From positions 186,001 to 250,000 of the forward strand of contig JAUIKF010000001.1 in NCBI GenBank assembly GCA_030430575.1: 64,000 nucleotides of DNA, read 5' to 3'. The stretch comes from Bacteroidia bacterium (GTDB lineage: Bacteria; Bacteroidota; Bacteroidia; J057). Below are positions 1 through 64,000 of the stretch, piece after piece; position 1 is the first letter of the stretch, and every line of letters starts with the position of its first letter. A model generated the notes under the pieces. That model was not told the DNA's origin and did no database searches. It was given only the letters and a program-made list of their open reading frames with translations. The position numbers and the translations under genes were made by a program.

Positions 1-135
1 ACCCTTTCTCTCCCTTCTATAATCACCCAGGCAGGTGTAGCAGAAGTGTTACACATAAAACTTTCTGAAGAGGAGGCTAAAGCTCTGAATAATAGTGCAA
101 AAGTAATTAAAGATGCATTAAGGACTTTGAGTTAA
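1..135 (+). CDS. mdh: Malate/lactate dehydrogenase, C-terminal end (partial)
   Basis: The reading frame is open from base 1 to a TAA at 133-135 and encodes 44 residues. The tail contains LSEEEAKAL followed by NNSAKVIKDAL, which resembles the closing helix of the LDH/MDH superfamily, where an L-x-E-E-E...S-A segment precedes the end of the chain. The preceding stretch (SLPSIITQAGVAEVL) fits the last beta strands of the C-terminal domain. I therefore infer an NAD-dependent malate dehydrogenase of the LDH-like type, a TCA-cycle enzyme in the cytoplasm. Only the last 44 residues are visible and no catalytic residue falls in the window, so malate versus lactate specificity cannot be judged. The next gene starts 9 bases after the stop codon. 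Confidence 0.62.
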   Translation, partial: TLSLPSIITQAGVAEVLHIKLSEEEAKALNNSAKVIKDALRTLS

Positions 136-144
136 TATCGCCCC

Positions 145-2577
145 ATGAAACACCTCTTTACCCTTTTCCTCCTCCTCCTCCCCTTCATGGCCTCCGCCCA
201 ACCGCAGATCACCCAAGTCACTCCCCTCGACACCACAGTCGAGCAATACGAAAAATTCGAAGTCGAAATCGCCCTCACCGCCACTTACACCAACCCATAC
301 GACTATCGTCAAATAGCAGTAAAGGCCGTCTTCATCGCCCCTGACAATCGGCAGGTTACGGTGGATGGCTTTTTCAAAAAGGATTTTTTGCTGGATGCTA
401 ATGGTAACCTCACCGCAAATGGCGATGGCTTTAAAGTGCGCTTTGCCCCAGATCAGGTTGGGACTTGGACCTATTCCGTCTCGGTAACAGATGCCACGGG
501 AAGTCATTCCTTTGCCTCCCAGCAATTTACCTGTACCCCAATTCCCTTTGCGGCAAATCATAACAAAGGCTTTATCAGAACCAATCCCTCCCATTACCTG
601 CATTTTGACAATGGGCAGCAGTATATTCCGATAGGCGAAAATATGGCTTGGCAAACGGGCAATGCCTTTCTGGATTATCACAATTGGTTAGGGGAATTGA
701 AGGCAAATCATGGCAATTTCATTCGGCTGTGGCATGCGCACTGGGGATTGGGGATAGAGTGGAAAAATGGCTGGAATGGATTTGAGGGACTGAGGAAATA
801 TGAACAGTCCAATGGGGCGTACCAAGATTGGCTATTTGACTATTGCGCAGCAAATGGCATCGCTGTGATGCTCACCCTCCAACACCACGGCCAAGTCTCC
901 ACCCACGTCAATCCCAACTGGGATGACAACCCCTACAACGCCGCCAACGGCGGCCCTTGTCCAAATACATGGGACTTTTTCACCGATACCACGGCCATTT
1001 CCCATACCCAAAATCGCTTCCGCTACATCCTCGCACGCTGGGGCTACGCCCGCAGCATCATGGCCTGGGAACTCTTCAACGAAGTCGAATGGACAGACAA
1101 CTTCTCCCAACATCGCCAGGAGATCGCCGACTGGCATTCGGATATGGCAGCATTCCTCCACAGTCACGATCCTTACGGACACCTCATCACGACCAGTTAT
1201 GCGGAAGATTCCTACGACCCCGCCGTCTGGATGGACCCCAATATTGACATCACCCAAACCCATTATTACATCAATACGCCCAATATTGAACGTGTCATCG
1301 CAGGAGGTGTCAGAGAATACCTGGATGCTTACGGCAAGCCCACGCTCAATGGAGAATTTGGTCTGGGAGGTAGCACGCCCATTGCGCAAGATCCTGACGG
1401 CATTCACCTCCACAATAGCTTGTGGAGTGGGCTATTTGCCGGCGGCATGGGCTCTGCCATGACTTGGTGGTGGGATACTTATGTGGAGCCTGCGGATTTG
1501 TACTACCATTTTGATGCAATTGCTCGAATGACTGAAAAGGTTCCTTTTTTGAAAGGCGAAATGGCTCCTGTTACGGCTAAAGTCTCAGGGACGCCCGGCG
1601 ACCTGAATATCACCCCCAATCAAGGATGGGGCGTGGTGGGCATTCCATTGGTACTTATCGGAAAGGATGGGACCATGACCCCTGCCAGTCCAGATTTGGG
1701 GCAATATTTGTACGGTTCCTCCTGGAATACCCAATTCCGCAGTCCGCCAGAATTTGCGGTTGAGCTGACCACTCCGGGAACTTTTACGGTGACTACTGGT
1801 CCCATGACCAGCACTTCTCCCAAGATCGCTATGTGGCTGGATGGCACGAAGGTTTTGGAACAAAATGCAGCGGTGAACCAGACCTATTCCATCAGCGTTC
1901 CCGCTGGAATTCACCGAATCATGGTGGACAATACAGGCACCGATTGGATCACCATCGCCAACTATGCCTTTACAGGCATCGGATCGAAGATAGATGCATA
2001 CACCTTAACTTCCCGCAATAAGGACGTAGCTGCTGGTTGGGTCTTAAACAACCAGTACAACCACGCTTACCTACAAGCGAATGGCATGCCTACACGCGCC
2101 AAGGGCGGCTTATTGAAGATTGAAGATTTTTCTCCTGGAAATTATTTTCTCAAATGGTATAACTGCCTCTACGGCACCCTCAGACATATAGAGCCTGTGA
2201 CGGTCACTTCAGACAGAATCCTTTCATTCAGGATTCCTGACTTGGCGTGGGATGCAATCTTTATCGTAGATGATGTAGTAATCGATCCTGCGTCGGTAGA
2301 TCTTTTAGCTCATGCTTCTTCGCTGAAAGTATATCCGAATCCTGCGCATGCTGGTGGAGAAGTGGAATTGGCATTTACCCTTCCAACCCCTTCTTCAGTT
2401 GAAATTACGATGTTAGATCAGACCGGACGCCAGGTTGCCGTCTTGACAGAAGGGATGCTCACTACAGGGGAACAGAAGGTAACGATAGCTTTGCCCCAAA
2501 CTCTATCTGCAGGTGTCTATTGGGTAGCAATGAAAGGAAAAGAGATGACTGCTACTACCCCATTGATGATTAGGTAG
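145..2577 (+). CDS. Secreted GH5-like glycoside hydrolase with DUF5060 and T9SS sorting domain
   Basis: This 810-residue protein begins with a signal peptide (about residues 1-18, ending ASAQ). A DUF5060-type beta-sandwich follows (about 20-130), then a TIM-barrel region of the GH5/clan-A kind (about 140-480). The barrel shows the expected acid/base glutamate in the ELFNEVEW context (N312-E313) and a nucleophile glutamate in NGEFGLGG (E404). A beta-rich linker precedes a C-terminal T9SS type A sorting domain (about 730-810) starting at VYPNPAHAGG. The architecture implies export across the inner membrane, then T9SS transport to the surface or medium, where it would cleave a plant or algal polysaccharide; the substrate cannot be read from the sequence. 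It starts 9 bases after the upstream dehydrogenase and ends just before a strong hairpin. Confidence 0.85.
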   Translation: MKHLFTLFLLLLPFMASAQPQITQVTPLDTTVEQYEKFEVEIALTATYTNPYDYRQIAVKAVFIAPDNRQVTVDGFFKKDFLLDANGNLTANGDGFKVRFAPDQVGTWTYSVSVTDATGSHSFASQQFTCTPIPFAANHNKGFIRTNPSHYLHFDNGQQYIPIGENMAWQTGNAFLDYHNWLGELKANHGNFIRLWHAHWGLGIEWKNGWNGFEGLRKYEQSNGAYQDWLFDYCAANGIAVMLTLQHHGQVSTHVNPNWDDNPYNAANGGPCPNTWDFFTDTTAISHTQNRFRYILARWGYARSIMAWELFNEVEWTDNFSQHRQEIADWHSDMAAFLHSHDPYGHLITTSYAEDSYDPAVWMDPNIDITQTHYYINTPNIERVIAGGVREYLDAYGKPTLNGEFGLGGSTPIAQDPDGIHLHNSLWSGLFAGGMGSAMTWWWDTYVEPADLYYHFDAIARMTEKVPFLKGEMAPVTAKVSGTPGDLNITPNQGWGVVGIPLVLIGKDGTMTPASPDLGQYLYGSSWNTQFRSPPEFAVELTTPGTFTVTTGPMTSTSPKIAMWLDGTKVLEQNAAVNQTYSISVPAGIHRIMVDNTGTDWITIANYAFTGIGSKIDAYTLTSRNKDVAAGWVLNNQYNHAYLQANGMPTRAKGGLLKIEDFSPGNYFLKWYNCLYGTLRHIEPVTVTSDRILSFRIPDLAWDAIFIVDDVVIDPASVDLLAHASSLKVYPNPAHAGGEVELAFTLPTPSSVEITMLDQTGRQVAVLTEGMLTTGEQKVTIALPQTLSAGVYWVAMKGKEMTATTPLMIR

Positions 2578-2607
2578 AAATCAGAATAGAACGGTCTATG
2601 ACCCAAA

Positions 2608-2643
2608 AAGATGTAACAGATTTTCTTCAATCTGTTACATCTT
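2608..2643. terminator. Bidirectional terminator hairpin
   Basis: A perfect 15-bp inverted repeat (2608-2622 and 2629-2643, arms AAGATGTAACAGATT) with a 6-nt loop lies between the glycosidase stop and the convergent SRPBCC gene. The symmetric position between converging genes suits a shared terminator, although neither side has a long T-tract. Confidence 0.55.
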
Positions 2644-2719
2644 CAGCCAACCAATCTAGCTACGCCAATTTTATCGGCATCTCCTACTTATGAAGAGACA
2701 TTTATTTCCTCCTTCATTC

Positions 2720-3319
2720 TCACGATTCCTTTGCTACGTAAGACTTCTTGATTTCTTTGAAATTGTCCTTATTCACCTTTTCGCCAGTCGTGATATGGTG
2801 TTCGATGGACAGCGCATAGTCATTGATTAATTTTTTGAATCTGCCTTTCATCATGCCTCCCATCATGGCTGGTTTGGTGCGATATTCCATTTTGAAGACA
2901 AATCGGCAAGAGTTTTCGTCGATGGGTTCTACCTTGTAGACGGCCTTGGTATATTCCGGATCTACTGGAAATTTACCAGCCTGGAAGACCTGATTGATGA
3001 AGGTCATGTTCTCAGGGTCAAAATTGACCATTCGCTCGTGGAGGTAGCGAGTACCTTTGTCATTGAAATGGCAGACGCGCTCAGCACCTTCCCCTGCCTT
3101 CAATGTACCATTGATGTAGTCAGAATTCACGATCAGTGGATGGGAATTGGCGATGGCTCCATAATCCTCTCCCACCACAGCCCAGACTTTGGCTGCTGAA
3201 TGGGGGATCACTTTTGCCACTTCAAAAGTCTGCACTTTTTTCTGAGCGAATGCTTCCTGAAAACCTATAAATGTCAAGATTGCGATTAGGCTGATGTTTA
3301 AGAGATTTTGCATGGTCAT
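2720..3319 (-). CDS. Exported SRPBCC (START/Bet v1-like) family protein
   Basis: I take the start at the ATG at 3319 (MTMQNLL), which gives about 199 residues. An ATG two codons later (3313) gives the cleanest signal peptide (QNLLNISLIAILTFI...EAFAQ). The reading frame continues upstream to 3355, but that stretch overlaps the promoter region and does not look like protein. The mature part has the alternating pattern of SRPBCC/polyketide-cyclase folds: an N-terminal V-I-P-H-S-A-A-K-V-W-A-V segment, a central strand set, and a long C-terminal helix after MMKGRFKKLIND. Members bind hydrophobic ligands; none is identified here. It lies directly downstream of an AraC regulator on the same strand (79-base gap), so the regulator may control it. 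Confidence is good for the fold and low for any role. Confidence 0.7.
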   Translation of the reverse strand: MTMQNLLNISLIAILTFIGFQEAFAQKKVQTFEVAKVIPHSAAKVWAVVGEDYGAIANSHPLIVNSDYINGTLKAGEGAERVCHFNDKGTRYLHERMVNFDPENMTFINQVFQAGKFPVDPEYTKAVYKVEPIDENSCRFVFKMEYRTKPAMMGGMMKGRFKKLINDYALSIEHHITTGEKVNKDNFKEIKKSYVAKES

Positions 3320-3398
3320 TTTTTTTGATGTGTTAGAACAATTGATATAACACAAAGGTATCTGCCTGACCTGCCATCTCTTTTTACATTTGGGTCAA

Positions 3399-4283
3399 TT
3401 ATTTGCCTAAATGGTTCAATCGGAAGTCAGAAGGAGAAACGCCGAAGTATTTTTGGAAGGATTTAGAGAAATGGGAAATTTCAGCAAACCCACAGTTGAA
3501 AGCGATGTCTCCAATTCGCTGGTTCGTTTGAGTAAGCAGCGTAGCTGCGCGATCCAGCTTTCGCTTCTTGAAGTATTTGGCGGGACTGGTTTTGTACACT
3601 CTTTCAAATTCTCGTTTGAAAGTGGAAAGGCTCAAATTAGCCAATACCGCCAATTCCTCGTTGGTGAGATTGGTGTAAATATTCGCTTCTACCAATTCTT
3701 TAAAAGAAAATTCAGTAGGGGTAAATAGGCTAGCAATAAGTTGCTGAATAGCGTCTGAATTGTCCGTCTTAGCTAAAAGCAAAATAAGTTCCTTCACCTT
3801 GAGTTTCAACAGCTCCTCACTCACCAACTCAGGATTTTCAAAGTAAAATTGCAAGCTAGCGATATAATTGGCGAGCAATTTTCCCGATTTGACTTTCTCT
3901 ATTGGAGCTGATGGGTAGGACTGAGCCTTTTGGATAAATGTGGGGAATTCTTTGTCATATATTTTTCGCAAAACTTCTGGATAAAAATGCACGGCAATGG
4001 CCTCACACTCATTTCCCTCATCTGCCGCAAGCCATTCATTGAGATAGTTTCCACACTTCATCACTACTCCCTCTTTCGCCACTATATTTTCATCATGCCC
4101 TTTTTGGGAGGAATAAAACTGTGATTTACCACGCACAGCGTATAGGAAACACGCTTCGTTGGGCATAATGCCTGGCACACGCATGGGTGGCACCAGAATG
4201 ACCTTTTCAAGAAGGAGTCTGTCGTACAAATCGAATTTCAGGTGTTCTTTGATCATGGAGCGAACTTCTGAAATTCCTTTCAT
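3399..4283 (-). CDS. AraC family transcriptional regulator
   Basis: This 294-residue cytoplasmic DNA-binding protein has no signal peptide. Residues about 1-170 form a cupin-like/ExsA-type N-terminal domain with an internal GVVMKCGNYLNEW segment. Residues about 190-290 carry two helix-turn-helix units: NEELAVLANLSLSTFKREFE is the first recognition region and IGDIAFNCGFAEISHFSKSF the second, followed by the typical YFGVSPSDFR ending. The length and domain order are standard for Bacteroidota AraC regulators. It is divergent to the 1326-aa gene at 4460 across a 176-bp spacer, and upstream of the SRPBCC gene in the same orientation. Either neighbour could be a target; the sequence does not decide. 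Confidence 0.87.
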   Translation of the reverse strand: MKGISEVRSMIKEHLKFDLYDRLLLEKVILVPPMRVPGIMPNEACFLYAVRGKSQFYSSQKGHDENIVAKEGVVMKCGNYLNEWLAADEGNECEAIAVHFYPEVLRKIYDKEFPTFIQKAQSYPSAPIEKVKSGKLLANYIASLQFYFENPELVSEELLKLKVKELILLLAKTDNSDAIQQLIASLFTPTEFSFKELVEANIYTNLTNEELAVLANLSLSTFKREFERVYKTSPAKYFKKRKLDRAATLLTQTNQRIGDIAFNCGFAEISHFSKSFQKYFGVSPSDFRLNHLGK

Positions 4284-4459
4284 ATATGCTTGTTCATTTG
4301 GGTCACTTTGTTGGAAAAATGGATCAAGAAGAAATTAACAATCTCAAATATTTTAATATCTTAGTTTTTTTTGCACATTGAAACAATTGACGTATTGATA
4401 AACGCTGGTATGGGAAGAGTGAAGGGCAAATAAATACCACTAACACCAACACCTCCCTC

Positions 4460-7400
4460 ATGAATACCCTATTTATCCCTATTCGTGTACGCCTGCTTCA
4501 TCTTGATGAAGTGACACAAGTGGCTAGCCCTTCAGCAGATTTCAGTCACCTACCTTATTATGATCCTGAGGCACAAAGAATTGTCAATAATGACAGCCCC
4601 TTTATCAGCGAAAATGTCGTTAACGAGCCATTTGAGGATGATTTACATCCTTTAGGATCGGGGAATCATTTGCATTTTATTTTGCCTACTCCCTTTACCC
4701 ATGCCCATGAGGATGGGAATCATCTCCCCGTGCCCAACCGATGGCTGGTTCAGAAAGGAAATACCTATTGGGTAGTAGAAAGTGATTTTTTGGCTAAAAA
4801 ACAACCTACTTCTGACCAGGACAGCATTACCACCATCATTCCCACAGGGCAAGAGATATATGATGATGGATACGAAATAGACGCTCATGGTAATTACCAG
4901 CCCTTCCGCTATATGGGCCGTCAATTGGAAATTGATCAATGGAAAGCCTCCACCGAAACAGGAGAATCCTGGAAGTCCGTATTGGGTTCGCCCCTCACGG
5001 CATTTGCCTACGGCGATGCACAGTTCTCCGTGATGTACCCCAACTGCCGTTCGGTATTTGGGTTTTATGACAGGATTGGAACAAATAGTGACGCTTATCA
5101 GGTCCTGGGGTATTTTGATGATCTGGCTGATGATCAGGGGATTCGGGATCAAATACAAGGTGTGATAGATGAAATAAAAGGAGATCAAAACCTTATTTCA
5201 AATAACCCTGATTCTGCGACACAAACTCAGGAAACCAATAACAATCAGGTAAATGCCTTTTGGGAGCAAATCAGTGGATATGGGTGGAATTTTGGGAGCA
5301 GTGATAACGGTGATTTTTTTGCTCCAAATGCTGATTTAAGCACCCTGAAAAAGGTAGAAGATTTTTTCAAGGCCATTGATCAATTTGTCTTCTACAGTGC
5401 TTTTGCAGATAGACTTGGTACAGCCCCCTCACCTGCGGTCTCCCTTGCCATCGGCAATAACGGCGTAGAAGCGCTCTCTGCCTTCCTGGCAAATGAGACT
5501 TACCCTTCTGATCAAACAAGCAGCGACGAGCTTGAAGATAAACTCGAAGCCATTCAGTTTGACTACCTGAAGTCCCTTCAGAACGACCTCAGTGCCAAAT
5601 TTGAAGAGGCTCGTCACACGAAGGGCTTCAAGGCTATGCCGACAGGCACAGTCTGGGATTATAGCTACCGCGATATGGGAGATGGCGAACTCTCTGAATC
5701 GCAGAATGACGTGATCCGCGCCTTTGAGTCAGAGGGGAATTTGACGGCCCTGGCGAGCATTATCACATCCTTGAATCAGGATCAATCCGTCTATGAAGCA
5801 GGGATAGACTCGATTGGAGAAAAGCAGCAGCAGCTATTTTCTTATTGGTACAAATATATGCTGTGTGCCCATCCGCCCATGATGCAGCAGGAGAGCTATC
5901 CAAAGGCGGATAAGGTCCTGGCGATGATCAAAGACACCCTTATTCCAGACCTGGACACCTTGATGGACAAGTTGGGGAAGGTCGACATAAGCGAAGTCGA
6001 AAGTGAACCCAATGGTGGGGTATACCTCCCTACAGAAACCGGGTTTCAGGTTTTTACTGCGAAAGAAAGTTTGGATGGGATAACTAACATATCAGGAACT
6101 CAAGCAAAACAATTGGTAGATGAGTTAAAAAATGCCATAGACGAAAGGGATCGATTAAATGGATTAAATGGCACCTTGTCATCTGCAAACCTCGAAATCA
6201 GGCTTGCCAACAAACCCGGTGATCGCTACTATCAGCCTAGCGAACCCGTAGTATTGATCTCAGGAAATGTAGTGCCTACGGCAAATGAAAATGACCAATT
6301 GGTGGATGTCGCTTGTAGCTATGATGACAGCGTGATGACTACTTTGAATGCGCTGATTCAGGCTTATTCGGCTGGGGGTTCATTTTATCTAAAGGATTAT
6401 TCCCTATCTCAAACCACGCAGTCACTCAACTGGCACCCCCTCCAGATGGAGTGGGAAGTGGCCTTTTACCCGCTGGACAATCCTGCCAATGATGGAGTTT
6501 ATAACGCCAATTTTATTACCAATATCTACGACCTCCCAGCCAGTCAGCCTGATTTTGTTCCAAAATCTACTGCCACTCCCACCACAGATATTTCCACCTA
6601 TCGTGGATTTGCTCAGCTAAGTCCATACGCCCTTGAATATTTGACCAAAAAACTGGAACCCTATGGATCGGGCGGCGCTAATGAGGGCCAGGACGATGAA
6701 TTGGCAGCGGCTTATGATACCCTTCAGGCAGGCAACACCGCCGTCCTCTCGCAGGCCCTCAGCGGCTTCAACGAAGCCTTTATTATGCGCAAGCAGTCCT
6801 TGCAGTTGGCGGCCATCGCCGATCCTGTGGCGTTTGATGATTACAAACAGCATATTGAGTTGATCAATACCTATATCGACGGCCATGCAGGAACGGCTCC
6901 ATTGCCTCATAATGATTTCAACCCCATTCGGGGAGGCGGCCTTAACATTACCCACCTCAACCTGATCGACAGTTTTGGCCAAAAGCTGAATATCTATGAT
7001 TATTTCAAGGATAATGCTTCCACTAAGGTTTATGCGCCCCGGACAATGGATGCTGCCTCCCACCAGGCTTTATTATCGCCACGCTATATCCAGCCCACCC
7101 GCTTACATGCGCGTTGGTTGTCCCAAGACTCAAACACTATAGCCAATTCGGCTACTGTAGAATGCAGCAGCCACAGCCTCGATAGCCCAATCTGTGGATG
7201 GATCGTTCACAACATCCTCGATGACAGCCTGATGATCTATGATTCCGACGGAATCCTACTGGGGAGTATAGGATTGGTTGACAATCAGGTGGCAGGTATC
7301 CCCAAGCCTGAAGCGGGTGCGGGTGAAACCTTTGATCCTATAAAGGATGTCGAAAATGACCATTTGCAAAAATTTACCAACTACCTATTAGCCCAAACAA

Positions 7401-8440
7401 AAGCGGATTTTGAAAACTTCCTCATCCTCCTCACTAATGCCCAGGAATACACCGATCCCGATTCGTATGCACAGCACCCTGAGCTTTCCCTGCTCATGGG
7501 ACATGCTGTGGCCCTTGTCCGTATGCGCCTGAATTTTGAAATGCAGGGAGATTATGCGACCAATGAAAGCTGGGAAAATGATAAGCTTTTTTCTCCTACT
7601 TCGGAAGCCTTTGAATCGGTAGAAGTCCCCATACGCATCGGCGATTATCAGCAGTTGAATGACGGCGTTTTGTGTTTTTGGGACGATGCGGCTGATCCGT
7701 CTCAGGATCAGAAAGGGGCTATCCACTCTCCGATGAAGGATTATTATGCGACGCATCCCTTCAGTCCAGACCCCACGGGCTTTAATACTTATGCAGCGAA
7801 TTCGGTGAATATGGAGATCAATCAAAGTCTGGATGATGATGCCCATTATCTGACCTTATTATATGATCCTCGCGGAAAATTGAATATCACTACAGGCGTA
7901 TTGCCCGTGAACACCTTGAGCATTCCGACAAGTCTCTATCAGCCTGCGCTGAAAAATATTCGCGTCACCTTCCTCATGTCGCCCATCCTCACGCCCAGGG
8001 ACACTTGGCAGCTACCCGTGCCTCAGGAGGTGGGCTACCAGTGGAAGTGGATTTACCTGGACAATACCAGTACAGCCATCACCTTCCCGGCCCAGGCGAC
8101 CATCCTCCAAAGTGTATTGGAGACCCAATGGGATGCGCTGGAGACGGGAGTAACGGGTATATGGGATGGATTAGTCAATACAGGAGCATTGGAAGAGGTT
8201 TCAGCATACAAATCCCCCGATCCATCGGACAACATGGCAAATGTTCTTTTCAATAAAGTGACCTCAACTGATCTAGCTACCCTATTTTCGGCTGACCCAG
8301 ATGGGCTCACCCAGCAGCTTATGCAGCTCCTGCTGGACTATCATCAGGGGATCGACGATCCCGTGACGGGGGCGCAATATGGTCCCGTCGAGATACGGGA
8401 GGGATGGCTGGAGCTGATTGAGGGGGCTGAGGAGGGGTAG
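4460..8440 (+). CDS. Large uncharacterised protein, first gene of the DUF6603-type cluster
   Basis: A 1326-residue protein with no signal peptide and no convincing membrane segment. I cannot assign a function. The N-terminus (FIPIRVRLLHLDE) leads to a GNHLHFILP motif near residue 68 and PVPNRWLVQKG just after. From memory this resembles large bacterial hypothetical proteins with an LHW-ALP...PDRWLV signature that sit beside DUF6603 genes; that link is recollection, not a search. The middle (about 170-560) is helical with acidic low-complexity loops. The region from about 820 on is beta-rich, with SPRYIQPTRLHARWL and LYDPRGKLNITTGVLP segments. The ending is very acidic (LIEGAEEG). It heads a seven-gene same-strand series and is divergent from the AraC regulator. 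Length and aromatic/beta content fit a structural or assembly role, which is inference. Confidence 0.72.
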   Translation: MNTLFIPIRVRLLHLDEVTQVASPSADFSHLPYYDPEAQRIVNNDSPFISENVVNEPFEDDLHPLGSGNHLHFILPTPFTHAHEDGNHLPVPNRWLVQKGNTYWVVESDFLAKKQPTSDQDSITTIIPTGQEIYDDGYEIDAHGNYQPFRYMGRQLEIDQWKASTETGESWKSVLGSPLTAFAYGDAQFSVMYPNCRSVFGFYDRIGTNSDAYQVLGYFDDLADDQGIRDQIQGVIDEIKGDQNLISNNPDSATQTQETNNNQVNAFWEQISGYGWNFGSSDNGDFFAPNADLSTLKKVEDFFKAIDQFVFYSAFADRLGTAPSPAVSLAIGNNGVEALSAFLANETYPSDQTSSDELEDKLEAIQFDYLKSLQNDLSAKFEEARHTKGFKAMPTGTVWDYSYRDMGDGELSESQNDVIRAFESEGNLTALASIITSLNQDQSVYEAGIDSIGEKQQQLFSYWYKYMLCAHPPMMQQESYPKADKVLAMIKDTLIPDLDTLMDKLGKVDISEVESEPNGGVYLPTETGFQVFTAKESLDGITNISGTQAKQLVDELKNAIDERDRLNGLNGTLSSANLEIRLANKPGDRYYQPSEPVVLISGNVVPTANENDQLVDVACSYDDSVMTTLNALIQAYSAGGSFYLKDYSLSQTTQSLNWHPLQMEWEVAFYPLDNPANDGVYNANFITNIYDLPASQPDFVPKSTATPTTDISTYRGFAQLSPYALEYLTKKLEPYGSGGANEGQDDELAAAYDTLQAGNTAVLSQALSGFNEAFIMRKQSLQLAAIADPVAFDDYKQHIELINTYIDGHAGTAPLPHNDFNPIRGGGLNITHLNLIDSFGQKLNIYDYFKDNASTKVYAPRTMDAASHQALLSPRYIQPTRLHARWLSQDSNTIANSATVECSSHSLDSPICGWIVHNILDDSLMIYDSDGILLGSIGLVDNQVAGIPKPEAGAGETFDPIKDVENDHLQKFTNYLLAQTKADFENFLILLTNAQEYTDPDSYAQHPELSLLMGHAVALVRMRLNFEMQGDYATNESWENDKLFSPTSEAFESVEVPIRIGDYQQLNDGVLCFWDDAADPSQDQKGAIHSPMKDYYATHPFSPDPTGFNTYAANSVNMEINQSLDDDAHYLTLLYDPRGKLNITTGVLPVNTLSIPTSLYQPALKNIRVTFLMSPILTPRDTWQLPVPQEVGYQWKWIYLDNTSTAITFPAQATILQSVLETQWDALETGVTGIWDGLVNTGALEEVSAYKSPDPSDNMANVLFNKVTSTDLATLFSADPDGLTQQLMQLLLDYHQGIDDPVTGAQYGPVEIREGWLELIEGAEEG

Positions 8441-8806
8441 GGGAATTATTAATTATGGATTGATAGATTAATGATTAGCAATGAATTACAAAATAATGGT
8501 GTCATATAGTAAGGATTTGACAAAGGGTTGGAAGGCATTGCCTTTGTCGTTTAAACCCCTGCCAAAGCCTTCGGCTTTGGTGTCCCCTCAAGAGGGGACT
8601 TTAGAAAATGGCCTCGCCATTTTGAGTTTGAAGCGGGTTGTTCCCTTTTTAAGGGGAACGGGGCTGCGTGGATGGGTTCAAAACAGTGAAGGCGGAGCAT
8701 TCCTGTCATTTCCTTGTGGCGTGGGCGAAGCCTATTTAGTGCTCGAAACGAAAGCAAAGCAATTATTCAATCAATAATCACTCAATCATTAATCAATAAT
8801 TTCTAC
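8441..8806. repeat. Gene-free spacer with an array of four hairpins
   Basis: This 366-base gap contains four back-to-back inverted repeats: CCAAAGCC/GGCTTTGG (8562-8580), GTCCCCTC/GAGGGGAC (8582-8599), AAAATGGC/GCCATTTT (8605-8623) and GTTCCC..TT/AAGGGGAAC (about 8640-8659, one bulged base). Both ends of the gap are A/T-rich degenerate repeats of ATTAATCA-like words. A 98-codon frame crosses the hairpins, but its peptide merely spells the palindromes. I read the stretch as a structured non-coding repeat element between two genes of one transcript. Confidence 0.7.
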
Positions 8807-8962
8807 ATGCAAACCATCAAACTAGAACTCACAGTCGAAGAAGTAAACCAAATCCTGGAAGGTCTAGGCGAAATGCCCTTCAACAAGGTCTTCCAACTCA
8901 TCCAGAAAATCCAACAGCAAGCTGCTGTACAGTTGAATGGACAGAATGAGGATGAAAACTAG
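8807..8962 (+). CDS. Small helical protein (51 aa), unknown function
   Basis: I place the start at the ATG at 8807, giving 51 residues; the frame continues further 5' but only into the hairpin element. The peptide reads as one long amphipathic helix pair: KLELTVEEVNQILEGLGEMP, then a Q-rich helix (FQLIQKIQQQAA), and an acidic tail. Similar short proteins of the KLELTxEEVNxILxxLGxxP type occur widely in bacteria and phages as unannotated ORFs, from my memory of such families. It sits 44 bases before the tail-fibre-like gene and inside the seven-gene series. An assembly cofactor or chaperone for a neighbour is conceivable; nothing here proves it. Confidence 0.65.
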   Translation: MQTIKLELTVEEVNQILEGLGEMPFNKVFQLIQKIQQQAAVQLNGQNEDEN

Positions 8963-9006
8963 CATCTCCTCATACCATTTTTTCCCTACCCTCAAACCTC
9001 AAAATC

Positions 9007-10896
9007 ATGCCTACCACTACCTTAAATGCTGACCTCGGACTCTCCATCCTCAACACCACACAGGATGTGGAGAATGTTCTCTATATCGAGGACGAAACCA
9101 AGCAGGGCGATTCTCTGGAACTGACGCTGGAAAATAGCGGGTCAGGCGATATTGCCCTTTTCTCCAGCACGGCCAATGCCAGCGCGAGCACCTACACCTT
9201 TTACCTGAAATTTCAGGCAGGGGCGCTGAAAAAAGAGACCCTTTTTCAGGTAAGGGACTGGAATGCTGCGACCAGCAAATGGGAGGTGAATCCCGGCAGA
9301 TGGAGCCAATTCGCTTATATTGATCCTACGGATCATAGCCTCACGATCTATTTTGTCAGTAAAGATGCTGTGACCCTGGCCAAGAACCTTGGCCACTCCA
9401 TCATGGTCGTCCTGCGCGACGCCAGACCTGATACGGATGTCAGCATGCCTGCGGATGTGGAATTGCGAATCAGGAAGACTGATTTGAATGAAGAGTATTG
9501 CCAGACATACCTCAATATTGTCAGCCATAAGGGAGCGCGGGATATCCCTATCAGGGTAGATGTGAAGGGCGCACAGGCGGGTGCACAGCTCTTGATCAAT
9601 CAGGAATCCGATCTCATTTTGAAACTCTTCAATACCGGTCAAACCGATATTGATTTTAGCAATGCAAGGATCGAACTCACCTGGATAGCAGACACTGCTA
9701 AATCTTATGCCTTAACTACCCCGAGTGAGGCACCTGCTCAAGGAAATGTCACTATTTTTGGGAAGGGAGTCACCCAAAATGTTGAAGGGACAAATCCGAT
9801 ATATACCCTTGATCCTGAAAATCCTCCTAATTCTAGCCTGATCTTATCCCCAGGAAATCAATTGAAGATAAGCATTACCAATCTGATAACCTCCCTTCCT
9901 CCCGGCATCGCCATTTTATATATCAACTACTATGATGTAGATGGCTACTGGGATGGAATCCTGGAGGTGCCGCTGGCAAGGACACAGCTTGTACAAAGTA
10001 AGGACTTACATGTCGGCATCGGGACGAATACTCCCAAATATCAGCTCGATTTTGGAAAAACGCTTTTAGAAAATGACGAAAAACTCGCTTTGTACGGAAC
10101 ATCTGACAAACTATATGGTTTTGGGATAACTCAAAACAGGTTGAATATTTTTGCTTCTGATAAGACGAATCCCAGAATAGTCATAAAGGATGATGGTAAT
10201 GTCGGAATCGGGACGGATACTCCCAAATACCTACTAGATTTTGGAACGACTCTTTCGGATTATGATAAAAAACTTGCGTTGTACGGAACATCTGACAAAT
10301 TGTATGGTTTTGGTATAACTCAAAATAGGTTAAATATTTTTGCAAATGATCAGATAACTCCCAAAATGGTCATAAAGGGTGAAGATGGCAAGGTGGGCAT
10401 CGGGACGACAAGCCCCGATGCAGCTCTTTCCGTCATAGGCACTGTAAGAGGAGCATTTGAGGATACTGAAACCAATTATGTAGAAATGGGGCATGGTGGA
10501 AGCAATGGTTATATCAATAGGGTAGGCACGGGAAGATTAGATTTCCGGATAGGAGGTTCCAATAAAATATCTATTGATAGTAATGGCAATGTCGGCATCG
10601 GCGCGCCACTACCATATTGCAAACTAGATGTAGATGGAGATATTAAATGCAGTGGAAGTATAACTATCGGACAAACAACATTGACTGAAGCTCAATTAGA
10701 AACATTGGTAAAACTCTGTCAGGGTACCTTAGCAATAAAATTATACACCCCTAATTATGAGGGACGATACATTTATATTTCTGGTGCTACACGAAGTTCG
10801 GCAGACGACAATCATTATATCCTTGCATCAAAGGATGATCAAGAAAATTATGACGGTGTAAATAATAGAACAGTTTTTACCATTGAACCTCAATAG
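9007..10896 (+). CDS. Tail-fibre-like protein with repeated VGIGT modules
   Basis: A 629-residue protein without a signal peptide. Residues 1-330 form an all-beta N-terminal part with several Ig-like stretches. From residue 336 there are four modules, each beginning V-G-I-G (336, 399, about 463, about 529). The first two are near-copies of 63 residues (see the repeat entry). Such VGIGTxxPxxxLxV modules are typical of trimeric phage tail fibres and of Bacteroidota surface fibres, where they form beta-prisms (family knowledge). The last 100 residues, after a helical LTEAQLETLVKL segment, would be the distal tip domain. No peptidase S74 intramolecular chaperone motif is apparent. Its place among structural-looking neighbours suggests a fibre or receptor-binding component. 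Confidence 0.72.
   Translation: MPTTTLNADLGLSILNTTQDVENVLYIEDETKQGDSLELTLENSGSGDIALFSSTANASASTYTFYLKFQAGALKKETLFQVRDWNAATSKWEVNPGRWSQFAYIDPTDHSLTIYFVSKDAVTLAKNLGHSIMVVLRDARPDTDVSMPADVELRIRKTDLNEEYCQTYLNIVSHKGARDIPIRVDVKGAQAGAQLLINQESDLILKLFNTGQTDIDFSNARIELTWIADTAKSYALTTPSEAPAQGNVTIFGKGVTQNVEGTNPIYTLDPENPPNSSLILSPGNQLKISITNLITSLPPGIAILYINYYDVDGYWDGILEVPLARTQLVQSKDLHVGIGTNTPKYQLDFGKTLLENDEKLALYGTSDKLYGFGITQNRLNIFASDKTNPRIVIKDDGNVGIGTDTPKYLLDFGTTLSDYDKKLALYGTSDKLYGFGITQNRLNIFANDQITPKMVIKGEDGKVGIGTTSPDAALSVIGTVRGAFEDTETNYVEMGHGGSNGYINRVGTGRLDFRIGGSNKISIDSNGNVGIGAPLPYCKLDVDGDIKCSGSITIGQTTLTEAQLETLVKLCQGTLAIKLYTPNYEGRYIYISGATRSSADDNHYILASKDDQENYDGVNNRTVFTIEPQ
10012..10392 (+). repeat. Tandem coding repeat of about 190 bp
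   Basis: Bases 10012-10200 and 10201-10392 encode near-identical modules of 63-64 residues. Both contain KLALYGTSDKLYGFGITQNR and start GIGTxTPKYxLDFG. Most of the DNA is conserved, implying a recent internal duplication. A third and fourth, more divergent, VGIG module follow. Confidence 0.8.
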
Positions 10897-11010
10897 GTAG
10901 AGTAATGAGTTGGAACCTGATCCATTAAGAAAAGGTAGCGAAGTTGTCGGCAGGAAGAGAAATAAACACCTGAATACTTAATCACTCTATTCACTTTTAC
11001 CCTCAATCAT

Positions 11011-11502
11011 ATGAAATCAATCTTTCAATTTCTCAAAACATGGTTTCAGAAAGCCGCCCGCTGGCTGAAAAAGGTGATTCCTTTTTGGCGTGACACCAAG
11101 GAGGTGGTAGAGGAGGACAAGCAGGATAAGGTCAGGCCCATTCAAAAATATTTATTTGGAACCATCACCACAGAACTGAAGGAGAATAAAGAACAGGCAC
11201 TCAGTAATCCATATCCCTATAAGATGACGTCCAATGACTGGCAGGGAGAAAAGGAGGAGATACGGGAAGGAATGTTGTACACCCTGGACCTGTACCCGTC
11301 CTACTGGGCGACCCTGCCAGACACAGGCAATAGCCTGACGGAGCTGTATTGGAACGATACCCCAGAAGCCACCAAATTCACTATCGAATTCACTGAAAGT
11401 CCCCTCTTTGACCAGTTTCCTGGGGCGATCACTGACTATACCGCCTGGCTGGAGACGGTGACGGATCAGGAGGTGATGATGGAGGAGAAAAGTGGAGGTT
11501 AA
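11011..11502 (+). CDS. Unknown 163-aa protein with basic amphipathic N-terminus
   Basis: I do not recognise a family. The first 27 residues (MKSIFQFLKTWFQKAARW, then LKKVIPFW) form a strongly amphipathic, positively charged, tryptophan-rich helix. It is not a cleavable signal peptide, because there is no hydrophobic core or cleavage motif. The next 20 residues are highly charged (EVVEEDKQDK). The rest is a small alpha/beta domain with conserved-looking aromatics (LDLYPSYWATLPDTG, ELYWNDTPEATKF). The helix could bind membranes or a hydrophobic groove in a partner. The gene lies 114 bases after the fibre-like gene and 214 bases before the 160-aa gene, in the same orientation. Confidence 0.65.
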   Translation: MKSIFQFLKTWFQKAARWLKKVIPFWRDTKEVVEEDKQDKVRPIQKYLFGTITTELKENKEQALSNPYPYKMTSNDWQGEKEEIREGMLYTLDLYPSYWATLPDTGNSLTELYWNDTPEATKFTIEFTESPLFDQFPGAITDYTAWLETVTDQEVMMEEKSGG

Positions 11503-11529
11503 TGCACTCAGTATTCTCATCTTTTACAC

Positions 11530-11635
11530 ACAGCGTTTTAGCTGTCATCCTGAGCGAAGTAGCGTAGCGAAGGATCTAACTATCTCGTCATCAGTAATTT
11601 GTAAGATGTTTCGCAAGCTCAACATGACATCTGAA
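11530..11635. repeat. Dispersed intergenic repeat of the TGTCATCCTGAGCGAAG kind
   Basis: Bases around 11542 carry GTCATCCTGAGCGAAG, followed by AGCGTAGCGAAGGATCT and, further on, AAGCTCAACATGACA. These are the half-palindromes of a family found between genes in many Bacteroidota genomes. The leading words (CAGCGTTTTAGCTGTCAT) are echoed near 38203 (ACAGCGTAGCTGTCATT). It separates the 163-aa and 160-aa genes. Confidence 0.55.
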
Positions 11636-11716
11636 ACGATTCAAAAAACTAAAATAATTTAGTCTAACATATCAACTTTAAAACAAACATTTTTTTCACC
11701 CTAAATAATCACGATT

Positions 11717-12199
11717 ATGTCTTATTCAGTATCCGCAGACATCACTATTTTTGGCCAAGCAGTTAACATCACGCCAAATCCCGAATTCCCTACTCGAATA
11801 GAGAGTAGGGATGGGTTTAAGGTAAAGGGGAGCGACATCAATACCCTTAAGCAAAATTTCCCAATAAGCTTACCAGATGGTCTAAGCGTTCCTTCAGACA
11901 GCGAACTTGATTTAAGTGACATTGTACTTGATACAAAGACGGAGGAGTTTCAAGTTGGGATTGGGATGACACCAGGAAGTACTTTTTTTCTCAACCAATT
12001 TCCTTCTGTTTTTACCTTAGAGAAGGTAAACCTCTTTTTATCCTATGGTACACCTCCAGACTGGGCTGCAAGCGCTACCTATGCAGCAGGGGATACGGTT
12101 ACAGATACTACAGACAGCAATATATATGAAAATATAACCGGCACTAATGGTTCAAGTGCTCCATCTGCTGACACGGCAAACTGGAAAAAAGTCGGATAA
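11717..12199 (+). CDS. 160-aa mini-paralogue of the DUF6603 protein N-terminus with CBM5/12-like tail
   Basis: The N-terminus (MSYSVSADITIFGQAV) parallels that of the next gene (MSYKITADITLLDKPA), and both continue through an acidic ...IVLDxx segment, so I infer a shared N-terminal domain (about residues 1-105). The last 48 residues are different: WAASATYAAGDTVTD, then YENITGTNGSSAPS and a final NWKKVG. This follows the W-xxxxxY-xxGD-x-V...Y...N-W layout of CBM5/12-like carbohydrate-binding modules. The gene is far shorter than the 906-aa neighbour, so it is either a dedicated adaptor or a truncated copy. Only 12 bases separate its stop from the next ATG, implying translational coupling. No signal peptide is present. 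Confidence 0.68.
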   Translation: MSYSVSADITIFGQAVNITPNPEFPTRIESRDGFKVKGSDINTLKQNFPISLPDGLSVPSDSELDLSDIVLDTKTEEFQVGIGMTPGSTFFLNQFPSVFTLEKVNLFLSYGTPPDWAASATYAAGDTVTDTTDSNIYENITGTNGSSAPSADTANWKKVG

Positions 12200-12211
12200 G
12201 GGGAAACCATC

Positions 12212-14932
12212 ATGTCCTACAAAATAACGGCAGACATCACCCTTCTGGATAAACCTGCTTCCCTGTCACTGGAAGTTGGTATGGACTCCGCTAATCCTAA
12301 TATGGGTGAGGGCTCCCTCACCTTCCTGGATGGGCCACTGGATCTGAATGATACGCTGGACAGGATGCTGAGCGATTTAGGGATGAATTCCAGCCCATTT
12401 GGGGACCTGCCCACCATCGTCCTGGACGAGTTTGACCTGATCAGTTTTGACAATGGAGCTGATGGGAGCGGAATGATCCTCGAAGCTCATATTGAAGTGG
12501 GAGGAATGGCGTGTGTTGCTCGTTATGGGGTCTATTCTCCGCTTGCTGGCCAAACGGACAGCCCAGAGAGCTTTTCCCTCATCCTGGAGCCGTTTGTCAT
12601 CGAAAGCATCCCCGGCATCAATCTGCAATTGAATCCCCCTTTCCAGGTAGACCTTCATGAAGTAGGCTATGTGACCAAGCCTTATAAAGATGAGAACGGA
12701 GCCGATGTGGCTGCAGGGACCTTCATCCGCGCTGCCGCAGGCGGAGCAGGCATTCCTGAAATGGAGCTGGTCTATCCGTGGATAGAAGGTGATGATGAGG
12801 TACAAAGCCGATCACTGGAACCTGTGTCCAGAAGTACTGATCCCTCTCCCACAGAACACAATACTGACGACGGTCTGGTGAGTTGGTTTGAGCTAAATAA
12901 AGTCATAGGCCCTGCCAAGTTGAAACAGGTTGGACTAAAGTGGAAAGAAGGAAAAGTCACTGCTTTAGTGAATGCCGATATCTCCTTTGGCGGTATCACT
13001 CTCGGCCTGCAAGGCTTCCAGGCAACCGTAGAGGCAAATATCCCGCCCGGCTGGCCGAGCTTTGGAATTGACGGCCTGGGGCTGTCATTTGACAGCGGAG
13101 GCATAGAAGTAGCTGGCGCCTTTCTCAAGGGCGAACCAGACCCCACCTTAGGAATCACCGATCAGTACGAAGGAGCGGTTAAGGTCAAATTCGAAGAATT
13201 GCTGCTCTACGGCATGGGTTCCTATGCCAAGGTCCACGGGCACGATTCGATCTTTGCCTACGTCTATGTAGGCTATCCGATTGGAGGGCCACCCTTCTTC
13301 TTTGTAGAAGGGTTAGCATTAGGGTTTGGGTACAACCGAGGCTTTAACCTGCCCCCCCTCGATCAGGTGGATACCTTTCCGCTGGTGGAGCAAGCCATGG
13401 CTCCTACTGCTCCTGCCAATATGGACGATCCCATGGCCATGCTGGCAGGCATGGACTATGCGATTCCGCCCCAGGAAGGGGCCATGCTCCTGGCCGTAGG
13501 GATTAAGTTCAATACCTTTGGCGTATTGGATTCTTTTGCCTTGTTGGCCGTCTCATTTGGAGATAGGACGCGCTTTGACCTGATAGGCTTATCACAGCTC
13601 ACCTTGCCGCCAGAGGACCCGGTACCTGTGGTATATGTAGAAGTGGCCCTGGAAGCGTCATTGGAACCTGATAAAGGCGTTTTGGAGGTAAATGGCCTGC
13701 TTACTGACCATTCTTATGTTTACAGTAAGGATGCTCACCTGACTGGCGGATTTGCTTTTTATAGTTGGTTTAAGGATCAGGATAATGGCGCCAAAGCAGG
13801 CGATTTTGTCTTGAGCATGGGCGGCTATCATCCTGACTTCAGGAAGCCAGACCACTATCCAGCCGTGCCGCGCCTTGCCCTCAACTGGCGGGTGGACAGC
13901 CATCTTGACATTCAGGGAGAAGGCTATTTTGCCATGACACCGCAATACGCGATGGCGGGATTTCAGATAACCGCGACCTATGAAGACGGATCGCTGAAAG
14001 CGGTCTTTTCGGAAGGGGCAGATTTTTTGATTCAATGGAAGCCCTTTCATTATGACATCACGGCCTATATTAGCATCAGGGCGTCTGCTACAGTCAAGGT
14101 TAATCTTGTCCTTACAACCGTTCATAAAACCTTTCACCTTGATCTGGGGGCAGATATCCATATCTGGGGACCCGACTTTAGTGGCCATGCCGATATCCAT
14201 GTCAAAGTATTGGGCGTAGGCTTCAGCTTTGGGGTTGATTTTGGGGCGGGCGCAGGACCGCCGCCTCCATTGATCTGGAGCGAATTCAAAGAGGCCTTTT
14301 TGCCTGAACCGAGCAAGGTGCTGAGCATTTCGGCTAGTGAAGGATTGCTTAAGACGGTAGATGATGAATGGGTTTTTAATGCAAAAGAAATGGTGATTCA
14401 AGTGAATACGGCAGTGCCAGTGACAAAAGTTAATAGTTCTGTTACTGGCGCATCCTTTCCCGTGGGACCTATGCAATTAGCTTCTGGCGCATTCACCTCG
14501 GAGCTCACCCTGACATTAACCGATGGAGATGGTAATTCCGCCTTGGCTGATATTGAAATAGAGTCATTAGATAAAAACATGCCCAAGGCTTTGTGGGGCG
14601 ACTATAATCCTTCCCCTGACCTAAATGACAACGATTCATTGACCTTGCTAAGCGGAGGCGTTGAAATCAGGGTAAAACCTCCTGTTAATGTACCTGCTTC
14701 AAAATTGATTGATGCAGAGAAACTGGCCTTTGAACAGCCTTTTGACGCAGCTCACAATCATTGGTCCTATGGAGATTCAAATACGGATGATTTTGACTAC
14801 GATAACCAGATGTTCACGACCTATCTTCCAGACTATCAGTTGGCGGATTTTGCCCAAATGACGATGAGCGCTAGCGCCCTTCAGGAAGATCAGACCTTAT
14901 TGGCGACGCCAGTGATGGTGGATTTGGTTTAA
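12212..14932 (+). CDS. DUF6603-like large beta protein (906 aa)
   Basis: This protein is almost entirely beta-rich with no signal peptide. After an N-terminal domain shared with the preceding gene (about 1-110) comes a SWFELNK..GPAKLKQVGLKW segment (about 230-250). Next is a glycine-rich core with GGPPFFFVEGLALGFGYNR near residues 355-375 and repeated GLGLSFDSGG / GVGFSFGVDFGAGAGPPPP strands. From memory of the family, these fit DUF6603: W-xxxxGPxxxxxVGLxY, then an A-G-FGYNR motif. The DUF6603 function is not established. The C-terminal third (from about 710) looks like a separate beta domain with acidic loops. The gene is coupled to the 160-aa gene upstream. It may form a large shell, fibre or beta-solenoid, which is inference from composition. 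Confidence 0.7.
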   Translation: MSYKITADITLLDKPASLSLEVGMDSANPNMGEGSLTFLDGPLDLNDTLDRMLSDLGMNSSPFGDLPTIVLDEFDLISFDNGADGSGMILEAHIEVGGMACVARYGVYSPLAGQTDSPESFSLILEPFVIESIPGINLQLNPPFQVDLHEVGYVTKPYKDENGADVAAGTFIRAAAGGAGIPEMELVYPWIEGDDEVQSRSLEPVSRSTDPSPTEHNTDDGLVSWFELNKVIGPAKLKQVGLKWKEGKVTALVNADISFGGITLGLQGFQATVEANIPPGWPSFGIDGLGLSFDSGGIEVAGAFLKGEPDPTLGITDQYEGAVKVKFEELLLYGMGSYAKVHGHDSIFAYVYVGYPIGGPPFFFVEGLALGFGYNRGFNLPPLDQVDTFPLVEQAMAPTAPANMDDPMAMLAGMDYAIPPQEGAMLLAVGIKFNTFGVLDSFALLAVSFGDRTRFDLIGLSQLTLPPEDPVPVVYVEVALEASLEPDKGVLEVNGLLTDHSYVYSKDAHLTGGFAFYSWFKDQDNGAKAGDFVLSMGGYHPDFRKPDHYPAVPRLALNWRVDSHLDIQGEGYFAMTPQYAMAGFQITATYEDGSLKAVFSEGADFLIQWKPFHYDITAYISIRASATVKVNLVLTTVHKTFHLDLGADIHIWGPDFSGHADIHVKVLGVGFSFGVDFGAGAGPPPPLIWSEFKEAFLPEPSKVLSISASEGLLKTVDDEWVFNAKEMVIQVNTAVPVTKVNSSVTGASFPVGPMQLASGAFTSELTLTLTDGDGNSALADIEIESLDKNMPKALWGDYNPSPDLNDNDSLTLLSGGVEIRVKPPVNVPASKLIDAEKLAFEQPFDAAHNHWSYGDSNTDDFDYDNQMFTTYLPDYQLADFAQMTMSASALQEDQTLLATPVMVDLV

Positions 14933-15254
14933 TTGCCATGGAAACACCCTCCATCGCACAAGTCCGGTTCCCTCAAGGGAACCTTCTCGCAGGGCCAAAG
15001 ATCGGGCGTTTCAGCATGGGTGAAAAAGGTTTAGAGGCCTTGCGCGTGTCCCCCTTGTGCGGATGGCATGTGTGTGAAGGGCGAAGGGGGAGGCCCGTGC
15101 GAAAGGGGGATGTTTTACCGTCACAAGCCCTCAAATCCAAAAATCCTAGGCAGCAGATTCTTCGCAAAGCCCTTCGACAAGCGTTTGACTGAGCTCACGC
15201 CGAAGTCTCAGGACAAGCCTCAGAACAAGTTTTAATTTTTATTTTAATTCCACC
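14933..15254. repeat. Gene-free spacer with hairpin and dispersed palindromic repeats
   Basis: The 322 bases between two cluster genes hold a perfect hairpin GGTTCCC-TCAA-GGGAACC (14966-14983), a GC-rich stretch with CCCCCTTGTGC and GAAGGGGG words, and at about 15171-15216 the motif CTTCGACAAGCG..TGACTGAGCTCACGCCGAAGTC. The reverse complement of that motif recurs at 59737-59760 and 59854-59890. An 84-codon frame over it is explained by the repeats, so I do not call a gene. Confidence 0.65.
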
Positions 15255-17351
15255 ATGTCCATCTCCACTGACAATTTAATTCACAAAGAAGAAATCAGCC
15301 AGGTGCTCTCCTGTATGGTAAAGCGCTTTAATCCGGATGAGTTCCAGTCAGAGGACGTGGAGCAAGGCGGCGTTCGCTTTTTGGACAATCACCTTCCAGG
15401 CATCAAGGAAGGAACTTATACGTTGGGCATTTCACAAGATACCAGCCCCACAGGAAATGAAACCTATTCCCTCCCAGACCACAAATTCCACATCAACGGT
15501 CCGCGTTTTCACATCAGTCCAGATGATATCTTGTCGGTATTCCCTCCAGCGGGATCTCAAGGCGATCATGCCCATGTATTGCCGCATATCGCCTTCAAGC
15601 GGATCAGCTTGCCATGGGAGGTGGATGGGAAATTTCCGCTGGATAAATCAGCTTTATCCAATGATGACCCGTGGCTGGCGCTCCTGGTATTCAGCGATAC
15701 TGAAATCCCCGAGGTCCAAACCAAAACCCTTCATGAAATTGGTATTCCAGACGATAATTATCACGATGGAGATGAGCAGGTAAACGTGATAGAAGTAGAT
15801 TCGACCACCCTTCAAACCCTTTTCCCCAAAAAAACAGAATTGGCATTTCTCGCTCATGTAAGGCAAAAGACAGTAGAAACACCCGATGAGTTGAATGGAA
15901 ATGAACCTATGATTACAGGCGAAAAAGCGTATGTCGTGGCCAATAGGCTTCCTCAAAACGACACCACTAGCGTGGTGCATTTGGTGTCGCTCGTTGACTA
16001 TCCCAGTGCTGGTAAGGGCACTTTCATTTCCCTTTATCAATGGCAATTTTCTTGTGTCAAACGGCCAGATTTTAAGAAGCTTTTGCAGCAAGTAGATGCA
16101 CGCGCTTTTAGGTTATATGATGAAAATCAAGGCATTGATAATAAGTATTTCTTGGGGGGTTATGTACCTCTTCCTCATTTTATGCGCAAGGGCCTTCAGA
16201 CCCTTTCCTGGTATCGGAGCCCATTAGTGCCTGATCCACGATTTCCTGGCGGCCTTAACTCTGATTTTGGCCACTCTTCAGACGATTACCTTCAATTGAC
16301 GAATGAAAACAATATGCTTCACGTCTCCTATGCCACCGCCTGGCAATTGGGACGGATGCTCACGCTCCAAAATAAGGATGTGGCCCTGGCCATTCAGCGA
16401 CTTAAACGCCAGGTCGCTCAGGCTGTTAAATCCATCCAGGATGATAAAGCGGCTTATTTAGCATTTCTCCAAACCAAAACGCTCACTGAAAATCAGCAAA
16501 AGATAAAAGAATGTGTGATAGCCCTAAAGGCACAGGCAGACGCCGCGCAGGATGATGGAGACGGTTCAGGAACAACTTTTTCATGTCCCACCGAATGTGA
16601 TGACCTGGAATTTGACCTCATCGTGGCCAGATGGCTGGTTCAGCTTATCACCCTTAAGGCTGTGCCTTTTAACTACCTCGTGCCCCACGAGTCCATGCTT
16701 CCACCCAATTCTATGCGCTTTTTTGTGCTGGACGAGAATTGGCTTATAGCCTTGATAGAAGGAGCGCTTTCGATTGGAGGGCATGAGCGAATGGACCTCG
16801 AGCAATTGGGGGCCACCCAGGGTAAGGTATTCTCAGGATTTCTCCTGAGATCGGAGGTGGTCGGGGATTATCCCGACATGCATATCGCGGGCTATGATTA
16901 TGTGAAAGATGATGATCTCAAAGAAGATGGCAAACAGCCCATTATCAAAACTCAACTTTCGAGTGAAGTACTGCTCTGCATGTTTCCTTTTCAGATTCAG
17001 TCAATAGATCTTTTTCTGAAAAAAGAGGCGCTGCACATGGGGTTTGCGGTGGGAGATGATTTGGAAAAGTCTTGTCGGGATAAAGATGGGGATGTGTATA
17101 CGAGAGAAGTTAAGGAGGTAGAAGAAGCCCTGCTATTGCCGCTAACGACAGATGTAAATGGCGTCACCACCAATTCCGAAAATGCCCAAATAATTGTAGG
17201 TAAAAACGGGGTATTAAACATAAATACCTTGATCGCCACCTTTAATTCAGAGTTGGATAAACAGACAAATGCTGAAGCCATTACCCTTCCCCACCATTTT
17301 GCGCTTCAGATGATGGAAGGGGTACCAAAAGTGCGGTTTGATGTGGGGTAA
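15255..17351 (+). CDS. Uncharacterised 698-aa protein, last gene of the DUF6603-type cluster
   Basis: No signal peptide and no catalytic motif that I recognise. Near the N-terminus it reads FLDNHLPGIKEGTYTL, then GPRFHISPDDILSVFPPAGS (about residues 83-102) and VLPHIAFKRISLPWE, followed by PWLALLVFSD. I recall similar strings (FPPxGSxG...VLPHxxLxRxxLPWE...PWLALLxF) in large hypothetical proteins located with DUF6603 genes in other phyla; this is memory, not a search. A central helical, probably coiled-coil stretch (about 372-435, with RLKRQVAQAVKSIQDDKAA) is followed by an alpha/beta region. It may be a baseplate- or scaffold-like partner of the 1326-aa and 906-aa proteins. It ends 250 bases before the FtsX permease gene. 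Confidence 0.7.
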   Translation: MSISTDNLIHKEEISQVLSCMVKRFNPDEFQSEDVEQGGVRFLDNHLPGIKEGTYTLGISQDTSPTGNETYSLPDHKFHINGPRFHISPDDILSVFPPAGSQGDHAHVLPHIAFKRISLPWEVDGKFPLDKSALSNDDPWLALLVFSDTEIPEVQTKTLHEIGIPDDNYHDGDEQVNVIEVDSTTLQTLFPKKTELAFLAHVRQKTVETPDELNGNEPMITGEKAYVVANRLPQNDTTSVVHLVSLVDYPSAGKGTFISLYQWQFSCVKRPDFKKLLQQVDARAFRLYDENQGIDNKYFLGGYVPLPHFMRKGLQTLSWYRSPLVPDPRFPGGLNSDFGHSSDDYLQLTNENNMLHVSYATAWQLGRMLTLQNKDVALAIQRLKRQVAQAVKSIQDDKAAYLAFLQTKTLTENQQKIKECVIALKAQADAAQDDGDGSGTTFSCPTECDDLEFDLIVARWLVQLITLKAVPFNYLVPHESMLPPNSMRFFVLDENWLIALIEGALSIGGHERMDLEQLGATQGKVFSGFLLRSEVVGDYPDMHIAGYDYVKDDDLKEDGKQPIIKTQLSSEVLLCMFPFQIQSIDLFLKKEALHMGFAVGDDLEKSCRDKDGDVYTREVKEVEEALLLPLTTDVNGVTTNSENAQIIVGKNGVLNINTLIATFNSELDKQTNAEAITLPHHFALQMMEGVPKVRFDVG

Positions 17352-17601
17352 GAGGAATGCCAGAGACTTTCACTAATCACTTCCCAAAAGTTGCCCTTGT
17401 CTGTTGTTTTAAACCGTAAGGTATGAGTTTTCCTAGGAAATAAAAGGGTGAATTCCCCCCTTCAATGTCCCATTTTGAGACGACATATTGTGTCATGGTG
17501 ATACGCTCTGGCGGCTCGACCACTTACTAAAGAACTGATTTACACACACTTATGCATTGGTATATAGTTTGAATCAACTGATACCAAAAAATATTCTCAC
17601 C

Positions 17602-19947
17602 ATGCTCCTCAACTACCTCAAAATCGCCCTAAGAAACCTCCGAAGAGAGAAGCTCTATTCCCTGCTAAATATCCTTGGGCTTTCTTTAGGGTTAGCTGTG
17701 ACACTAGGTATTTTGCTGTATATACAGGATGAACTGAATGTGAATCAGTTTCATAGCAAAAAGGATCGAATTCATCGGGTTGTCACCACGGCTACCAATG
17801 GGCACATTTGGAGTGTGCCGCCTTATCCAGCGGCCCCTGTTTTGAAGACAGATATCCCTGACATACTTCAGAGTACCAGGTTATTTGTGTTTGACGATAT
17901 TTTGGTAAAATATGGAGAGAAGGTCAGGCGTGAAGTGAATTTTGGCTTTGCGGACAATGACCTATTTGGCATCTTTGATTTCCCCCTGATTGCAGGTGAT
18001 TCTCTTACCGTACTGAATAATCCTCAGCACATCGTTATCTCCCAAGAGATTGCTGCTGACTATTTTGGAGAGGAAGACCCAATGGGCAAGGCCCTCACAG
18101 TCATGGTGAATGGGACGGAGGTATTATTTACCATAGGAGGCGTTTTAGGGGAAATTCCCAGCAATTCTATGTATCGGTTCAATTTTATTGTATCCTTTGA
18201 GTCTGCCGACAAGATGGGTTATAATTTTGACGGATGGGCTTCTTATGGCGCACCAACTTTTGTCCTGCTTCAGGAGGAGACTTCTCCTAAAGTCGTGAAT
18301 AAAAAAATCGAGCATTTCATCACCCAATATTCTCCTCGAGATTCTGCCACCCTGCATTTAGAACCTTTTGCCAACATGCACCTCTATACCTTGGATGGAA
18401 GCACGGGTCCCATCGTGTATATCTATATGTTTGGCGCTATTGGGCTGCTTGTGCTGCTTCTGGCCTGCATCAACTTCATGAACCTCAGTACCGCCCGTGC
18501 CATGAACAGAGCCAAAGAGATTGGCATTCGCAAAGTGGTAGGGGCACAGCGCCGCCAATTGATCTTCCAGTTTTTTGGAGAGTCATTGCTGATGACGGTT
18601 TTGGCTACTTTTTTGGCCTTGTGTTGGATACAATTGATTCTGCCAGGATTCAACGAATTGACGGGGAAACAGATGAGCTGGCAGGTGCTAATTGGGAGCT
18701 ATGGTGGCTACCTTCTTGCTGTGGTGGCAGTAACAGCCATTTTAGCTGGGAGTTATCCAGCCATGATGCTTTCTGGTATGCGCCCTATTGGCGTATTGAA
18801 AGGCCCTTTTAAGTCATCAAAAGGCAGTCGAAACTTACGTCAGCTACTCGTCATCACCCAATTTGCGCTTTCGGTGACCCTGATTATTTGCACCTTGATA
18901 ATCCAAGATCAATTTCACTTCATTCAACACAAGAACCTTGGATTTGATCGCGAACATGTAGTGTATATGGACATTGTTGGCGATAGCAAAAAACACTACC
19001 AAACCATCAAGGAACAGCTTTCCAGCATTCCTCAGATCCAATATATTTCCAGCACCTCCACCCTTCCTACTCGCATTTACTCATATGGAGGCGTCCCTCG
19101 CTACCAAGGGGATGACCCTGAATTCAACGTGAATTTTCTCTTTAGCATGGTTGATTATGATTACCTCAAGACGTTTGGGATGGAGGTAGCTGTAGGCAGA
19201 GACTTTTCCAGGGAATTCTCTACTGACTCAAGCCTCAATCTCCTGCTGAATGAAACAGCCGTAAAGCTCCTCAAACTGGAAAACCCTGTGGGACGCACCA
19301 TCAACTGGTGGGGCAATGACTGGCAGGTAATAGGAGTGGTCAAGGACTTTCACAATGCTAATATGGAGGAAGAAATCAAGCCATTAGTGTTGGTTGTTTC
19401 CCAGGAATGGGTTTCACAGATTTGCATTCGGCTAGCGCCTGGAGATCCAGCCTCGGCACTTGCGGCAATTCAGGAAACCTGGGAAGAAACCATGGGAAAT
19501 ATCCCTTTTGACTACCACTTTCTGGATGACACCTATGACGAAATGTATATCAGAGAAAAGCGCGTAGCAGCTATTTTTAGTTATTTTGCCTACCTGGCCA
19601 TCTTCGTTTCCTGCCTGGGGCTATTTGGCTTAGCGACCTTTGGCGTATTCCAGCGCGGCAAGGAAATCGGCGTGCGAAAAGTCTTAGGTGCCAATGCCTC
19701 TGATATTGTAAAATTACTGGCAAAAGACTTTACACGACCTGTAGTTATTGGGGTGGTATTGGCAATCCCAATTGCGTATTTACTCGCAAAAGAATGGTTA
19801 GCCACCTATGCTTACCAGGTAGAAATCAGCCCTTGGCGGTTTATTCTGGCCGTGGCACTTACCATAGGATTTGCTATGCTGACCATCAGCTTTCAATCTA
19901 CCAGAGCTGCTTTGACCAATCCTGCAGAGGTATTGAAAGACGAATAG
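17602..19947 (+). CDS. FtsX/MacB-like ABC transporter permease
   Basis: I place the start at the ATG at 17602 (MLLNYLKIALRNLRREKLYS), the usual start of this Bacteroidota family. An upstream in-frame ATG at 17557 adds 15 unlikely residues. The 781-residue protein has one N-terminal membrane helix (about 20-42), a MacB-type periplasmic core domain, three helices around 275-395 with an EIGIRKVVGAQRRQL loop, a second periplasmic domain, and three C-terminal helices around 655-775 with the paralogous EIGVRKVLGANASDI loop. These two FtsX domains in one chain are diagnostic. No ATPase gene is adjacent, so its partner must be encoded elsewhere. It is a clear paralogue of the permease at 55411. The substrate is unknown. 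Confidence 0.88.
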   Translation: MLLNYLKIALRNLRREKLYSLLNILGLSLGLAVTLGILLYIQDELNVNQFHSKKDRIHRVVTTATNGHIWSVPPYPAAPVLKTDIPDILQSTRLFVFDDILVKYGEKVRREVNFGFADNDLFGIFDFPLIAGDSLTVLNNPQHIVISQEIAADYFGEEDPMGKALTVMVNGTEVLFTIGGVLGEIPSNSMYRFNFIVSFESADKMGYNFDGWASYGAPTFVLLQEETSPKVVNKKIEHFITQYSPRDSATLHLEPFANMHLYTLDGSTGPIVYIYMFGAIGLLVLLLACINFMNLSTARAMNRAKEIGIRKVVGAQRRQLIFQFFGESLLMTVLATFLALCWIQLILPGFNELTGKQMSWQVLIGSYGGYLLAVVAVTAILAGSYPAMMLSGMRPIGVLKGPFKSSKGSRNLRQLLVITQFALSVTLIICTLIIQDQFHFIQHKNLGFDREHVVYMDIVGDSKKHYQTIKEQLSSIPQIQYISSTSTLPTRIYSYGGVPRYQGDDPEFNVNFLFSMVDYDYLKTFGMEVAVGRDFSREFSTDSSLNLLLNETAVKLLKLENPVGRTINWWGNDWQVIGVVKDFHNANMEEEIKPLVLVVSQEWVSQICIRLAPGDPASALAAIQETWEETMGNIPFDYHFLDDTYDEMYIREKRVAAIFSYFAYLAIFVSCLGLFGLATFGVFQRGKEIGVRKVLGANASDIVKLLAKDFTRPVVIGVVLAIPIAYLLAKEWLATYAYQVEISPWRFILAVALTIGFAMLTISFQSTRAALTNPAEVLKDE

Positions 19948-20082
19948 CCCATAAGACATATCGCTTAGTTCTATCGTGTTGGATATTGAGAAAAATCATT
20001 TGCCCAACTGACTTTTATGCGGTTCCCCTTTCCTAAGGAGGTAGTAGGTTTAACTTGTTTAATTCACATAAACTACCGCATT

Positions 20083-20667
20083 ATGAACTTACCAAGAGTC
20101 TTTATTAAAGCTGTTTTTATAGCCATTACAAGCGTATCATTTCTTCTCCTAATGACAGCTTGTGTACAAAATAGCCAGACAGCAAATACAGCTTCAGCCA
20201 GTGTTGGAGAACCAGAACTTACAGGCCAATCTGGTGTAGTAGATGAGGAATCTGAGCAGCATATCCTGAAAGTGGCCCTCGGTTCCAAAGACCATACGAC
20301 CCTGGTAGCTGCTGTACAAGCTGCTGCGATGGAAGATGTCCTTACCAATGCTGGGCCCCTCACCGTATTTGCTCCTACCAATGATGCCTTTGCAGCTTTG
20401 CCTGAAGGAACAGTAGAAAACCTCCTCAAACCCGAAAACATAGATGCCCTCAAACGCATCATCACCTACCATGCTGCGCCTGGCAATTATGGCCCCAATA
20501 ATATCAGGGGAGTGATGGGCATCGGACAAGCCACAGGTGACAAAGTGGAAGTCAAGGTAGAAGACGGCGTGACTACGGTTAATGGCGCGAAAGTGCTCGG
20601 ATCAGTCAAAGCATCCAATGGATATGTCCATGTGATAGATGCTGTCCTTTTGCCACCTGACAAATAA
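20083..20667 (+). CDS. Fasciclin (FAS1) domain lipoprotein
   Basis: The start at 20083 (MNLPRVFIKAVFIAITSV) gives a lipoprotein signal peptide ending in LLMTAC, so the mature N-terminal cysteine would be lipidated. A short Ser/Thr/Ala linker precedes one FAS1 domain (about residues 60-194). It has both conserved boxes: GPLTVFAPTNDAFAALP and, near the end, NGYVHVIDAVLLPP. FAS1 domains mediate adhesion or protein contacts at the cell surface. The protein is 194 residues, standard for single-domain bacterial members. It stands between the permease and the subtilase genes, 48 bases before the latter, and could share its transcript. Confidence 0.88.
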   Translation: MNLPRVFIKAVFIAITSVSFLLLMTACVQNSQTANTASASVGEPELTGQSGVVDEESEQHILKVALGSKDHTTLVAAVQAAAMEDVLTNAGPLTVFAPTNDAFAALPEGTVENLLKPENIDALKRIITYHAAPGNYGPNNIRGVMGIGQATGDKVEVKVEDGVTTVNGAKVLGSVKASNGYVHVIDAVLLPPDK

Positions 20668-20715
20668 ACAAGCCTATTTGTTTGAAGGGCGCCAGAAAAG
20701 TATCTTTAAACCAGT

Positions 20716-22329
20716 ATGCGCTACTGGATTATTGTCTGCCTTATTATTGGATGCTTCTCTGAAGGATTTGCCCAAAACAAATACTGGATTCTCTTCCAAG
20801 ACAAGGGGGATATGAATACCCTGTGTCCTGAAGAAATCCTTTCAACATCATCCCTCCTACGTCGTGAGCGTCAAGAAATCCCTTTTGACGTTCACGACTA
20901 TCCTATTTATGGTCCTTACCTTGACAGCCTCAAGTCACTGGCTATCACCCCGATCATTCGTTCTCGATGGCTAAATGGGGTCAGTGCACGCCTAACTCGT
21001 TTCCAGTTGGATGAGTTGGGAAAGAAGACGTTTGTGAGGCAGCTTGTGCCTGTAGCCACGTCTCTCTTTTCACAGACGAGAAGAGAAGCTCAGGGGCTGA
21101 AGCAGATGGAGAGTGATTATAAAACACAACTTACCATGCTCGGACTTGATGCCTTACACGCGGGCGGATTTACGGGCAAAGGCGTCACAATAGCTATTTT
21201 GGACAATGGTTTTTTGGCGGTAGACACGCTTTCAGCTTTTGCACACCTGTATGAACGGAATGGCGTAGTGGGAACACGAGATTTTGTGGAAAATGATGCC
21301 GATGCCATTGGTCCCTGTAGAGGCAGCTGTAAACATGGGACAGGGGTTCTTTCCTTATTGGCCGCGCGCGTCCCTGGCGGCTTAATAGGGGCTGCACCCG
21401 ACGCAGACTACCTCCTGATTCGCACAGAGAATGATACGGCAGAGCTGAGGCAAGAAGAAGACGCCTGGCTAGCGGGCGCCGAATGGGCGGACAGCATGGG
21501 CGCTGATGTGATCGTCAGCAGCCTCAATTACCGTAAATTTGACATCGGTCAGGGAAGCTATACGTCGGCCGATTTTGATGGAAATACGGCCCTTGTGACC
21601 ATCGCTGCGGATATTGCAGCTTCGAAAGGTATCACAGTAGTCGTATCTGCTGGAAATGGCGGTTCAAGGGGAATAGATGCACCGGCTGACGGAGATTCTG
21701 TCATTGCGGTGGGAGCAGTGGATGAGATGCGAAATTATAGCAATTTCAGCGGGGTAGGCCCTTCTGCCGATGGACGGGTGAAACCTGACCTGGCTGCCAT
21801 GGGCGAACTGACTTACCGCCTAACTACCCAAGGGGAAATAAGGCAGGGCAATGGCACGTCATATGCCTGTCCACTGATAGCCGGACTGGCAGCATGCTTA
21901 TTGCAAGCCAGTGAAGGCATCGCCTCCAATAGCGCACTCTACGATGCCCTTATCAGATCGGCTGATCATTTTTCTCAACCAAATAATGAATTAGGCTATG
22001 GTATCCCCAATGGTATCGAAGCCTTTTCCCTTTTGACTGGCCGTACCCTTTCCCCTTTTCCTTCCCTTTCAGCGCATCAAATTCGCATTTATTCAGACCT
22101 GACATCGGGAGAAATAAATATTGCGATTCAAAACGAACGTGATGCTTTTACCCTCACTTCTACCCTAGTAGATATGCTGGGAAGAAGCCTGTTTACTCAA
22201 CAACATACGATTCCTCCAGGCTTTCATCGCCTGACACTTTCCCCATCCATCAATCGAGGCATCTATACCTTGAACCTGCTGGAGACAGGCGGCTTATCTT
22301 TAATAAGTCAGAAGGTAATGATTCACTAA
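20716..22329 (+). CDS. Secreted S8 (subtilisin-like) serine peptidase with T9SS sorting domain
   Basis: This 537-residue protein has a signal peptide (about 1-20, ending EGFAQ), an N-terminal prodomain-like region, and a subtilase domain from about residue 140. The catalytic triad is visible: D163 in AILDNGF, H207 in CKHGTGVLSLL and S382 in NGTSYACPLIAGL. The oxyanion asparagine is N314 in SAGNGG. The last 80 residues form a T9SS type A sorting domain (IRIYSDLTSGEINI to the end, with GIYTLNLLETGG). It is expected to be secreted and to degrade external protein. All key residues are intact. The variant HGTGVLSLL lacks nothing required of the family. Confidence 0.9.
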   Translation: MRYWIIVCLIIGCFSEGFAQNKYWILFQDKGDMNTLCPEEILSTSSLLRRERQEIPFDVHDYPIYGPYLDSLKSLAITPIIRSRWLNGVSARLTRFQLDELGKKTFVRQLVPVATSLFSQTRREAQGLKQMESDYKTQLTMLGLDALHAGGFTGKGVTIAILDNGFLAVDTLSAFAHLYERNGVVGTRDFVENDADAIGPCRGSCKHGTGVLSLLAARVPGGLIGAAPDADYLLIRTENDTAELRQEEDAWLAGAEWADSMGADVIVSSLNYRKFDIGQGSYTSADFDGNTALVTIAADIAASKGITVVVSAGNGGSRGIDAPADGDSVIAVGAVDEMRNYSNFSGVGPSADGRVKPDLAAMGELTYRLTTQGEIRQGNGTSYACPLIAGLAACLLQASEGIASNSALYDALIRSADHFSQPNNELGYGIPNGIEAFSLLTGRTLSPFPSLSAHQIRIYSDLTSGEINIAIQNERDAFTLTSTLVDMLGRSLFTQQHTIPPGFHRLTLSPSINRGIYTLNLLETGGLSLISQKVMIH

Positions 22330-22416
22330 TTCCAGGCTTTCATTTCCTGATCCAATGGACTATATTGGTGGGCCGAGAATTTATTTACTTAATTTGTTCC
22401 CCACTATATACCACGT

Positions 22417-23325
22417 ATGCAATCCATCTTATTTGATAGCTTTCAAGAATGGGGCACACATTGCCAAACACATAATCTGTCTATTTGGGAGCCTGTCATG
22501 AAGTACGAAATCGCCCAAAAAGGCAGAACAGAGCCCGAAATCTGGGACAAATTGGCTCAAGCCTATGCTGTGATGAATGATGCCGTGAACACGGGTCTTG
22601 ACAAGGACATGACCTCATTCAGTGGTATGATCAGCAATGGAGCCAAAAAAGTTCGCGATTGCAAAGTATCTGTCTTGGGTGAAAATTTCCAAAAACTGGT
22701 ATACTATACCCTTGCGGCCAAGGAAGTCAACTCCTGTATGGGACGCGTAGTAGCTGCCCCTACTGCTGGGGCCTCTGGTATCATGCCTGGCGTATTGACG
22801 ATTCTTGATGAGTTGCACAAGCCGCATAAACAATCCCTTTATGAGAGCATGTTAGTGGCTGCGGGCATCGCCTTGATCATAGAAGGACGTGCAAGCATTG
22901 CTGGAGCCGTAGGGGGTTGTCAAGCTGAGACAGGTACTGCCGCCGCGATGGGTGCGGGTGCTATCGTCTACATTTTGGGAGGCAATACGGAACAAATATT
23001 CGAAGCAGTATCCATCACCATCATGAATATGCTTGGGCTGATCTGCGACCCTGTCGCAGGATTGGTAGAGATTCCGTGTGTGAAACGCAATGCCTCTGCC
23101 AGTGTCATCGCCTTTTCCTCTGCTCAAATAGCCTTGGCAGGGGACACCGCGGGGATCCCTATTGATGAAGTGATAGACGCTATGGGAGAAGTCGGCGCTT
23201 CTATGGAAACCAAGTATAAGGAAACAGCTATGGGGGGAATTGCAGCCACCCCCACTGGGATAGCCATCGCCCAACGTGTCCTCAAACAAGAAGCCGAAGA
23301 AGTGGAGGATGACCACTTCTTGTGA
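22417..23325 (+). CDS. sdaAA: L-serine dehydratase, iron-sulfur-dependent, alpha subunit
   Basis: This enzyme converts L-serine to pyruvate and ammonia in the cytoplasm using a [4Fe-4S] cluster. The 302 residues show the SDH alpha-chain signatures: AAPTAGASGIMPGVL, EGRASIAGAVGGCQAETGTA and MLGLICDPVAGLVEIPCVKR. The three cysteines of the last two motifs are the expected cluster ligands, and MGGIAATPTGIA lies near the C-terminus. The length matches the separate alpha subunit rather than the single-chain enzyme. I see no beta subunit gene (sdaAB) in this window, so it is encoded elsewhere or is missing. The start at 22417 is the first ATG after an AT-rich promoter-like stretch. Confidence 0.9.
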   Translation: MQSILFDSFQEWGTHCQTHNLSIWEPVMKYEIAQKGRTEPEIWDKLAQAYAVMNDAVNTGLDKDMTSFSGMISNGAKKVRDCKVSVLGENFQKLVYYTLAAKEVNSCMGRVVAAPTAGASGIMPGVLTILDELHKPHKQSLYESMLVAAGIALIIEGRASIAGAVGGCQAETGTAAAMGAGAIVYILGGNTEQIFEAVSITIMNMLGLICDPVAGLVEIPCVKRNASASVIAFSSAQIALAGDTAGIPIDEVIDAMGEVGASMETKYKETAMGGIAATPTGIAIAQRVLKQEAEEVEDDHFL

Positions 23326-23381
23326 GATTCAACAGGATATATGAAATTTGCATATGGAATCGCTTATTAAAGCCATTTTTT

Positions 23382-23389
23382 TACCTTTG
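23382..23389 (+). promoter_or_regulatory. Probable -7 promoter element TACCTTTG
   Basis: TACCTTTG matches the Bacteroidota -7 consensus TAnnTTTG. It lies 41 bases before the ATG of the 280-aa gene. No good -33 TTTG is seen at the usual spacing, so this is a partial match. Confidence 0.4.
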
Positions 23390-23430
23390 ATTTATTAATT
23401 ATTACTTACCTCTATCACCTTGCTCCGGTA

Positions 23431-24273
23431 ATGAAAAAAATACATTTGCAACGCATCTTCATTTCCCTCCTTCTATTTTTTAGCTTTTCCTCCTCATCGG
23501 CAAAACTCATTTTAAGCGATTTAGACTTAAATAGTGGAGATTGGGTGGTCATAGGGGTTCCTGTCCACAATTATAAGGCACTGCCAGTTCAAGAAGAGTT
23601 AGGCACCTTTATCATGAAAGACTTAGACCTCATGAAGTCCATTCAGAAGTCATGGGATCTTGAATTGACCTTTGAAGATAAATGTGATTATCACTATGCG
23701 CTGAAATTTTATCAAAATGCGCAACTGGTACGCACGGTAAAACTAAACCTTCACTGTGGGTATTTGACCTATGATGGCTTGTCCTACGATTTTGATCCTT
23801 CAAGATTTGGGGAATTTAGAAAAGCAGCCAAAGCCATTGACTGGTCGCGTATCAGCTTTGCGGACCTCGGCCTACTAAAGCTAGCCATTCGAACCCTGGA
23901 TGATAAGCCCAATGTCTTCTGGTATGACGACGTTTATCCGTATACTTATTCTGGGTATTTTATGGTAGGGGTCAATAATCTTCCCTGGAATGCCAGCCTG
24001 GATTCTTTGGATAAAGAAATCTATCAAAACATCAGAGAGACCACGCAAGCGGACAATTTCTACCTCAAAAAATACTTTCATGTAGTTCGAGGGGATAAGC
24101 TTTTTGTCCGTTACCTGGTCAATTGCGAGGAGCCTTTTGCCCGATCATACCCCACAGAAGACCAATACCTCAGGTGGCGGTCTCACCTCCAAGGAACAGA
24201 CTCCGTACGGGTCGTAGCTATTGGGGTCAATCGATCCCGTTACCAGCGAATCATGCGCCAAGCTAATGAGTAG
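23431..24273 (+). CDS. Exported protein of unknown function (280 aa)
   Basis: I do not recognise a family. A signal peptide is evident (MKKIHLQRIFISLLLFFSF, cleavage near SSSA). The mature protein starts with a beta-rich half containing two cysteines (C89-like position in EDKCDYHY and LHCGYLTYDG) that could form a disulfide. It continues through a helical segment (FRKAAKAIDWSRISFADL) and ends with an aromatic-rich half (FWYDDVYPYTYSGYF, then YLVNCEEPFARSYP). There is no lipobox and no sorting domain, so it is probably periplasmic. It stands alone between sdaAA and a convergent methyltransferase gene. Confidence 0.7.
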   Translation: MKKIHLQRIFISLLLFFSFSSSSAKLILSDLDLNSGDWVVIGVPVHNYKALPVQEELGTFIMKDLDLMKSIQKSWDLELTFEDKCDYHYALKFYQNAQLVRTVKLNLHCGYLTYDGLSYDFDPSRFGEFRKAAKAIDWSRISFADLGLLKLAIRTLDDKPNVFWYDDVYPYTYSGYFMVGVNNLPWNASLDSLDKEIYQNIRETTQADNFYLKKYFHVVRGDKLFVRYLVNCEEPFARSYPTEDQYLRWRSHLQGTDSVRVVAIGVNRSRYQRIMRQANE

Positions 24274-24318
24274 GAGAAAAGGTTGCTAGAGGAAAAGAGA
24301 GTAGGGACCGCTTCGCTC

Positions 24319-24350
24319 AGAGAAAAGAGATAAATGAATTTCTTTTCTCT
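24319..24350. terminator. Possible bidirectional terminator between convergent genes
   Basis: A perfect 10-bp inverted repeat (AGAGAAAAGA at 24319-24328 and TCTTTTCTCT at 24341-24350) sits between the convergent 280-aa and methyltransferase genes. The surrounding 100 bases are low-complexity purine/pyrimidine tracts (GAGAAAAG and CTTTTCCC words). Confidence 0.35.
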
Positions 24351-24397
24351 TCTCCCTGTTCTCTTTTCCCTATTCCCTGTTCCCTTCTCTCAGCTCC

Positions 24398-25189
24398 TCA
24401 TTTCTTCTGAAAATCCACCAAATAGTGATCTGAAAGCTTCGCAAGGAAAGGAAATTGGTTCAATTTCTTTTCCCACTTTTTCAGCTTATTCACCAACTTT
24501 CGGCGATTAGAAAATTGATTTTCCAAGTGGGCGGGGGGAAGGGCAAAACCTATGGGCTGAAGGCTATTGAGTTCAAAATTTTCTTCAAATAAGGTTTTTA
24601 TTTCCTCAGGGGTATATAACCACGTTTTGTGCTTAGAATCTTCTTGTTTCTTCTTCGAGCGTTTTTTTGTCTTTTGATTGACCAATGATAAGGCATCTTC
24701 CCACAAGCAATGCTTGGACTTAATGACGGCCACCACACGGCTTTCGGGACCCATGAGGCGGGGCAGTCGCTGGGTGAAACGCTCAAACGACTTGGGGTCC
24801 ATTGAATTAAGGCCGCCAAAGTTGGAAAAGATCAAATCGAAAGTGCCTTCGATTCTGTCTGCGTGGACCGCACCGAGTTTTAGCTGGTGAAACTTCGGCC
24901 TTTCCGGATATTTGAGGCGGTCAGCCTTGTCTTTTGCTTCTTGCAAATTTTTCTCACAAGGGTCTAATGCTAGCACCTTATGTCCCAGTCGCGTCAAATA
25001 GAGTGAATCATCCCCTGTCCCACAATTGAGTTCTAATATCCTTGCAGGCCTGTCATGAGGCAGGTGCCGCTGAAGGTACGTCCACACCAAGGTCCGTTGA
25101 AGGACGTAAGAAGGCTCCAAATGCCTTGTCTCAGGTGCTGATACAGGTTTATGGGGTCTTGATACTGGAGGAAGTACAGCAGATTGCAT
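24398..25189 (-). CDS. Class I SAM-dependent methyltransferase
   Basis: This 263-residue soluble protein has motif I as RILELNCGTGDDSLYLTRLG (about residues 48-67). Motif II is the acidic VLALDPCEKN (about 72), and the motif IV region is FDLIFSNFGGLNSM (about 118-131). Together these define a Rossmann-fold methyltransferase that uses S-adenosylmethionine. The C-terminal third is lysine-rich (KTKKRSKKKQED) and ends in a TPEEIKTLFEENFEL-type segment. The acceptor cannot be deduced. It is divergent from rfbD across about 200 bases. Confidence 0.85.
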   Translation of the reverse strand: MQSAVLPPVSRPHKPVSAPETRHLEPSYVLQRTLVWTYLQRHLPHDRPARILELNCGTGDDSLYLTRLGHKVLALDPCEKNLQEAKDKADRLKYPERPKFHQLKLGAVHADRIEGTFDLIFSNFGGLNSMDPKSFERFTQRLPRLMGPESRVVAVIKSKHCLWEDALSLVNQKTKKRSKKKQEDSKHKTWLYTPEEIKTLFEENFELNSLQPIGFALPPAHLENQFSNRRKLVNKLKKWEKKLNQFPFLAKLSDHYLVDFQKK

Positions 25190-25387
25190 AGTGCTAGCAG
25201 CAAAAATGGTCTAATTATCGAGGAGTTATTTCGATAAATGATAAATTAGGAAGAATTGTTGCAAGGTCTTGTTTCAGGCCTCTCCAAGTTAAGAAGATTT
25301 TGCTTGACTACCAAAAGACGATTCTCAAGATTTTTCATCTACTTTGTAGTTTAACCCCAAATATTCACCCCTAACCAAAAACCTAAC

Positions 25388-26275
25388 ATGCCGCATATCC
25401 TCGTTACAGGTGCCAAAGGCCAAGTCGGAAATGAATTACGTGTACTTTCAGCAGATTTCCCTGCCTGGGATTTCACTTTTATCGACATTGATGAACTCGA
25501 TCTTACGGACGGTACTGCTGTCATGCAATTCCTTGAAAAGCAGGCATTTGACTACTGTATCAATTGTGCGGCTTATACAGCTGTGGATCGAGCAGAGGAG
25601 CAGCCAGCTCTGGCGGAAGCAGTCAATGTGACGGCTGTCGCTTCTTTGGCCAAGGCATGTCACGTAACTGGGTGCAAACTCATTCATCTCTCGACAGACT
25701 ATGTCTATCACAATGACCAGAATACGCCTTTCAAAGAAGGTGACCCAACAAGTCCCAAGGGGGTGTATGCACGGACCAAATTAGCCGGGGAATTGGCAGC
25801 ACAAAAATACCAACCTGCCACGCTCATCATCCGAACTTCTTGGGTATATTCCAGCTTTGGACACAATTTTGTCAAAACCATGCTGCGCTTAGGAGCCGAG
25901 CGAGATCGCCTCACAGTGATCTTCGACCAAATCGGCAGCCCAACCTATGCCCGTGATTTGGCCACAGCTATGCTAAGGATCATTCAACAAGTAGAATCGG
26001 GAGAAACACCCCTAGAAGTATTTAGCGACTTGTATCACTATAGCAATGAAGGCGTAGCCAGTTGGTATGACTTCGCTCAGGCGATTTTTGTCATGAAAGG
26101 AATTGCCTGTCAGGTGGCCCCTATTGAGACAAAGGACTACCCTACCCCAGCAGCAAGACCGCCCTTTAGTTTATTGAATAAAGCAAAAATCAAACAGGCT
26201 TTTGACCTGGAAGTACCTTACTGGCGTGATAGCTTAGCGGATTGTCTAAAAATTTTGGAACAAACCAATGCCTAG
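25388..26275 (+). CDS. rfbD: dTDP-4-dehydrorhamnose reductase
   Basis: This short-chain dehydrogenase carries out the last step of dTDP-L-rhamnose synthesis, reducing dTDP-4-dehydrorhamnose with NAD(P)H in the cytoplasm. The N-terminus has the glycine-rich cofactor loop [12 protein letters not shown]. The middle has [13 protein letters not shown] and LSTDYVYHN, and the active site pair is Y-xxx-K in [14 protein letters not shown]. The length, 295 residues, is normal. Other rml genes are not present nearby. Its stop overlaps the stop of the convergent ferredoxin gene by four bases, so there is no room for a separate terminator. A TACTTTG word at 25340-25346 is a plausible, imperfect -7 element. 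Confidence 0.9.
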
Positions 26276-26589
26276 AATCCTAGTGCTTCTTTCTTCGCCG
26301 CTGCCGTTGGTAGCGGATCTTTTTGATCTACAATCGGCTCTGCGCCTGCATTCATCAGCTCCTCAGCCTTGTCCAGGTTGAATTGAATGGCATGTAAATG
26401 CGCTTCAGGCACTTCGTCCTCCGCATAGATGGCTTCTACGGGACATTCTGGGACACAAGCTCCACAATCGATGCATTCATCTGAAATCACCAACTGGTCT
26501 TCCAATTCATAAAAACAGTCTACTGGACAAACCATTACACAATCTGTATACTTACAAGCTTGACAATTATCTATTACTACATATGGCAT
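26272..26589 (-). CDS. fdxA: Ferredoxin with two iron-sulfur clusters (7Fe/FdxA type)
   Basis: A 105-residue cytoplasmic electron carrier. The first cluster motif is [15 protein letters not shown], with cysteine spacing characteristic of a 3Fe-4S or 4Fe-4S site. The second is [12 protein letters not shown], a standard CxxCxxCxxxCP 4Fe-4S motif. The C-terminal 45 residues are an acidic helical extension typical of FdxA. All cluster ligands are present. The gene converges on rfbD with a four-base overlap of the two stops. Its redox partner is not indicated by the neighbours. Confidence 0.9.
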
Positions 26590-26718
26590 GAGAGGGGAAT
26601 TAAGGGATTATTGATGCCCTAATATTAGCACTTTTTTGGATAGAGCAAAAGGGTAAATTGCTGACAAACAAGATGATTCCTTTTTTGTAACTTGCATTTT
26701 TAACTCAATCCCTCTCAC

Positions 26719-29577
26719 ATGTCATATCGTTTACTTTCTTACCCATTAGCCTGTTTGCTAATTATTGGGTTCAGTATTCTTTCAGGGCCCATTACCCAAA
26801 CAGATTTCTTCCCAGCACCTACGGAAATTTCGAATCCTATCAAAGACCCCAGCTTCAAGCGTGACCGTGAAGCGTGGATAGCCCAGATGCATCGTGCCGC
26901 CCCAAGCACAGACTGGCAGGCTATGGACGACCAGGTCCGTATGGAAAAGGCTAAACGTCGTTTTGAACAGGTAAAGCAGCAGCGATTGCTGAGAGGTGGC
27001 CAGGCCCTAGATACAGTAGCTAACGGCCAGGTTGTAGGCCACTGGCGAGAGATAGGCAGTAAAAACCAAGCTGGCAGATCGATTTTTGCCGATTATGATC
27101 CTGTAACAGATGAGGTTTTTGTGGCGACAGCTGGCGGGGTTGTCTGGCAGGGCAATTTATTTGGAAGCAATTGGACGGCGAAAAATGACTTGATGAAAAT
27201 CCATAACATCAATATGCTCAAGGTGATCTATAAGGGCGGGAAACGGAGGTTATTGGTTTCTCAGGGCAATACCCGGAATGGACGATTTCTTTATTCGGAG
27301 GATGATGGGCAGACTTGGACTGTTGCAACAGGGTTTGCCACAGCCCATGATTTGGGGGGAGTTCGGAGGACAATTGTCACTCCTGTTGCAGGGCAACCTC
27401 ACATATATTGCTTGGTAGAGGAATGGAACCCAGTGGACTGGGAGGGGAGCATGGCCTTGTATACTTCTTCTGATGGGGGGAACTCCTTTCAGATGATGCG
27501 TTTTTTCCAAAAATCTTTTTACACTGAAAATAATAAGAAAAAGATAGACCTATGGGCATCAGGAAGTGATGTTTTTTTATTGATCAAAGGGATTATTTAC
27601 AAGGTCAATGGCGTTTCTCTAGTCACCATTGCGCCGCTGCCTATATCAAGTCCTTCTTATGACAACCTCGCCCTTACGGGCGCACAAATAGGTGGAAATA
27701 CTTACCTCTATGCAGCCTATCGATACAACCAAGCCAATTCTACCAGCCTCTTGAGATCTAGTGATGCGGGTGTCTCATGGCAAGTTGGGGGCAATGTCAA
27801 TAGTTGGTTATTTAGGCAAAACAGTTTTTCCTGCTCCCAAAAAGATCCCAAGAAAGTCTATATAGGCCAGCTAGATGTTTACGGAAGCACCGATAGTGCA
27901 AAGACTTTTACCCGTATCAGCGATTGGACCGATTACTATACTGCTCCAGCCAAAAACCTGCACGCAGATATTCCATCCATCACCCCTTTTCAGCGGGCCA
28001 ATGGCGGTGAATCTTGGTTTATCAATACCGACGGAGGCCTCTTCATCTCCCATGATGACTTAAAAAGTTTTACAAACATTTCCCTTGACGGCCTTAATGC
28101 GGGTCAATATTATGACACGTACACTTCACCCAAGTGGCCCCAGGACCTACATATCGGCAGCCAGGATCAAGGCTACCAACGCAGTGTCCAAGACCGTCAT
28201 GAAGGGACCAGAGACCTCGACCAAGTCATCTCAGGCGATTATGGCCATTATGTCTCAGGAGACAGTGGGGCCAGCTTGTGGATCAATTACCCAGGATTCA
28301 CGGGGTATTATGGCAATGCACATCACAGCGATACAAGGACTGCCAGAGTGGATTTTGATTGGATTGGGAATAATAATTTGTGGCTAGCCCCCATGGTGGC
28401 CGACCCTGGAATCCCTACCCGAGCTTACTTGTTGGGGGGGAATATCAGCAATGATCCAGGTAAGAAGAGCGGTTCCTTCATCATCCAAATGGATGCTCAA
28501 GGCAATTTCATCACCCGGAATCAATTAGCCTATGACTTTAGCAATGGCGGTAGTTCTACCCTTTCTGCGATAGGCATATCTCCTGTCAACCCTAATCATT
28601 GGTATGCGTGCACGGACAATGGGGAGTTTTATCATTCTACAGATGCAGGAGGACATTGGAACGAAACGCAAAACTTCCTCTCTCCTGGAAGCCATTATTT
28701 CTATGGCAACTCCATATTACCTTCGCCTAACACGGCAAGCCGTGTCTACGTTGCCGGTAGCGGCTATAATGGCGACCCTGTGTATGTTTCGGATACCTAT
28801 GGGAGTAGTTTTAAGCCTATTTCTAATGGATTACCTAATTCCCTGGTCTTCGACCTTGCTTGCAACCCGGATGAAAGCATGTTATTTGCTGCAACGGAAG
28901 TAGGGCCGTATGTCTATGTCGTGGCCGATAGTCAATGGCATGAGCTGGGAGCCCTCTCTGCGCCAGACCAGACCTACTGGTCAGTGGAATATATCCCTAC
29001 CTTAAATATCGCACGATTTGGCACTTATGGACGCGGAGTTTGGGATTATGTGATCTGTGATAAATTTTCACCAGACTTGACAGCAGATTTTGACATTTTT
29101 GGAAGTGGCCCTTCTTATTCTCTTACCAACAACTCTACAGGAGGACACTTCTACGAGTGGAACTTTGGCGATGGAAACACTTCCGCCCTTAAGTCCACCT
29201 TCCATTCTTTCACCCGAACGGGCGTATATCCCATCCAATTGATCTCCTCCAACTATTGCGGAGCTGATACAATCGTCAAACATATTGACTACCTATCTGC
29301 AAGCATTGATTACCCCTTGTCCCAAGGAAATTTCACAATTGCGCCCAATCCTTCCAAGGGCGACCTAACCCTTAAACGAACAGGGGAAGATCGACATAAT
29401 TCATTGACCATCACACTTCTAGACACTCAAGGAAGAACTGTTTCCTATCGGCAAATTCGTCAGTTCGGTGATCAGCAAAGCTTTCAGTTCAATGAACTGC
29501 CAGCAGGCCTTTACTTCTTGGAAGTGATTGACAGGAAAAAATCGACGAAGGAGATTTTGCGGTGGATGAAGTTGTAA
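26719..29577 (+). CDS. Secreted BNR/VPS10-like beta-propeller protein with PKD and T9SS domains
   Basis: A 952-residue protein with an N-terminal hydrophobic export signal (LLSYPLACLLIIGFSIL). A charged helical segment (about 45-95, KRRFEQVKQQRLLRGG) precedes a large propeller (about 105-775) with repeated Asp-box-like turns such as SEDDGQTW, SSDGGNSF, SSDAGVSW and STDAGGHW. A PKD domain follows (about 785-860, with YEWNFGDGNTS). The T9SS type A sorting domain closes the chain (FTIAPNPSKGDLTL to LPAGLYFLEVIDR). Such proteins are surface-exposed and often associated with glycan or peptide handling; no enzymatic residues can be assigned, so an adhesive or binding role is equally possible. Confidence 0.85.
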   Translation: MSYRLLSYPLACLLIIGFSILSGPITQTDFFPAPTEISNPIKDPSFKRDREAWIAQMHRAAPSTDWQAMDDQVRMEKAKRRFEQVKQQRLLRGGQALDTVANGQVVGHWREIGSKNQAGRSIFADYDPVTDEVFVATAGGVVWQGNLFGSNWTAKNDLMKIHNINMLKVIYKGGKRRLLVSQGNTRNGRFLYSEDDGQTWTVATGFATAHDLGGVRRTIVTPVAGQPHIYCLVEEWNPVDWEGSMALYTSSDGGNSFQMMRFFQKSFYTENNKKKIDLWASGSDVFLLIKGIIYKVNGVSLVTIAPLPISSPSYDNLALTGAQIGGNTYLYAAYRYNQANSTSLLRSSDAGVSWQVGGNVNSWLFRQNSFSCSQKDPKKVYIGQLDVYGSTDSAKTFTRISDWTDYYTAPAKNLHADIPSITPFQRANGGESWFINTDGGLFISHDDLKSFTNISLDGLNAGQYYDTYTSPKWPQDLHIGSQDQGYQRSVQDRHEGTRDLDQVISGDYGHYVSGDSGASLWINYPGFTGYYGNAHHSDTRTARVDFDWIGNNNLWLAPMVADPGIPTRAYLLGGNISNDPGKKSGSFIIQMDAQGNFITRNQLAYDFSNGGSSTLSAIGISPVNPNHWYACTDNGEFYHSTDAGGHWNETQNFLSPGSHYFYGNSILPSPNTASRVYVAGSGYNGDPVYVSDTYGSSFKPISNGLPNSLVFDLACNPDESMLFAATEVGPYVYVVADSQWHELGALSAPDQTYWSVEYIPTLNIARFGTYGRGVWDYVICDKFSPDLTADFDIFGSGPSYSLTNNSTGGHFYEWNFGDGNTSALKSTFHSFTRTGVYPIQLISSNYCGADTIVKHIDYLSASIDYPLSQGNFTIAPNPSKGDLTLKRTGEDRHNSLTITLLDTQGRTVSYRQIRQFGDQQSFQFNELPAGLYFLEVIDRKKSTKEILRWMKL

Positions 29578-29616
29578 TGTAGGTTCAGGGTTCAGGGTAG
29601 GCTATTCAATTTATCA

Positions 29617-29800
29617 TTGATTAGGCGTAGCTGTTTTTATGACATAGTCGCGGATTACCCACAGTCCTGTCACAAGCCGAAATCCACGACAGCGCGCAAT
29701 AAGCGCGATACATGGCGCATATTTTATGCGCTGGGCTGGATTTCCAATCAGGAAATCCGGCCTAGCGCATTTTATTGCGGCAATAACATTTCGTTACCTA
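29617..29800. repeat. Palindromic intergenic repeat element
   Basis: The element contains GCGCAT-ATTTT-ATGCGC (29715-29731) and GGATTTCC-AATCA-GGAAATCC (29738-29758), plus GCGCGCAATAAGCGCG words. The segment CGCGGATTAC...GAAATCCACG.CAGC is shared in order with the nested palindrome at 59702-59800, so both belong to one dispersed family. Confidence 0.6.
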
Positions 29801-29823
29801 GAACTGAAGGCACTAAGGGATCA

Positions 29824-31278
29824 CTAACGCACCACACGCAGCAAATTTGTCTTGAATATCAGTAGACCCGAGACAAGCCCCAGTCCGATCAATATGGGCA
29901 AAAACGGGATGCCATCATTTCGCTCATTTTTCTCAGGCAGTTTTTCCAACCAGCCATTGGATTTACGCTCATATTTTGCGCGGACCGTCTGGACATAGTT
30001 TTGGTTTCTAGATACATCCCACCCTGTCAGTTGAGCCAAAGTGGCAAGCTCTTTTTGGCGCCTATCAGCGACAGATTTGAGGTAAGGCGTCGCTTGCTCG
30101 CAATCCATATTGTCGTCCAAGACGGCATGGCGCATGATATAGCGGCCTTGCATTTGTTTGCGGTTGGGCGTCACTTGGAAGCCCAAGTCTTGGGGAAAAG
30201 TCGTGCTATTGTAGCGCACGTGCATGCGTGTCATGAAGACATTGCCTTGGTAGTCGGAGCCGCCACGGTTGGCATAACCGCTAGTGAGCCAGAAAATACC
30301 TGCTTCGCGGAGATCAGTATAGGCAGGAGGCGTCGTGGGACAGGGGTCACATTTCACAAAATTGCTGGAGCTTAAGTCCCAAGCATATTCGGTGAAGACC
30401 ACATTTTTGCCTTCCTTTTTCCAGGCTTTATCAAAAAGTGCGGTATAGAATTCGCCAAAACGATCCTTCACAAATACTGGGATTTCCTTATTGGTAGGAA
30501 TCTCCACATTGCGGTAATTGGTCGGTTCTATGCGACCTTGGTCAGAGAAAGCGTAGACAATCATGTCTTGATCTCCATTGGCATTGGCCATGCCCAGGCG
30601 GATGGGCAAGCCAAACTTTTCTGACCTAAAGGTCATCTGAAGCGGGCGAAGCTGCTGAACGCCAGCTGATTGCATGGCTTCAAGATTTACTTTAACCACA
30701 AAGAATTTCATCTCGCTTTGGATATATGGGGCTAAAATAGGCGCTGCCTTGGCGGGGATTTTATAGCCGTTGAGCGTCAACCATTTCTCTAGGCCATTTG
30801 ACTCATTGGCAGACAGAATGACGATGTCGTATTCCCCAACCGTATAGGTAGCTTCTACCTTTACCCCAAATTCTTCGTCCTCCACCATATCAGGCATAGG
30901 TGCACTCGAAGGTTGTGCTCTACTTGCGCTCATCTCCAGGAGCCTTTCATATCTTTGACAAGGATGCTGATCGTGGTATTCTACCAATCTAGGCCCAGAA
31001 TACTGGTCCAATTTGTCAAAAATCTCACTTTTGGCGACGCGAATTTGGTCTTTTTGGAGGATTTCAGGAACGGGAATGACCATCGCAAAATCCTTCAGTT
31101 TGCCTTGGTAATCGCTCTGCATGGTGACGACGGTCTGGTTTCCCTGACGGACAAGGATGACTTGTGAGGCTTTGTTGAACAGGCTGGCGTCGGCTTTGGC
31201 GACGTAGAAGCCGCAGAAGGCGGAAGCCTGGGTGAACAAGAGGGCAGTAAGTCCCAAAAGGACTGTAATACATTTCAT
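29824..31278 (-). CDS. DUF2330 protein, paralogue 1 of 3
   Basis: I start at the ATG at 31278 (MKCITVLLGLTALLFTQASA), which gives a signal peptide and 484 residues. The open frame continues upstream into the end of the next paralogue but encodes an implausible sequence. The mature protein begins FCGFYVAKADASLFN and keeps the hallmarks of DUF2330: VVTMQSDYQG, DFAMVIPVPEIL, LVEYHDQHPC, VGEYDIVILSA, WLTLNGYKIP and the cysteine pair CDPCP. A single C-terminal membrane helix (PILIGLGLVSGLLIF) is followed by a short basic tail, so the domain faces the periplasm. The function of DUF2330 is unknown. It is the most downstream of three tandem copies and shares strand with an RnfD-like gene. Confidence 0.85.
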   Translation of the reverse strand: MKCITVLLGLTALLFTQASAFCGFYVAKADASLFNKASQVILVRQGNQTVVTMQSDYQGKLKDFAMVIPVPEILQKDQIRVAKSEIFDKLDQYSGPRLVEYHDQHPCQRYERLLEMSASRAQPSSAPMPDMVEDEEFGVKVEATYTVGEYDIVILSANESNGLEKWLTLNGYKIPAKAAPILAPYIQSEMKFFVVKVNLEAMQSAGVQQLRPLQMTFRSEKFGLPIRLGMANANGDQDMIVYAFSDQGRIEPTNYRNVEIPTNKEIPVFVKDRFGEFYTALFDKAWKKEGKNVVFTEYAWDLSSSNFVKCDPCPTTPPAYTDLREAGIFWLTSGYANRGGSDYQGNVFMTRMHVRYNSTTFPQDLGFQVTPNRKQMQGRYIMRHAVLDDNMDCEQATPYLKSVADRRQKELATLAQLTGWDVSRNQNYVQTVRAKYERKSNGWLEKLPEKNERNDGIPFLPILIGLGLVSGLLIFKTNLLRVVR

Positions 31279-31396
31279 GGTTTTTAAAATTAAGCTGTGT
31301 GAAATAGAAGCAGGTCTATAGGTATTTTTAGCCATTTGTTTGACAATCATTAGAGTATCAAATGGGAAAAATTGCATAAAAAAGCTCGATAAAAAA

Positions 31397-32863
31397 TTAA
31401 ACTTTCCACCTCCAAGAGGAAGCGAAGAAGTTTTGAAAAATGGCCCATAAGACAATAGCTCCAAGCAGATACATCCAAAATGGGATCCCTTCATTTTGAT
31501 CCTTTTCAGGCGTTTTCTCATGCCAACTTGAGTGGTTCATGTTTCGCCTCATACACTCAAATACTTCCTCTACATAACCCTCTTCGACCAAGGGTTCTTC
31601 CCAGCCTGTCAGCCATTCCAGCGTCCCCAATGCCTTAAACCTCTGCATATTCAGAGACATGAGGTATTCTTTCCCTTCTTTACAATCCAGATCATCTTTC
31701 AAAACAGGATGGCGGATGACATAGCGGGCTTGTAGTTGATCTTTGTTAGGCGTCACTTGGAAGGATAAATCTTGGGGGAAAGTCTTACGGTTGTATCGCA
31801 CATGCATGCGTGTGAGAAAGACATTTCCTTCATAGTCAGCGTTAGCGCCTGGGCCATCATTTCCTTCGAGGAGCCAGAAGACGCCCGCTTCTCGCAGCAT
31901 GGAATAGGCCGGAGGTTCGGACGGGCAAGGATCACATTTGAGGAAATTGTCGGCGCTGAGGTCCCACGCATATTCGGTGAAAACCACGTTCTTCCCCTCC
32001 TCTTCCCAGACTTTGTCAAAAACAGATTTGTAAAACGCGCCAAAGCGTTCCTCCACATATTCGGGTATCTCCTCGTCTGCTGGAATCTCCACATTTCGAT
32101 AATTGGTGGGTTCAACCCGACCTTGGTCAGAGAAAGCGTGGATGATCATGTCTTGATCGGCCTTGGCATTGGCCATACCGAGGCGGATAGGCAGCAGGAA
32201 TTTTTCGGAACGAAAGGTCATTTGAATCGGGCGAAGCTGATGGCTGTCAGCAGCTTTCATTTTTTCCAAGTTCACCTTCACCACAAAGAACTTCATTCCA
32301 TTTTGTATGTATGGAGCCAATATCTTCGAAGCTTTTGAGGGGATTTTGTACCCATTTTGGGTGAGCCATTTTTTGAGGCCATTGGACTCTGTAGCGGAAA
32401 GAATGGAAATGGTGTATTCCCCCACATCATAGATGGCTTCTACCGTTACCCCATATTTCGCCTTTTTCTCCAAACCACCCTCCACAGAATCAAGAGCTGA
32501 TTGGTCAGTTATCACCACAGCATCAAATCGGCTCTCTCCATAACAGGGGTGCTCATCGTGGTATTCCACCAATCTGGGTCCTGTGAAGTGGTCCAATTTG
32601 TCAAACAAATCACTTTCCACAATCCGAATCTGGTCACGCCTAAGTATCTCAGGCACAGGCACTACCATGGCAAAGTCTTTCAGTTCTCCTTCATAGTCGC
32701 TTTGCATCGTAACGACCGTCTGGTCGCCCTGACGAACCAGGATGACCTGGGAGGTTTTGTTGAACAATTGCGCACCTGCCTTGGCGACGTAGAAGCCGCA
32801 GAAGGCTGAGGCTTGGGCGAAGGCCAGGCAGGAAAGGAGGAAGAAGGCAATTGGTTGTCTCAT
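31397..32863 (-). CDS. DUF2330 protein, paralogue 2 of 3
   Basis: The start at 32863 (MRQPIAFFLLSCLAFAQASA) gives a signal peptide and 488 residues. It aligns from end to end with its two neighbours: FCGFYVAKAGAQLFN, VVTMQSDYEG, DFAMVVPVPEIL, RLVEYHDEHPC, VGEYTISILSA, CDPCP and LDCKEGKEYL. Between HPC and the VGEY motif is a stretch of about 35 residues that differs completely among the three copies. The C-terminus has one membrane helix (MYLLGAIVLWAIFQNFF) and a basic end. Spacers of 79 and 118 bases to the flanking copies are consistent with one transcript. Confidence 0.85.
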   Translation of the reverse strand: MRQPIAFFLLSCLAFAQASAFCGFYVAKAGAQLFNKTSQVILVRQGDQTVVTMQSDYEGELKDFAMVVPVPEILRRDQIRIVESDLFDKLDHFTGPRLVEYHDEHPCYGESRFDAVVITDQSALDSVEGGLEKKAKYGVTVEAIYDVGEYTISILSATESNGLKKWLTQNGYKIPSKASKILAPYIQNGMKFFVVKVNLEKMKAADSHQLRPIQMTFRSEKFLLPIRLGMANAKADQDMIIHAFSDQGRVEPTNYRNVEIPADEEIPEYVEERFGAFYKSVFDKVWEEEGKNVVFTEYAWDLSADNFLKCDPCPSEPPAYSMLREAGVFWLLEGNDGPGANADYEGNVFLTRMHVRYNRKTFPQDLSFQVTPNKDQLQARYVIRHPVLKDDLDCKEGKEYLMSLNMQRFKALGTLEWLTGWEEPLVEEGYVEEVFECMRRNMNHSSWHEKTPEKDQNEGIPFWMYLLGAIVLWAIFQNFFASSWRWKV

Positions 32864-32942
32864 GAGGGTAATTTTGGATGATTGAATGGTGAATGATAAA
32901 GCGGTTCCATTCAACATTTTTTTCAATCAACATTTCTTAGGC

Positions 32943-34403
32943 TTATATGAGCTTATATGCCTTATATGGTTTTCTCCTCCTACTCCACAAATAGTGAAAC
33001 ACTAGCATCAAAGCAATGCCTGGCAAGCCCCAGGGCCAATTTTCACCCAGAAATAGCAAGAACAGATTTCCTTTATCAGCTTTCTTTTCAGGCGTTTTGC
33101 TCAGGGCAGCTCGCGCTTCTTGCAGGTAGGCATGGTTGTCTTTTACTGTCCACCCTGTCAGCGACCTCAACTCTCTCACTTCCTTTTCGCGGCGCTCCAC
33201 GACTTTCTCCAAATAGGGTCTTCCCTCCTCACAATCTGTTGATTGGATATCTGAATGCGTGATGATGTACCGACCTTGGAAACGCTTTTCATTAGGCGTG
33301 ACCTGAAAGCTCAGGTCTTGTGGGAAGCGCTCTGCATTGTAGCGGACATGCATACGCGTCATAAATACGCGGTTGTAATCTGGGTTTAATGAGCCGTCAG
33401 GCAAGGTTGGCTTTATCCAAAAAACGCCTGCCTCTTCTAGATCAGTATAAGTCGGGGGCGTAAAAGGGCAAGGATCGCATTTCACAGGATTGATCTCACT
33501 CAGGTCCCAGGCATATTCTGTAAAAACAGCTTCCTTATCCTCACAGGCCCAAGCCTTTTTGAATAAGCTTTTGTAAAAATCGCCAAACTCTTCCTGTACA
33601 AAAGTGGGGATCTCCCGATCTGTAGGGATGTCTACCACGCGGTAATTAGTGGGTTCAATCCGTCCTAAATTTGAGAATGCATAAATGATCATGTCTTGAT
33701 CAGCCTTGGCATTGGCCATGCCGAGGCGGATGGGTAGCATAAATTTATCAGAGTGGTAGGTCAATTGAATAGGGCTGAGTGATTGTTGGCCTAGGGCAGT
33801 CATATTTTCCAAATTCACCTTCACCACAAAAAACTTCATGCCATTCTGGATATAGGGTTTCAGGACTGAAGCAGCCTTGGCAGGAATCTTATAGCCGTTA
33901 CGGGTGAGCCATGTTTCGAGGCCGTCTGACTCCTTGGCGGAGAGGATGAGGATGTCATATTCACCGACCTCATATTCGGCTTCTACGGTAACGCCGAAGG
34001 CAGAGTCAGACATTGCATTTCCGAGTCCAAACCCAACATTTACAGCACCTGGTAACATATTATATAAAACTATCTGATGCCCACACGGATTTTGATCATA
34101 ATACTCTACTAGTCTCGGCCCTGAATAGCTATCTAGCTTTTCGAAGATGCTCGCATCTACCACGCGAATTTGATCTCGCGCAAGCACTTCTGGCACTGGC
34201 ACCACCATCGCAAAGTCTTTGAGATCTCCCTCATAATCACTTTGCATGGTGACAGTCGTTTTGTTGCCCTTTCGAGCGAGGATGACTTGAGATGTGTTGT
34301 TAAAGAGACTGGCGTCTGCTTTGGCGACGTAGAATCCACAAAAGGCAAATGTTTGCGAAAAAAGAAGACAGATACTGAGAAAAAAGGCGATTGGTTGTTT
34401 CAT
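32943..34403 (-). CDS. DUF2330 protein, paralogue 3 of 3
   Basis: The start at 34403 (MKQPIAFFLSICLLFSQTFA) gives a signal peptide almost identical to that of paralogue 2, and 486 residues in total. Core motifs are intact: FCGFYVAKADASLFN, VTMQSDYEGDLKDFAMV, LVEYYDQNPC, VGEYDILILSA, CDPCPFTPP and TDCEEGRPYL. The variable stretch after NPC is glycine-rich and hydrophobic (LPGAVNVGFGLGNAM) here, unlike the charged versions in the other two. The C-terminal helix (GLPGIALMLVFHYLW) is followed by RRRKPYKAYK. It is the first of the three in the direction of transcription and lies 95 bases downstream of the RnfD-like gene. Confidence 0.85.
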   Translation of the reverse strand: MKQPIAFFLSICLLFSQTFAFCGFYVAKADASLFNNTSQVILARKGNKTTVTMQSDYEGDLKDFAMVVPVPEVLARDQIRVVDASIFEKLDSYSGPRLVEYYDQNPCGHQIVLYNMLPGAVNVGFGLGNAMSDSAFGVTVEAEYEVGEYDILILSAKESDGLETWLTRNGYKIPAKAASVLKPYIQNGMKFFVVKVNLENMTALGQQSLSPIQLTYHSDKFMLPIRLGMANAKADQDMIIYAFSNLGRIEPTNYRVVDIPTDREIPTFVQEEFGDFYKSLFKKAWACEDKEAVFTEYAWDLSEINPVKCDPCPFTPPTYTDLEEAGVFWIKPTLPDGSLNPDYNRVFMTRMHVRYNAERFPQDLSFQVTPNEKRFQGRYIITHSDIQSTDCEEGRPYLEKVVERREKEVRELRSLTGWTVKDNHAYLQEARAALSKTPEKKADKGNLFLLFLGENWPWGLPGIALMLVFHYLWSRRRKPYKAYKLI

Positions 34404-34498
34404 AAGGCAATTGATATTAGTAAATGAAAACCCGGATTTGACAAATTGAGCTGCTTTTATTCTCCCCACCTAAAACATAAAACTCAAAACCTAAAACT

Positions 34499-35407
34499 TC
34501 ATTCATACCAACTAAACTTCTTCCCTTTGAAATAGCGGTCCAGCAAGGCTGTGATCGGTGCCAAGGCAAAAAGCGTATAGATCGGCGCGGCATGTACCCG
34601 CACGTCCAGAGAGAAAGCGTCGATGGTCAAGCCAAAGGATATCACCGCAATGGCGACCGCCCAGGCGATCCGCGCCCATTTGGCATTAGGGGTGGTCACA
34701 GGGTCTGTGATCATGAAGAAGGTAAACAGGAGGAGGGAACCATTGGTGAGGGTATGGAAAGGGATGCGCCAGTCCGTTTCGCCTAGATAGACCATGTCGC
34801 GCAGGATGACAAGGGAAGCAAAAGTGCCAATAAATGCCAAGCTCGTATCGAGTCGCCCGACTCTCAAAAGCACGATGGAACCCATCGCTCCTAGCACAAA
34901 AAGCATGATCACGTCACTCCCCCATTGTCCAGGCGAGACCCAAGCGTCAGGTACAAAGCGGTCGTATTGGGAGAAATTGACCAGGCCAGAGATGATAATG
35001 GCCATGATGATCCCCATATTGGCGGGGTTAAAGACATGCTTTCCTTTGTAGCGGATCAGGTATTTGCCGCCAATGGCAGTAGCAGCGGCTAGGACCAAGG
35101 TCCAAGATGAATTCGCCTTGCAGAGCAGACATAGCCCTAATGCCGTGATCAGGGCGCTTTTCAGGCCACGAAAGTCTTTTGTGGTAAAGTGAATGCCAAT
35201 GGCTTGGGCTATGAGGCAGACGCCGATGATCAACAAGTATTGAGTGACTGACTCAAAATGCTGCCCCGCCCATCCGAGCCAAAATATCCCGTAGATGAGG
35301 AAAATGCTCAGGTAGACAATCTGGAAATGACGTGCATCCTGTTTGAAAAATTGGAGGAAGGGGGAAGCGGATTTTGCTTGGGTGGTTGATGACATAGTGA
35401 TAGGCAT
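34499..35407 (-). CDS. RnfD/NqrB-like integral membrane protein
   Basis: A 302-residue protein with about eight hydrophobic segments. It matches the NQR2/RnfD family: KHVFNPANMGI in the middle and DPVTTPNAKWARI near residue 238, the region that in true RnfD and NqrB carries the flavin-linking threonine. In Rnf and Na+-NQR complexes this subunit lies in the membrane and takes part in ion-coupled electron transfer. None of the other Rnf or Nqr subunits is encoded nearby, so this is probably a stand-alone relative. Its only company is the DUF2330 triplet downstream in the same orientation. The start could also be an ATG four codons later (35395). Confidence 0.8.
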   Translation of the reverse strand: MPITMSSTTQAKSASPFLQFFKQDARHFQIVYLSIFLIYGIFWLGWAGQHFESVTQYLLIIGVCLIAQAIGIHFTTKDFRGLKSALITALGLCLLCKANSSWTLVLAAATAIGGKYLIRYKGKHVFNPANMGIIMAIIISGLVNFSQYDRFVPDAWVSPGQWGSDVIMLFVLGAMGSIVLLRVGRLDTSLAFIGTFASLVILRDMVYLGETDWRIPFHTLTNGSLLLFTFFMITDPVTTPNAKWARIAWAVAIAVISFGLTIDAFSLDVRVHAAPIYTLFALAPITALLDRYFKGKKFSWYE

Positions 35408-35502
35408 GAGGGTGGCATTTTAGGCGTTTTTCAATCAGAGGGACCTTTCGCCTAAATTCCACAATTGTGCTTCGGAAATATACAGAGAAAAAGGCTAAGT
35501 TT

Positions 35503-35551
35503 GTATTTCCCGAGGGAATGGTTTTTCCAAAACCATTCCCTCGGGAAATAC
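35503..35551. repeat. Perfect 23-bp inverted repeat just before the M3 peptidase start
   Basis: Arms 35503-35525 and 35529-35551 are perfectly complementary (core CCCGAGGGAATGG) with a 3-nt loop. The right arm ends 11 bases before the ATG at 35563, so in RNA the hairpin would abut the ribosome-binding region. A frame open through the hairpin from 35467 simply translates the palindrome. Confidence 0.8.
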
Positions 35552-35562
35552 ATAGAATACCC

Positions 35563-37272
35563 ATGATTACTTTTCCTGAATTCCCCTTTCACACACCAGA
35601 TATGACCTTGCTGCAGACGCAGTTTAAGGATGCCTTGGAGCGATTTAAAGCAGCTGACACCTTCAAGACGCAGGTTTCACTACTAGAAGAGATTTATGCT
35701 TTGCGGCAAGATTTTGATACAAACCGTGACCTTGGAAGGGTGCGGCATACTGCTGATACCTTAGATGAGGCCTACAAAACTGCGAATCAGTTTTTTGATG
35801 AAAATGGTCCCATTTACGAAGGGTTGACCTCTGATTTTTTTCGCGCATTATTGGCCTCTCCTTTTCGGGAGCAATTAGAGGCGAAATTTGGTCCACAACT
35901 ATTTGCCATTGCCTCTCTCACCATCAAAACTTTTGATCCTTCGATTACAGAAGACCTTCAACAGGAAAACCAGTTGACTTCTGACTATATGCAGTTGTTG
36001 GCTTCGGCCAAGATTCCGTTTGAGGGAGAGGAGCGAAATTTGTCCCAATTAGGAGCATTCACTACATCAGTAGATCGTGCCATCCGTAAGGGTGCCCAGG
36101 AAGCTCGATGGGATTTCATGGCCTCCCAGCAGGATAAGCTAGATCAGATTTATGATGATTTGGTGAAGACACGTACCAAAATCGCGCATAAGCTGGGGTA
36201 TGAGAACTTCGTCCAACTGGGCTATGACCGGATGCTACGCACGGATTATGGCCCAGAGCAGATCGCTCAGTTTCGCAAGCTCATCCGCGAATATGTGGTA
36301 CCCCTCACCACAAAACTACATCAGCAACAAGCTGAAAGACTGGGTCTACCAGGTCTCAAATACTATGACGAGCCCCTACAATTCGCCGATGGCAATGCCA
36401 AGCCGAAAGGCGATCCAGACTGGATCATCGATCAAGGACAGGAAATGTATGATCGACTTTCGCCCGAAACCGCAGAATTTTACCGCTTCATGAAGGATCG
36501 GGAACTGATGGACTTAGTGTCCCGGAAAGGCAAGGCTGGGGGTGGATATTGCACCTATATCAGCAAATATGAAGCGCCATTTATCTTTGCCAATTTCAAT
36601 GGCACAGGGGGAGATATATTTGTCCTGACACACGAAGCAGGCCATGCCTTCCAATGCTACCGCAGCAAAGGACAGCTCATCAGTGAATACCAATGGCCTA
36701 CGCTAGAAGCCTGTGAGATCCATTCCATGAGCATGGAATACTTTACTTGGCCTTATATGGACCTCTTTTTTGGGGAACAGGCTGAGAAATATCGCTTCGG
36801 GCATTTGCTCAGTTCCTTATTGTTCTTGGCGTATGGGGCAGCGGTGGATGAGTTCCAGCATCGCATTTATGAGTTGCCAGACTTGAGCCCTCAAGCGCGC
36901 AACGCGCTATGGCGTGAAATTGAGCAGACTTATCTTCCTCATCGGGACTACGATGGGTTGAGGCATTTAGAGGAAGGGGGCTTCTGGCAAGTGCAACGCC
37001 ATATTTATGCGGCGCCTTTTTACTATATTGACTACGTTCTCGCTCAGGTGTGCGCCTTCCAATTTTGGATGAAGCATCGCGAGAATCCTGAAGAAACATT
37101 CAAAGATTACGTTCGTTTGTGTGATAAAGGAGGAAGCATGGGTTTCTTGGACCTGGTCAGCTTCGCTGGCCTTCACTCACCTTTTGAGTCCTCAAGTGTG
37201 GAAAGCGTCGTGCGCTATATTTCAGCCTACCTATCAACCGAAAGCGAAAAATGGAGACCTTCGAAAGACTAG
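35563..37272 (+). CDS. pepF: M3 family oligoendopeptidase (PepF-like)
   Basis: I choose the ATG at 35563 (MITFPEFPFHTPDMTLLQ), because the upstream extension is a translated hairpin. The product has 569 residues, typical of M3B oligoendopeptidases, and no signal peptide, so it would cleave short peptides in the cytoplasm. The zinc site is visible: HEAGH at 357-361 in VLTHEAGHAFQCYRS and the third ligand E385 in TLEACEIHSMSMEYF. The helical N-terminal half with KARTK-type repeats (DLVKTRTKIAHKLGYENF) also fits. The 3' end overlaps the next gene by 22 bases, so the two are probably translationally coupled. Confidence 0.9.
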   Translation: MITFPEFPFHTPDMTLLQTQFKDALERFKAADTFKTQVSLLEEIYALRQDFDTNRDLGRVRHTADTLDEAYKTANQFFDENGPIYEGLTSDFFRALLASPFREQLEAKFGPQLFAIASLTIKTFDPSITEDLQQENQLTSDYMQLLASAKIPFEGEERNLSQLGAFTTSVDRAIRKGAQEARWDFMASQQDKLDQIYDDLVKTRTKIAHKLGYENFVQLGYDRMLRTDYGPEQIAQFRKLIREYVVPLTTKLHQQQAERLGLPGLKYYDEPLQFADGNAKPKGDPDWIIDQGQEMYDRLSPETAEFYRFMKDRELMDLVSRKGKAGGGYCTYISKYEAPFIFANFNGTGGDIFVLTHEAGHAFQCYRSKGQLISEYQWPTLEACEIHSMSMEYFTWPYMDLFFGEQAEKYRFGHLLSSLLFLAYGAAVDEFQHRIYELPDLSPQARNALWREIEQTYLPHRDYDGLRHLEEGGFWQVQRHIYAAPFYYIDYVLAQVCAFQFWMKHRENPEETFKDYVRLCDKGGSMGFLDLVSFAGLHSPFESSSVESVVRYISAYLSTESEKWRPSKD

Positions 37273-37877
37273 CTACAGAACTGGGCAAACACGTACCGTT
37301 CCGAATACGATTCAAAGACGAATCCACAGAGATGGAAGTCCTGGATGCATTTGTGGGCTGGTATTGTCCTGACTTTATGACGGACTATACCACGGTGATT
37401 GGTAGCACGATTTATTTTCCCAATCGATACGACTTTTCCTCCCAGCCTCATCGGGCAGTACGGTCACTGGCACATGAAGCAGTGCATATGCTGGACGCTC
37501 AGCGGTATAGCAATATTCTTTTCAGTTTAGGATACCTTTTCCCTCAACTCCTTGTATTAGGCGTTTTTCTTTTTCCCCTCCTGGGGCTTCACGCCCTCTG
37601 GTTTTTGCTATTTGCCCTCCCCATCCCCTCCCCCATTCGATTTTATTTTGAAAGTCGTGCCTATGCGTTGGACGTGTTAACGGCAGAGCCAGAAGATCAA
37701 GCGGATACGCTGGACTGGGCTGTTGGGCATTTTGCCAGCTGGAACTACTATCGGATGTGGCCTTTTGAGCAGTGGACAGAACGGGCGATTCGCTATTGGA
37801 TTAAGCGTGCTGAGGCGGGAAAAGACCCTGTATTGACGCAGGTTTTGCTAATGTATGAATGGGCGGTGGATAATTGA
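37251..37877 (+). CDS. Small membrane protein with HExxH metallopeptidase-like motif
   Basis: A 208-residue protein whose start overlaps the M3 peptidase by 22 bases. I do not recognise the family. It has SLAHEAVHML with H75-E76-xx-H79, which looks like a zinc HExxH site, and a downstream glutamate in FESRAYALDV (E134) positioned as a candidate third ligand. Between them lie two adjacent hydrophobic helices (about 85-125). The C-terminus is soluble and tryptophan-rich (NYYRMWPFEQWTERAI). This order, HExxH then membrane helices then ExxA, fits a membrane-embedded or membrane-facing gluzincin-like peptidase, but activity is inference. Overlap with pepF suggests a joint role in peptide turnover. 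Confidence 0.7.
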   Translation: METFERLATELGKHVPFRIRFKDESTEMEVLDAFVGWYCPDFMTDYTTVIGSTIYFPNRYDFSSQPHRAVRSLAHEAVHMLDAQRYSNILFSLGYLFPQLLVLGVFLFPLLGLHALWFLLFALPIPSPIRFYFESRAYALDVLTAEPEDQADTLDWAVGHFASWNYYRMWPFEQWTERAIRYWIKRAEAGKDPVLTQVLLMYEWAVDN

Positions 37878-37881
37878 TAAG

Positions 37882-37938
37882 GGTTAATTGTCAATGGTTA
37901 ATTGTCAATGGTTAATTGTCAATGGTTAATGGTTAATT
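37882..37938. repeat. 14-bp tandem repeat
   Basis: Three perfect head-to-tail copies of GGTTAATTGTCAAT (37882-37923), followed by shortened GGTTAAT copies. There are no spacers, so it is not a CRISPR array. Reverse-complement-like words (ACCATTAACCATTGACAACTG) recur at 40754-40780. Confidence 0.8.
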
Positions 37939-38274
37939 AGAGAAGAGCAATCTGAATACAGGGTAACTAAAATTTGTTGTCATAACAGAGCTACTGTCAT
38001 TTCGACGACCTGAGGCTTTGCGAAGGGAGGAGAAATCTAACAGTGTGGTCTAGAAGCCTGGAAATAACCGCTCAAAAGGGCATTTTGGATTTCTCCCGTT
38101 GGTCGAAATGACAACTTTGTTGTAAAGATAGTGACAGAAATCTTTTACACACGATACTGAATACAGTGTACAAAAAGTTCTTTAATAAGCCTTAAAAACA
38201 GCGTAGCTGTCATTGTATGAAAATACTGAATGTACACTGTACTGAACTTATACTTGAAATTGAATCTGAACTTG
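37939..38274. repeat. Palindromic intergenic element in a gene-free spacer
   Basis: TGTCATTTCGAC at 37995-38006 pairs with GTCGAAATGACA at 38102-38113. Inside it GGAGAAATC (38029-38037) pairs with GATTTCTCC (38088-38096). This gives a two-tier palindrome of 119 bases, a layout common to non-autonomous dispersed repeats. The rest of the spacer is A/T-rich and includes ACAGCGTAGCTGTCATT near 38200 and a degenerate TTGAAAT/CTGAACTTGA run just before the next gene. Confidence 0.6.
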
Positions 38275-39516
38275 ATGTTTCCTTTACCCCTAGGACTTGC
38301 TGTTTTTTTTTGTTTGCTGACAAGCTCTCTTTTTTCCCAAAATCTTCAAAAGGCAGCTATCGCTCCCCATGATAGTGAAACGCCGATTTCCTTCCGCGTC
38401 TCCCACCAGTCCCTTTCTTTTCAAGACTCTATCGTTCAGATTAGTTTACATACTTCTCCGACAGAAGCTGTGCGCCTATTCAATACGAGTGTGAAAGTAT
38501 GGGAGGGAAAAAACATTCAAAATGAGTTCAGTCAGACAGGCGTTTTGCTGGAAGATGGTCTGCGGATAGAATTGCCCCGAGATGAACTGTTTTTCACCTA
38601 CCACAATCACCTCATCTATACAGAGACTTTTCGCCAAAGTCTCGATGGGAAATGGCAATTTTCCATGTTGAGAGGGTATCGTATTCGAAAAAACGAACTT
38701 ATCCTTCAGGTGCGAGTTCTCGATACCCTTAAAGGACAGAATAGTCCAAAATGGTACTTCGCAGATGGTCAATATATCCTGAGTCCAAGAGCCGCGATGG
38801 CATCGCAACTAGATTCAACCGTAGTCATTGCAAGCCCAGGTCGAAAAGCCAATCAGCTTTCCTTTAAGCTCATTAATCTGCGAAGTAGGCGCATCCAGTT
38901 GACTCGGATGGTAGCCATTGGCCTCACCGCAAAACTCCCTTTTCAATCACTCAAAGGATTTGGGGTTAAAGAAATTCACCTAACAGACGATCAGATCATC
39001 GTTCATAGCCTGTATCAAATGGCTGAGGGTCCTATGGATCATTTGTTCAGTGGCCTGGATAGACAGGGAAATGTCCTTTGGGAAAAAAGCATTAAAGCTG
39101 AACTTGTGAGACGACCAGCATCCAGAGATGATTTTTTTATCCTTCAAAATCGCCCCATCATCTACCAGGTTCTGACAGCTATACACGGACCGAGTGGCAG
39201 AAAAATCTGGGAAAAATCACTATACGATTTGTACAATACCGACCCTAAATTCGAGTATGCGCTGGTCAAGCCAGAAAGCCTTAACATACTGGAAATCAGC
39301 CCTTTATTCGGCGATAAATACCTAGGGGTGATTCTGGGAAGACTGGATAAGGAAAGCAATCTCATCCAAGATCCCATCTTATACCTTTTTGATAAAAAAG
39401 GAAGAGTCGTCTACCGATACGAACTTGCAGAGCGGTCAGCTCACTGGTGCCTTTATAGCAAAGATGGACAATTCCATATTGCCAATGAACAAGCCCATTA
39501 TACTTTTAAACCCTGA
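38275..39516 (+). CDS. Exported protein with PQQ-like propeller segment, unknown function
   Basis: The start at 38275 (MFPLPLGLAVFFCLLTSSLF) yields a signal peptide and 413 residues. An in-frame ATG at 38230 lies in a degenerate repeat and is less likely. The middle and C-terminal parts have blades reminiscent of PQQ/beta-propeller repeats: FSGLDRQGNVLWEKSIKAEL, then HGPSGRKIWEKSLYDLYNTD and LFDKKGRVVYRYELAE. There is no lipobox or sorting domain, so I expect a periplasmic or outer-membrane-associated protein. I do not recognise a specific family. It ends about 40 bases upstream of the cysteine operon promoter. Confidence 0.7.
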   Translation: MFPLPLGLAVFFCLLTSSLFSQNLQKAAIAPHDSETPISFRVSHQSLSFQDSIVQISLHTSPTEAVRLFNTSVKVWEGKNIQNEFSQTGVLLEDGLRIELPRDELFFTYHNHLIYTETFRQSLDGKWQFSMLRGYRIRKNELILQVRVLDTLKGQNSPKWYFADGQYILSPRAAMASQLDSTVVIASPGRKANQLSFKLINLRSRRIQLTRMVAIGLTAKLPFQSLKGFGVKEIHLTDDQIIVHSLYQMAEGPMDHLFSGLDRQGNVLWEKSIKAELVRRPASRDDFFILQNRPIIYQVLTAIHGPSGRKIWEKSLYDLYNTDPKFEYALVKPESLNILEISPLFGDKYLGVILGRLDKESNLIQDPILYLFDKKGRVVYRYELAERSAHWCLYSKDGQFHIANEQAHYTFKP

Positions 39517-39557
39517 TTTGATTCTGAAAAAACTTTCTCAAAAAAATCTCGTTTTTA

Positions 39558-39588
39558 TTTGAAATTGATCAAGAACCTGATACTTTTG
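39558..39588 (+). promoter_or_regulatory. Bacteroidota promoter of the cysteine operon
   Basis: TTTG at 39558-39561 and TACTTTTG at 39581-39588 are separated by exactly 19 bases, which fits the known Bacteroidota sigma-ABfr consensus TTTG-N17-23-TAnnTTTG. Transcription would start about 5-8 bases downstream, at or next to the ATG at 39594, so the poly-Cys leader ORF would be translated from a leaderless or nearly leaderless mRNA. Confidence 0.7.
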
Positions 39589-39593
39589 GTCCA

Positions 39594-39689
39594 ATGAATT
39601 CCCAGAAATTCCATATTTCTCCCCTCCATCATCATACACATGCAGCTTGTTGTTGCTGCTGTTGTCTGCACAATTCATGGAGGTTATGA
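39594..39689 (+). CDS. Poly-cysteine leader peptide (31 aa), candidate attenuator
   Basis: The ATG at 39594 opens a 31-codon frame with HHHTHAACCCCCC in the middle and a TGA at 39687-39689. Six consecutive Cys codons (39648-39665, TGT/TGC mixed) are far outside chance for a spacer. They lie directly upstream of an intrinsic terminator and of cysteine-synthesis genes. In amino-acid attenuation, scarcity of the charged tRNA stalls the ribosome on such codons and lets RNA polymerase read past the terminator (established for trp, his and others; poly-Cys leaders are known in mycobacteria). Pairing between CCTCCAT (39623-39629) and ATGGAGG (39677-39683) encloses the Cys codons and could be the switchable stem. 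The peptide itself probably has no further function. Confidence 0.8.
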   Translation: MNSQKFHISPLHHHTHAACCCCCCLHNSWRL

Positions 39690-39738
39690 GGGTATTCATT
39701 GATAAAAATTAGCCAATAATTTTAACAGAATATTTCCA

Positions 39739-39766
39739 AGGCTCCACAGATGTGGGGCCTTTTTTT
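39739..39766 (+). terminator. Intrinsic terminator of the cysteine leader
   Basis: AGGCTCCAC (39739-39747) pairs with GTGGGGCCT (39752-39760, one G-T) across a 4-nt loop. A run of seven T follows (39760-39766). It lies between the poly-Cys leader and the CysM start at 39819, the position expected of an attenuator. Confidence 0.75.
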
Positions 39767-39818
39767 GTTTGCCATTTTCTTTACTCAATTCTTCATTTTC
39801 AATTCTCCATTTTCCATT

Positions 39819-40739
39819 ATGATTTCCCTTACTTCCATAGATCCTGCCCTCGTAGCCCGCATTGATCATGTCGAGAAACTGATCGGTAGAACGCCACTTT
39901 ATGGCATTCAACATGCCTTTTCGAAACCTGGCGTCCAACTCTTCGCCAAATTGGAATGGCAACAACTCGGCCAAAGCGTGAAGGCGCGGCCTGCCTTCCA
40001 AATCCTCAAAGATGCTTTGCTGAGTGGCCAGCTGCATCCAGGCAAACGCCTCCTGGACGCCAGTAGCGGCAATACAGCCATTGCCTATGCCAGCATAGGC
40101 GCAGCATTGGGGATAGCTGTCACCATTTGCCTTCCTGAAAATGCTTCTCCAGGCCGTAAGCACATGCTCCAAGCATTGGGGGCAGAAGTGATCTTCACGT
40201 CCCCGCTAGAAGGAACTGATGGCGCCCAAGCCGTCGCCAAAGAAATGGCAAGTGCCCGCCCAGACCGGTATTTCTACGCCGATCAGTACAACAATCCTAA
40301 TAACTGGAAAGCCCATTATTACAGCACTGCACGGGAGGTTTATCACCAGAGTTGTGGAAAGCTGACGCACTTTGTGGCGGGGCTGGGGACGAGTGGCACC
40401 TTCACCGGGACTACCCGCAAGCTCAGAGAAGTCAATCCCAATATTGAGTTTATTGCCTTGCAACCCGACTCGCCGATGCATGGACTGGAAGGGTGGAAGC
40501 ACATGGAGACAGCACAGGTTCCTGGCATTTATGATGAGACCTTGGCGGATCGTATTCAGGAGGTGTCAACAACTGCTGCCTTGGATTGGCAACAGCGATT
40601 TGCCCAAACAGAAGGGATGCTTCTGAGCCTATCTGCAGCGGCTAATCTTGCTGGAGCTATTCAAGTAGCAGAAGCCATCGATGAGGGATTAATTGTAACC
40701 CTATTTCCAGATGATGGAAGCAAGGAAGTGATGAATTAG
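39819..40739 (+). CDS. cysM: Cysteine synthase family protein (CysM-like)
   Basis: I start at the ATG at 39819 (MISLTSIDPALVARIDHVEK), because the upstream frame runs through the terminator. The product has 306 residues. It is a PLP fold-type II enzyme: the lysine binding PLP is K55 in GQSVKARPAF, the substrate loop is DASSGNTAIAYA, and the phosphate-binding loop is GLGTSGTFTG. It should attach a sulfide group to an activated serine. The neighbours encode a thiocarboxylate-type carrier, its activator and a JAMM peptidase, so sulfur may come from the carrier protein, as for mycobacterial CysM, rather than from free sulfide. Which activated serine it uses is not shown. It is the first gene after the attenuator. 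Confidence 0.87.
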   Translation: MISLTSIDPALVARIDHVEKLIGRTPLYGIQHAFSKPGVQLFAKLEWQQLGQSVKARPAFQILKDALLSGQLHPGKRLLDASSGNTAIAYASIGAALGIAVTICLPENASPGRKHMLQALGAEVIFTSPLEGTDGAQAVAKEMASARPDRYFYADQYNNPNNWKAHYYSTAREVYHQSCGKLTHFVAGLGTSGTFTGTTRKLREVNPNIEFIALQPDSPMHGLEGWKHMETAQVPGIYDETLADRIQEVSTTAALDWQQRFAQTEGMLLSLSAAANLAGAIQVAEAIDEGLIVTLFPDDGSKEVMN

Positions 40740-40787
40740 GAAGGATGAAAATTTACCATTAACCATTGACAACTGACCATTAATCAC

Positions 40788-41279
40788 ATGAAAACTTCAG
40801 ATTTTTTGCCCTTGATCATTATGCCTGAAGCGCGAAAAACCATGACCAACCATGCCGTTTTTAGCTTTCCAGATGAATGTGTAGGCTTCATTTTTGGGGT
40901 GGAGACGGGCCAAAAACGCATTGTGACGCGCGCCATCCAGACATGCAATGTCAAGGAAGGTGATAAACGCAGGCGTTTTCAAATCAGCCCTTTGAGCTAT
41001 ATGAAAGCGGAGAAATATGCCCTTCAACATGGCCTTACCCTGTTGGGCATCTATCACTCTCACCCCCTACACCCAGCAGTTCCTTCGGAACACGACCTTA
41101 AGCAGGCAGTGCCTTATTTCTCCTATCCCATCATCTCTGTAACAGCAGACAATATTCAGGCGATTCGCTCTTGGCAGCTGGGTGAATCGGGCGAATTTGC
41201 TGAAGAAATACTTGAACCCTTTGAAGCGCCAACAGCCATTACTTCGTCCCTTGCCATCCATACACCCTCGATTCACTAA
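40788..41279 (+). CDS. mec: JAMM/MPN+ metallopeptidase (Mec+-like)
   Basis: A 163-residue zinc peptidase of the M67 family. The JAMM signature is complete: E30 in PDECVGFIFG, H90 and H92 in IYHSHPLHP, and S100 and D103 in PSEHD. In mycobacteria the homologue Mec+ releases cysteine from the C-terminus of the carrier protein CysO. The gene order here, between cysM and a carrier ending in GG, supports the same reaction. It starts 48 bases after cysM and ends 33 bases before the carrier gene. Prokaryotic JAMM proteins can also trim other ThiS/MoaD-like precursors, but the carrier here already ends in GG, so precursor trimming does not seem necessary. Confidence 0.88.
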   Translation: MKTSDFLPLIIMPEARKTMTNHAVFSFPDECVGFIFGVETGQKRIVTRAIQTCNVKEGDKRRRFQISPLSYMKAEKYALQHGLTLLGIYHSHPLHPAVPSEHDLKQAVPYFSYPIISVTADNIQAIRSWQLGESGEFAEEILEPFEAPTAITSSLAIHTPSIH

Positions 41280-41312
41280 TCAATCAATTTATAATCAATA
41301 ATCTCTACCGCT

Positions 41313-41585
41313 ATGTCATATATTCAAATCCCTACGCCCTTGCGTAAATTCACCCAAAATCAGGCTTCTTTTGAGACAAACGCCCAAACGGTGGGGCAAT
41401 CCCTTCATGAATTGGTTACTCAATATCCAGACTTGGGAAAACACCTGCACGATGCGGCGCAAAAGCTAAAACCTTTTATCCGCGTGTATCTCGGCGAAGA
41501 GGACATTCAATACTTGCAAGCAGAAGCTACGCCTGTCCCAGAAAATGCCGTCATTAGCATTATTCCTGCGATAGCAGGCGGGTAA
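41313..41585 (+). CDS. cysO: ThiS/MoaD-like sulfur carrier protein (CysO-like)
   Basis: A 90-residue beta-grasp protein that ends in AGG, the di-glycine tail needed for adenylation and thiocarboxylation. Features of the family are the N-terminal strand IQIPTPLRKFT, the helix LHELVTQYPDLGKHLHDA, and the closing PENAVISIIPAIAGG. The C-terminus needs no processing. With the adjacent MoeB-rhodanese enzyme as activator, the CysM-like synthase as acceptor and the JAMM enzyme as releaser, it is best read as the sulfur donor for cysteine. A role in molybdopterin or thiamin is less likely, because no moa or thi genes are nearby. Confidence 0.88.
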   Translation: MSYIQIPTPLRKFTQNQASFETNAQTVGQSLHELVTQYPDLGKHLHDAAQKLKPFIRVYLGEEDIQYLQAEATPVPENAVISIIPAIAGG

Positions 41586-41643
41586 AGAAAGTTCTATGTT
41601 TTGGGTTTTAAGTTTTATGTTGTGTTAAAAAATACTGATAAAA

Positions 41644-42813
41644 ATGGATTCTCCTTTCTCGAAAGCCGAAATAGAACGCTATAGCCGCCATTTGATCATC
41701 CCAGAATTTGGGATGGCGGGTCAGAAGAAGCTGAAAGCTGCCAAAGTCTTGGTGGTGGGAAGTGGTGGCCTGGGCAGTCCTCTGCTGCAATACCTCGCCG
41801 CTGCGGGGGTAGGGACCATTGGCATCGTAGACTATGATGTCGTGGATGACAGCAATCTCCAGCGCCAAGTGTTATTTGGAGTGGAGTCTGTGGGCAAGTC
41901 TAAAGTAGAAGAGGCCAGAAGGCGCATTATTTCTCTCAATCCGCATATCGATGTGCGTACCTACAATACCCTACTATCATCTGAAAATGCACTCGACATA
42001 CTTCAAGACTACGATGTTGTCGCCGACGGCACAGACAATTTCCCCACCCGCTACCTCGTCAACGATGCTTGTGTATTGCTCGATAAACCCAATGTTTACG
42101 CCTCCATTTTCCGGTTTGATGGGCAGGTTTCTGTATTTAATTATGTAGATGAAAATGGAGAAAGAGGGCCCAATTATCGGGACCTCTTCCCTACCCCACC
42201 GCCCCCTGGGCTGGTGCCGAGCTGTGCCGAAGGCGGGGTAATCGGCGTGCTGCCAGGCATCATCGGCTCCCTGCAAGCCCTTGAAGTGATCAAGGTGATC
42301 ACAGGCGTAGGAGAACCCCTGAGTGGGCGGCTCTTTACCTTTGATGCCCTGTCATTTCAGATGCGCACGCTGAAGCTTCGCCGAGATCCTAACAATCCGC
42401 TGAATGGCGAACATCCGACACTAACGGAGTTGATCGATTATGTGCAATTCTGCGGTGTACCGCATGAGGAGAAGGAATTCGAAGCAGGGCTTGAGGTAGC
42501 AGAAATCAGTGTATCTGATTTCAAAAACATACAAGATCAAAACACTGACTATCAGCTCATTGACGTGCGGGAACCGCACGAATTTGAGATTGTGAACCTC
42601 GAAGGTGAGCTTATTCCTTTAAGCAAAATCGAGCAATATGTGGATAACATCTCCACAGAGAAACCCGTTATTGTGCACTGCCGAAGTGGCGTGCGAAGTG
42701 CAAAAGCCATTAAAAAATTACAATTGCTCAAAAGTTTTCCCAATATTTACAACCTGAAGGGCGGCATTTTGGCTTATGCGAAAGAAGTAGATAGCTCGCT
42801 GCCTGTGTATTGA
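41644..42813 (+). CDS. moeZ: MoeB/ThiF-type adenylyltransferase fused to rhodanese domain (MoeZ-like)
   Basis: The 389 residues comprise an E1-like domain (about 1-270) and a rhodanese domain (about 285-389). The ATP-binding loop is VVGSGGLGSPLLQYLAAAG, and the nucleotide-contacting segment is DDSNLQRQVLFG. The catalytic cysteine is C194 in VPSCAEGG. The rhodanese active cysteine is C346 in VHCRSGVRS. It would adenylate the carrier's GG terminus and transfer sulfur onto it. One oddity is that the zinc-binding CxxC seen near this point in many MoeB proteins is absent: the corresponding stretch reads RDPNNPLNGEHPT. It starts 58 bases after the carrier gene. Confidence 0.9.
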   Translation: MDSPFSKAEIERYSRHLIIPEFGMAGQKKLKAAKVLVVGSGGLGSPLLQYLAAAGVGTIGIVDYDVVDDSNLQRQVLFGVESVGKSKVEEARRRIISLNPHIDVRTYNTLLSSENALDILQDYDVVADGTDNFPTRYLVNDACVLLDKPNVYASIFRFDGQVSVFNYVDENGERGPNYRDLFPTPPPPGLVPSCAEGGVIGVLPGIIGSLQALEVIKVITGVGEPLSGRLFTFDALSFQMRTLKLRRDPNNPLNGEHPTLTELIDYVQFCGVPHEEKEFEAGLEVAEISVSDFKNIQDQNTDYQLIDVREPHEFEIVNLEGELIPLSKIEQYVDNISTEKPVIVHCRSGVRSAKAIKKLQLLKSFPNIYNLKGGILAYAKEVDSSLPVY

Positions 42814-42957
42814 GGAAGAAAGATCAAGTGCAAATTCAAGCTCAAGTTCAAAAAAAAATGAGATTGAGGTTGAATTTGAGTTTGAATTTGAATTTGAACT
42901 TCTCTTCCTCCTGTTCTTTGACGTATGATGCATCCCGAGATTCTCGGAACAATTTGT

Positions 42958-43620
42958 ATGTCATTTTCTAATATAAAAACCCTGTGTGAGCAATACTCAC
43001 AAGTGAATTACCGCGAAAGACTGGTGGAGGTCTTCCGGAATTATGACAGGGTACTGGTGACTTCCTCTTTTGGAACGACATCGGTCATTCTACTACACCT
43101 ACTCCACGAAGTAAAGCCGGATCATCCAGTGCATTTCATCGACACGACCTATCACTTCAGCGAGACGCATCAGTATATGCAGTCGCTGATCGATCGGTGG
43201 GGACTCAACGTCGTCCATGTACGGCCTGAGCCGATTGGAAATGCCCGTACCCGGCGCGAACGCACCTGGGCACACCACCCTGACAGATGCTGTCAGGTCA
43301 ATAAGGTGAGCCCCATCAACCGTCTGAAAAAACAACATGACGTTTGGATTTCTGGCATGATCGGCGGTATCACGGAATACCGCAAAAACCTTCCTATTTT
43401 CAAACAGGAGGGGAAACTCATGCGCTTTTATCCCTTGATCGACATGACACCTGAAGACGCGGATCTCTATAAGACGATCTATGAGCTGCCAGCCCATCCC
43501 CTGGAAGGGCAAGGCTATGGCTCCATCGGCTGCACACACTGTACCCTCAAAGGCCACGGCCGGAGCGGGCGCTGGGCTGATAAGCCTAAGACTGAGTGTG
43601 GGCTACACGTCTTTGCGTAA
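42958..43620 (+). CDS. cysH: Adenylyl-/phosphoadenylyl-sulfate reductase
   Basis: CysH reduces activated sulfate to sulfite with thioredoxin as donor. I prefer the ATG at 42958 (MSFSNIKTLCEQ, 220 aa); an earlier ATG at 42925 precedes a palindrome (CCGAGATTCTCGG) and gives an atypical start. Visible motifs are TSSFGTTSVILLHLL (PP-loop-type phosphate binding), the double cysteine DRCCQVNK, GCTHCTLKGHGR and the active TECGLH near the end. The CC...CxxC set indicates the iron-sulfur, APS-reducing class, although substrate choice is not certain. It follows moeZ after 144 bases, so it may be the last gene of the cysteine operon. A duplicate of its last 20 codons occurs at 45448. Confidence 0.87.
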   Translation: MSFSNIKTLCEQYSQVNYRERLVEVFRNYDRVLVTSSFGTTSVILLHLLHEVKPDHPVHFIDTTYHFSETHQYMQSLIDRWGLNVVHVRPEPIGNARTRRERTWAHHPDRCCQVNKVSPINRLKKQHDVWISGMIGGITEYRKNLPIFKQEGKLMRFYPLIDMTPEDADLYKTIYELPAHPLEGQGYGSIGCTHCTLKGHGRSGRWADKPKTECGLHVFA

Positions 43621-43664
43621 TAAAAAAGCGTCGCTTCCTGTGGGAGCGACGCTTTTTTTTAGTT
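43558..43664. repeat. Direct repeat copy 1 (cysH 3' end plus terminator)
   Basis: These 107 bases match 45448-45554 with six differences. The repeat begins in the codons for GRSGRWADK of cysH and runs through its stop and the terminator. The five coding differences are all third-position and synonymous. Confidence 0.85.
43622..43660. terminator. Strong bidirectional terminator between cysH and the 563-aa gene
   Basis: AAAAAAGCGTCGCT (43622-43635) pairs with AGCGACGCTTTTTT (43645-43658), with further pairing inward and T/A tracts on both sides. It ends both cysH (plus) and the convergent gene (minus), whose stop codon overlaps the T-tract at 43659. Confidence 0.85.
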
Positions 43665-45350
43665 TTTAGGAGCATATTCAATGAGCGCCATATACAATGC
43701 CTTTCTTCTGTTTGCCGTAGTGCTTCCATTTTCTATATAAGCAGAATTGAAAAATAAATATTTATTTTTCTCCCACCTCAAAATACCATGTCCTATATTC
43801 AGAACACTGATAAATTTATCGCCTTTTTTATCTGATTTTATATCAAATTCATTCATTGGGATAAGGGTTTCGTCGTCACTTTCATTATTTAGATGAATCC
43901 CCTTAAATTTTGAAGTCAATAATTCATTTTTAATTTGTGGGGCAATATGTTTATACTTAAGATCAAAAAAAGGATAAATCGCGATTAATTCATCTTCATT
44001 TTTATCAATAATAACCGCACTACCTGTTCCATACCCCAATTCTTTAGAATTTATCTCAAAAACATTGTGTGACTTCATCTCCCCAATAATATTAAACAAA
44101 GCCATAAATCCGCATTTATATTCTGTTGCAAATACATAACTCGTTCCAGACTGCAACTGCCCGTTTGCATCATGATTCGGAGCCGTTGTTCGATTTATTC
44201 TTTCATAACCCAATCCAGAAAAAATAATTTCGTCCCCTATTATCTGAGGTTTCTGTATCACAAACTCTACTGGACTGTAATGCGGGGTCTTGTCGTCTTT
44301 GATTTTTTTATCCTTCCATTCTTGGTAGGAAACTTTAGTGTGTTCAAAATATGACAAGAGGGAGTCAAATTGATCATAATCGTAATAATTTGCCTTTTTG
44401 ATTTCTCCCTTATCACTTACAATTGCTGAAAAAATCCCCCAAAAAGGTTGATAAGTAGGATATAAGGAATACAACCCTAATAGCAAATAATCATCTGTGT
44501 TAGGAATTTTAATGGTATTAAACCCTGTCAGAAATTTTTCTTCGTGAGAATCAATCGTAAATTCTGACAATTTCTCTCCAAATTCATCAAATCGAAAAAC
44601 TCTTAATCGAGCCATTTCTCCATTCCCCTTCTCCTTTGTTTTTTCTAACACTTTAATCCATAATTCTTTTTTTCCTTCATCCTCGACAAATTCAATTCCC
44701 CGCATCAGATTTTCGAAGACTCCAATTTTCTTTGGATCTTCAGCATATAATTCAATTTCCTCTTTTTTGCCGGACTCAATATTTATCGTGTATAGGTTTT
44801 TAAATAAAAAATACGGAAAACTTTTCCCAAATTTATAGTATTCATCAGGAGGTGGTACAATAACAATCTTGCCATTTAACACCAAAATATCAAACATTCC
44901 ATTCTCGTATTCCTTAAATTTAGTATTAAATTTTGTCTGATCTAGCGTTTCTATCTGGTGAGTAATAATTTGAAGGTTTCCATTTTTTGAATTATAATTC
45001 ATTAAATAAATTGCATCCTCACCTTTGAAAGCTCTAAATGATTCCCAACTGCTTGTTTGCATTAATAAGTTCACATTATGGACAGTCTGGATCTTACCTT
45101 TAAAAGAGGATTTTTTAATCTTTACCTTAGATAATTCAGTATCCAACCATTCTAATTGGTATTCCGTCTCCTTTGTTTTTCGGTTGAAACCCAATTCGGT
45201 AAAGACCATAACGCCTTTTCCTTCAAATGTGAAGGCCGCTATTTCTTTATTCTTTTCCATTTCCCACTCCACATACTTCCCCTGCTTCAATTCCTGCCCC
45301 CACCCCATCAGCGGCAGCATGCATACGATCAAAAACATCCATTTTTTCAT
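43659..45350 (-). CDS. Exported protein of unknown function (563 aa), AT-rich
   Basis: A signal peptide (MKKWMFLIVCMLPLMGWGQ) precedes 540 residues I cannot assign. The sequence has repeated beta strands spaced like propeller blades (GKIQTVHNVNLLMQTSSW, GMFDILVLNGKIVIVP, DDYLLLGLYSLY, DEIIFSGLGYERINR) and many Lys/Glu residues, so a beta-propeller fold is plausible. Compared with neighbours its DNA is visibly A/T-rich and its codons A/T-ending (AAT, AAA, TTT), a sign of separate origin. It lies alone between two copies of the cysH 3' end, and its last codon falls inside the repeated segment. Its first bases and 5' flank closely match those of the clostripain-like gene at 53756. Confidence 0.72.
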   Translation of the reverse strand: MKKWMFLIVCMLPLMGWGQELKQGKYVEWEMEKNKEIAAFTFEGKGVMVFTELGFNRKTKETEYQLEWLDTELSKVKIKKSSFKGKIQTVHNVNLLMQTSSWESFRAFKGEDAIYLMNYNSKNGNLQIITHQIETLDQTKFNTKFKEYENGMFDILVLNGKIVIVPPPDEYYKFGKSFPYFLFKNLYTINIESGKKEEIELYAEDPKKIGVFENLMRGIEFVEDEGKKELWIKVLEKTKEKGNGEMARLRVFRFDEFGEKLSEFTIDSHEEKFLTGFNTIKIPNTDDYLLLGLYSLYPTYQPFWGIFSAIVSDKGEIKKANYYDYDQFDSLLSYFEHTKVSYQEWKDKKIKDDKTPHYSPVEFVIQKPQIIGDEIIFSGLGYERINRTTAPNHDANGQLQSGTSYVFATEYKCGFMALFNIIGEMKSHNVFEINSKELGYGTGSAVIIDKNEDELIAIYPFFDLKYKHIAPQIKNELLTSKFKGIHLNNESDDETLIPMNEFDIKSDKKGDKFISVLNIGHGILRWEKNKYLFFNSAYIENGSTTANRRKALYMALIEYAPKN

Positions 45351-45447
45351 GTGATTGTGATATTAGTAGTTTGTAAAAAATCAAGACCCAATGTAGCATT
45401 TTTCAGAAACAGAATCACTATTTCTCCTCATTTAAATCGTCATAGGT

Positions 45448-45510
45448 GGCCGAAGCGGGCGCTGGGCTGACAAGCCCAAGACAGAGTGTGGGCTGCACGT
45501 CTTTGCGTAA
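45448..45510 (+). pseudogene. Remnant of a second cysH 3' end
   Basis: Bases 45448-45510 translate to GRSGRWADKPKTECGLHVFA and a TAA, identical at protein level to the end of cysH, but no start or upstream body is present. The fragment follows non-coding DNA. Five base differences from the intact copy are all synonymous, so this end evolved as a working coding sequence before it was cut off. Confidence 0.82.
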
Positions 45511-45511
45511 T

Positions 45512-45550
45512 AAAAAAGCGTCGCTTCCAGTGGGAGCGACGCTTTTTTTT
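45512..45550. terminator. Terminator copy 2
   Basis: The same hairpin as at 43622, with AGTG instead of TGTG in the loop region, followed by a T8 tract. It would end transcription from both directions, including that of the CBS-like gene at 45587. Confidence 0.8.
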
Positions 45551-45586
45551 AGTTGGCGTATTCGATAAGGGTAAGGTTTAGGAAAT
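45549..45586 (-). pseudogene. Possible remnant of a gene 3' end (LIEYAN stop)
   Basis: On the minus strand the bases after terminator copy 2 read LNFLNLTLIEYAN and a stop overlapping the T-tract. The AT-rich gene ends LIEYAPKN with its stop in the same place relative to terminator copy 1. The match is short, but its position suggests that the 3' end of a related gene was left here. Confidence 0.4.
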
Positions 45587-46630
45587 TTAAACCAGATGAT
45601 TCTCTCGCATCCATTCATCATTAAAGACTGTACTCAAATAATTCCTTCCAGAATCAGGGAGCAACATGACCACCACTGCATCTTCTTCTAATCGTCTCCC
45701 TATTTTCAAAGCCCCTGCTATAACCGCCCCTGCTGATGAACCGACCATCCAAGCCTCTTTTTGGGCAACTTCTCGAGCCATCCCATAGGCTTCTTTATCT
45801 GTAATGGTAATGACTTCGTCAATCAAATTTAAATCCATGGTATCAGGCAAAAAATCCTGCCCAATGCCCTCGATTTTATAGCTCTCCGCTTTTCCATCCG
45901 TACCATCATATAAGTGACGATAGAGTGAGCCTTCAGCATCAATACCTATGACTTTAATTTGAGGATTTTGCTCCTTGAGGTATCTCGCTGTTCCTGTAAT
46001 CGTCCCCCCTGTACCCATACCTGCGATGAAGTGAGTAATTTGTCCACCGGTGTCTTGCCAGATTTCGGGCGCAGTCGTTTCGTAATGCGTCAATGGATTA
46101 TTTTCGTTTGCATATTGGTTCGGACAGAAGGAATTGGGCATTTCTTCTGCCAACCGCCTGGCCACTTGGTAGTAACTTCGTGGGTCATCAGGCTCCACCC
46201 CACAGGGGCAGATGACAATTTCCGCCCCATATCCTTTGAGGATATTACGCTTTTCCTGGCAAACCTTGGCATTCATCGTAAAAATAACTTTGTATCCTTT
46301 TACCACAGCGGCCTGTGCCAGGCCGATGCCTGTATTCCCTGAAGTAGGTTCTATGATTGTTCCGCCAGGTTTTAACAAACCTAGGCGTTCTGCGGCTTCG
46401 ATCATCCGAATGCCGATCCGATCTTTGCTACTGCCACCTGGATTAAAAAACTCCATTTTACCTAACATCAAGGGACGCAAGTTTTCACTGATCTTGTTCA
46501 TTTTGATCAATGGAGTTTTACCGATCAATTGCAAAATGTTGTCTTGGTATTTGATATCCTTGTGGGTGAGGGTTCCAAATGTGAAAGGCGAGGTATCACT
46601 TCTGTTTAATTTATTTGTTGTAGAGATCAT
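45587..46630 (-). CDS. PLP-dependent cysteine synthase / cystathionine beta-synthase-like enzyme
   Basis: A 347-residue fold-type II PLP enzyme. The PLP lysine lies in PGGSSKDRIGIRM, the substrate loop is EPTSGNTGIGLA, and the phosphate loop is GMGTGGTITGTARYL. The SSKDRI context and the YDG...IEGIGQDFLP segment resemble CBS and related enzymes more than CysM/CysK. There are no CBS regulatory domains. The N-terminal 28 residues (ISTTNKLNRSDTSPF) are not conserved-looking, and the true start may be internal. Plausible reactions are cysteine or cystathionine synthesis, or a diaminopropionate-type beta-replacement as in SbnA. It is 43 bases downstream of an ATP-grasp gene, which points towards a two-enzyme biosynthetic unit. 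Confidence 0.85.
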   Translation of the reverse strand: MISTTNKLNRSDTSPFTFGTLTHKDIKYQDNILQLIGKTPLIKMNKISENLRPLMLGKMEFFNPGGSSKDRIGIRMIEAAERLGLLKPGGTIIEPTSGNTGIGLAQAAVVKGYKVIFTMNAKVCQEKRNILKGYGAEIVICPCGVEPDDPRSYYQVARRLAEEMPNSFCPNQYANENNPLTHYETTAPEIWQDTGGQITHFIAGMGTGGTITGTARYLKEQNPQIKVIGIDAEGSLYRHLYDGTDGKAESYKIEGIGQDFLPDTMDLNLIDEVITITDKEAYGMAREVAQKEAWMVGSSAGAVIAGALKIGRRLEEDAVVVMLLPDSGRNYLSTVFNDEWMRENHLV

Positions 46631-46673
46631 TATAGCGAGCTTAAAGGGTAGTGAAGTAAAGAAGGAAGGAAAA

Positions 46674-47705
46674 TCACCTTGTGATCGCCGTTTGTTTCAT
46701 GCCGATTATTATCGCATTTACAATGGATTTGTGCATGCCATAATACCGCTCCTTATCGGTGCCTGCCGCATTCCAGACTATCCCTGGCATGGTATTTAGC
46801 TCATACACCCAAAGTTTTCCACTTCGACCTACGCCTACATCTATGCTATAATACCGAGGCATATATTGGCTTAGTGACTGATCTACTTCCTGAGCCACTT
46901 TTCTAAACCGTTCTGGCAGATCGTGGAGTGGGAAGTAGGCGATTCTCCCTCCATGGGATTGATTGCAAATAAAATTGTTGTCTGGCGCCACTCGGACAAA
47001 AAAATCCATGATTTCTCCATTATACATGAGCATCCGCAGATCATGCCTGCCAGAAACCCCTAGTTCTGGGATACCAGAATCTGAATCCATGATCGGTTGG
47101 ACGATATAGCCTTCCATGTTCCGTACCCTTGCTGAATCCACTTCCAAAAAATCAATCACCTCAATGCCTTTGCCGCGCTCTCCATAACGGGGTTTAAGAA
47201 TGATTTTATCCGTTCTGAGGTCTGTATGGAATGAATCAGCTAAAAGCCGAGTGCCAAGATGAGGGATAGATGTATCAAAAGTAGGAGGGATAAGATCTGG
47301 AAAAAGATCGTAGGTCAATACCTTATCTGTCAAGGCATCGCTCATTTGCAGGTCGTTAATGCAAAAGACCCCATGCCTGACCAGCAGGTTTCTCAGCTCA
47401 TTTGCTTCTGGGAAATTTTGTGGGAGATCAGCATATGAGACGGTTATTTCAGATGCTGGCAATTCCGTCATTCTCCAAGTGCCATGTTGAAAACGCCAAG
47501 ACAATACTGCAGTGTCATTGATAGTATTGGCGAAATGGGAAATATAAAGGTTAATCCCTTTCTTTTTGCAAAGTGAACTGATGTGTTCATAGGTCGCGTT
47601 TTCATTTTCCTTATTGAAAGGTTTTGTCTGTGGCTTTTGGGCAGCCAGGGTGACTATGAGCAGGACATTCGTATCCCTGTCCAAATATTGGATTAGATCA
47701 TTCAT
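46674..47705 (-). CDS. ATP-grasp ligase-like protein (343 aa)
   Basis: The C-terminal two-thirds (about 130-330) read as an ATP-grasp domain: IILKPRYGERGKGIEVID is the ATP-contacting strand-loop, YIVQPIMDSDSG is the hinge, DLRMLMYNGEIMDFFVRVAPD is the central sheet, and YSIDVGVGRSGKLWVYELNTMPG carries the metal-binding E-x-N. RimK- and glutathione-synthetase-like ligases show the same order. The N-terminal third is an unfamiliar alpha/beta part. Such enzymes form amide bonds between a carboxylate and an amine. The downstream PLP enzyme may make the amino-acid substrate. The gene starts 403 bases after the HTCS sensor gene on the same strand, with direct repeats between. Confidence 0.75.
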   Translation of the reverse strand: MNDLIQYLDRDTNVLLIVTLAAQKPQTKPFNKENENATYEHISSLCKKKGINLYISHFANTINDTAVLSWRFQHGTWRMTELPASEITVSYADLPQNFPEANELRNLLVRHGVFCINDLQMSDALTDKVLTYDLFPDLIPPTFDTSIPHLGTRLLADSFHTDLRTDKIILKPRYGERGKGIEVIDFLEVDSARVRNMEGYIVQPIMDSDSGIPELGVSGRHDLRMLMYNGEIMDFFVRVAPDNNFICNQSHGGRIAYFPLHDLPERFRKVAQEVDQSLSQYMPRYYSIDVGVGRSGKLWVYELNTMPGIVWNAAGTDKERYYGMHKSIVNAIIIGMKQTAITR

Positions 47706-48108
47706 ATTCAGTCTATGTTAAAAGATGAGTTAATTTCTGATAAAATGCTTGGGCTATTTCTATACACCAGGTTCATTCTTCCACTGTTCAACAGATTGGT
47801 AGTATAGATCGATTGTTCGAACACTGCAAAGATGGGAGGATAATGATGAGCAGGCTTTCACATAGATTTCAAATATTTGTCATTTCATCCCAAATGGCAA
47901 TCCTCATCAAAATAGACCTGCAAAAAATGGCAAAACTATTTGCACAATGATTTCAAATGTTTTGCATTTGGTTTCAAAAGGCAAAAACAACCTATAGGGA
48001 TCTAGCAGGCCTACTTAGGCATAATCGACTCACAGCCAACCATATATAGCAGACATAGAACAGAGAAAGGCTACTTTTCACGAAAAAAATGATCAATAAA
48101 GAAGGCGG
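47706..48108 (-). promoter_or_regulatory. 403-base spacer with a 36-bp direct repeat, candidate operator
   Basis: GATTTCAAATATTTGTCATT... at 47865-47900 and GATTTCAAATGTTTTGCATT... at 47949-47984 match at 28 of 36 positions. Their starts are 84 bases apart, close to eight helical turns. They stand upstream of the ATP-grasp/CBS-like pair and just after the gene of an HTCS regulator, whose class commonly binds repeated sites near its own locus. No other gene-like sequence is seen in the spacer. Confidence 0.5.
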
Positions 48109-51100
48109 CTAGCTCCTAGTGCCTTTCAGGTCAGAAGGTGACCGTCCGTATGCTTTTTTGAAGGTTCGGGAAAAATGGCTCAAGGAAGAAAATCCCGTCT
48201 GATAAGCAATCTCAGAAAGGTTGAGTTGTCCCTCTTGGATTAAATTGGACGCCACTTCCAAACGTACCGAACGAATTACATCACTGATTCCTTGGTTTGT
48301 CAGCGCCTTGAGTTTGCGGTAAAGCGACATCCGGCTAACGCCAAACTGCTTACTGATGAAATCTGGGCTGAAGTTATGGTCTTGAAGGTTCTCTGTGATA
48401 ATTTTTTTGAGCTTGATCATAAATTCATCTTCAGCGTCAAAATGCTCACTATTGTTTTGAGGTAAAACTTCCAAATTAGCATATCTCGCCTGCAACATTC
48501 GTCGTATTTCGATGAGCTTTTGAATACGTAGTGTTAACTCCTGTGGGCTGAAGGGTTTAGTCAAATAGGCGTCTGCTCCCCTTTTGAAGCCTGTTAGTCG
48601 GCTTTCCAATGAGGCTTTAGCGGTCAATAAAATAATGGGAATATGGGAAGTGATAAAGTTGGTTCGAATGGCTCGCACTACTTCAAAGCCGTTCTTTTGG
48701 GGCATCATCACGTCGGAAATAATCAGATCAGGCATTTGGGTCAGGGCTTCCTTGATACCTTCTTGCCCATCGCGAGCTTCTATAATTTGATATGTTGATT
48801 CATCAATACATTCTCTGATATAAGCCCTCATTTCGACATTGTCTTCAATAAGTAATAGGGTTAGTTTTTCACTCTCCTCTTCTAAAAGAGGTGCTTGTGA
48901 ATTCTCCTCATTTACTTGGTTAGGAGCAAGTATAGGTTCTTCCAAAACGGGTGGCAGGATTTCCTCTTCCAACAAATGTCTGTTCTGCAAAGGCGATTCT
49001 ATCGAGACTACAGGTAACTCTATTGTAAAAGTCGTTCCAATATTGCTTTCACTTTTTGCGGAAATTGTCCCCTCCTGTAATTCAACCAATTCTTTGACCA
49101 AAGATAAGCCAATCCCTGTGCCTCCCTGTAATCGGGTGGAAGAGGCATCCACCTGGTAAAAACGATCGAAAATTCGATTCAGCGCTTCTTTGTCCATACC
49201 AATACCCGTATCTTTAACCATCAAATGAATGAATTCATTTTCTCCTCTTTTTACTTTTTCCAATCTCAACTCAATCCTCCCTTCGTTAGGTGTAAACTTA
49301 ATCGCATTTGATACCAGGTTATAAATAATCTTATTCCATTTGTCTTTGTCGAAATGCGTTTCCCAACTATCAAGCGCACTATTAAAGAATAGTTTTTGAT
49401 CCTTCTTTTCCGCCAATGGTTGGAAGCGTCGGATAAGTTCACTGGTATAATGGACAATATCTCCATGGGATACCTCTATTTTCATCTGTCCGCCTTCTAG
49501 TTTAGAAAGGTCCAGCAATTGATTGATTAAAGTGAGGAGTTGCCTGGCGTTTTTGGCAACGCCGGATAAACGATGCAGCGCCGCTTTGGGCAGGTCTTCA
49601 TTGAGCAATTGTTCCACCGGGCCGATGATGAGCGTCAGCGGCGTGCGAAATTCGTGGGTGATATTGGAGAAGAAACGTGACTTCGCTTTATCCATCGCCC
49701 TGAGCTCCTTCGCCTGGGTTTCAATGATCTGCTTGTCTGATCGGATCTGTCGGGTCCGCTTATCGACTTCTCTCTCTAGCTGCTTTTGTATTTTCTTCAA
49801 GAATCGGACACGGTAACGTACAAAGACGACTACTAGTAGAATGGCCAGCATGGCTACGGATAGGAGAAAATAGGTCCTCAAATAAATGGGTTTCAGGACT
49901 TCAATGGGTATCTCAAGGTTGTTTTCGGTCCAGATCCCGGAGGGGCCCCTGGCTTTCACTTTCAGTATATATTGCCCGTATGGCAGATTCAGTAGCGTGA
50001 ATCGATTTTCTCTGGTTTGAATCCATTTTTCCTCTTTGCCAGACAATTTGTAGGCGTACTGGTTGTCCACACTTTTCTCATAGTCCAGCAACGCGACCTC
50101 AACCCGAAGAATTCGGTCATTGGGCTTAAGAACGATCTTATTATCCTCCTTGAATGCCAGAGTTTGGTCCGTGAAGTTCTCCTGGTCATTTTCTAGAACC
50201 TCAAGCCGGGACAGGTACAATGGTACGACAAGCCGCCCTTTTTTTTGTTGCAGGCCCCGCGGATGGAATGAAGTAATCCCACGTGAAGTCCCCAGATAAA
50301 TCGTTCCATCCTCTGCCTGATCATGGGCTAAGGGGTTAAAACGATTGCTTGCAATGCCATCACTAGCGTGGTATACTGTGGTAGCATAGGTGGTTTTATC
50401 AAAAGCGATCAAGCCTTGAGAACTAGGCAGCCATAAAGTTTGGTATTCATCTTCAAATACGGCCGAAACTGAGTTGCTGGGGAATCCATCATCTACGGAG
50501 AACTGCCGGACTTCGTCATTTTCCCGATCCCATCGCAGCAAGCCTCCATCCATTGAAGCAAGCCAAAAAATTCCATTTTCATCTTCATGCAAGGAAGTCA
50601 GGGCCTGAGCAGGAAAACCATTAGATCGGGAAAAATGCTCCGTCCACTCCTCTTTCTCAGCATTGATCAGAAATAAGCCCTGCTTGGTGGCTACCCAAAT
50701 GCCTTCCTGGTTATGGTAAAAATCCCGTGCCAAGTTGGGTTTTCCCAGGTCCGGAAGAATGCTTCGTCCCATTCGGTAGTTTTCCAGGCCAGGTTCTTCA
50801 GACTCCAGAACGTACAGGCCTTGATTGGTCGACACCCAATAGTTACCCGTCGTTGCGTTTTGATAGACATACTCCGACCAATGCCCTTTCTGCAAGTGAA
50901 TGTGGGTTGTATAGGCTTTCTCTGGATCGTAAACTGCAATGTATGGACGAACGGTCCCCATCCAGGTCCGATCCGCCTTGTCAACAAAGAAAGAAAGCAC
51001 CATTTTCGATCTTCCTTCGAATTCCGGATGTTTGTTGACGATGCCGTCCGAAAAAGGCTCAGAGATGACCAATTCCCCGTCCAGTACGCCCAATCCAGGG

Positions 51101-52215
51101 ACACTTAATCCAGGATAATGAATTTTGAACGGATTCTGTCTGATGTTAACCTTGATGATCCCCTGGGAGCTGGTGATCCACAGATTCTCCTGGTAATCCA
51201 GAAAAGCATTGGCAAAAAATCCCGAATTCTTTAGGTCACATAGTTTCTCCAGTCCATACGCCTTTAGGCGCACGCCATCATTGTCTGTGATCAGTAGGCT
51301 ATCCAGGGTCGTGAATACAGTAAAGTCCGGATGCTCTAACATGATCTTGTGGAGTTTTTCTGGAACGGTTCCTGGTGGCGCAAATGGCACCAAGCTATCG
51401 CCTTGCAAGATGTAATTTCGATTGGTTCGTCTTGTTTTGACCGCCAGTCGGGGCACGCCATCGACGACTTCCAAAGAGGTGAGGCGGCCGGGCAGTTGCA
51501 TCGGGATCTGGTATTCCTCTTTGACCTCCTGCTGGTCCACCCGCAAGAGCTTTGTGCCATTGGCGATCCAGTATCCGCCTTCTTTGGCAGGGCGGCACAC
51601 CATGCTCATCCACACCTCCCCAGATAAGGTGATCACCTCTGTCCACTCACCTGCTTCATATTTGAAATAGGTTCCCGAATGGGTGGCAATGACCAGGATT
51701 TCTTTTCGCGGATCAGGGTTGATCACAAATTCGACATCCGCCAACCCGAATCTTTCACCCGATACCGATTTCATGGAAATTACCTGCCCTGATTCCAAAT
51801 CGATGACTCCACAAGAATCTCCCGCCATCGTATTCGCCCGGTTGGCATACCAAAGTCTCCCGGCATCGTCGAACGCCATCGTCGCGACCATCGGTTGTTG
51901 TAAATCAAGGTCTTCATGCTGCCAGGATTGAAACCGAATACCGTCATATCGGTATATCTCACTCGTTGATGAAAACCACAAGTACCCCTGTTTGTCCTGC
52001 CGGATCTCGAGCATCATTTTGGTTGGCGCCCCATTTTCAATGCCGATTTGCTGTAGGTCAAACAAATAATTCTGCGCAGATGCTGAAAGGCTAAATAAAA
52101 AAATAAGAAGCAGTAGGTATTTAATGCAAATATGATAGTATGGCGTCTGATTTTGAATAAAAGAGCCATATAAAGCCTTGCTTGTTCTGATAGTTTTAAT
52201 TTTATTAAATTCCAT
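48109..52215 (-). CDS. Hybrid two-component system sensor/regulator (HTCS)
   Basis: A 1368-residue one-protein signalling system. An N-terminal signal anchor (KYLLLLIFLFSLSASAQ) leads to a periplasmic double propeller made of Reg_prop repeats (EIRQDKQGYLWFSS, DENGIFWLASMDGG, DEYQTLWLPSSQG). A Y_Y_Y domain follows (about 715-770), then a membrane helix (about 778-798). The cytoplasmic part has HisKA with H854 in NITHEFRTPL, an ATPase domain (about 960-1060, DTGIGM and GTGIGLSLV), a receiver with D1168 in DLIISDVMMPQ, and a C-terminal AraC-type HTH (SRMSLYRKLKAL, then IAYQTGFSSLSHFSRTF). All catalytic residues are present. Such HTCS proteins usually sense glycans or small molecules and control adjacent genes; here the adjacent genes are the ATP-grasp pair and the C11 protease. 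Confidence 0.92.
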   Translation of the reverse strand: MEFNKIKTIRTSKALYGSFIQNQTPYYHICIKYLLLLIFLFSLSASAQNYLFDLQQIGIENGAPTKMMLEIRQDKQGYLWFSSTSEIYRYDGIRFQSWQHEDLDLQQPMVATMAFDDAGRLWYANRANTMAGDSCGVIDLESGQVISMKSVSGERFGLADVEFVINPDPRKEILVIATHSGTYFKYEAGEWTEVITLSGEVWMSMVCRPAKEGGYWIANGTKLLRVDQQEVKEEYQIPMQLPGRLTSLEVVDGVPRLAVKTRRTNRNYILQGDSLVPFAPPGTVPEKLHKIMLEHPDFTVFTTLDSLLITDNDGVRLKAYGLEKLCDLKNSGFFANAFLDYQENLWITSSQGIIKVNIRQNPFKIHYPGLSVPGLGVLDGELVISEPFSDGIVNKHPEFEGRSKMVLSFFVDKADRTWMGTVRPYIAVYDPEKAYTTHIHLQKGHWSEYVYQNATTGNYWVSTNQGLYVLESEEPGLENYRMGRSILPDLGKPNLARDFYHNQEGIWVATKQGLFLINAEKEEWTEHFSRSNGFPAQALTSLHEDENGIFWLASMDGGLLRWDRENDEVRQFSVDDGFPSNSVSAVFEDEYQTLWLPSSQGLIAFDKTTYATTVYHASDGIASNRFNPLAHDQAEDGTIYLGTSRGITSFHPRGLQQKKGRLVVPLYLSRLEVLENDQENFTDQTLAFKEDNKIVLKPNDRILRVEVALLDYEKSVDNQYAYKLSGKEEKWIQTRENRFTLLNLPYGQYILKVKARGPSGIWTENNLEIPIEVLKPIYLRTYFLLSVAMLAILLVVVFVRYRVRFLKKIQKQLEREVDKRTRQIRSDKQIIETQAKELRAMDKAKSRFFSNITHEFRTPLTLIIGPVEQLLNEDLPKAALHRLSGVAKNARQLLTLINQLLDLSKLEGGQMKIEVSHGDIVHYTSELIRRFQPLAEKKDQKLFFNSALDSWETHFDKDKWNKIIYNLVSNAIKFTPNEGRIELRLEKVKRGENEFIHLMVKDTGIGMDKEALNRIFDRFYQVDASSTRLQGGTGIGLSLVKELVELQEGTISAKSESNIGTTFTIELPVVSIESPLQNRHLLEEEILPPVLEEPILAPNQVNEENSQAPLLEEESEKLTLLLIEDNVEMRAYIRECIDESTYQIIEARDGQEGIKEALTQMPDLIISDVMMPQKNGFEVVRAIRTNFITSHIPIILLTAKASLESRLTGFKRGADAYLTKPFSPQELTLRIQKLIEIRRMLQARYANLEVLPQNNSEHFDAEDEFMIKLKKIITENLQDHNFSPDFISKQFGVSRMSLYRKLKALTNQGISDVIRSVRLEVASNLIQEGQLNLSEIAYQTGFSSLSHFSRTFKKAYGRSPSDLKGTRS

Positions 52216-52255
52216 TCCGTGTTGGATTAAAGGAAGTTAAGGTGTTGCTGCCTAT

Positions 52256-52339
52256 TCATTTGTTTAGTTGAAATCCATACCCATCATCACGGTTCAGCCC
52301 TCTATCCGTACCAATCCAGAGGTAGCCCTTTTTGTCTTG
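52256..52339 (-). pseudogene. Remnant of a sensor beta-propeller repeat
   Basis: The minus strand reads QDKKGYLWIGTDRGLNRDDG, then YGFQLNK and a stop. This is a textbook Reg_prop blade (QDxxGxLWIGTxxGLxRxDG), but stops lie immediately upstream and no gene contains it. The rest of this 242-base spacer shows nothing else. I take it as the last trace of a second propeller kinase or a decayed duplication of the adjacent HTCS N-terminus. Confidence 0.65.
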
Positions 52340-52457
52340 GATTTACCCTTAATTTGTTGCATATCTATCATACTAGCCTTTGGCAAAAATTTCAATTTTG
52401 AGTGCAAAGGCAAGAAATACTCTGGTAAAGATCAAACATCTCTGGTGTTCATTTAAA

Positions 52458-53756
52458 TCACCACCGATAATCATTCACCCCTCCCTTGCTCCCATTCTCC
52501 TCATCAAACAAAAAATCGAGGTATTCGAAGAAGTTTTCCACCTTTCCATTCCCTTCAATACCTCCATCCTTGCACCAATCATAGAAGCCATAAGCATTAG
52601 GGAAGTGCCCCCGATCTCTAGAATGAAACCACGTAATATGTGACCAAAAGCTTCTTCCAGTCTGGGAATAGACTTTATCACCAAGCGGAAAGATCAGGTA
52701 AGCCCCATGTTTGCCTTCCTGAAAATCAGGCGCAGTGGGAAGAAAGCCTTCTCCATAATAGGGAAAGGCCAATTGGGAGGTTTCGAGGTCGCCGCCAGGA
52801 TTGTGGTAGTAGTTGATTGATTCTTCAACGATCTCCATAATATGCGCCTTTTTTTCACTGGCTAGCAATCTTGCCAATTCGTCTATGCTTGTTTTCACCG
52901 CTTCAATCGCTGAATTATCAAAAAGCCCCCAAGAGGCCCATCGCTGGCTGTCGTACACCTCCTCAATGATCAAGCTCGCGAATTCACGAGGCGTCATCTC
53001 CAAAGGATTCAAATCCTTTTCCATCCCGCCTTCAAAATGGCTAGAACCTTGGCTCACGCCATTTCCTTTTTGAGAAAGCCTACCCAAAATCTGGTCATAA
53101 GCCCACGCCCCTGACAGCGGTGCTGATGCAATGACATAGTCGGCAGAAAATGCCGTGTCGCTGGGGCGCCATTCATACAGGTTCTCCAATCCTGCCATGG
53201 AACAGACGTCCAAACCCAGGATGTCGACGGACTCTGATTGTGTCAGTACGTCTCTAAGTTCGGCTGGAAAAAGGCGATCCGCCGTGCCTGCTTCAGCATC
53301 TGGACACATGCTCGCCCCATTTCCGTGTGACCGAAGCGCCAGCATATAATGCTTGGCAGGGTAATTCGCCTTGCAGAATTGGATAAAACGCTTGAGCAGA
53401 TCGGCGTCGCCCATATTGGCCTCATACAACGTATGGACGTTGATTTCAGGAAGGATCTGGCCTCCATCCAGTTCTTCATACGTATCGGCTTCCAGCTGAT
53501 ATAGCCGTGTGTCTGTAAAGTTTTCCCCTAAGGTTGTCGAATCCTCTGAATACCCTTCTACCCGATCAATCAAGGTAATGACCTCATATCCATCGGCAGT
53601 TTTTCCTTGAATCATTTCCCCTATATCACTTAGCAAGTCTGTCTCTGAGGAATTGGAGCCTACGGCGTAGTACATGATGGTCCATCCATTAACTTTCTGA
53701 GCGAGACAGAGAGTAGGCAAAATTAACCAAATGATCCAAACCGTCCATTTTTTCAT
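52458..53756 (-). CDS. Secreted clostripain-family (C11) cysteine peptidase
   Basis: The 432-residue precursor has a signal peptide (KKWTVWIIWLILPTLCLAQ). The C11 core follows: TIMYYAVGSNSSETDLLSDI starts the caspase-like sheet, H144 in LRSHGNG and C185 in LDVCSMAGLE form the expected dyad, and APLSGAWAYDQIL is a further family segment. The C-terminal region is aromatic-rich and ends in NDYRW without a T9SS sorting domain, so the enzyme may stay in the periplasm or outer membrane. C11 peptidases cut after basic residues. It lies behind the HTCS remnant and is divergent from groES across 55 bases. Its 5' end and first codons match those of the AT-rich gene at 45350. Confidence 0.87.
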   Translation of the reverse strand: MKKWTVWIIWLILPTLCLAQKVNGWTIMYYAVGSNSSETDLLSDIGEMIQGKTADGYEVITLIDRVEGYSEDSTTLGENFTDTRLYQLEADTYEELDGGQILPEINVHTLYEANMGDADLLKRFIQFCKANYPAKHYMLALRSHGNGASMCPDAEAGTADRLFPAELRDVLTQSESVDILGLDVCSMAGLENLYEWRPSDTAFSADYVIASAPLSGAWAYDQILGRLSQKGNGVSQGSSHFEGGMEKDLNPLEMTPREFASLIIEEVYDSQRWASWGLFDNSAIEAVKTSIDELARLLASEKKAHIMEIVEESINYYHNPGGDLETSQLAFPYYGEGFLPTAPDFQEGKHGAYLIFPLGDKVYSQTGRSFWSHITWFHSRDRGHFPNAYGFYDWCKDGGIEGNGKVENFFEYLDFLFDEENGSKGGVNDYRW

Positions 53757-53760
53757 GTGA

Positions 53761-53791
53761 TTGTGTTAATTAGTAGTTGGTCATATATTTG
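53761..53791 (+). promoter_or_regulatory. Probable groES promoter
   Basis: TATATTTG at 53784-53791 matches the -7 consensus TAnnTTTG, and TTG at 53761-53763 lies 20 bases upstream as the -33 element. It precedes the GroES ATG at 53812 by 20 bases. Confidence 0.55.
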
Positions 53792-53811
53792 CCTCAACTT
53801 ACAAAAAACCT

Positions 53812-54195
53812 ATGGCGTTACATTTAGAGGGTCAGGATCTCAGCAAATTTATCGTAGTTGGCGATCGCTTATTGATTAAGCCCAAAACACCTCAGGACAG
53901 GACTAGAAGCGGACTTTTTCTCCCTCCTGGCGTAGCCGAGAAGGACAAGCTGCACAGTGGATATGTGCTCAAGGCTGGGCCAGGCTATCCCATCCCCACC
54001 GTCAATGAAATTGACGAGCCGTGGAAAGAGCGTTCCGATGAGGCGAAGTATGTGCCGCTCCAGGCCAAGGAAGGAGACCTCGCTGTTTATTTACAGAACA
54101 ATACATTTGAAATTGAATTTGATCAGGAGAAATATGTGATCGTGCCGCACTCAGCGGTGCTGATGTTGATCAGGGATGAGGAGCTGTTTGAGTAA
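53812..54195 (+). CDS. groES: GroES-like co-chaperonin
   Basis: A 127-residue chaperonin-10 family protein. The N-terminal strand is FIVVGDRLLIKPKTPQDRT, the mobile loop region is SGLFLPPGVAEKDKLHSGYV, and the closing strands are EKYVIVPHSAVLMLIRDEE. It is longer than the standard 95-97 residues because of an acidic insertion in the middle (IDEPWKERSDEAKYVPLQAK). No groEL gene is adjacent, and the usual groESL pair may lie elsewhere, so this could be an extra, divergent copy. It is expected in the cytoplasm. Confidence 0.82.
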   Translation: MALHLEGQDLSKFIVVGDRLLIKPKTPQDRTRSGLFLPPGVAEKDKLHSGYVLKAGPGYPIPTVNEIDEPWKERSDEAKYVPLQAKEGDLAVYLQNNTFEIEFDQEKYVIVPHSAVLMLIRDEELFE

Positions 54196-54300
54196 GAAAA
54201 TGAATAAATGAATAGATGAGTAAATGATAAAATGTTGGCAGGAAAGCTTCCTCATTTTATCATTTATTCATTTTATCATCTACTCATTTTTTCTTCATTA
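54196..54300. repeat. Degenerate ATGATAAAATG repeat with hairpin
   Basis: The spacer consists of AATGAATAAATGAATAGATG-like words followed by their reverse complements (CATTTTATCATTTATTCATT), forming a long imperfect hairpin between converging groES and ppx. Similar words (GAAAATGATAGAATGATAAA) recur at 55199-55240 on the other side of ppx. Confidence 0.6.
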
Positions 54301-55194
54301 TCATCTACTCATTTTCTCCTCGAAGAGCCTTCTCACAATTCCGTCTGCTACGCCGATCTTGGGTACGACGACCTGGCGGATGCCTGTTTGGTTCATGACA
54401 AATAAAAAAATGTCGAGGGCAGGGACGATCACCTCGGCACGGTCGCGGTTGAGGTCTTGAAGATAGATGCGGTCTTCTATGTCGAGCGTGGCAATCAAGT
54501 CGCGTTCTTTTCGGATAAAATCGTACATCAAAGGCTCAAAGTGTCGATTGCCAGATCGTTTGAAGATGCGGTTGATATTCCCGCCAGATCCGATGATGTT
54601 TAAAGGGTTTTTGGGCGCAATTTCTGTCTGCATCCAGTCTGCCATTTCGTTCCAATCTTTTTCTTTGGCCATGTTTTGAAGGAGGCGGATCGTGCCAATT
54701 TTAAAGGATCGAGAAAGCACGATTTCGTCTTCTTTGAGCAAAGAAAGCTCCGTACTTCCTCCCCCTACATCTACATATAGGTGACTGAAGCGCGGATCAA
54801 GCACTTGCGTAAGCAGGGCTTTATTGGAAAGAATAAGGTCTGCTTCGGATTGACCGTCAATGATTTGGATGGTGATGCCACTCTCATCGCGGATGTGTTC
54901 AATCACCTGCTCGGCGTTGTCCGATTCGCGCATAGCAGACGTGGCACAAGCTCTAAAATCCTCTACCTCATAGACTTCCATCAAGTAGACAAACCCTTTC
55001 ATGGCTTTAGCAAAACGAGTCAAGCTCGCTTCTGAAATAGCCTGCTGGGTAAAAGCATCTAGCCCTAGCCGTACCGGAACTCGAAAAAGCTTCACTTTGC
55101 GAAATCGCGTGATTTGCCCATCTTCATCACCTTCTACATCAGCGATCAGCAAGCGGACACCGTTGGAACCTATATCTATTGCAGCAAGCCTCAT
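54301..55194 (-). CDS. ppx: Ppx/GppA phosphatase family protein
   Basis: A 297-residue ASKHA-fold enzyme. The first phosphate loop is AAIDIGSNGVRLLIADVEG, the second is HLYVDVGGGSTELSLL, and between them are CATSAMRESDNAEQVI and IQIIDGQSEADLI with the usual acidic catalytic residue (SEA). The length fits the catalytic two-domain form without the C-terminal HD domain of long GppA. Such enzymes hydrolyse inorganic polyphosphate or pppGpp in the cytoplasm. Its C-terminal bases overlap the hairpin repeat that separates it from groES. Confidence 0.88.
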   Translation of the reverse strand: MRLAAIDIGSNGVRLLIADVEGDEDGQITRFRKVKLFRVPVRLGLDAFTQQAISEASLTRFAKAMKGFVYLMEVYEVEDFRACATSAMRESDNAEQVIEHIRDESGITIQIIDGQSEADLILSNKALLTQVLDPRFSHLYVDVGGGSTELSLLKEDEIVLSRSFKIGTIRLLQNMAKEKDWNEMADWMQTEIAPKNPLNIIGSGGNINRIFKRSGNRHFEPLMYDFIRKERDLIATLDIEDRIYLQDLNRDRAEVIVPALDIFLFVMNQTGIRQVVVPKIGVADGIVRRLFEEKMSR

Positions 55195-55410
55195 GAGAAG
55201 AAAATGATAGAATGATAAAGTGAGTAGATGATAGAATGGGAAGAACTCCCTTTGGGACCAAAATAGGCAATTTTGACCAGAATCCCGGCAGATTTTTACC
55301 GCTTTATGTGGGGGAATTTAAGCTGTAATTATGCTAATATTCGGGAACCGCTCCTTTTTCCATTTTCATTTTGATTTTAATTTTCATTCTCCTTCTAATT
55401 TCTCCCCCTC

Positions 55411-57828
55411 ATGCTCCCTCATTATATCAAAGTCGCTTTTCGCAACCTCCTCCGCAACAAATTTTACAGCGCCATCAATATTCTTGGCTTGGCGGTAGGC
55501 CTCGCCTGTTTTGTCCTGATTCTCCTATTTGTTCAGGATGAACAGCAGTACGATCGCTACCATAGCAAGGCGGATCGTATTTACCGACTGGTAGAAAAGA
55601 TCGAAATGGAGGGACAAGGAGAAAATTCCAGTAGCAATCCGTTCCCGACGGGACCTGCCGTCCTCAATGACTATCCGCATTTGGTGGAGCATGTCGTGCG
55701 TTTTTTTAACTGGCAGACTGAGAAAATGACGCTGAATATCGGCGATCCTGAGGATCCGATTAGCATCAAAAAATTCAATGAACCCCATATCTTTTTTGCC
55801 GATTCTACGGCCTTTCAGGTATTTGACTTTCCCCTTGCCAAAGGAAATCCTGAAGCAGTGCTTAAGAACCCCAACTCTATCGTGCTGAGTCAACAGCTTG
55901 CAACCAAGTACTTCGGAGATGAGGACCCGATGGGGCAGCAGGTCTTATATGAAGGGCAATTGCCGCTGCTCGTGACAGGCGTCATGGATAAAGTTCCCGC
56001 ACAGTCTCACTTCCACATGGAAGCGTTGATTTCGTTCTCCACTTTGAAAACCATCGCTGGGCCCAATTTTGGCAGAAGCTGGGTATGGAATCCCAATTGG
56101 ACCTACATCCTGTTAAAGGAAGGCGTAGAACCCACAGAGTTGGAAGCGCAGTTTCCCTTATTTGTGGAAAAATATTACCCTGATTTCATCAAGACGCAGG
56201 TTACCCATTCCCTTCAACCGCTCACGGCTATTCACCTCACTTCCGACCTTGACTATGAGATTCGTCCTAACAATAAAAAGTCAAGCATTTATATTTTTAT
56301 GGCCATCGGCATCTTTATCCTGCTGATCGCTTGTATCAATTTCATGAACCTCGCCACAGCTCGCTCAGCTCGGCGTGCGCAGGAAGTAGGTATGCGAAAA
56401 GTGCTTGGCGCTAAGCGAGAGCAACTGATCTTTCAGTTTCTAGGCGAATCCATCTTGATGAGTGTCGCAGCCTTACTTGTCGCTATGGGCATAGTCAGAG
56501 CCCTTTTACCGATTTTTAATCAACTCACCGATAAAACCCTAGTTATGGACATGGTAATGAGTCCTTCTTTTGTCTTAATGCTGGTGGGAATTGGGTTAAT
56601 GACAGGAGTTGTCGCAGGACTGTATCCGGCCTTCTTCCTCTCCTCTTTCCTCCCTGCCAAGGTGATCAAAAGCAAATACGGGGCGATCAAAGGCAGTCGA
56701 TTTTTGCGAAAATCCTTGGTGGTGTTACAGTTTGCGATCTCTTTAGGATTAATCATAGGAACTGCTGTCATCTATCAGCAACATCAATACATGCAGTCTG
56801 CCGAGTTGGGATTTGAAAAAGAAGCTATCCTAATTATTCCTACCAAGCAGCCCATGATCCCCAAATATGAGGTATTCAAAGAGGCCTTACTCCAGCACCC
56901 AGACGTCCTCCACGTCTCTCATATGAACGAAATCATCGGGGTGCATCACAATATCCATGAGTACAATTATGAGGGAATGGAGCCAGGGCAGTGGATTTAC
57001 TTCCCCAGTCTCATCGTCGATGAGGACTTCTTGCAAGTCATGGACATAGAGCTTATTGCAGGGCGCAATTTCTCCGAATCTCATCCGACGGATGACACCC
57101 TGGCTGTATTGATCAATGAAGCCATGATCAAAGAGCTGGGCTGGGGAAGTCCAGAAGAGGTGCTGGACAAGCGCTTCAATACCATTCGCGGACGCGAGCG
57201 CGTCATCGGCGTCGTCAAGGACTTCAACGCCGTTTCGCTCAATGATCCTATTCGTCCCTTTGTCCTTGACATCGGAAATCTGCCTTTTTTCATGAAAAAC
57301 GTGGTGGTACGCTTTAATCCCAATAACCTGCAAGCGACGCTTAAACACATGGAGACCGCCTGGGCGGATGTGGCCCCCAATCATCCATTCGAATACTCTT
57401 TCCTGGGCGAGCAGCTCGACCAGCTCTATGCAAAAGAAAGTCGCCTGACCAACTTGGTAGCGTATTTCTCCATCCTGGCAGTCCTGATTGCCTGTCTGGG
57501 CTTATTTGCCCTGGCCTCTTTCACGGCAGAGCAACGCACAAAGGAAATTGGCTTGCGCAAAGTCCTCGGCGCTTCTGTGGGGAGCATCGCTCGCATGCTG
57601 GCCACTGACTTCGTCAAACTTGTCTTGATTTCAGGGGTACTCGCCTTTCCCGTGGCGTGGTACTTCATGCAGCAATGGCTGGATAGCTTCGCCTTCCACA
57701 CGGCCATGCCATGGTGGGTATTTGGGGTGAGCCTCCTCACAATCATGATCATCTCTGTGCTTACGGTGAGTTACCAGGCCGTCAAGGCGGGTCTGACCAA
57801 TCCTGCGGAGGCGCTGCAGGATGAGTAG
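55411..57828 (+). CDS. FtsX/MacB-like ABC transporter permease (second copy)
   Basis: An 805-residue paralogue of the permease at 17602. It starts MLPHYIKVAFRNLLRNKFYS, with an N-terminal membrane helix (about 21-43), a MacB-like periplasmic domain, three helices around 290-410 including EVGMRKVLGAKREQL, a second periplasmic domain and three C-terminal helices around 680-800 with EIGLRKVLGASVGSI. It ends TNPAEALQDE, matching TNPAEVLKDE of the first copy. There is no ATPase gene nearby. Members export lipoproteins, peptides or drugs, or act as mechanotransmitters; the substrate is unknown. Confidence 0.9.
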   Translation: MLPHYIKVAFRNLLRNKFYSAINILGLAVGLACFVLILLFVQDEQQYDRYHSKADRIYRLVEKIEMEGQGENSSSNPFPTGPAVLNDYPHLVEHVVRFFNWQTEKMTLNIGDPEDPISIKKFNEPHIFFADSTAFQVFDFPLAKGNPEAVLKNPNSIVLSQQLATKYFGDEDPMGQQVLYEGQLPLLVTGVMDKVPAQSHFHMEALISFSTLKTIAGPNFGRSWVWNPNWTYILLKEGVEPTELEAQFPLFVEKYYPDFIKTQVTHSLQPLTAIHLTSDLDYEIRPNNKKSSIYIFMAIGIFILLIACINFMNLATARSARRAQEVGMRKVLGAKREQLIFQFLGESILMSVAALLVAMGIVRALLPIFNQLTDKTLVMDMVMSPSFVLMLVGIGLMTGVVAGLYPAFFLSSFLPAKVIKSKYGAIKGSRFLRKSLVVLQFAISLGLIIGTAVIYQQHQYMQSAELGFEKEAILIIPTKQPMIPKYEVFKEALLQHPDVLHVSHMNEIIGVHHNIHEYNYEGMEPGQWIYFPSLIVDEDFLQVMDIELIAGRNFSESHPTDDTLAVLINEAMIKELGWGSPEEVLDKRFNTIRGRERVIGVVKDFNAVSLNDPIRPFVLDIGNLPFFMKNVVVRFNPNNLQATLKHMETAWADVAPNHPFEYSFLGEQLDQLYAKESRLTNLVAYFSILAVLIACLGLFALASFTAEQRTKEIGLRKVLGASVGSIARMLATDFVKLVLISGVLAFPVAWYFMQQWLDSFAFHTAMPWWVFGVSLLTIMIISVLTVSYQAVKAGLTNPAEALQDE

Positions 57829-57830
57829 AA

Positions 57831-57906
57831 GGAAGTTCTAGGTTTTAGGTTCTATGTCCTACGTTTTTCTTTAACCTAGAACCTAAAACATAGAACTTAG
57901 AACTTC
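57831..57906. repeat. Heptamer-repeat hairpin (RGTTYTA)
   Basis: AGTTCTA-GGTTTTA-GGTTCTA-TGTCCTA units are followed by their reverse complements, making a hairpin of about 30 bp per arm between the permease and the metallo-hydrolase genes. Related heptamers occur at 34467-34497, 41593-41625, 59613-59660 and 59957-59975. Confidence 0.65.
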
Positions 57907-57997
57907 CCCCATTTCCCCTCATTATGCGATTTCGTGACGCGTGATCAATCAGTAGGTTAAAGGTTTATTTCTGTAAACCATTTTTAACCAAAAACTG

Positions 57998-59611
57998 ATG
58001 ATGAAAGCACAACAACACTTCACTGTCTTTTTGATCATTACTGCCATATGCTTATCTGCTTGCAAATCCGATGATCCGCCTCCTCCGCCTCCACCTGTAG
58101 CTGCTGCAACCATTTCCAATCTTCAGGTAACTGATATTGCTGACAATGGAAATGGTCTTGACTTGCAGGTGGCTTTTGATGGGGTAAATGATGAAAAGAA
58201 GGTTGAGGCGTATCGGGTATTTGTGGTAAAATCGGGCGCTGTTGCTGGTTTTTCCCTAGACATGGCGGAACAGCTTAGTGCGGATCGCTATACGACTTTT
58301 GCCAAGCAAGGAGGCGCGATCCGGCAATCTTTGCCAGCTGATGCATCTGACACTGACGGTGATCCCGTCGCCAATGATGTTTCCTATCAGGTTTTTATCA
58401 TGAGCGTGGCTGACGGAACTATCGCTACGATCAACGCCTTGTCTGATGCTTCTGACGAAATTACGCTCACTTCACCTCCCAACCCCACTTCTGCCTCTCC
58501 TGCCGGAAAGCCTTCAGGCGCCGACATTGACAATTTTGGTGATGGCCGTGATTTGGAAGTACAATTCCCGGCGGCGATGGAGGAGAATCTAGTGGATCAC
58601 TACCGCATGATCGCGGTCCCAGCGGCAAGCGCTAGTAGCTTTTCACTTAACAATGCCAATTCTTTGGCACAAGATCGGTATACAGTCGTTGACAAAACGG
58701 GCACGGATTTGACGGCTACCTTTGAGAAAACGACCAAAGACAGTGAGGGAAATGACATCGCAGATGACACTGACTATCAGGTCTTTGTACTGTCAGTAGC
58801 GGATGGAGTCACCGCTACTGTCAACGCCATTTCTGAGGTCTCAGACGTCATTTCAATGAAACGCGTGACAACTGTGGATGTAACTTACATTTCCAATGAT
58901 GGGGTGATGATTTCGGATGGGGATAAAGTGGTATTAATAGATGCGATTCATCGCATGGACGCCAGTTCAGGCTGGATTACCCCTCCCCTCTCCGAGATCA
59001 CCAAAATTGAAAACGCCAATGCGCCTTATGATCAGGTGGACTTGGTTTTGGTGACGCACAATCATGGGGATCATTATTCCATTGCTGCTATCAACAACCA
59101 TTTAACCAATAATCCACACGCACGCCTGATCGCTCCGCCTCAAGTGGCAGCCAATTTCCCAGGCTCCTCCCAAATCGTGTCTATCGCCCCCGCACGTGGT
59201 CAAAAAGACTCTACAACCGTTAATGGCGTGAAGGTGACTGTCCTACATATGGCCCATTTTATCCCGCCTAATAGCAGTGGATGGCCTTCAATGGAAAACT
59301 ATGCCTACATCGTCGAGGTGGGCGGTAAACGTTTCCTCCATCTCGGTGATAATGCCATGACGACGGCCAATCTCAAAAACCTTAAGATCGCTGAGGAAGA
59401 GCAAATTGACGTAGTCATGTTGCCTACCATCTTTTCGTCGGTACACCTGACGCCGCAGGCCAGAGATGCCATGCAAGCACATATTGCACCTAAGCACATC
59501 ATTGCTCTGCACATCTTCCAAAGTTCTATTGGGCAGATCACTTTTAACATCAAAGGGATTTATCCAGATGCGACGATCTTCACAACGCCGTTTGAGGTGA
59601 TGAGCTATTAG
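57998..59611 (+). CDS. Metallo-beta-lactamase-fold lipoprotein with two N-terminal repeat domains
   Basis: The 537 residues start with a lipoprotein signal ending LSAC, followed by a proline run (DDPPPPPPPV). Two homologous domains (about 38-160 and 165-285) share NGLDLQVAF/DGRDLEVQFP, AYRVFVV/HYRMIAV, YQVFIMSVADG/YQVFVLSVADG and a LSDASD/ISEVSD ending, a fibronectin-like layout. The C-terminal domain (about 290-537) is an MBL fold of the UlaG/lactonase-like type: the metal motif THNHGDH has H354, H356, D358 and H359, with HMAHF and LGDNAM further on. It is probably anchored in the outer membrane. A second ATG lies one codon downstream. The substrate is unknown. Confidence 0.85.
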   Translation: MMKAQQHFTVFLIITAICLSACKSDDPPPPPPPVAAATISNLQVTDIADNGNGLDLQVAFDGVNDEKKVEAYRVFVVKSGAVAGFSLDMAEQLSADRYTTFAKQGGAIRQSLPADASDTDGDPVANDVSYQVFIMSVADGTIATINALSDASDEITLTSPPNPTSASPAGKPSGADIDNFGDGRDLEVQFPAAMEENLVDHYRMIAVPAASASSFSLNNANSLAQDRYTVVDKTGTDLTATFEKTTKDSEGNDIADDTDYQVFVLSVADGVTATVNAISEVSDVISMKRVTTVDVTYISNDGVMISDGDKVVLIDAIHRMDASSGWITPPLSEITKIENANAPYDQVDLVLVTHNHGDHYSIAAINNHLTNNPHARLIAPPQVAANFPGSSQIVSIAPARGQKDSTTVNGVKVTVLHMAHFIPPNSSGWPSMENYAYIVEVGGKRFLHLGDNAMTTANLKNLKIAEEEQIDVVMLPTIFSSVHLTPQARDAMQAHIAPKHIIALHIFQSSIGQITFNIKGIYPDATIFTTPFEVMSY

Positions 59612-59979
59612 GAGGTTTTAAGTTCTAGGTTCTAATGTTCTATGTTGTTTTTGGCCTAAAACCTAGTGTTCTTTCAAGACTGAAATGTGGATAAGACAGA
59701 GGCGCGGATTACACACAAATCAGCTCCCTTCGACAAGACTTCGGCGTGAGCTCAGTCGAACGCTCAGGGCAGGTCTCGAATCCGGAAATCCACGCCAGCT
59801 TGCATAGCAAGCAAGTTAATTTGCTGGGGCGGATTTCCGGACGCGCTGCCCTGAGACTTCGGCGTGAGCTCAGTCGAACGCTTGTCGAAGGGGTGAGTTG
59901 GCTCTTGGCGTAATCCGACCCGTTAACTCCACAATGCTAAATTGAAAGAACACTAGAAATTAGAACCTAAAACATTCCC
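59612..59979. repeat. Nested palindromic element in a gene-free spacer
   Basis: Terminal arms CTAGTGTTCTTTCAA (59663-59677) and TTGAAAGAACACTAG (59942-59956) are perfect. Inside them CGGATTAC (59705) pairs with GTAATCCG (59910), CCCTTCGACAAG (59726) with CTTGTCGAAGGG (59881), and CCGGAAATCC..GCCAGC with GCTGG.GCGGATTTCCGG (59781-59841). GACTTCGGCGTGAGCTCAGT occurs twice as a direct repeat. Outside the arms are the RGTTYTA heptamers. It carries no gene and looks like a composite non-autonomous repeat. Confidence 0.7.
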
Positions 59980-62900
59980 CTATTCCTCATACGGAATCGT
60001 AAGCTGGACTTGCGTTCCAAGGGGGCTTCCGTCAGGCGCGACAAGGTCGATGATCTTCAAGGCATCAGCAACATCCAGGTTTTGCATACCGGCGAGACGC
60101 TCTTGGGTGACGATGAGCGCTGCAGACTTGTGCTGGTGCCCTTGTTGACTTTTGAGAGATTGGGCGTGTTTACGTCCCAAGCCGTTGTCAGTCACGGCAC
60201 AGACCAAGAAGTCATCTTTGACAGTAAAATTTACCGAAATGTTGCCTCCCTCAGTCCGATGCGCCACGCCGTGAATAATGGCATTTTCGACAAAAGGCTG
60301 AATCAGCATAGGCGGTATCACAGCTACTTCTGGGTCGATTTCTTCATCTATGACCAATTCATAAGTAAAAGATTCTCCCCTGCTAAAGCACTCCAGCGCC
60401 AGATAGTTGTCCAGGGTTTGGACTTCCAGGTCGAGGGGAATCCTTGCCTCTCTTGAATTCTCAAGGACGAGGCGCATGAGCTTGGAGAATTTGGCAAGGA
60501 AGTAACGCGCGGTCTTGCTATCGTGACGGGCGATGAGGGACTGAATAGAATTCAGGGCGTTGAAGATGAAATGGGGATTCATCTGGAGGCGAAGTGCCTT
60601 TTGCTCCAATTCAAGCATGTGCATGTCGAGTTCGAGGCGCTGTCGTTCGGCAGCGGCTTTGCGCTGTATCTGGCGGATGCGCGACAAGAAAAAGCTGATG
60701 ATAGTCAGCACCCCTAACGTAATGGCTGCTGCGATGAACCACCACCGCTGCCAAAAGGGAGGCAGAATCTCAAAGGCTGGCGTGCTTAGCGGTTCGCTCC
60801 ACACGCCATCTTCATTAGCTGCTTTGGCCTGAAAGCGGTACTCCCCAGGCGACAAATTGGAATAGGTCGCACTGTTGCGCGGGCTTGGTGGTGACCAGGT
60901 CTGTTCTGCGCCCAACAATCGCCATTGGTACTTCACTTGTGCCGCATTTCGAGGATTAATGCCAATAAATTCAAATCCCAAATGGTTCTGGTCATAGGGG
61001 AGCTTTAACCCATTTCGCAACTTTCCCCAACTCCCTATCCAACTTCCAAACCGGGTCTGGTGCATGGGTTGGTAGAAAAGGTCTATCTGACGAATGCTGA
61101 ACTGAGGAGGCACGTCATTTTTGGGGCGAAAAGAAGGGTCAAATCGCGTAAGGCCTTCTACTGTTCCTGTCCACAAGCGGCCTTCTCTATCTTGAAAAGT
61201 AGCATTCTGACAGGTTTCTACGCCTTCAAAGCCTTCGTCTTTACCATAATGCTTTATCTCGATAATATCCCGTTCTTCATTCATCGTAGCGTGGTCTAGT
61301 CCCCGTTCTGTACCAATCCAGAGATTTTGATAGGGATCTAATTGGAGGGAGTAAATATTGCCTGAAGTGAGGGATTCTCGGAAGTTGATCAGGGGAAAGG
61401 TATCTGCATCAGGGTAAAGGGTCAAGCGATTTACGCCACCGCCTGCCGTTCCTATCCATAGATTCCCGGCGTCGTCTTCCACCATAGACCTGACATGAGC
61501 TTGCTGCTTTCCTCCTTTTCCTTTCACCCAAAACACCGTAGAATCAGCCATATAGCCTATCCCTTTTTCAACAGTCCCAAACCACAAACGCTGTTTTTTA
61601 TCCAAGTGCAAGCAGTTAATCCGCCGAGGCCAATCTTGCATATAGCGCAAGCGGCTAAAGTCAAATTGAAGGCCCGTACTGTCATCTGCCTGGGGAATGA
61701 TTTGGGTAATACCTCCTCCCGCCGTAGCGACGTATATGCTAGTGTCTATCGCCAAAATGTCCCGAATCCAGTTGCCTCCCAACCCATCGCTGCCCGTGAA
61801 GAAGTGAAAGACTGAATCGGCCCATAGGGCTATGCCCCCGCCATCTGTTCCTATCCACATACGCCCTTGGCGATCTTTTTCCAGGCATTTCACCTTACGG
61901 TTGAGAAAGCCATTGGAGGCGTCGTGATAGCTTACCTCTCCCTGGGGCGATAGAACCGCCAATCCCTGAGCCGCATTTCCCAGCCACATATTGCAATCAT
62001 TGTCTTCCTGAACCGCATATACCTGCCTTCTAAGGCCCTGATTTCGGCTGTAATGCACAAACTGCTGTCCAGCATATTTGCCCAAGCCTCCTCCAGAACT
62101 GCCCATCCACAATATCCCCCAATCATCCTCTAATAAACAGCGGACATGGTTGGAGGCAAGGCCCCCATCCGCTGTCAGAAATACCAGGCTGCTATCGAGC
62201 CCATCCCATCGCGCTACCCCCTGATTTTGAGTGGCCACCCATAAGATGCCTTTCCGGTCAAACATCAAATCAAAGACAAGGCCTCCTTTTAGGGGGGTCT
62301 CTTGAAAAACGGGTTGGAAACCATCTCCTTCCTGGCGATAAACGCCTCCCGCATAGGTAGCTACCCAAAGGGTTCCTAAGGAATCTTCGGCAATGTCCGT
62401 GATTTCGAGGCTAGGAATTCCCCTACTTCTGTTGAGGAAGTGAAAAACGTCCTCTTCCATGTAGCCAAGCCCCTTGCGCTGGCCTATCCAGATACGGTTC
62501 TTATGATCTTCAAAAATAGCTGTAACGGTCCCATAGCCCACCGACTCCAGTCTCAAAAAGGAACTGTCTTTTCTGCAAAAAACCCCTCCATTAGTTCCTA
62601 TCCACATATTTCCTGCGTGGTCCTGAAAGATACACCAGATCGTCAGGCTTTGCCCTGCCAATAGCGGGTATTGGGTAAATCGAAATCCATCGTAACTACA
62701 CAGGCCATTTTGAGTGCCGATCCAGAGGATGCCTGCCCGATCTTCATAGAGGGCCTGGATATAATTATTGGGAATTCCGTTGGGATTGGAAGCGGAAAAG
62801 ATATCAAATTTTTCGTTGGCAAATCGACACAGGCCGCCGCCTTGAGTACCCATCCAGAGGTAGCCTCTGCTGTCCGCGATCAGGGCGTAGACCTGGGACT

Positions 62901-63009
62901 GCGCCAGGCCATCACTCACGCCATAGTTTTGCACGTCAAACTGCTGAGCAGGCAACACATGATAGCCTAGCCAGCAAAAAATAAAAAGTAGGCAAAAATT
63001 TTGGCGCAC
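59980..63009 (-). CDS. LytS-type sensor histidine kinase with N-terminal beta-propellers
   Basis: I prefer a GTG start at 63009, because it gives a good signal peptide (RQNFCLLFIFCWLGYHVLPA) and leaves a 61-bp divergent promoter. ATG codons further upstream overlap the lptE start. The 1009 residues include two seven-bladed Reg_prop propellers in the periplasm (about 25-670, with DSRGYLWMGTQGGGL, DRAGILWIGTQNGL), a Y_Y_Y domain (about 688-741), a membrane helix (about 753-775) and a His_kinase domain with H813 in QMNPHFIFNALNS. The ATPase domain (PPMLIQPFVENAIIHG near residue 900) closes it. It would phosphorylate a LytR-type regulator, which is not present in the window. Confidence 0.9.
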   Translation of the reverse strand: MRQNFCLLFIFCWLGYHVLPAQQFDVQNYGVSDGLAQSQVYALIADSRGYLWMGTQGGGLCRFANEKFDIFSASNPNGIPNNYIQALYEDRAGILWIGTQNGLCSYDGFRFTQYPLLAGQSLTIWCIFQDHAGNMWIGTNGGVFCRKDSSFLRLESVGYGTVTAIFEDHKNRIWIGQRKGLGYMEEDVFHFLNRSRGIPSLEITDIAEDSLGTLWVATYAGGVYRQEGDGFQPVFQETPLKGGLVFDLMFDRKGILWVATQNQGVARWDGLDSSLVFLTADGGLASNHVRCLLEDDWGILWMGSSGGGLGKYAGQQFVHYSRNQGLRRQVYAVQEDNDCNMWLGNAAQGLAVLSPQGEVSYHDASNGFLNRKVKCLEKDRQGRMWIGTDGGGIALWADSVFHFFTGSDGLGGNWIRDILAIDTSIYVATAGGGITQIIPQADDSTGLQFDFSRLRYMQDWPRRINCLHLDKKQRLWFGTVEKGIGYMADSTVFWVKGKGGKQQAHVRSMVEDDAGNLWIGTAGGGVNRLTLYPDADTFPLINFRESLTSGNIYSLQLDPYQNLWIGTERGLDHATMNEERDIIEIKHYGKDEGFEGVETCQNATFQDREGRLWTGTVEGLTRFDPSFRPKNDVPPQFSIRQIDLFYQPMHQTRFGSWIGSWGKLRNGLKLPYDQNHLGFEFIGINPRNAAQVKYQWRLLGAEQTWSPPSPRNSATYSNLSPGEYRFQAKAANEDGVWSEPLSTPAFEILPPFWQRWWFIAAAITLGVLTIISFFLSRIRQIQRKAAAERQRLELDMHMLELEQKALRLQMNPHFIFNALNSIQSLIARHDSKTARYFLAKFSKLMRLVLENSREARIPLDLEVQTLDNYLALECFSRGESFTYELVIDEEIDPEVAVIPPMLIQPFVENAIIHGVAHRTEGGNISVNFTVKDDFLVCAVTDNGLGRKHAQSLKSQQGHQHKSAALIVTQERLAGMQNLDVADALKIIDLVAPDGSPLGTQVQLTIPYEE

Positions 63010-63038
63010 AATTAGAAGAATAGATTTAATAAATAAGG

Positions 63039-63046
63039 TAAATTTG
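63039..63046 (+). promoter_or_regulatory. Probable lptE -7 promoter element TAAATTTG
   Basis: TAAATTTG fits the Bacteroidota -7 consensus TAnnTTTG and lies 24 bases before the lptE ATG. A matching -33 TTTG is not evident. Confidence 0.45.
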
Positions 63047-63070
63047 GGAGAAATTATTGAAGTAATTACC

Positions 63071-63577
63071 ATGAAAATCAAAATTGTTCTCTGGCTAGTC
63101 CTAATAATGGCAATTTGTAGCAGTTGCAAATTTTCCATAGGCTTCAATCCTGGCCCTCAAGACGACAACCTGAAGACCTTGAATATCCAGGCTTTTGGGA
63201 ATGACGCCAGCTTGGTGGTGCCTTATTTGGCGCAGGAATTTACGGAGGAATTGCAAGACCGCTTCTTGTCGCGTTCGCGGCTAACGCTTACCGACGGCGA
63301 AGCCGATGTGGTGATTTCAGGTGCGATCAGCAATTATACCATTAGGCCTGTCGCGATTGCCGGGGGTGAGACCGCTGCTCAGAACCGGCTTACAATCTCT
63401 GTGAAGGTGAAATACGAAAATAACATTTCCCCTAATGATAATTGGGAGCAGACTTTTACCAACTACAGTGATTTCAGTAGTAGCCTGAATTTTGCTAGTG
63501 AAGAGAGAGGGCTCATCGAAGAGGTGATAGATTTAATCTCTCAAGACATTTTTAACCAAGCTTTGGGGAAATGGTGA
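63071..63577 (+). CDS. lptE: LptE family LPS-assembly lipoprotein
   Basis: Starting at the ATG at 63071, the product is a 168-residue lipoprotein with signal MKIKIVLWLVLIMAICSSC (lipobox CSSC). The mature domain has the alpha/beta pattern of Bacteroidota LptE: an N-terminal FSIGFNPGPQDDNLKTLNI strand, the helix LVVPYLAQEFTEELQDRFL, a central strand with GEADVVISGAISNYTIRPV, and a final helix (LIEEVIDLISQDIFNQAL). LptE partners LptD in the outer membrane to insert lipopolysaccharide. It is divergent from the kinase at 63009. Similarity is based on pattern rather than on a unique motif. Confidence 0.83.
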   Translation: MKIKIVLWLVLIMAICSSCKFSIGFNPGPQDDNLKTLNIQAFGNDASLVVPYLAQEFTEELQDRFLSRSRLTLTDGEADVVISGAISNYTIRPVAIAGGETAAQNRLTISVKVKYENNISPNDNWEQTFTNYSDFSSSLNFASEERGLIEEVIDLISQDIFNQALGKW

Positions 63578-63935
63578 GAAGTTGAGCAAAATTGGCGTTC
63601 AGCTAAAAAACTACGCTCTAGCGTCATCGCGGAAAATTTGTGAGGCTTTGCAAACAAATTTATCCGCGATCTCCAGCAAAAAAACAGTTGAGATGCTTTG
63701 AAGCGGGAGACCTCGGATATTTTTTTCCCAAAGCGTCAAAAAATTCCGAGGTGACGTGAAATGAGGAAACTAATCCTCGCTTTTATGTACTTAATTTAAT
63801 GCCTATAAGATTGTGGGGTTTGTTCATTTATTCAAGAAGGTTTTTTGATCAATACTGAGGGGAATTTGCGGTTTTCAGGATAAAGTTTTTATTTGAACCG
63901 ACTTGTCAAAACAACTACCATACGACTTATTTGCC
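63578..63935. repeat. Gene-free spacer with two palindromes
   Basis: The first inverted repeat pairs ATCGCGGAAAATTTGT (63626-63641) with ACAAATTTATCCGCGAT (63654-63670). The second pairs ACCTCGGA.ATTTTT (63710-63725) with AAAAAATTCCGAGGT (63738-63752). CGTCA words sit beside both. The remaining bases up to 63935 are A/T-rich with no gene that I can support. Confidence 0.65.
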
Positions 63936-64000
63936 CTAGTAGAATTCGAAGGAATTGCGGGCAAGCACCATCCATTGTTGGTTCCATTTACTATACACAT
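63936..64000 (-). CDS. Partial gene at the window edge (3' end only)
   Basis: On the minus strand the last bases encode SKWNQQWMVLARNSFEFY followed by TAG (63936-63938). The composition and the aromatic C-terminal residue suit the end of an outer-membrane beta-barrel protein, but 20 residues are too few to be sure that this is coding or to name a family. Confidence 0.35.
   Translation of the reverse strand, partial: VYSKWNQQWMVLARNSFEFY

Follow-up and report, generated by a model that had tools for sequence, protein, structure and literature searches.

A conserved poly-cysteine leader ORF followed by a terminator upstream of a Bacteroidota cysteine operon: a probable ribosome-mediated attenuator

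The window (the whole stretch of 64,000 nucleotides that was analysed, from a genome of 8.16 Mb) carries a short ORF with a run of cysteine codons between a 428-codon ORF, which ends at 39516, and a set of genes for cysteine synthesis. The features are listed in order below.

39558-39588, + strand: Bacteroidota-type promoter, read from the sequence (TTTG at 39558-39561, a spacer of 19 nt and TACTTTTG at 39581-39588)
39594-39689, + strand: leader ORF of 31 codons, MNSQKFHISPLHHHTHAACCCCCCLHNSWRL, TGA at 39687-39689; from the ORF list, with counterparts in relatives
39623-39629, + strand: region 1, CCTCCAT, which can pair with region 2 (7 bp; duplex energy p 0.30)
39648-39665, + strand: six adjacent Cys codons, TGT TGT TGC TGC TGT TGT in the sequence, the proposed sensor of charged tRNA-Cys
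39677-39683, + strand: region 2, ATGGAGG, the proposed antiterminator strand, whose TGGAG pairs with CTCCA of region 3
39738-39766, + strand: intrinsic terminator from the terminator scan (-16.3 kcal/mol), with a stem of 10 pairs at 39738-39761 and T7 at 39760-39766
39742-39746, + strand: CTCCA of region 3, the terminator 5' arm, read from the sequence
39752-39759, + strand: region 4, GTGGGGCC, read from the sequence
39819-40739, + strand: cysM-like PLP cysteine synthase, the first operon gene, with its start taken as 39819 (PF00291, PALP, 1.9e-60)
40788-41279, + strand: JAMM/Prok-JAB peptidase, Mec-like (PF14464, 2.7e-20)
41313-41585, + strand: ThiS/MoaD-type sulfur carrier with C-terminal GG, CysO-like (PF02597, 2.3e-10)
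41644-42813, + strand: ThiF + rhodanese activating enzyme, MoeZ/MoeB-like (PF00899, 7.2e-81; PF00581, 1.3e-11)
42925-43620, + strand: cysH, (phospho)adenylyl-sulfate reductase (PF01507, PAPS reductase, 7.9e-32)

The initial annotation had described a near-consensus promoter and a 31-codon ORF with six adjacent Cys codons, followed by a GC stem running into a T7 tract, and each of these was found where listed. Assignment of the promoter to the Bacteroidota type follows what we take to be the consensus behind TTTG/N19/TACTTTTG. The end of the TACTTTTG box is separated from the ATG at 39594 by 5 nt. In the leader peptide HHHTH stands ahead of CCCCCC. Between the last Cys codon and region 2 there are 11 nt, and 3 nt separate region 2 from the stop codon; the terminator begins 48 nt past the leader stop. 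The terminator scan found two terminator-like sites in 801 bases, compared to 0.6 expected from shuffles, and the fold of RNA 39594-39775 was better than those of 200 of 200 shuffles (z -3.28). Rfam yielded no match above the gathering score in the whole window, and the matches below that score mostly cover the terminator. With no above-gathering match over the element, a known Rfam element (SAM riboswitch, T-box or others) is ruled out.

The expected gene order of cysM, JAMM peptidase, carrier protein, moeZ and cysH was borne out by Pfam matches in that order. The curated NCBIfam cut-offs were reached only by cysH (PRK02090, 181.7 bits, cut-off 154) and, for the MoeZ/MoeB-like protein, by a MoeB subfamily model (PRK05690, 298.5 bits, cut-off 266), while the best match of the cysM-like protein, TIGR01138 cysM, scored 287.8 bits and lies under its cut-off of 394.2. 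The names cysM, mec and cysO are therefore drawn from family and gene order. We take CysM, Mec, CysO and MoeZ to represent the CysO-thiocarboxylate pathway of cysteine synthesis, with sulfate reduction added to it. Shortly past the operon, the opposite strand encodes another PALP-family enzyme that resembles cysteine synthases, at 45587-46630 (-).

Near home, 60 genomes were searched (the window's own, G000, and 59 relatives). A cysM of 63-64% identity was found in G002, G003 and G004, all from the same family, and a poly-Cys leader is present upstream of cysM in 4 of 4 family genomes with a close cysM. Just upstream of cysM in G002, G003 and G004 these leaders read MYLISHIHLLPPNSSACACCCCCQLPFGRWRNRYAYE, MQLIHLHTTPFHMHICACCCCMEHTQVESVLY and MQNLRFRTFDHSTTLNKCCCCCMSIPWSGFFI, respectively. 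The other genome of the same genus that was sampled, G001, is without a close cysM (best E 1.9e-31), and ten relatives with a more distant cysM (L009-L018) had no poly-Cys leader within 1.5 kb upstream.

On a wider scale, named genomes were searched with a profile. The best 80 of 228 confirmed relatives were kept, and leaving out L052 and L055, which have less than 250 nt of upstream DNA, reduced them to 78 loci. A uORF was defined as ATG-led, at most 80 codons long, with at least 4 adjacent Cys codons and no more than 1500 nt upstream of cysM. By this criterion 63 of the 78 loci carry a poly-Cys uORF, a count of loci related by descent rather than of independent events, and 18 carry two or more. 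Isolates with the element include Flexithrix dorotheae (L036), Reichenbachiella agariperforans (L097) and Pseudoflavitalea rhizosphaerae (L109). The same criterion applied to the reverse strand gave 0 of 78, and Markov simulations gave a mean of 0.05 of 78 loci with a maximum of 1, which rules out a chance repeat. Conservation of the Cys run in related genomes had been set beforehand as a test that could refute attenuation, and the run is there; both in the window, with six Cys codons, and in these 63 relatives, codons for the end product stand in a leader before the matching pathway. A looser definition (at least 3 Cys codons within 700 nt) again gave 63 of 78, with 44 single and 19 double loci, and 5 of the 15 loci left without a uORF in 700 nt have the element farther upstream (L056, L064, L085, L098 and L114). 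No ORF with at least 3 adjacent Cys codons was found in 10 of the 78. Among these ten, cysM starts 6-10 nt past another open frame in L093 and L103, and L106 has an ORF that is rich in Cys but never has three in a row. When runs of every amino acid were counted on the forward strand in the 600 nt upstream, Cys runs were found in 58 loci, Leu runs in 19 and runs of the other 18 amino acids in 0-2 each; the Leu runs are the same repeat in another frame. Codon use within the Cys runs was TGT 332 and TGC 114, indicating that the Cys reading frame is kept and not one exact triplet.

For the anatomy of the switch we took 83 uORFs with at least 4 Cys codons (runs of 4-8 codons), with the window and L007 added. 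An intrinsic terminator between the leader ORF and the first gene was detected in the window and after 73 of the 83 uORFs; among the other ten, several have a hairpin that can be made out by eye. The distance from the leader stop to the terminator is 18-97 nt in the 72 elements whose stem reaches -10 kcal/mol or better. Pairing of the 45 nt after the Cys run with the terminator 5' arm and loop (the 2:3 duplex) had a mean energy of -15.4 kcal/mol compared to -9.5 kcal/mol after dinucleotide shuffling, and reached the level of 5% or fewer of shuffles in 52 of 72 elements; 20 of 72 fail. From this pairing of post-Cys sequence with the terminator 5' arm in 52 elements, we take the conserved switch to be an antiterminator. 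By ungapped Watson-Crick pair length, 24 of 72 elements beat 95% of shuffles; the duplex-energy test, which allows G-U pairs and bulges, was used instead. Both counts, like that of the loci, come from kin and do not stand for independent events. Exchanging region-3 arms between loci proved a poor control, since GGAAAGG/CCTTTCC is common to many of them; an arm from another locus was equal or better in 47% of cases on average. Many relatives have the trio GGAAAGG/CCTTTCC/GGAAAGG, while the window instead has TGGAG/CTCCA.

Both pairings were scored on an alignment of 46 elements that was built without structure, the elements being hand-picked from 66 references to thin near-copies. The terminator (3:4) was 95.2% paired, with 46 double-change cells compared to 11.3 in shuffles. 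Eight fixed 2:3 columns were 71.1% paired, a value as high in 0 of 500 shuffles, and the 2:3 covariation score (0.240 vs. 0.186 shuffled) was likewise as high in 0 of 500. Double changes in 2:3 were few: 11 cells were counted compared to 7.2 in shuffles, a number reached by 73 of 500, and when the 2:3 columns were slid, some versions had as many changes or more. When prefixes were folded with a ribosome placed at the second Cys codon, region 3 had 8.5 bases paired upstream compared to 5.3, and 41 of 71 elements passed at 5%. Region 2 begins 5-26 nt past the last Cys codon, and 7-17 nt past it in 61 of 72 elements. Given the size of a ribosome footprint, this spot would be occupied once a ribosome has reached the stop codon and free while it is still on the first few Cys codons.

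In the window itself the antiterminator is weak. Its 2:3 duplex, TGGAG/CTCCA, has 5 bp at -8.4 kcal/mol compared to -7.5 kcal/mol shuffled (p 0.35), in contrast to the mutually exclusive antiterminator of most relatives (52 of 72 elements), and equilibrium folds of the window with a stalled ribosome retain the terminator. In the prefix fold before the 3' arm is made, region 3 had 7.55 bases paired upstream compared to 4.8 (p 0.05, 20 shuffles). With such energies the case for the window leans on the conserved anatomy more than on its own pairing. The initial annotation had proposed CCTCCAT/ATGGAGG as the switchable stem. These 7 bp can indeed pair, but the window's 1:2 duplex that includes them is not stronger than those of shuffled leaders, and the general switch is 2:3 instead. 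Counterparts of 6-7 bp occur in four clade members, with duplex energy p values of 0.30 (window), 0.03 (L038), 0.10 (L007) and 0.23 (L059). Across relatives, 1:2 pairing passed at 5% in 7 of 72 elements by pair length and in 18 of 82 by energy (100 shuffles), which rules out this stem as the general switch.

The start of the leader had been called leaderless, a reading of the gap alone between the promoter box and the ATG, and leaderless initiation of the window's uORF is plausible from its sequence. A strict TANNTTTG box was found within 120 nt upstream of 26 of the 83 uORFs; for 24 of the 83 a box is no more than 60 nt from the ATG, compared to a chance rate of 0.05. Measured from the end of the box to the ATG, the gap is 4-7 nt for 8 of the 26, the window's among them, and 10-28 nt for another 16; the last two have 65 and 74 nt. 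The short gap thus stands for the window but is not conserved; a leaderless start is likely in some uORFs without being a rule, and as a defining feature of the element it is ruled out.

Taken with the conservation of the Cys run (63 of 78 forward, 0 of 78 reverse), the best-supported reading of the element is the cysteine-responsive attenuation proposed at the outset, and we put at roughly 87% the probability that this is ribosome-mediated attenuation of transcription, with the supply of Cys-tRNA as its signal. RNA polymerase would start just ahead of the ATG, with a ribosome translating the 31-codon leader behind it. When cysteine is ample, the ribosome would pass the Cys codons to the stop and cover region 2 (39677-39683); the terminator at 39738-39766 would then fold and most transcripts would end before cysM. 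When charged tRNA-Cys is scarce, the ribosome would stall on the Cys run and leave region 2 free to pair with the terminator 5' arm before the 3' arm is made, and transcription would proceed into cysM-JAMM-carrier-moeZ-cysH. We infer, then, that the leader is translated, that ribosomes stall on it, that the operon responds to cysteine and that the weak 2:3 pairing of the window suffices.

An alternative sensor is the peptide itself. A nascent chain of Cys (and His) residues might respond to thiol redox or to a metal such as Cu(I), with altered stalling controlling the same terminator. Leader peptides with Cys motifs respond to copper in other bacteria, the window's peptide has HHHTH before CCCCCC, and a 1-Cys peroxiredoxin is the first gene after the uORF in L056 and L085. 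By eye, however, the His cluster is not common to the listed leaders, and the length of the peptide and its sequence outside the Cys run vary widely. The identified downstream genes are moreover mostly those of cysteine and sulfur, and we consider a peptide sensor improbable.

Somewhat less probable still is an action of the uORF by way of Rho, or on cysM translation by coupling or reinitiation, in which case the hairpin would be incidental. Actinobacterial cys leaders are described as having no conserved terminators, with Rho proposed for them (PMC1262725), and one uORF before cysH, in L205, is followed by a pyrimidine-rich stretch with no terminator evident by eye. Against this, the terminators found after 73 of 83 uORFs covary and the 2:3 competition is preserved, and the leader stop in the window is 129 nt upstream of the cysM ATG, far for reinitiation.

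A functional small protein or a chance trinucleotide repeat is very improbable: a poly-Cys peptide could bind metals and TGY repeats do occur elsewhere in the genome (40 TGYx4 places, control 14), but the reverse strand (0 of 78), the simulations (0.05 of 78), the mixture of TGT and TGC, and the 30 TGYx4 places that were read, of which five besides the window's lie in ATG-led short ORFs and none is leader-like, all speak against a repeat.

Serial elements are the least expected part of the case. Two poly-Cys uORFs in series within 700 nt of cysM were present in 19 of 78 loci, with their Cys runs 123-239 nt apart. At 11 loci (L037, L039-L044, L057, L071, L080 and L084) there are two uORFs with at least 4 Cys codons, each with its own detected terminator. 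A promoter box lies upstream of the first element in 11 of the 19 serial loci and upstream of the second in 1 of 19, suggesting that the serial units share one promoter. Of the 19 second Cys runs, 15 were longer than the first, 2 shorter and 2 of the same length (sign test 0.002, which ignores kinship). Mapped on a cysM tree of 82 rows, with L052 and L055 (upstream DNA too short) scored as single, the tandem state needed 10 changes on the best tree, whose bootstrap is unsettled, and at least 3 changes were forced by well-supported branches. Serial doubles therefore appear to have been gained or lost several times.

Poly-Cys uORFs were also found before other genes. In L056 (5815-5919) and L085 (6102-6200) the gene of a 1-Cys peroxiredoxin lies between the poly-Cys leader and cysM, a hint that some relatives have peroxide defence under cysteine control as well; the intervening gene of L040 encodes a peroxiredoxin C-terminal domain. 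Other poly-Cys uORFs stand before the gene of a Cys/Met PLP enzyme (L056) and before cysH-cysD-cysN (L102). The best 30 cysK loci of a 118-genome sample showed an upstream ORF with at least 3 adjacent Cys codons in 11 of 30, compared to 0 of 30 on the reverse strand; six of these lie within about 250 nt of cysK and five about 0.9-1 kb upstream with an intervening gene. Among the best 30 cysD loci a uORF was found in 3, compared to 0 on the reverse strand, and one of the three (L211) is doubtful. The cysD locus of the window's own genome (L229) had no poly-Cys uORF within 1.5 kb.

A covariance model, R1, gave a Cys-run ORF (at least 3 codons) near the match in 10 of 30 loci read from a phylum sample, the window's included. 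The genes found next to these ORFs include cysK (L145 and L147, the latter the same element as L250 of the cysK survey), a nitrite/sulfite reductase-like gene (L150), an ABC ATPase (L149) and, by eye, a cysM-like gene (L154) and a peroxiredoxin-like gene preceded by a tandem pair (L148). As a genome-wide finder R1 was too unspecific, with many of its matches in 198 genomes covering the terminator half only. The TGYx4 pattern was too noisy for this use. It occurs at 40 places in the window's own genome, compared to 14 for the reversed control pattern, and only the window's resembles a leader among the 30 that were read; four of the five other places in ATG-led short ORFs lie inside same-strand open frames of 286-997 codons, and no T5 run was found after the fifth, an ORF of 8 codons.

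The genomes G104, G138 and G232 carry the FMO family PF02327, which we take to be a mark of green sulfur bacteria. Their loci L149, L155 and L160 have poly-Cys uORFs with terminator-like hairpins by eye, followed by an ABC ATPase, a 156-aa protein without an NCBIfam match and a long ORF, respectively. Rfam searches of 16 further loci returned two SAM riboswitches and one tRNA only, none of them over a uORF. At L205:3141-3582 (-) a SAM riboswitch (RF00162, 68.8 bits) and a terminator-like hairpin (by eye) are followed by a uORF with CCCC and CCC runs, then by a 242-codon ORF taken as cysH and by cysD, an arrangement of two different sulfur sensors in series. At L147:1782-1897 a SAM riboswitch (81 bits) on the opposite strand adjoins the cysK poly-Cys leader.

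A wider reading, which we hold to be about evenly balanced, is that cysteine control of this kind is old and spans the whole Bacteroidota lineage including the green sulfur bacteria, and that some of its members have come to carry double gates in series. Such a gate would have two leader-terminator units served by a single promoter, the first Cys run usually being the shorter, and transcription would have to clear two cysteine checkpoints that differ in stall probability. One genome or more would combine a SAM riboswitch serially with a poly-Cys uORF.

Attenuators of the trp/his type in enteric bacteria combine a leader peptide rich in the product amino acid with a 2:3 antiterminator and a 3:4 terminator. 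The present element shares the leader and the terminator, and most of its relatives (52 of 72 elements) the antiterminator as well, for which the window's own pairing is weak. Its 1:2 protector stem is not general, its amino acid is cysteine and its promoter is of the Bacteroidota type. Poly-Cys leaderless attenuators of mycobacterial cys operons were reportedly described by Canestrari et al. in 2020. The likeness to mycobacterial and actinobacterial cys leaders is a short ORF with a Cys run before a cysteine operon, and the window's ATG, like the mycobacterial ones, may sit at the transcription start. Differences from the mycobacterial leaders are the other phylum, the many relatives with an apparent short 5' UTR and the serial doubles. 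Whereas no conserved terminators are reported for the actinobacterial leaders, those of Mycobacterium among them (PMC1262725), here both the terminator and the competing antiterminator are conserved. The element would work like the mycobacterial poly-Cys leaders without being classed as one, as its terminator is present and covarying.

The motif uORFC-8-2, found before cysS in Rhodobacterales and proposed to act by ribosome-mediated attenuation, also has a uORF with adjacent Cys codons, stems and a U-run terminator (PMC8632094); as given there it has two Cys codons, a cysS target and an alphaproteobacterial host, compared to 4-8 codons, biosynthesis genes and Bacteroidota here. Within the phylum, strong clues for leader-peptide attenuation before amino-acid operons, the same general mechanism as proposed here, are given for Flavobacterium psychrophilum in a section on attenuation that names no cysteine operon or poly-Cys leader (PMC9723704). 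Other papers mention sORFs of B. thetaiotaomicron reminiscent of attenuating leaders (PMC7366714) and a count of leader genes in Bacteroidetes for which reinitiation was proposed (PMC4833913). As described in 2010, leader-peptide systems had been known from Proteobacteria and Actinobacteria and from no other group until a case in Firmicutes joined them (PMC2965389). The literature matches listed, which cover titles and the beginnings of abstracts, with supplements and most subscription journals outside their range, contained no poly-Cys leader in Bacteroidota. The type of mechanism is already known; what is new, as far as searched, is its form in Bacteroidota, in which an antiterminator competes and units occur in series.

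As no Rfam family matched the elements that were searched, such control elements may go unannotated. Many Bacteroidota appear to use a leader peptide for cysteine and sulfur genes, and the regular anatomy makes the targets predictable. The serial doubles would lend themselves to testing how a response is shaped by two attenuators in a row.
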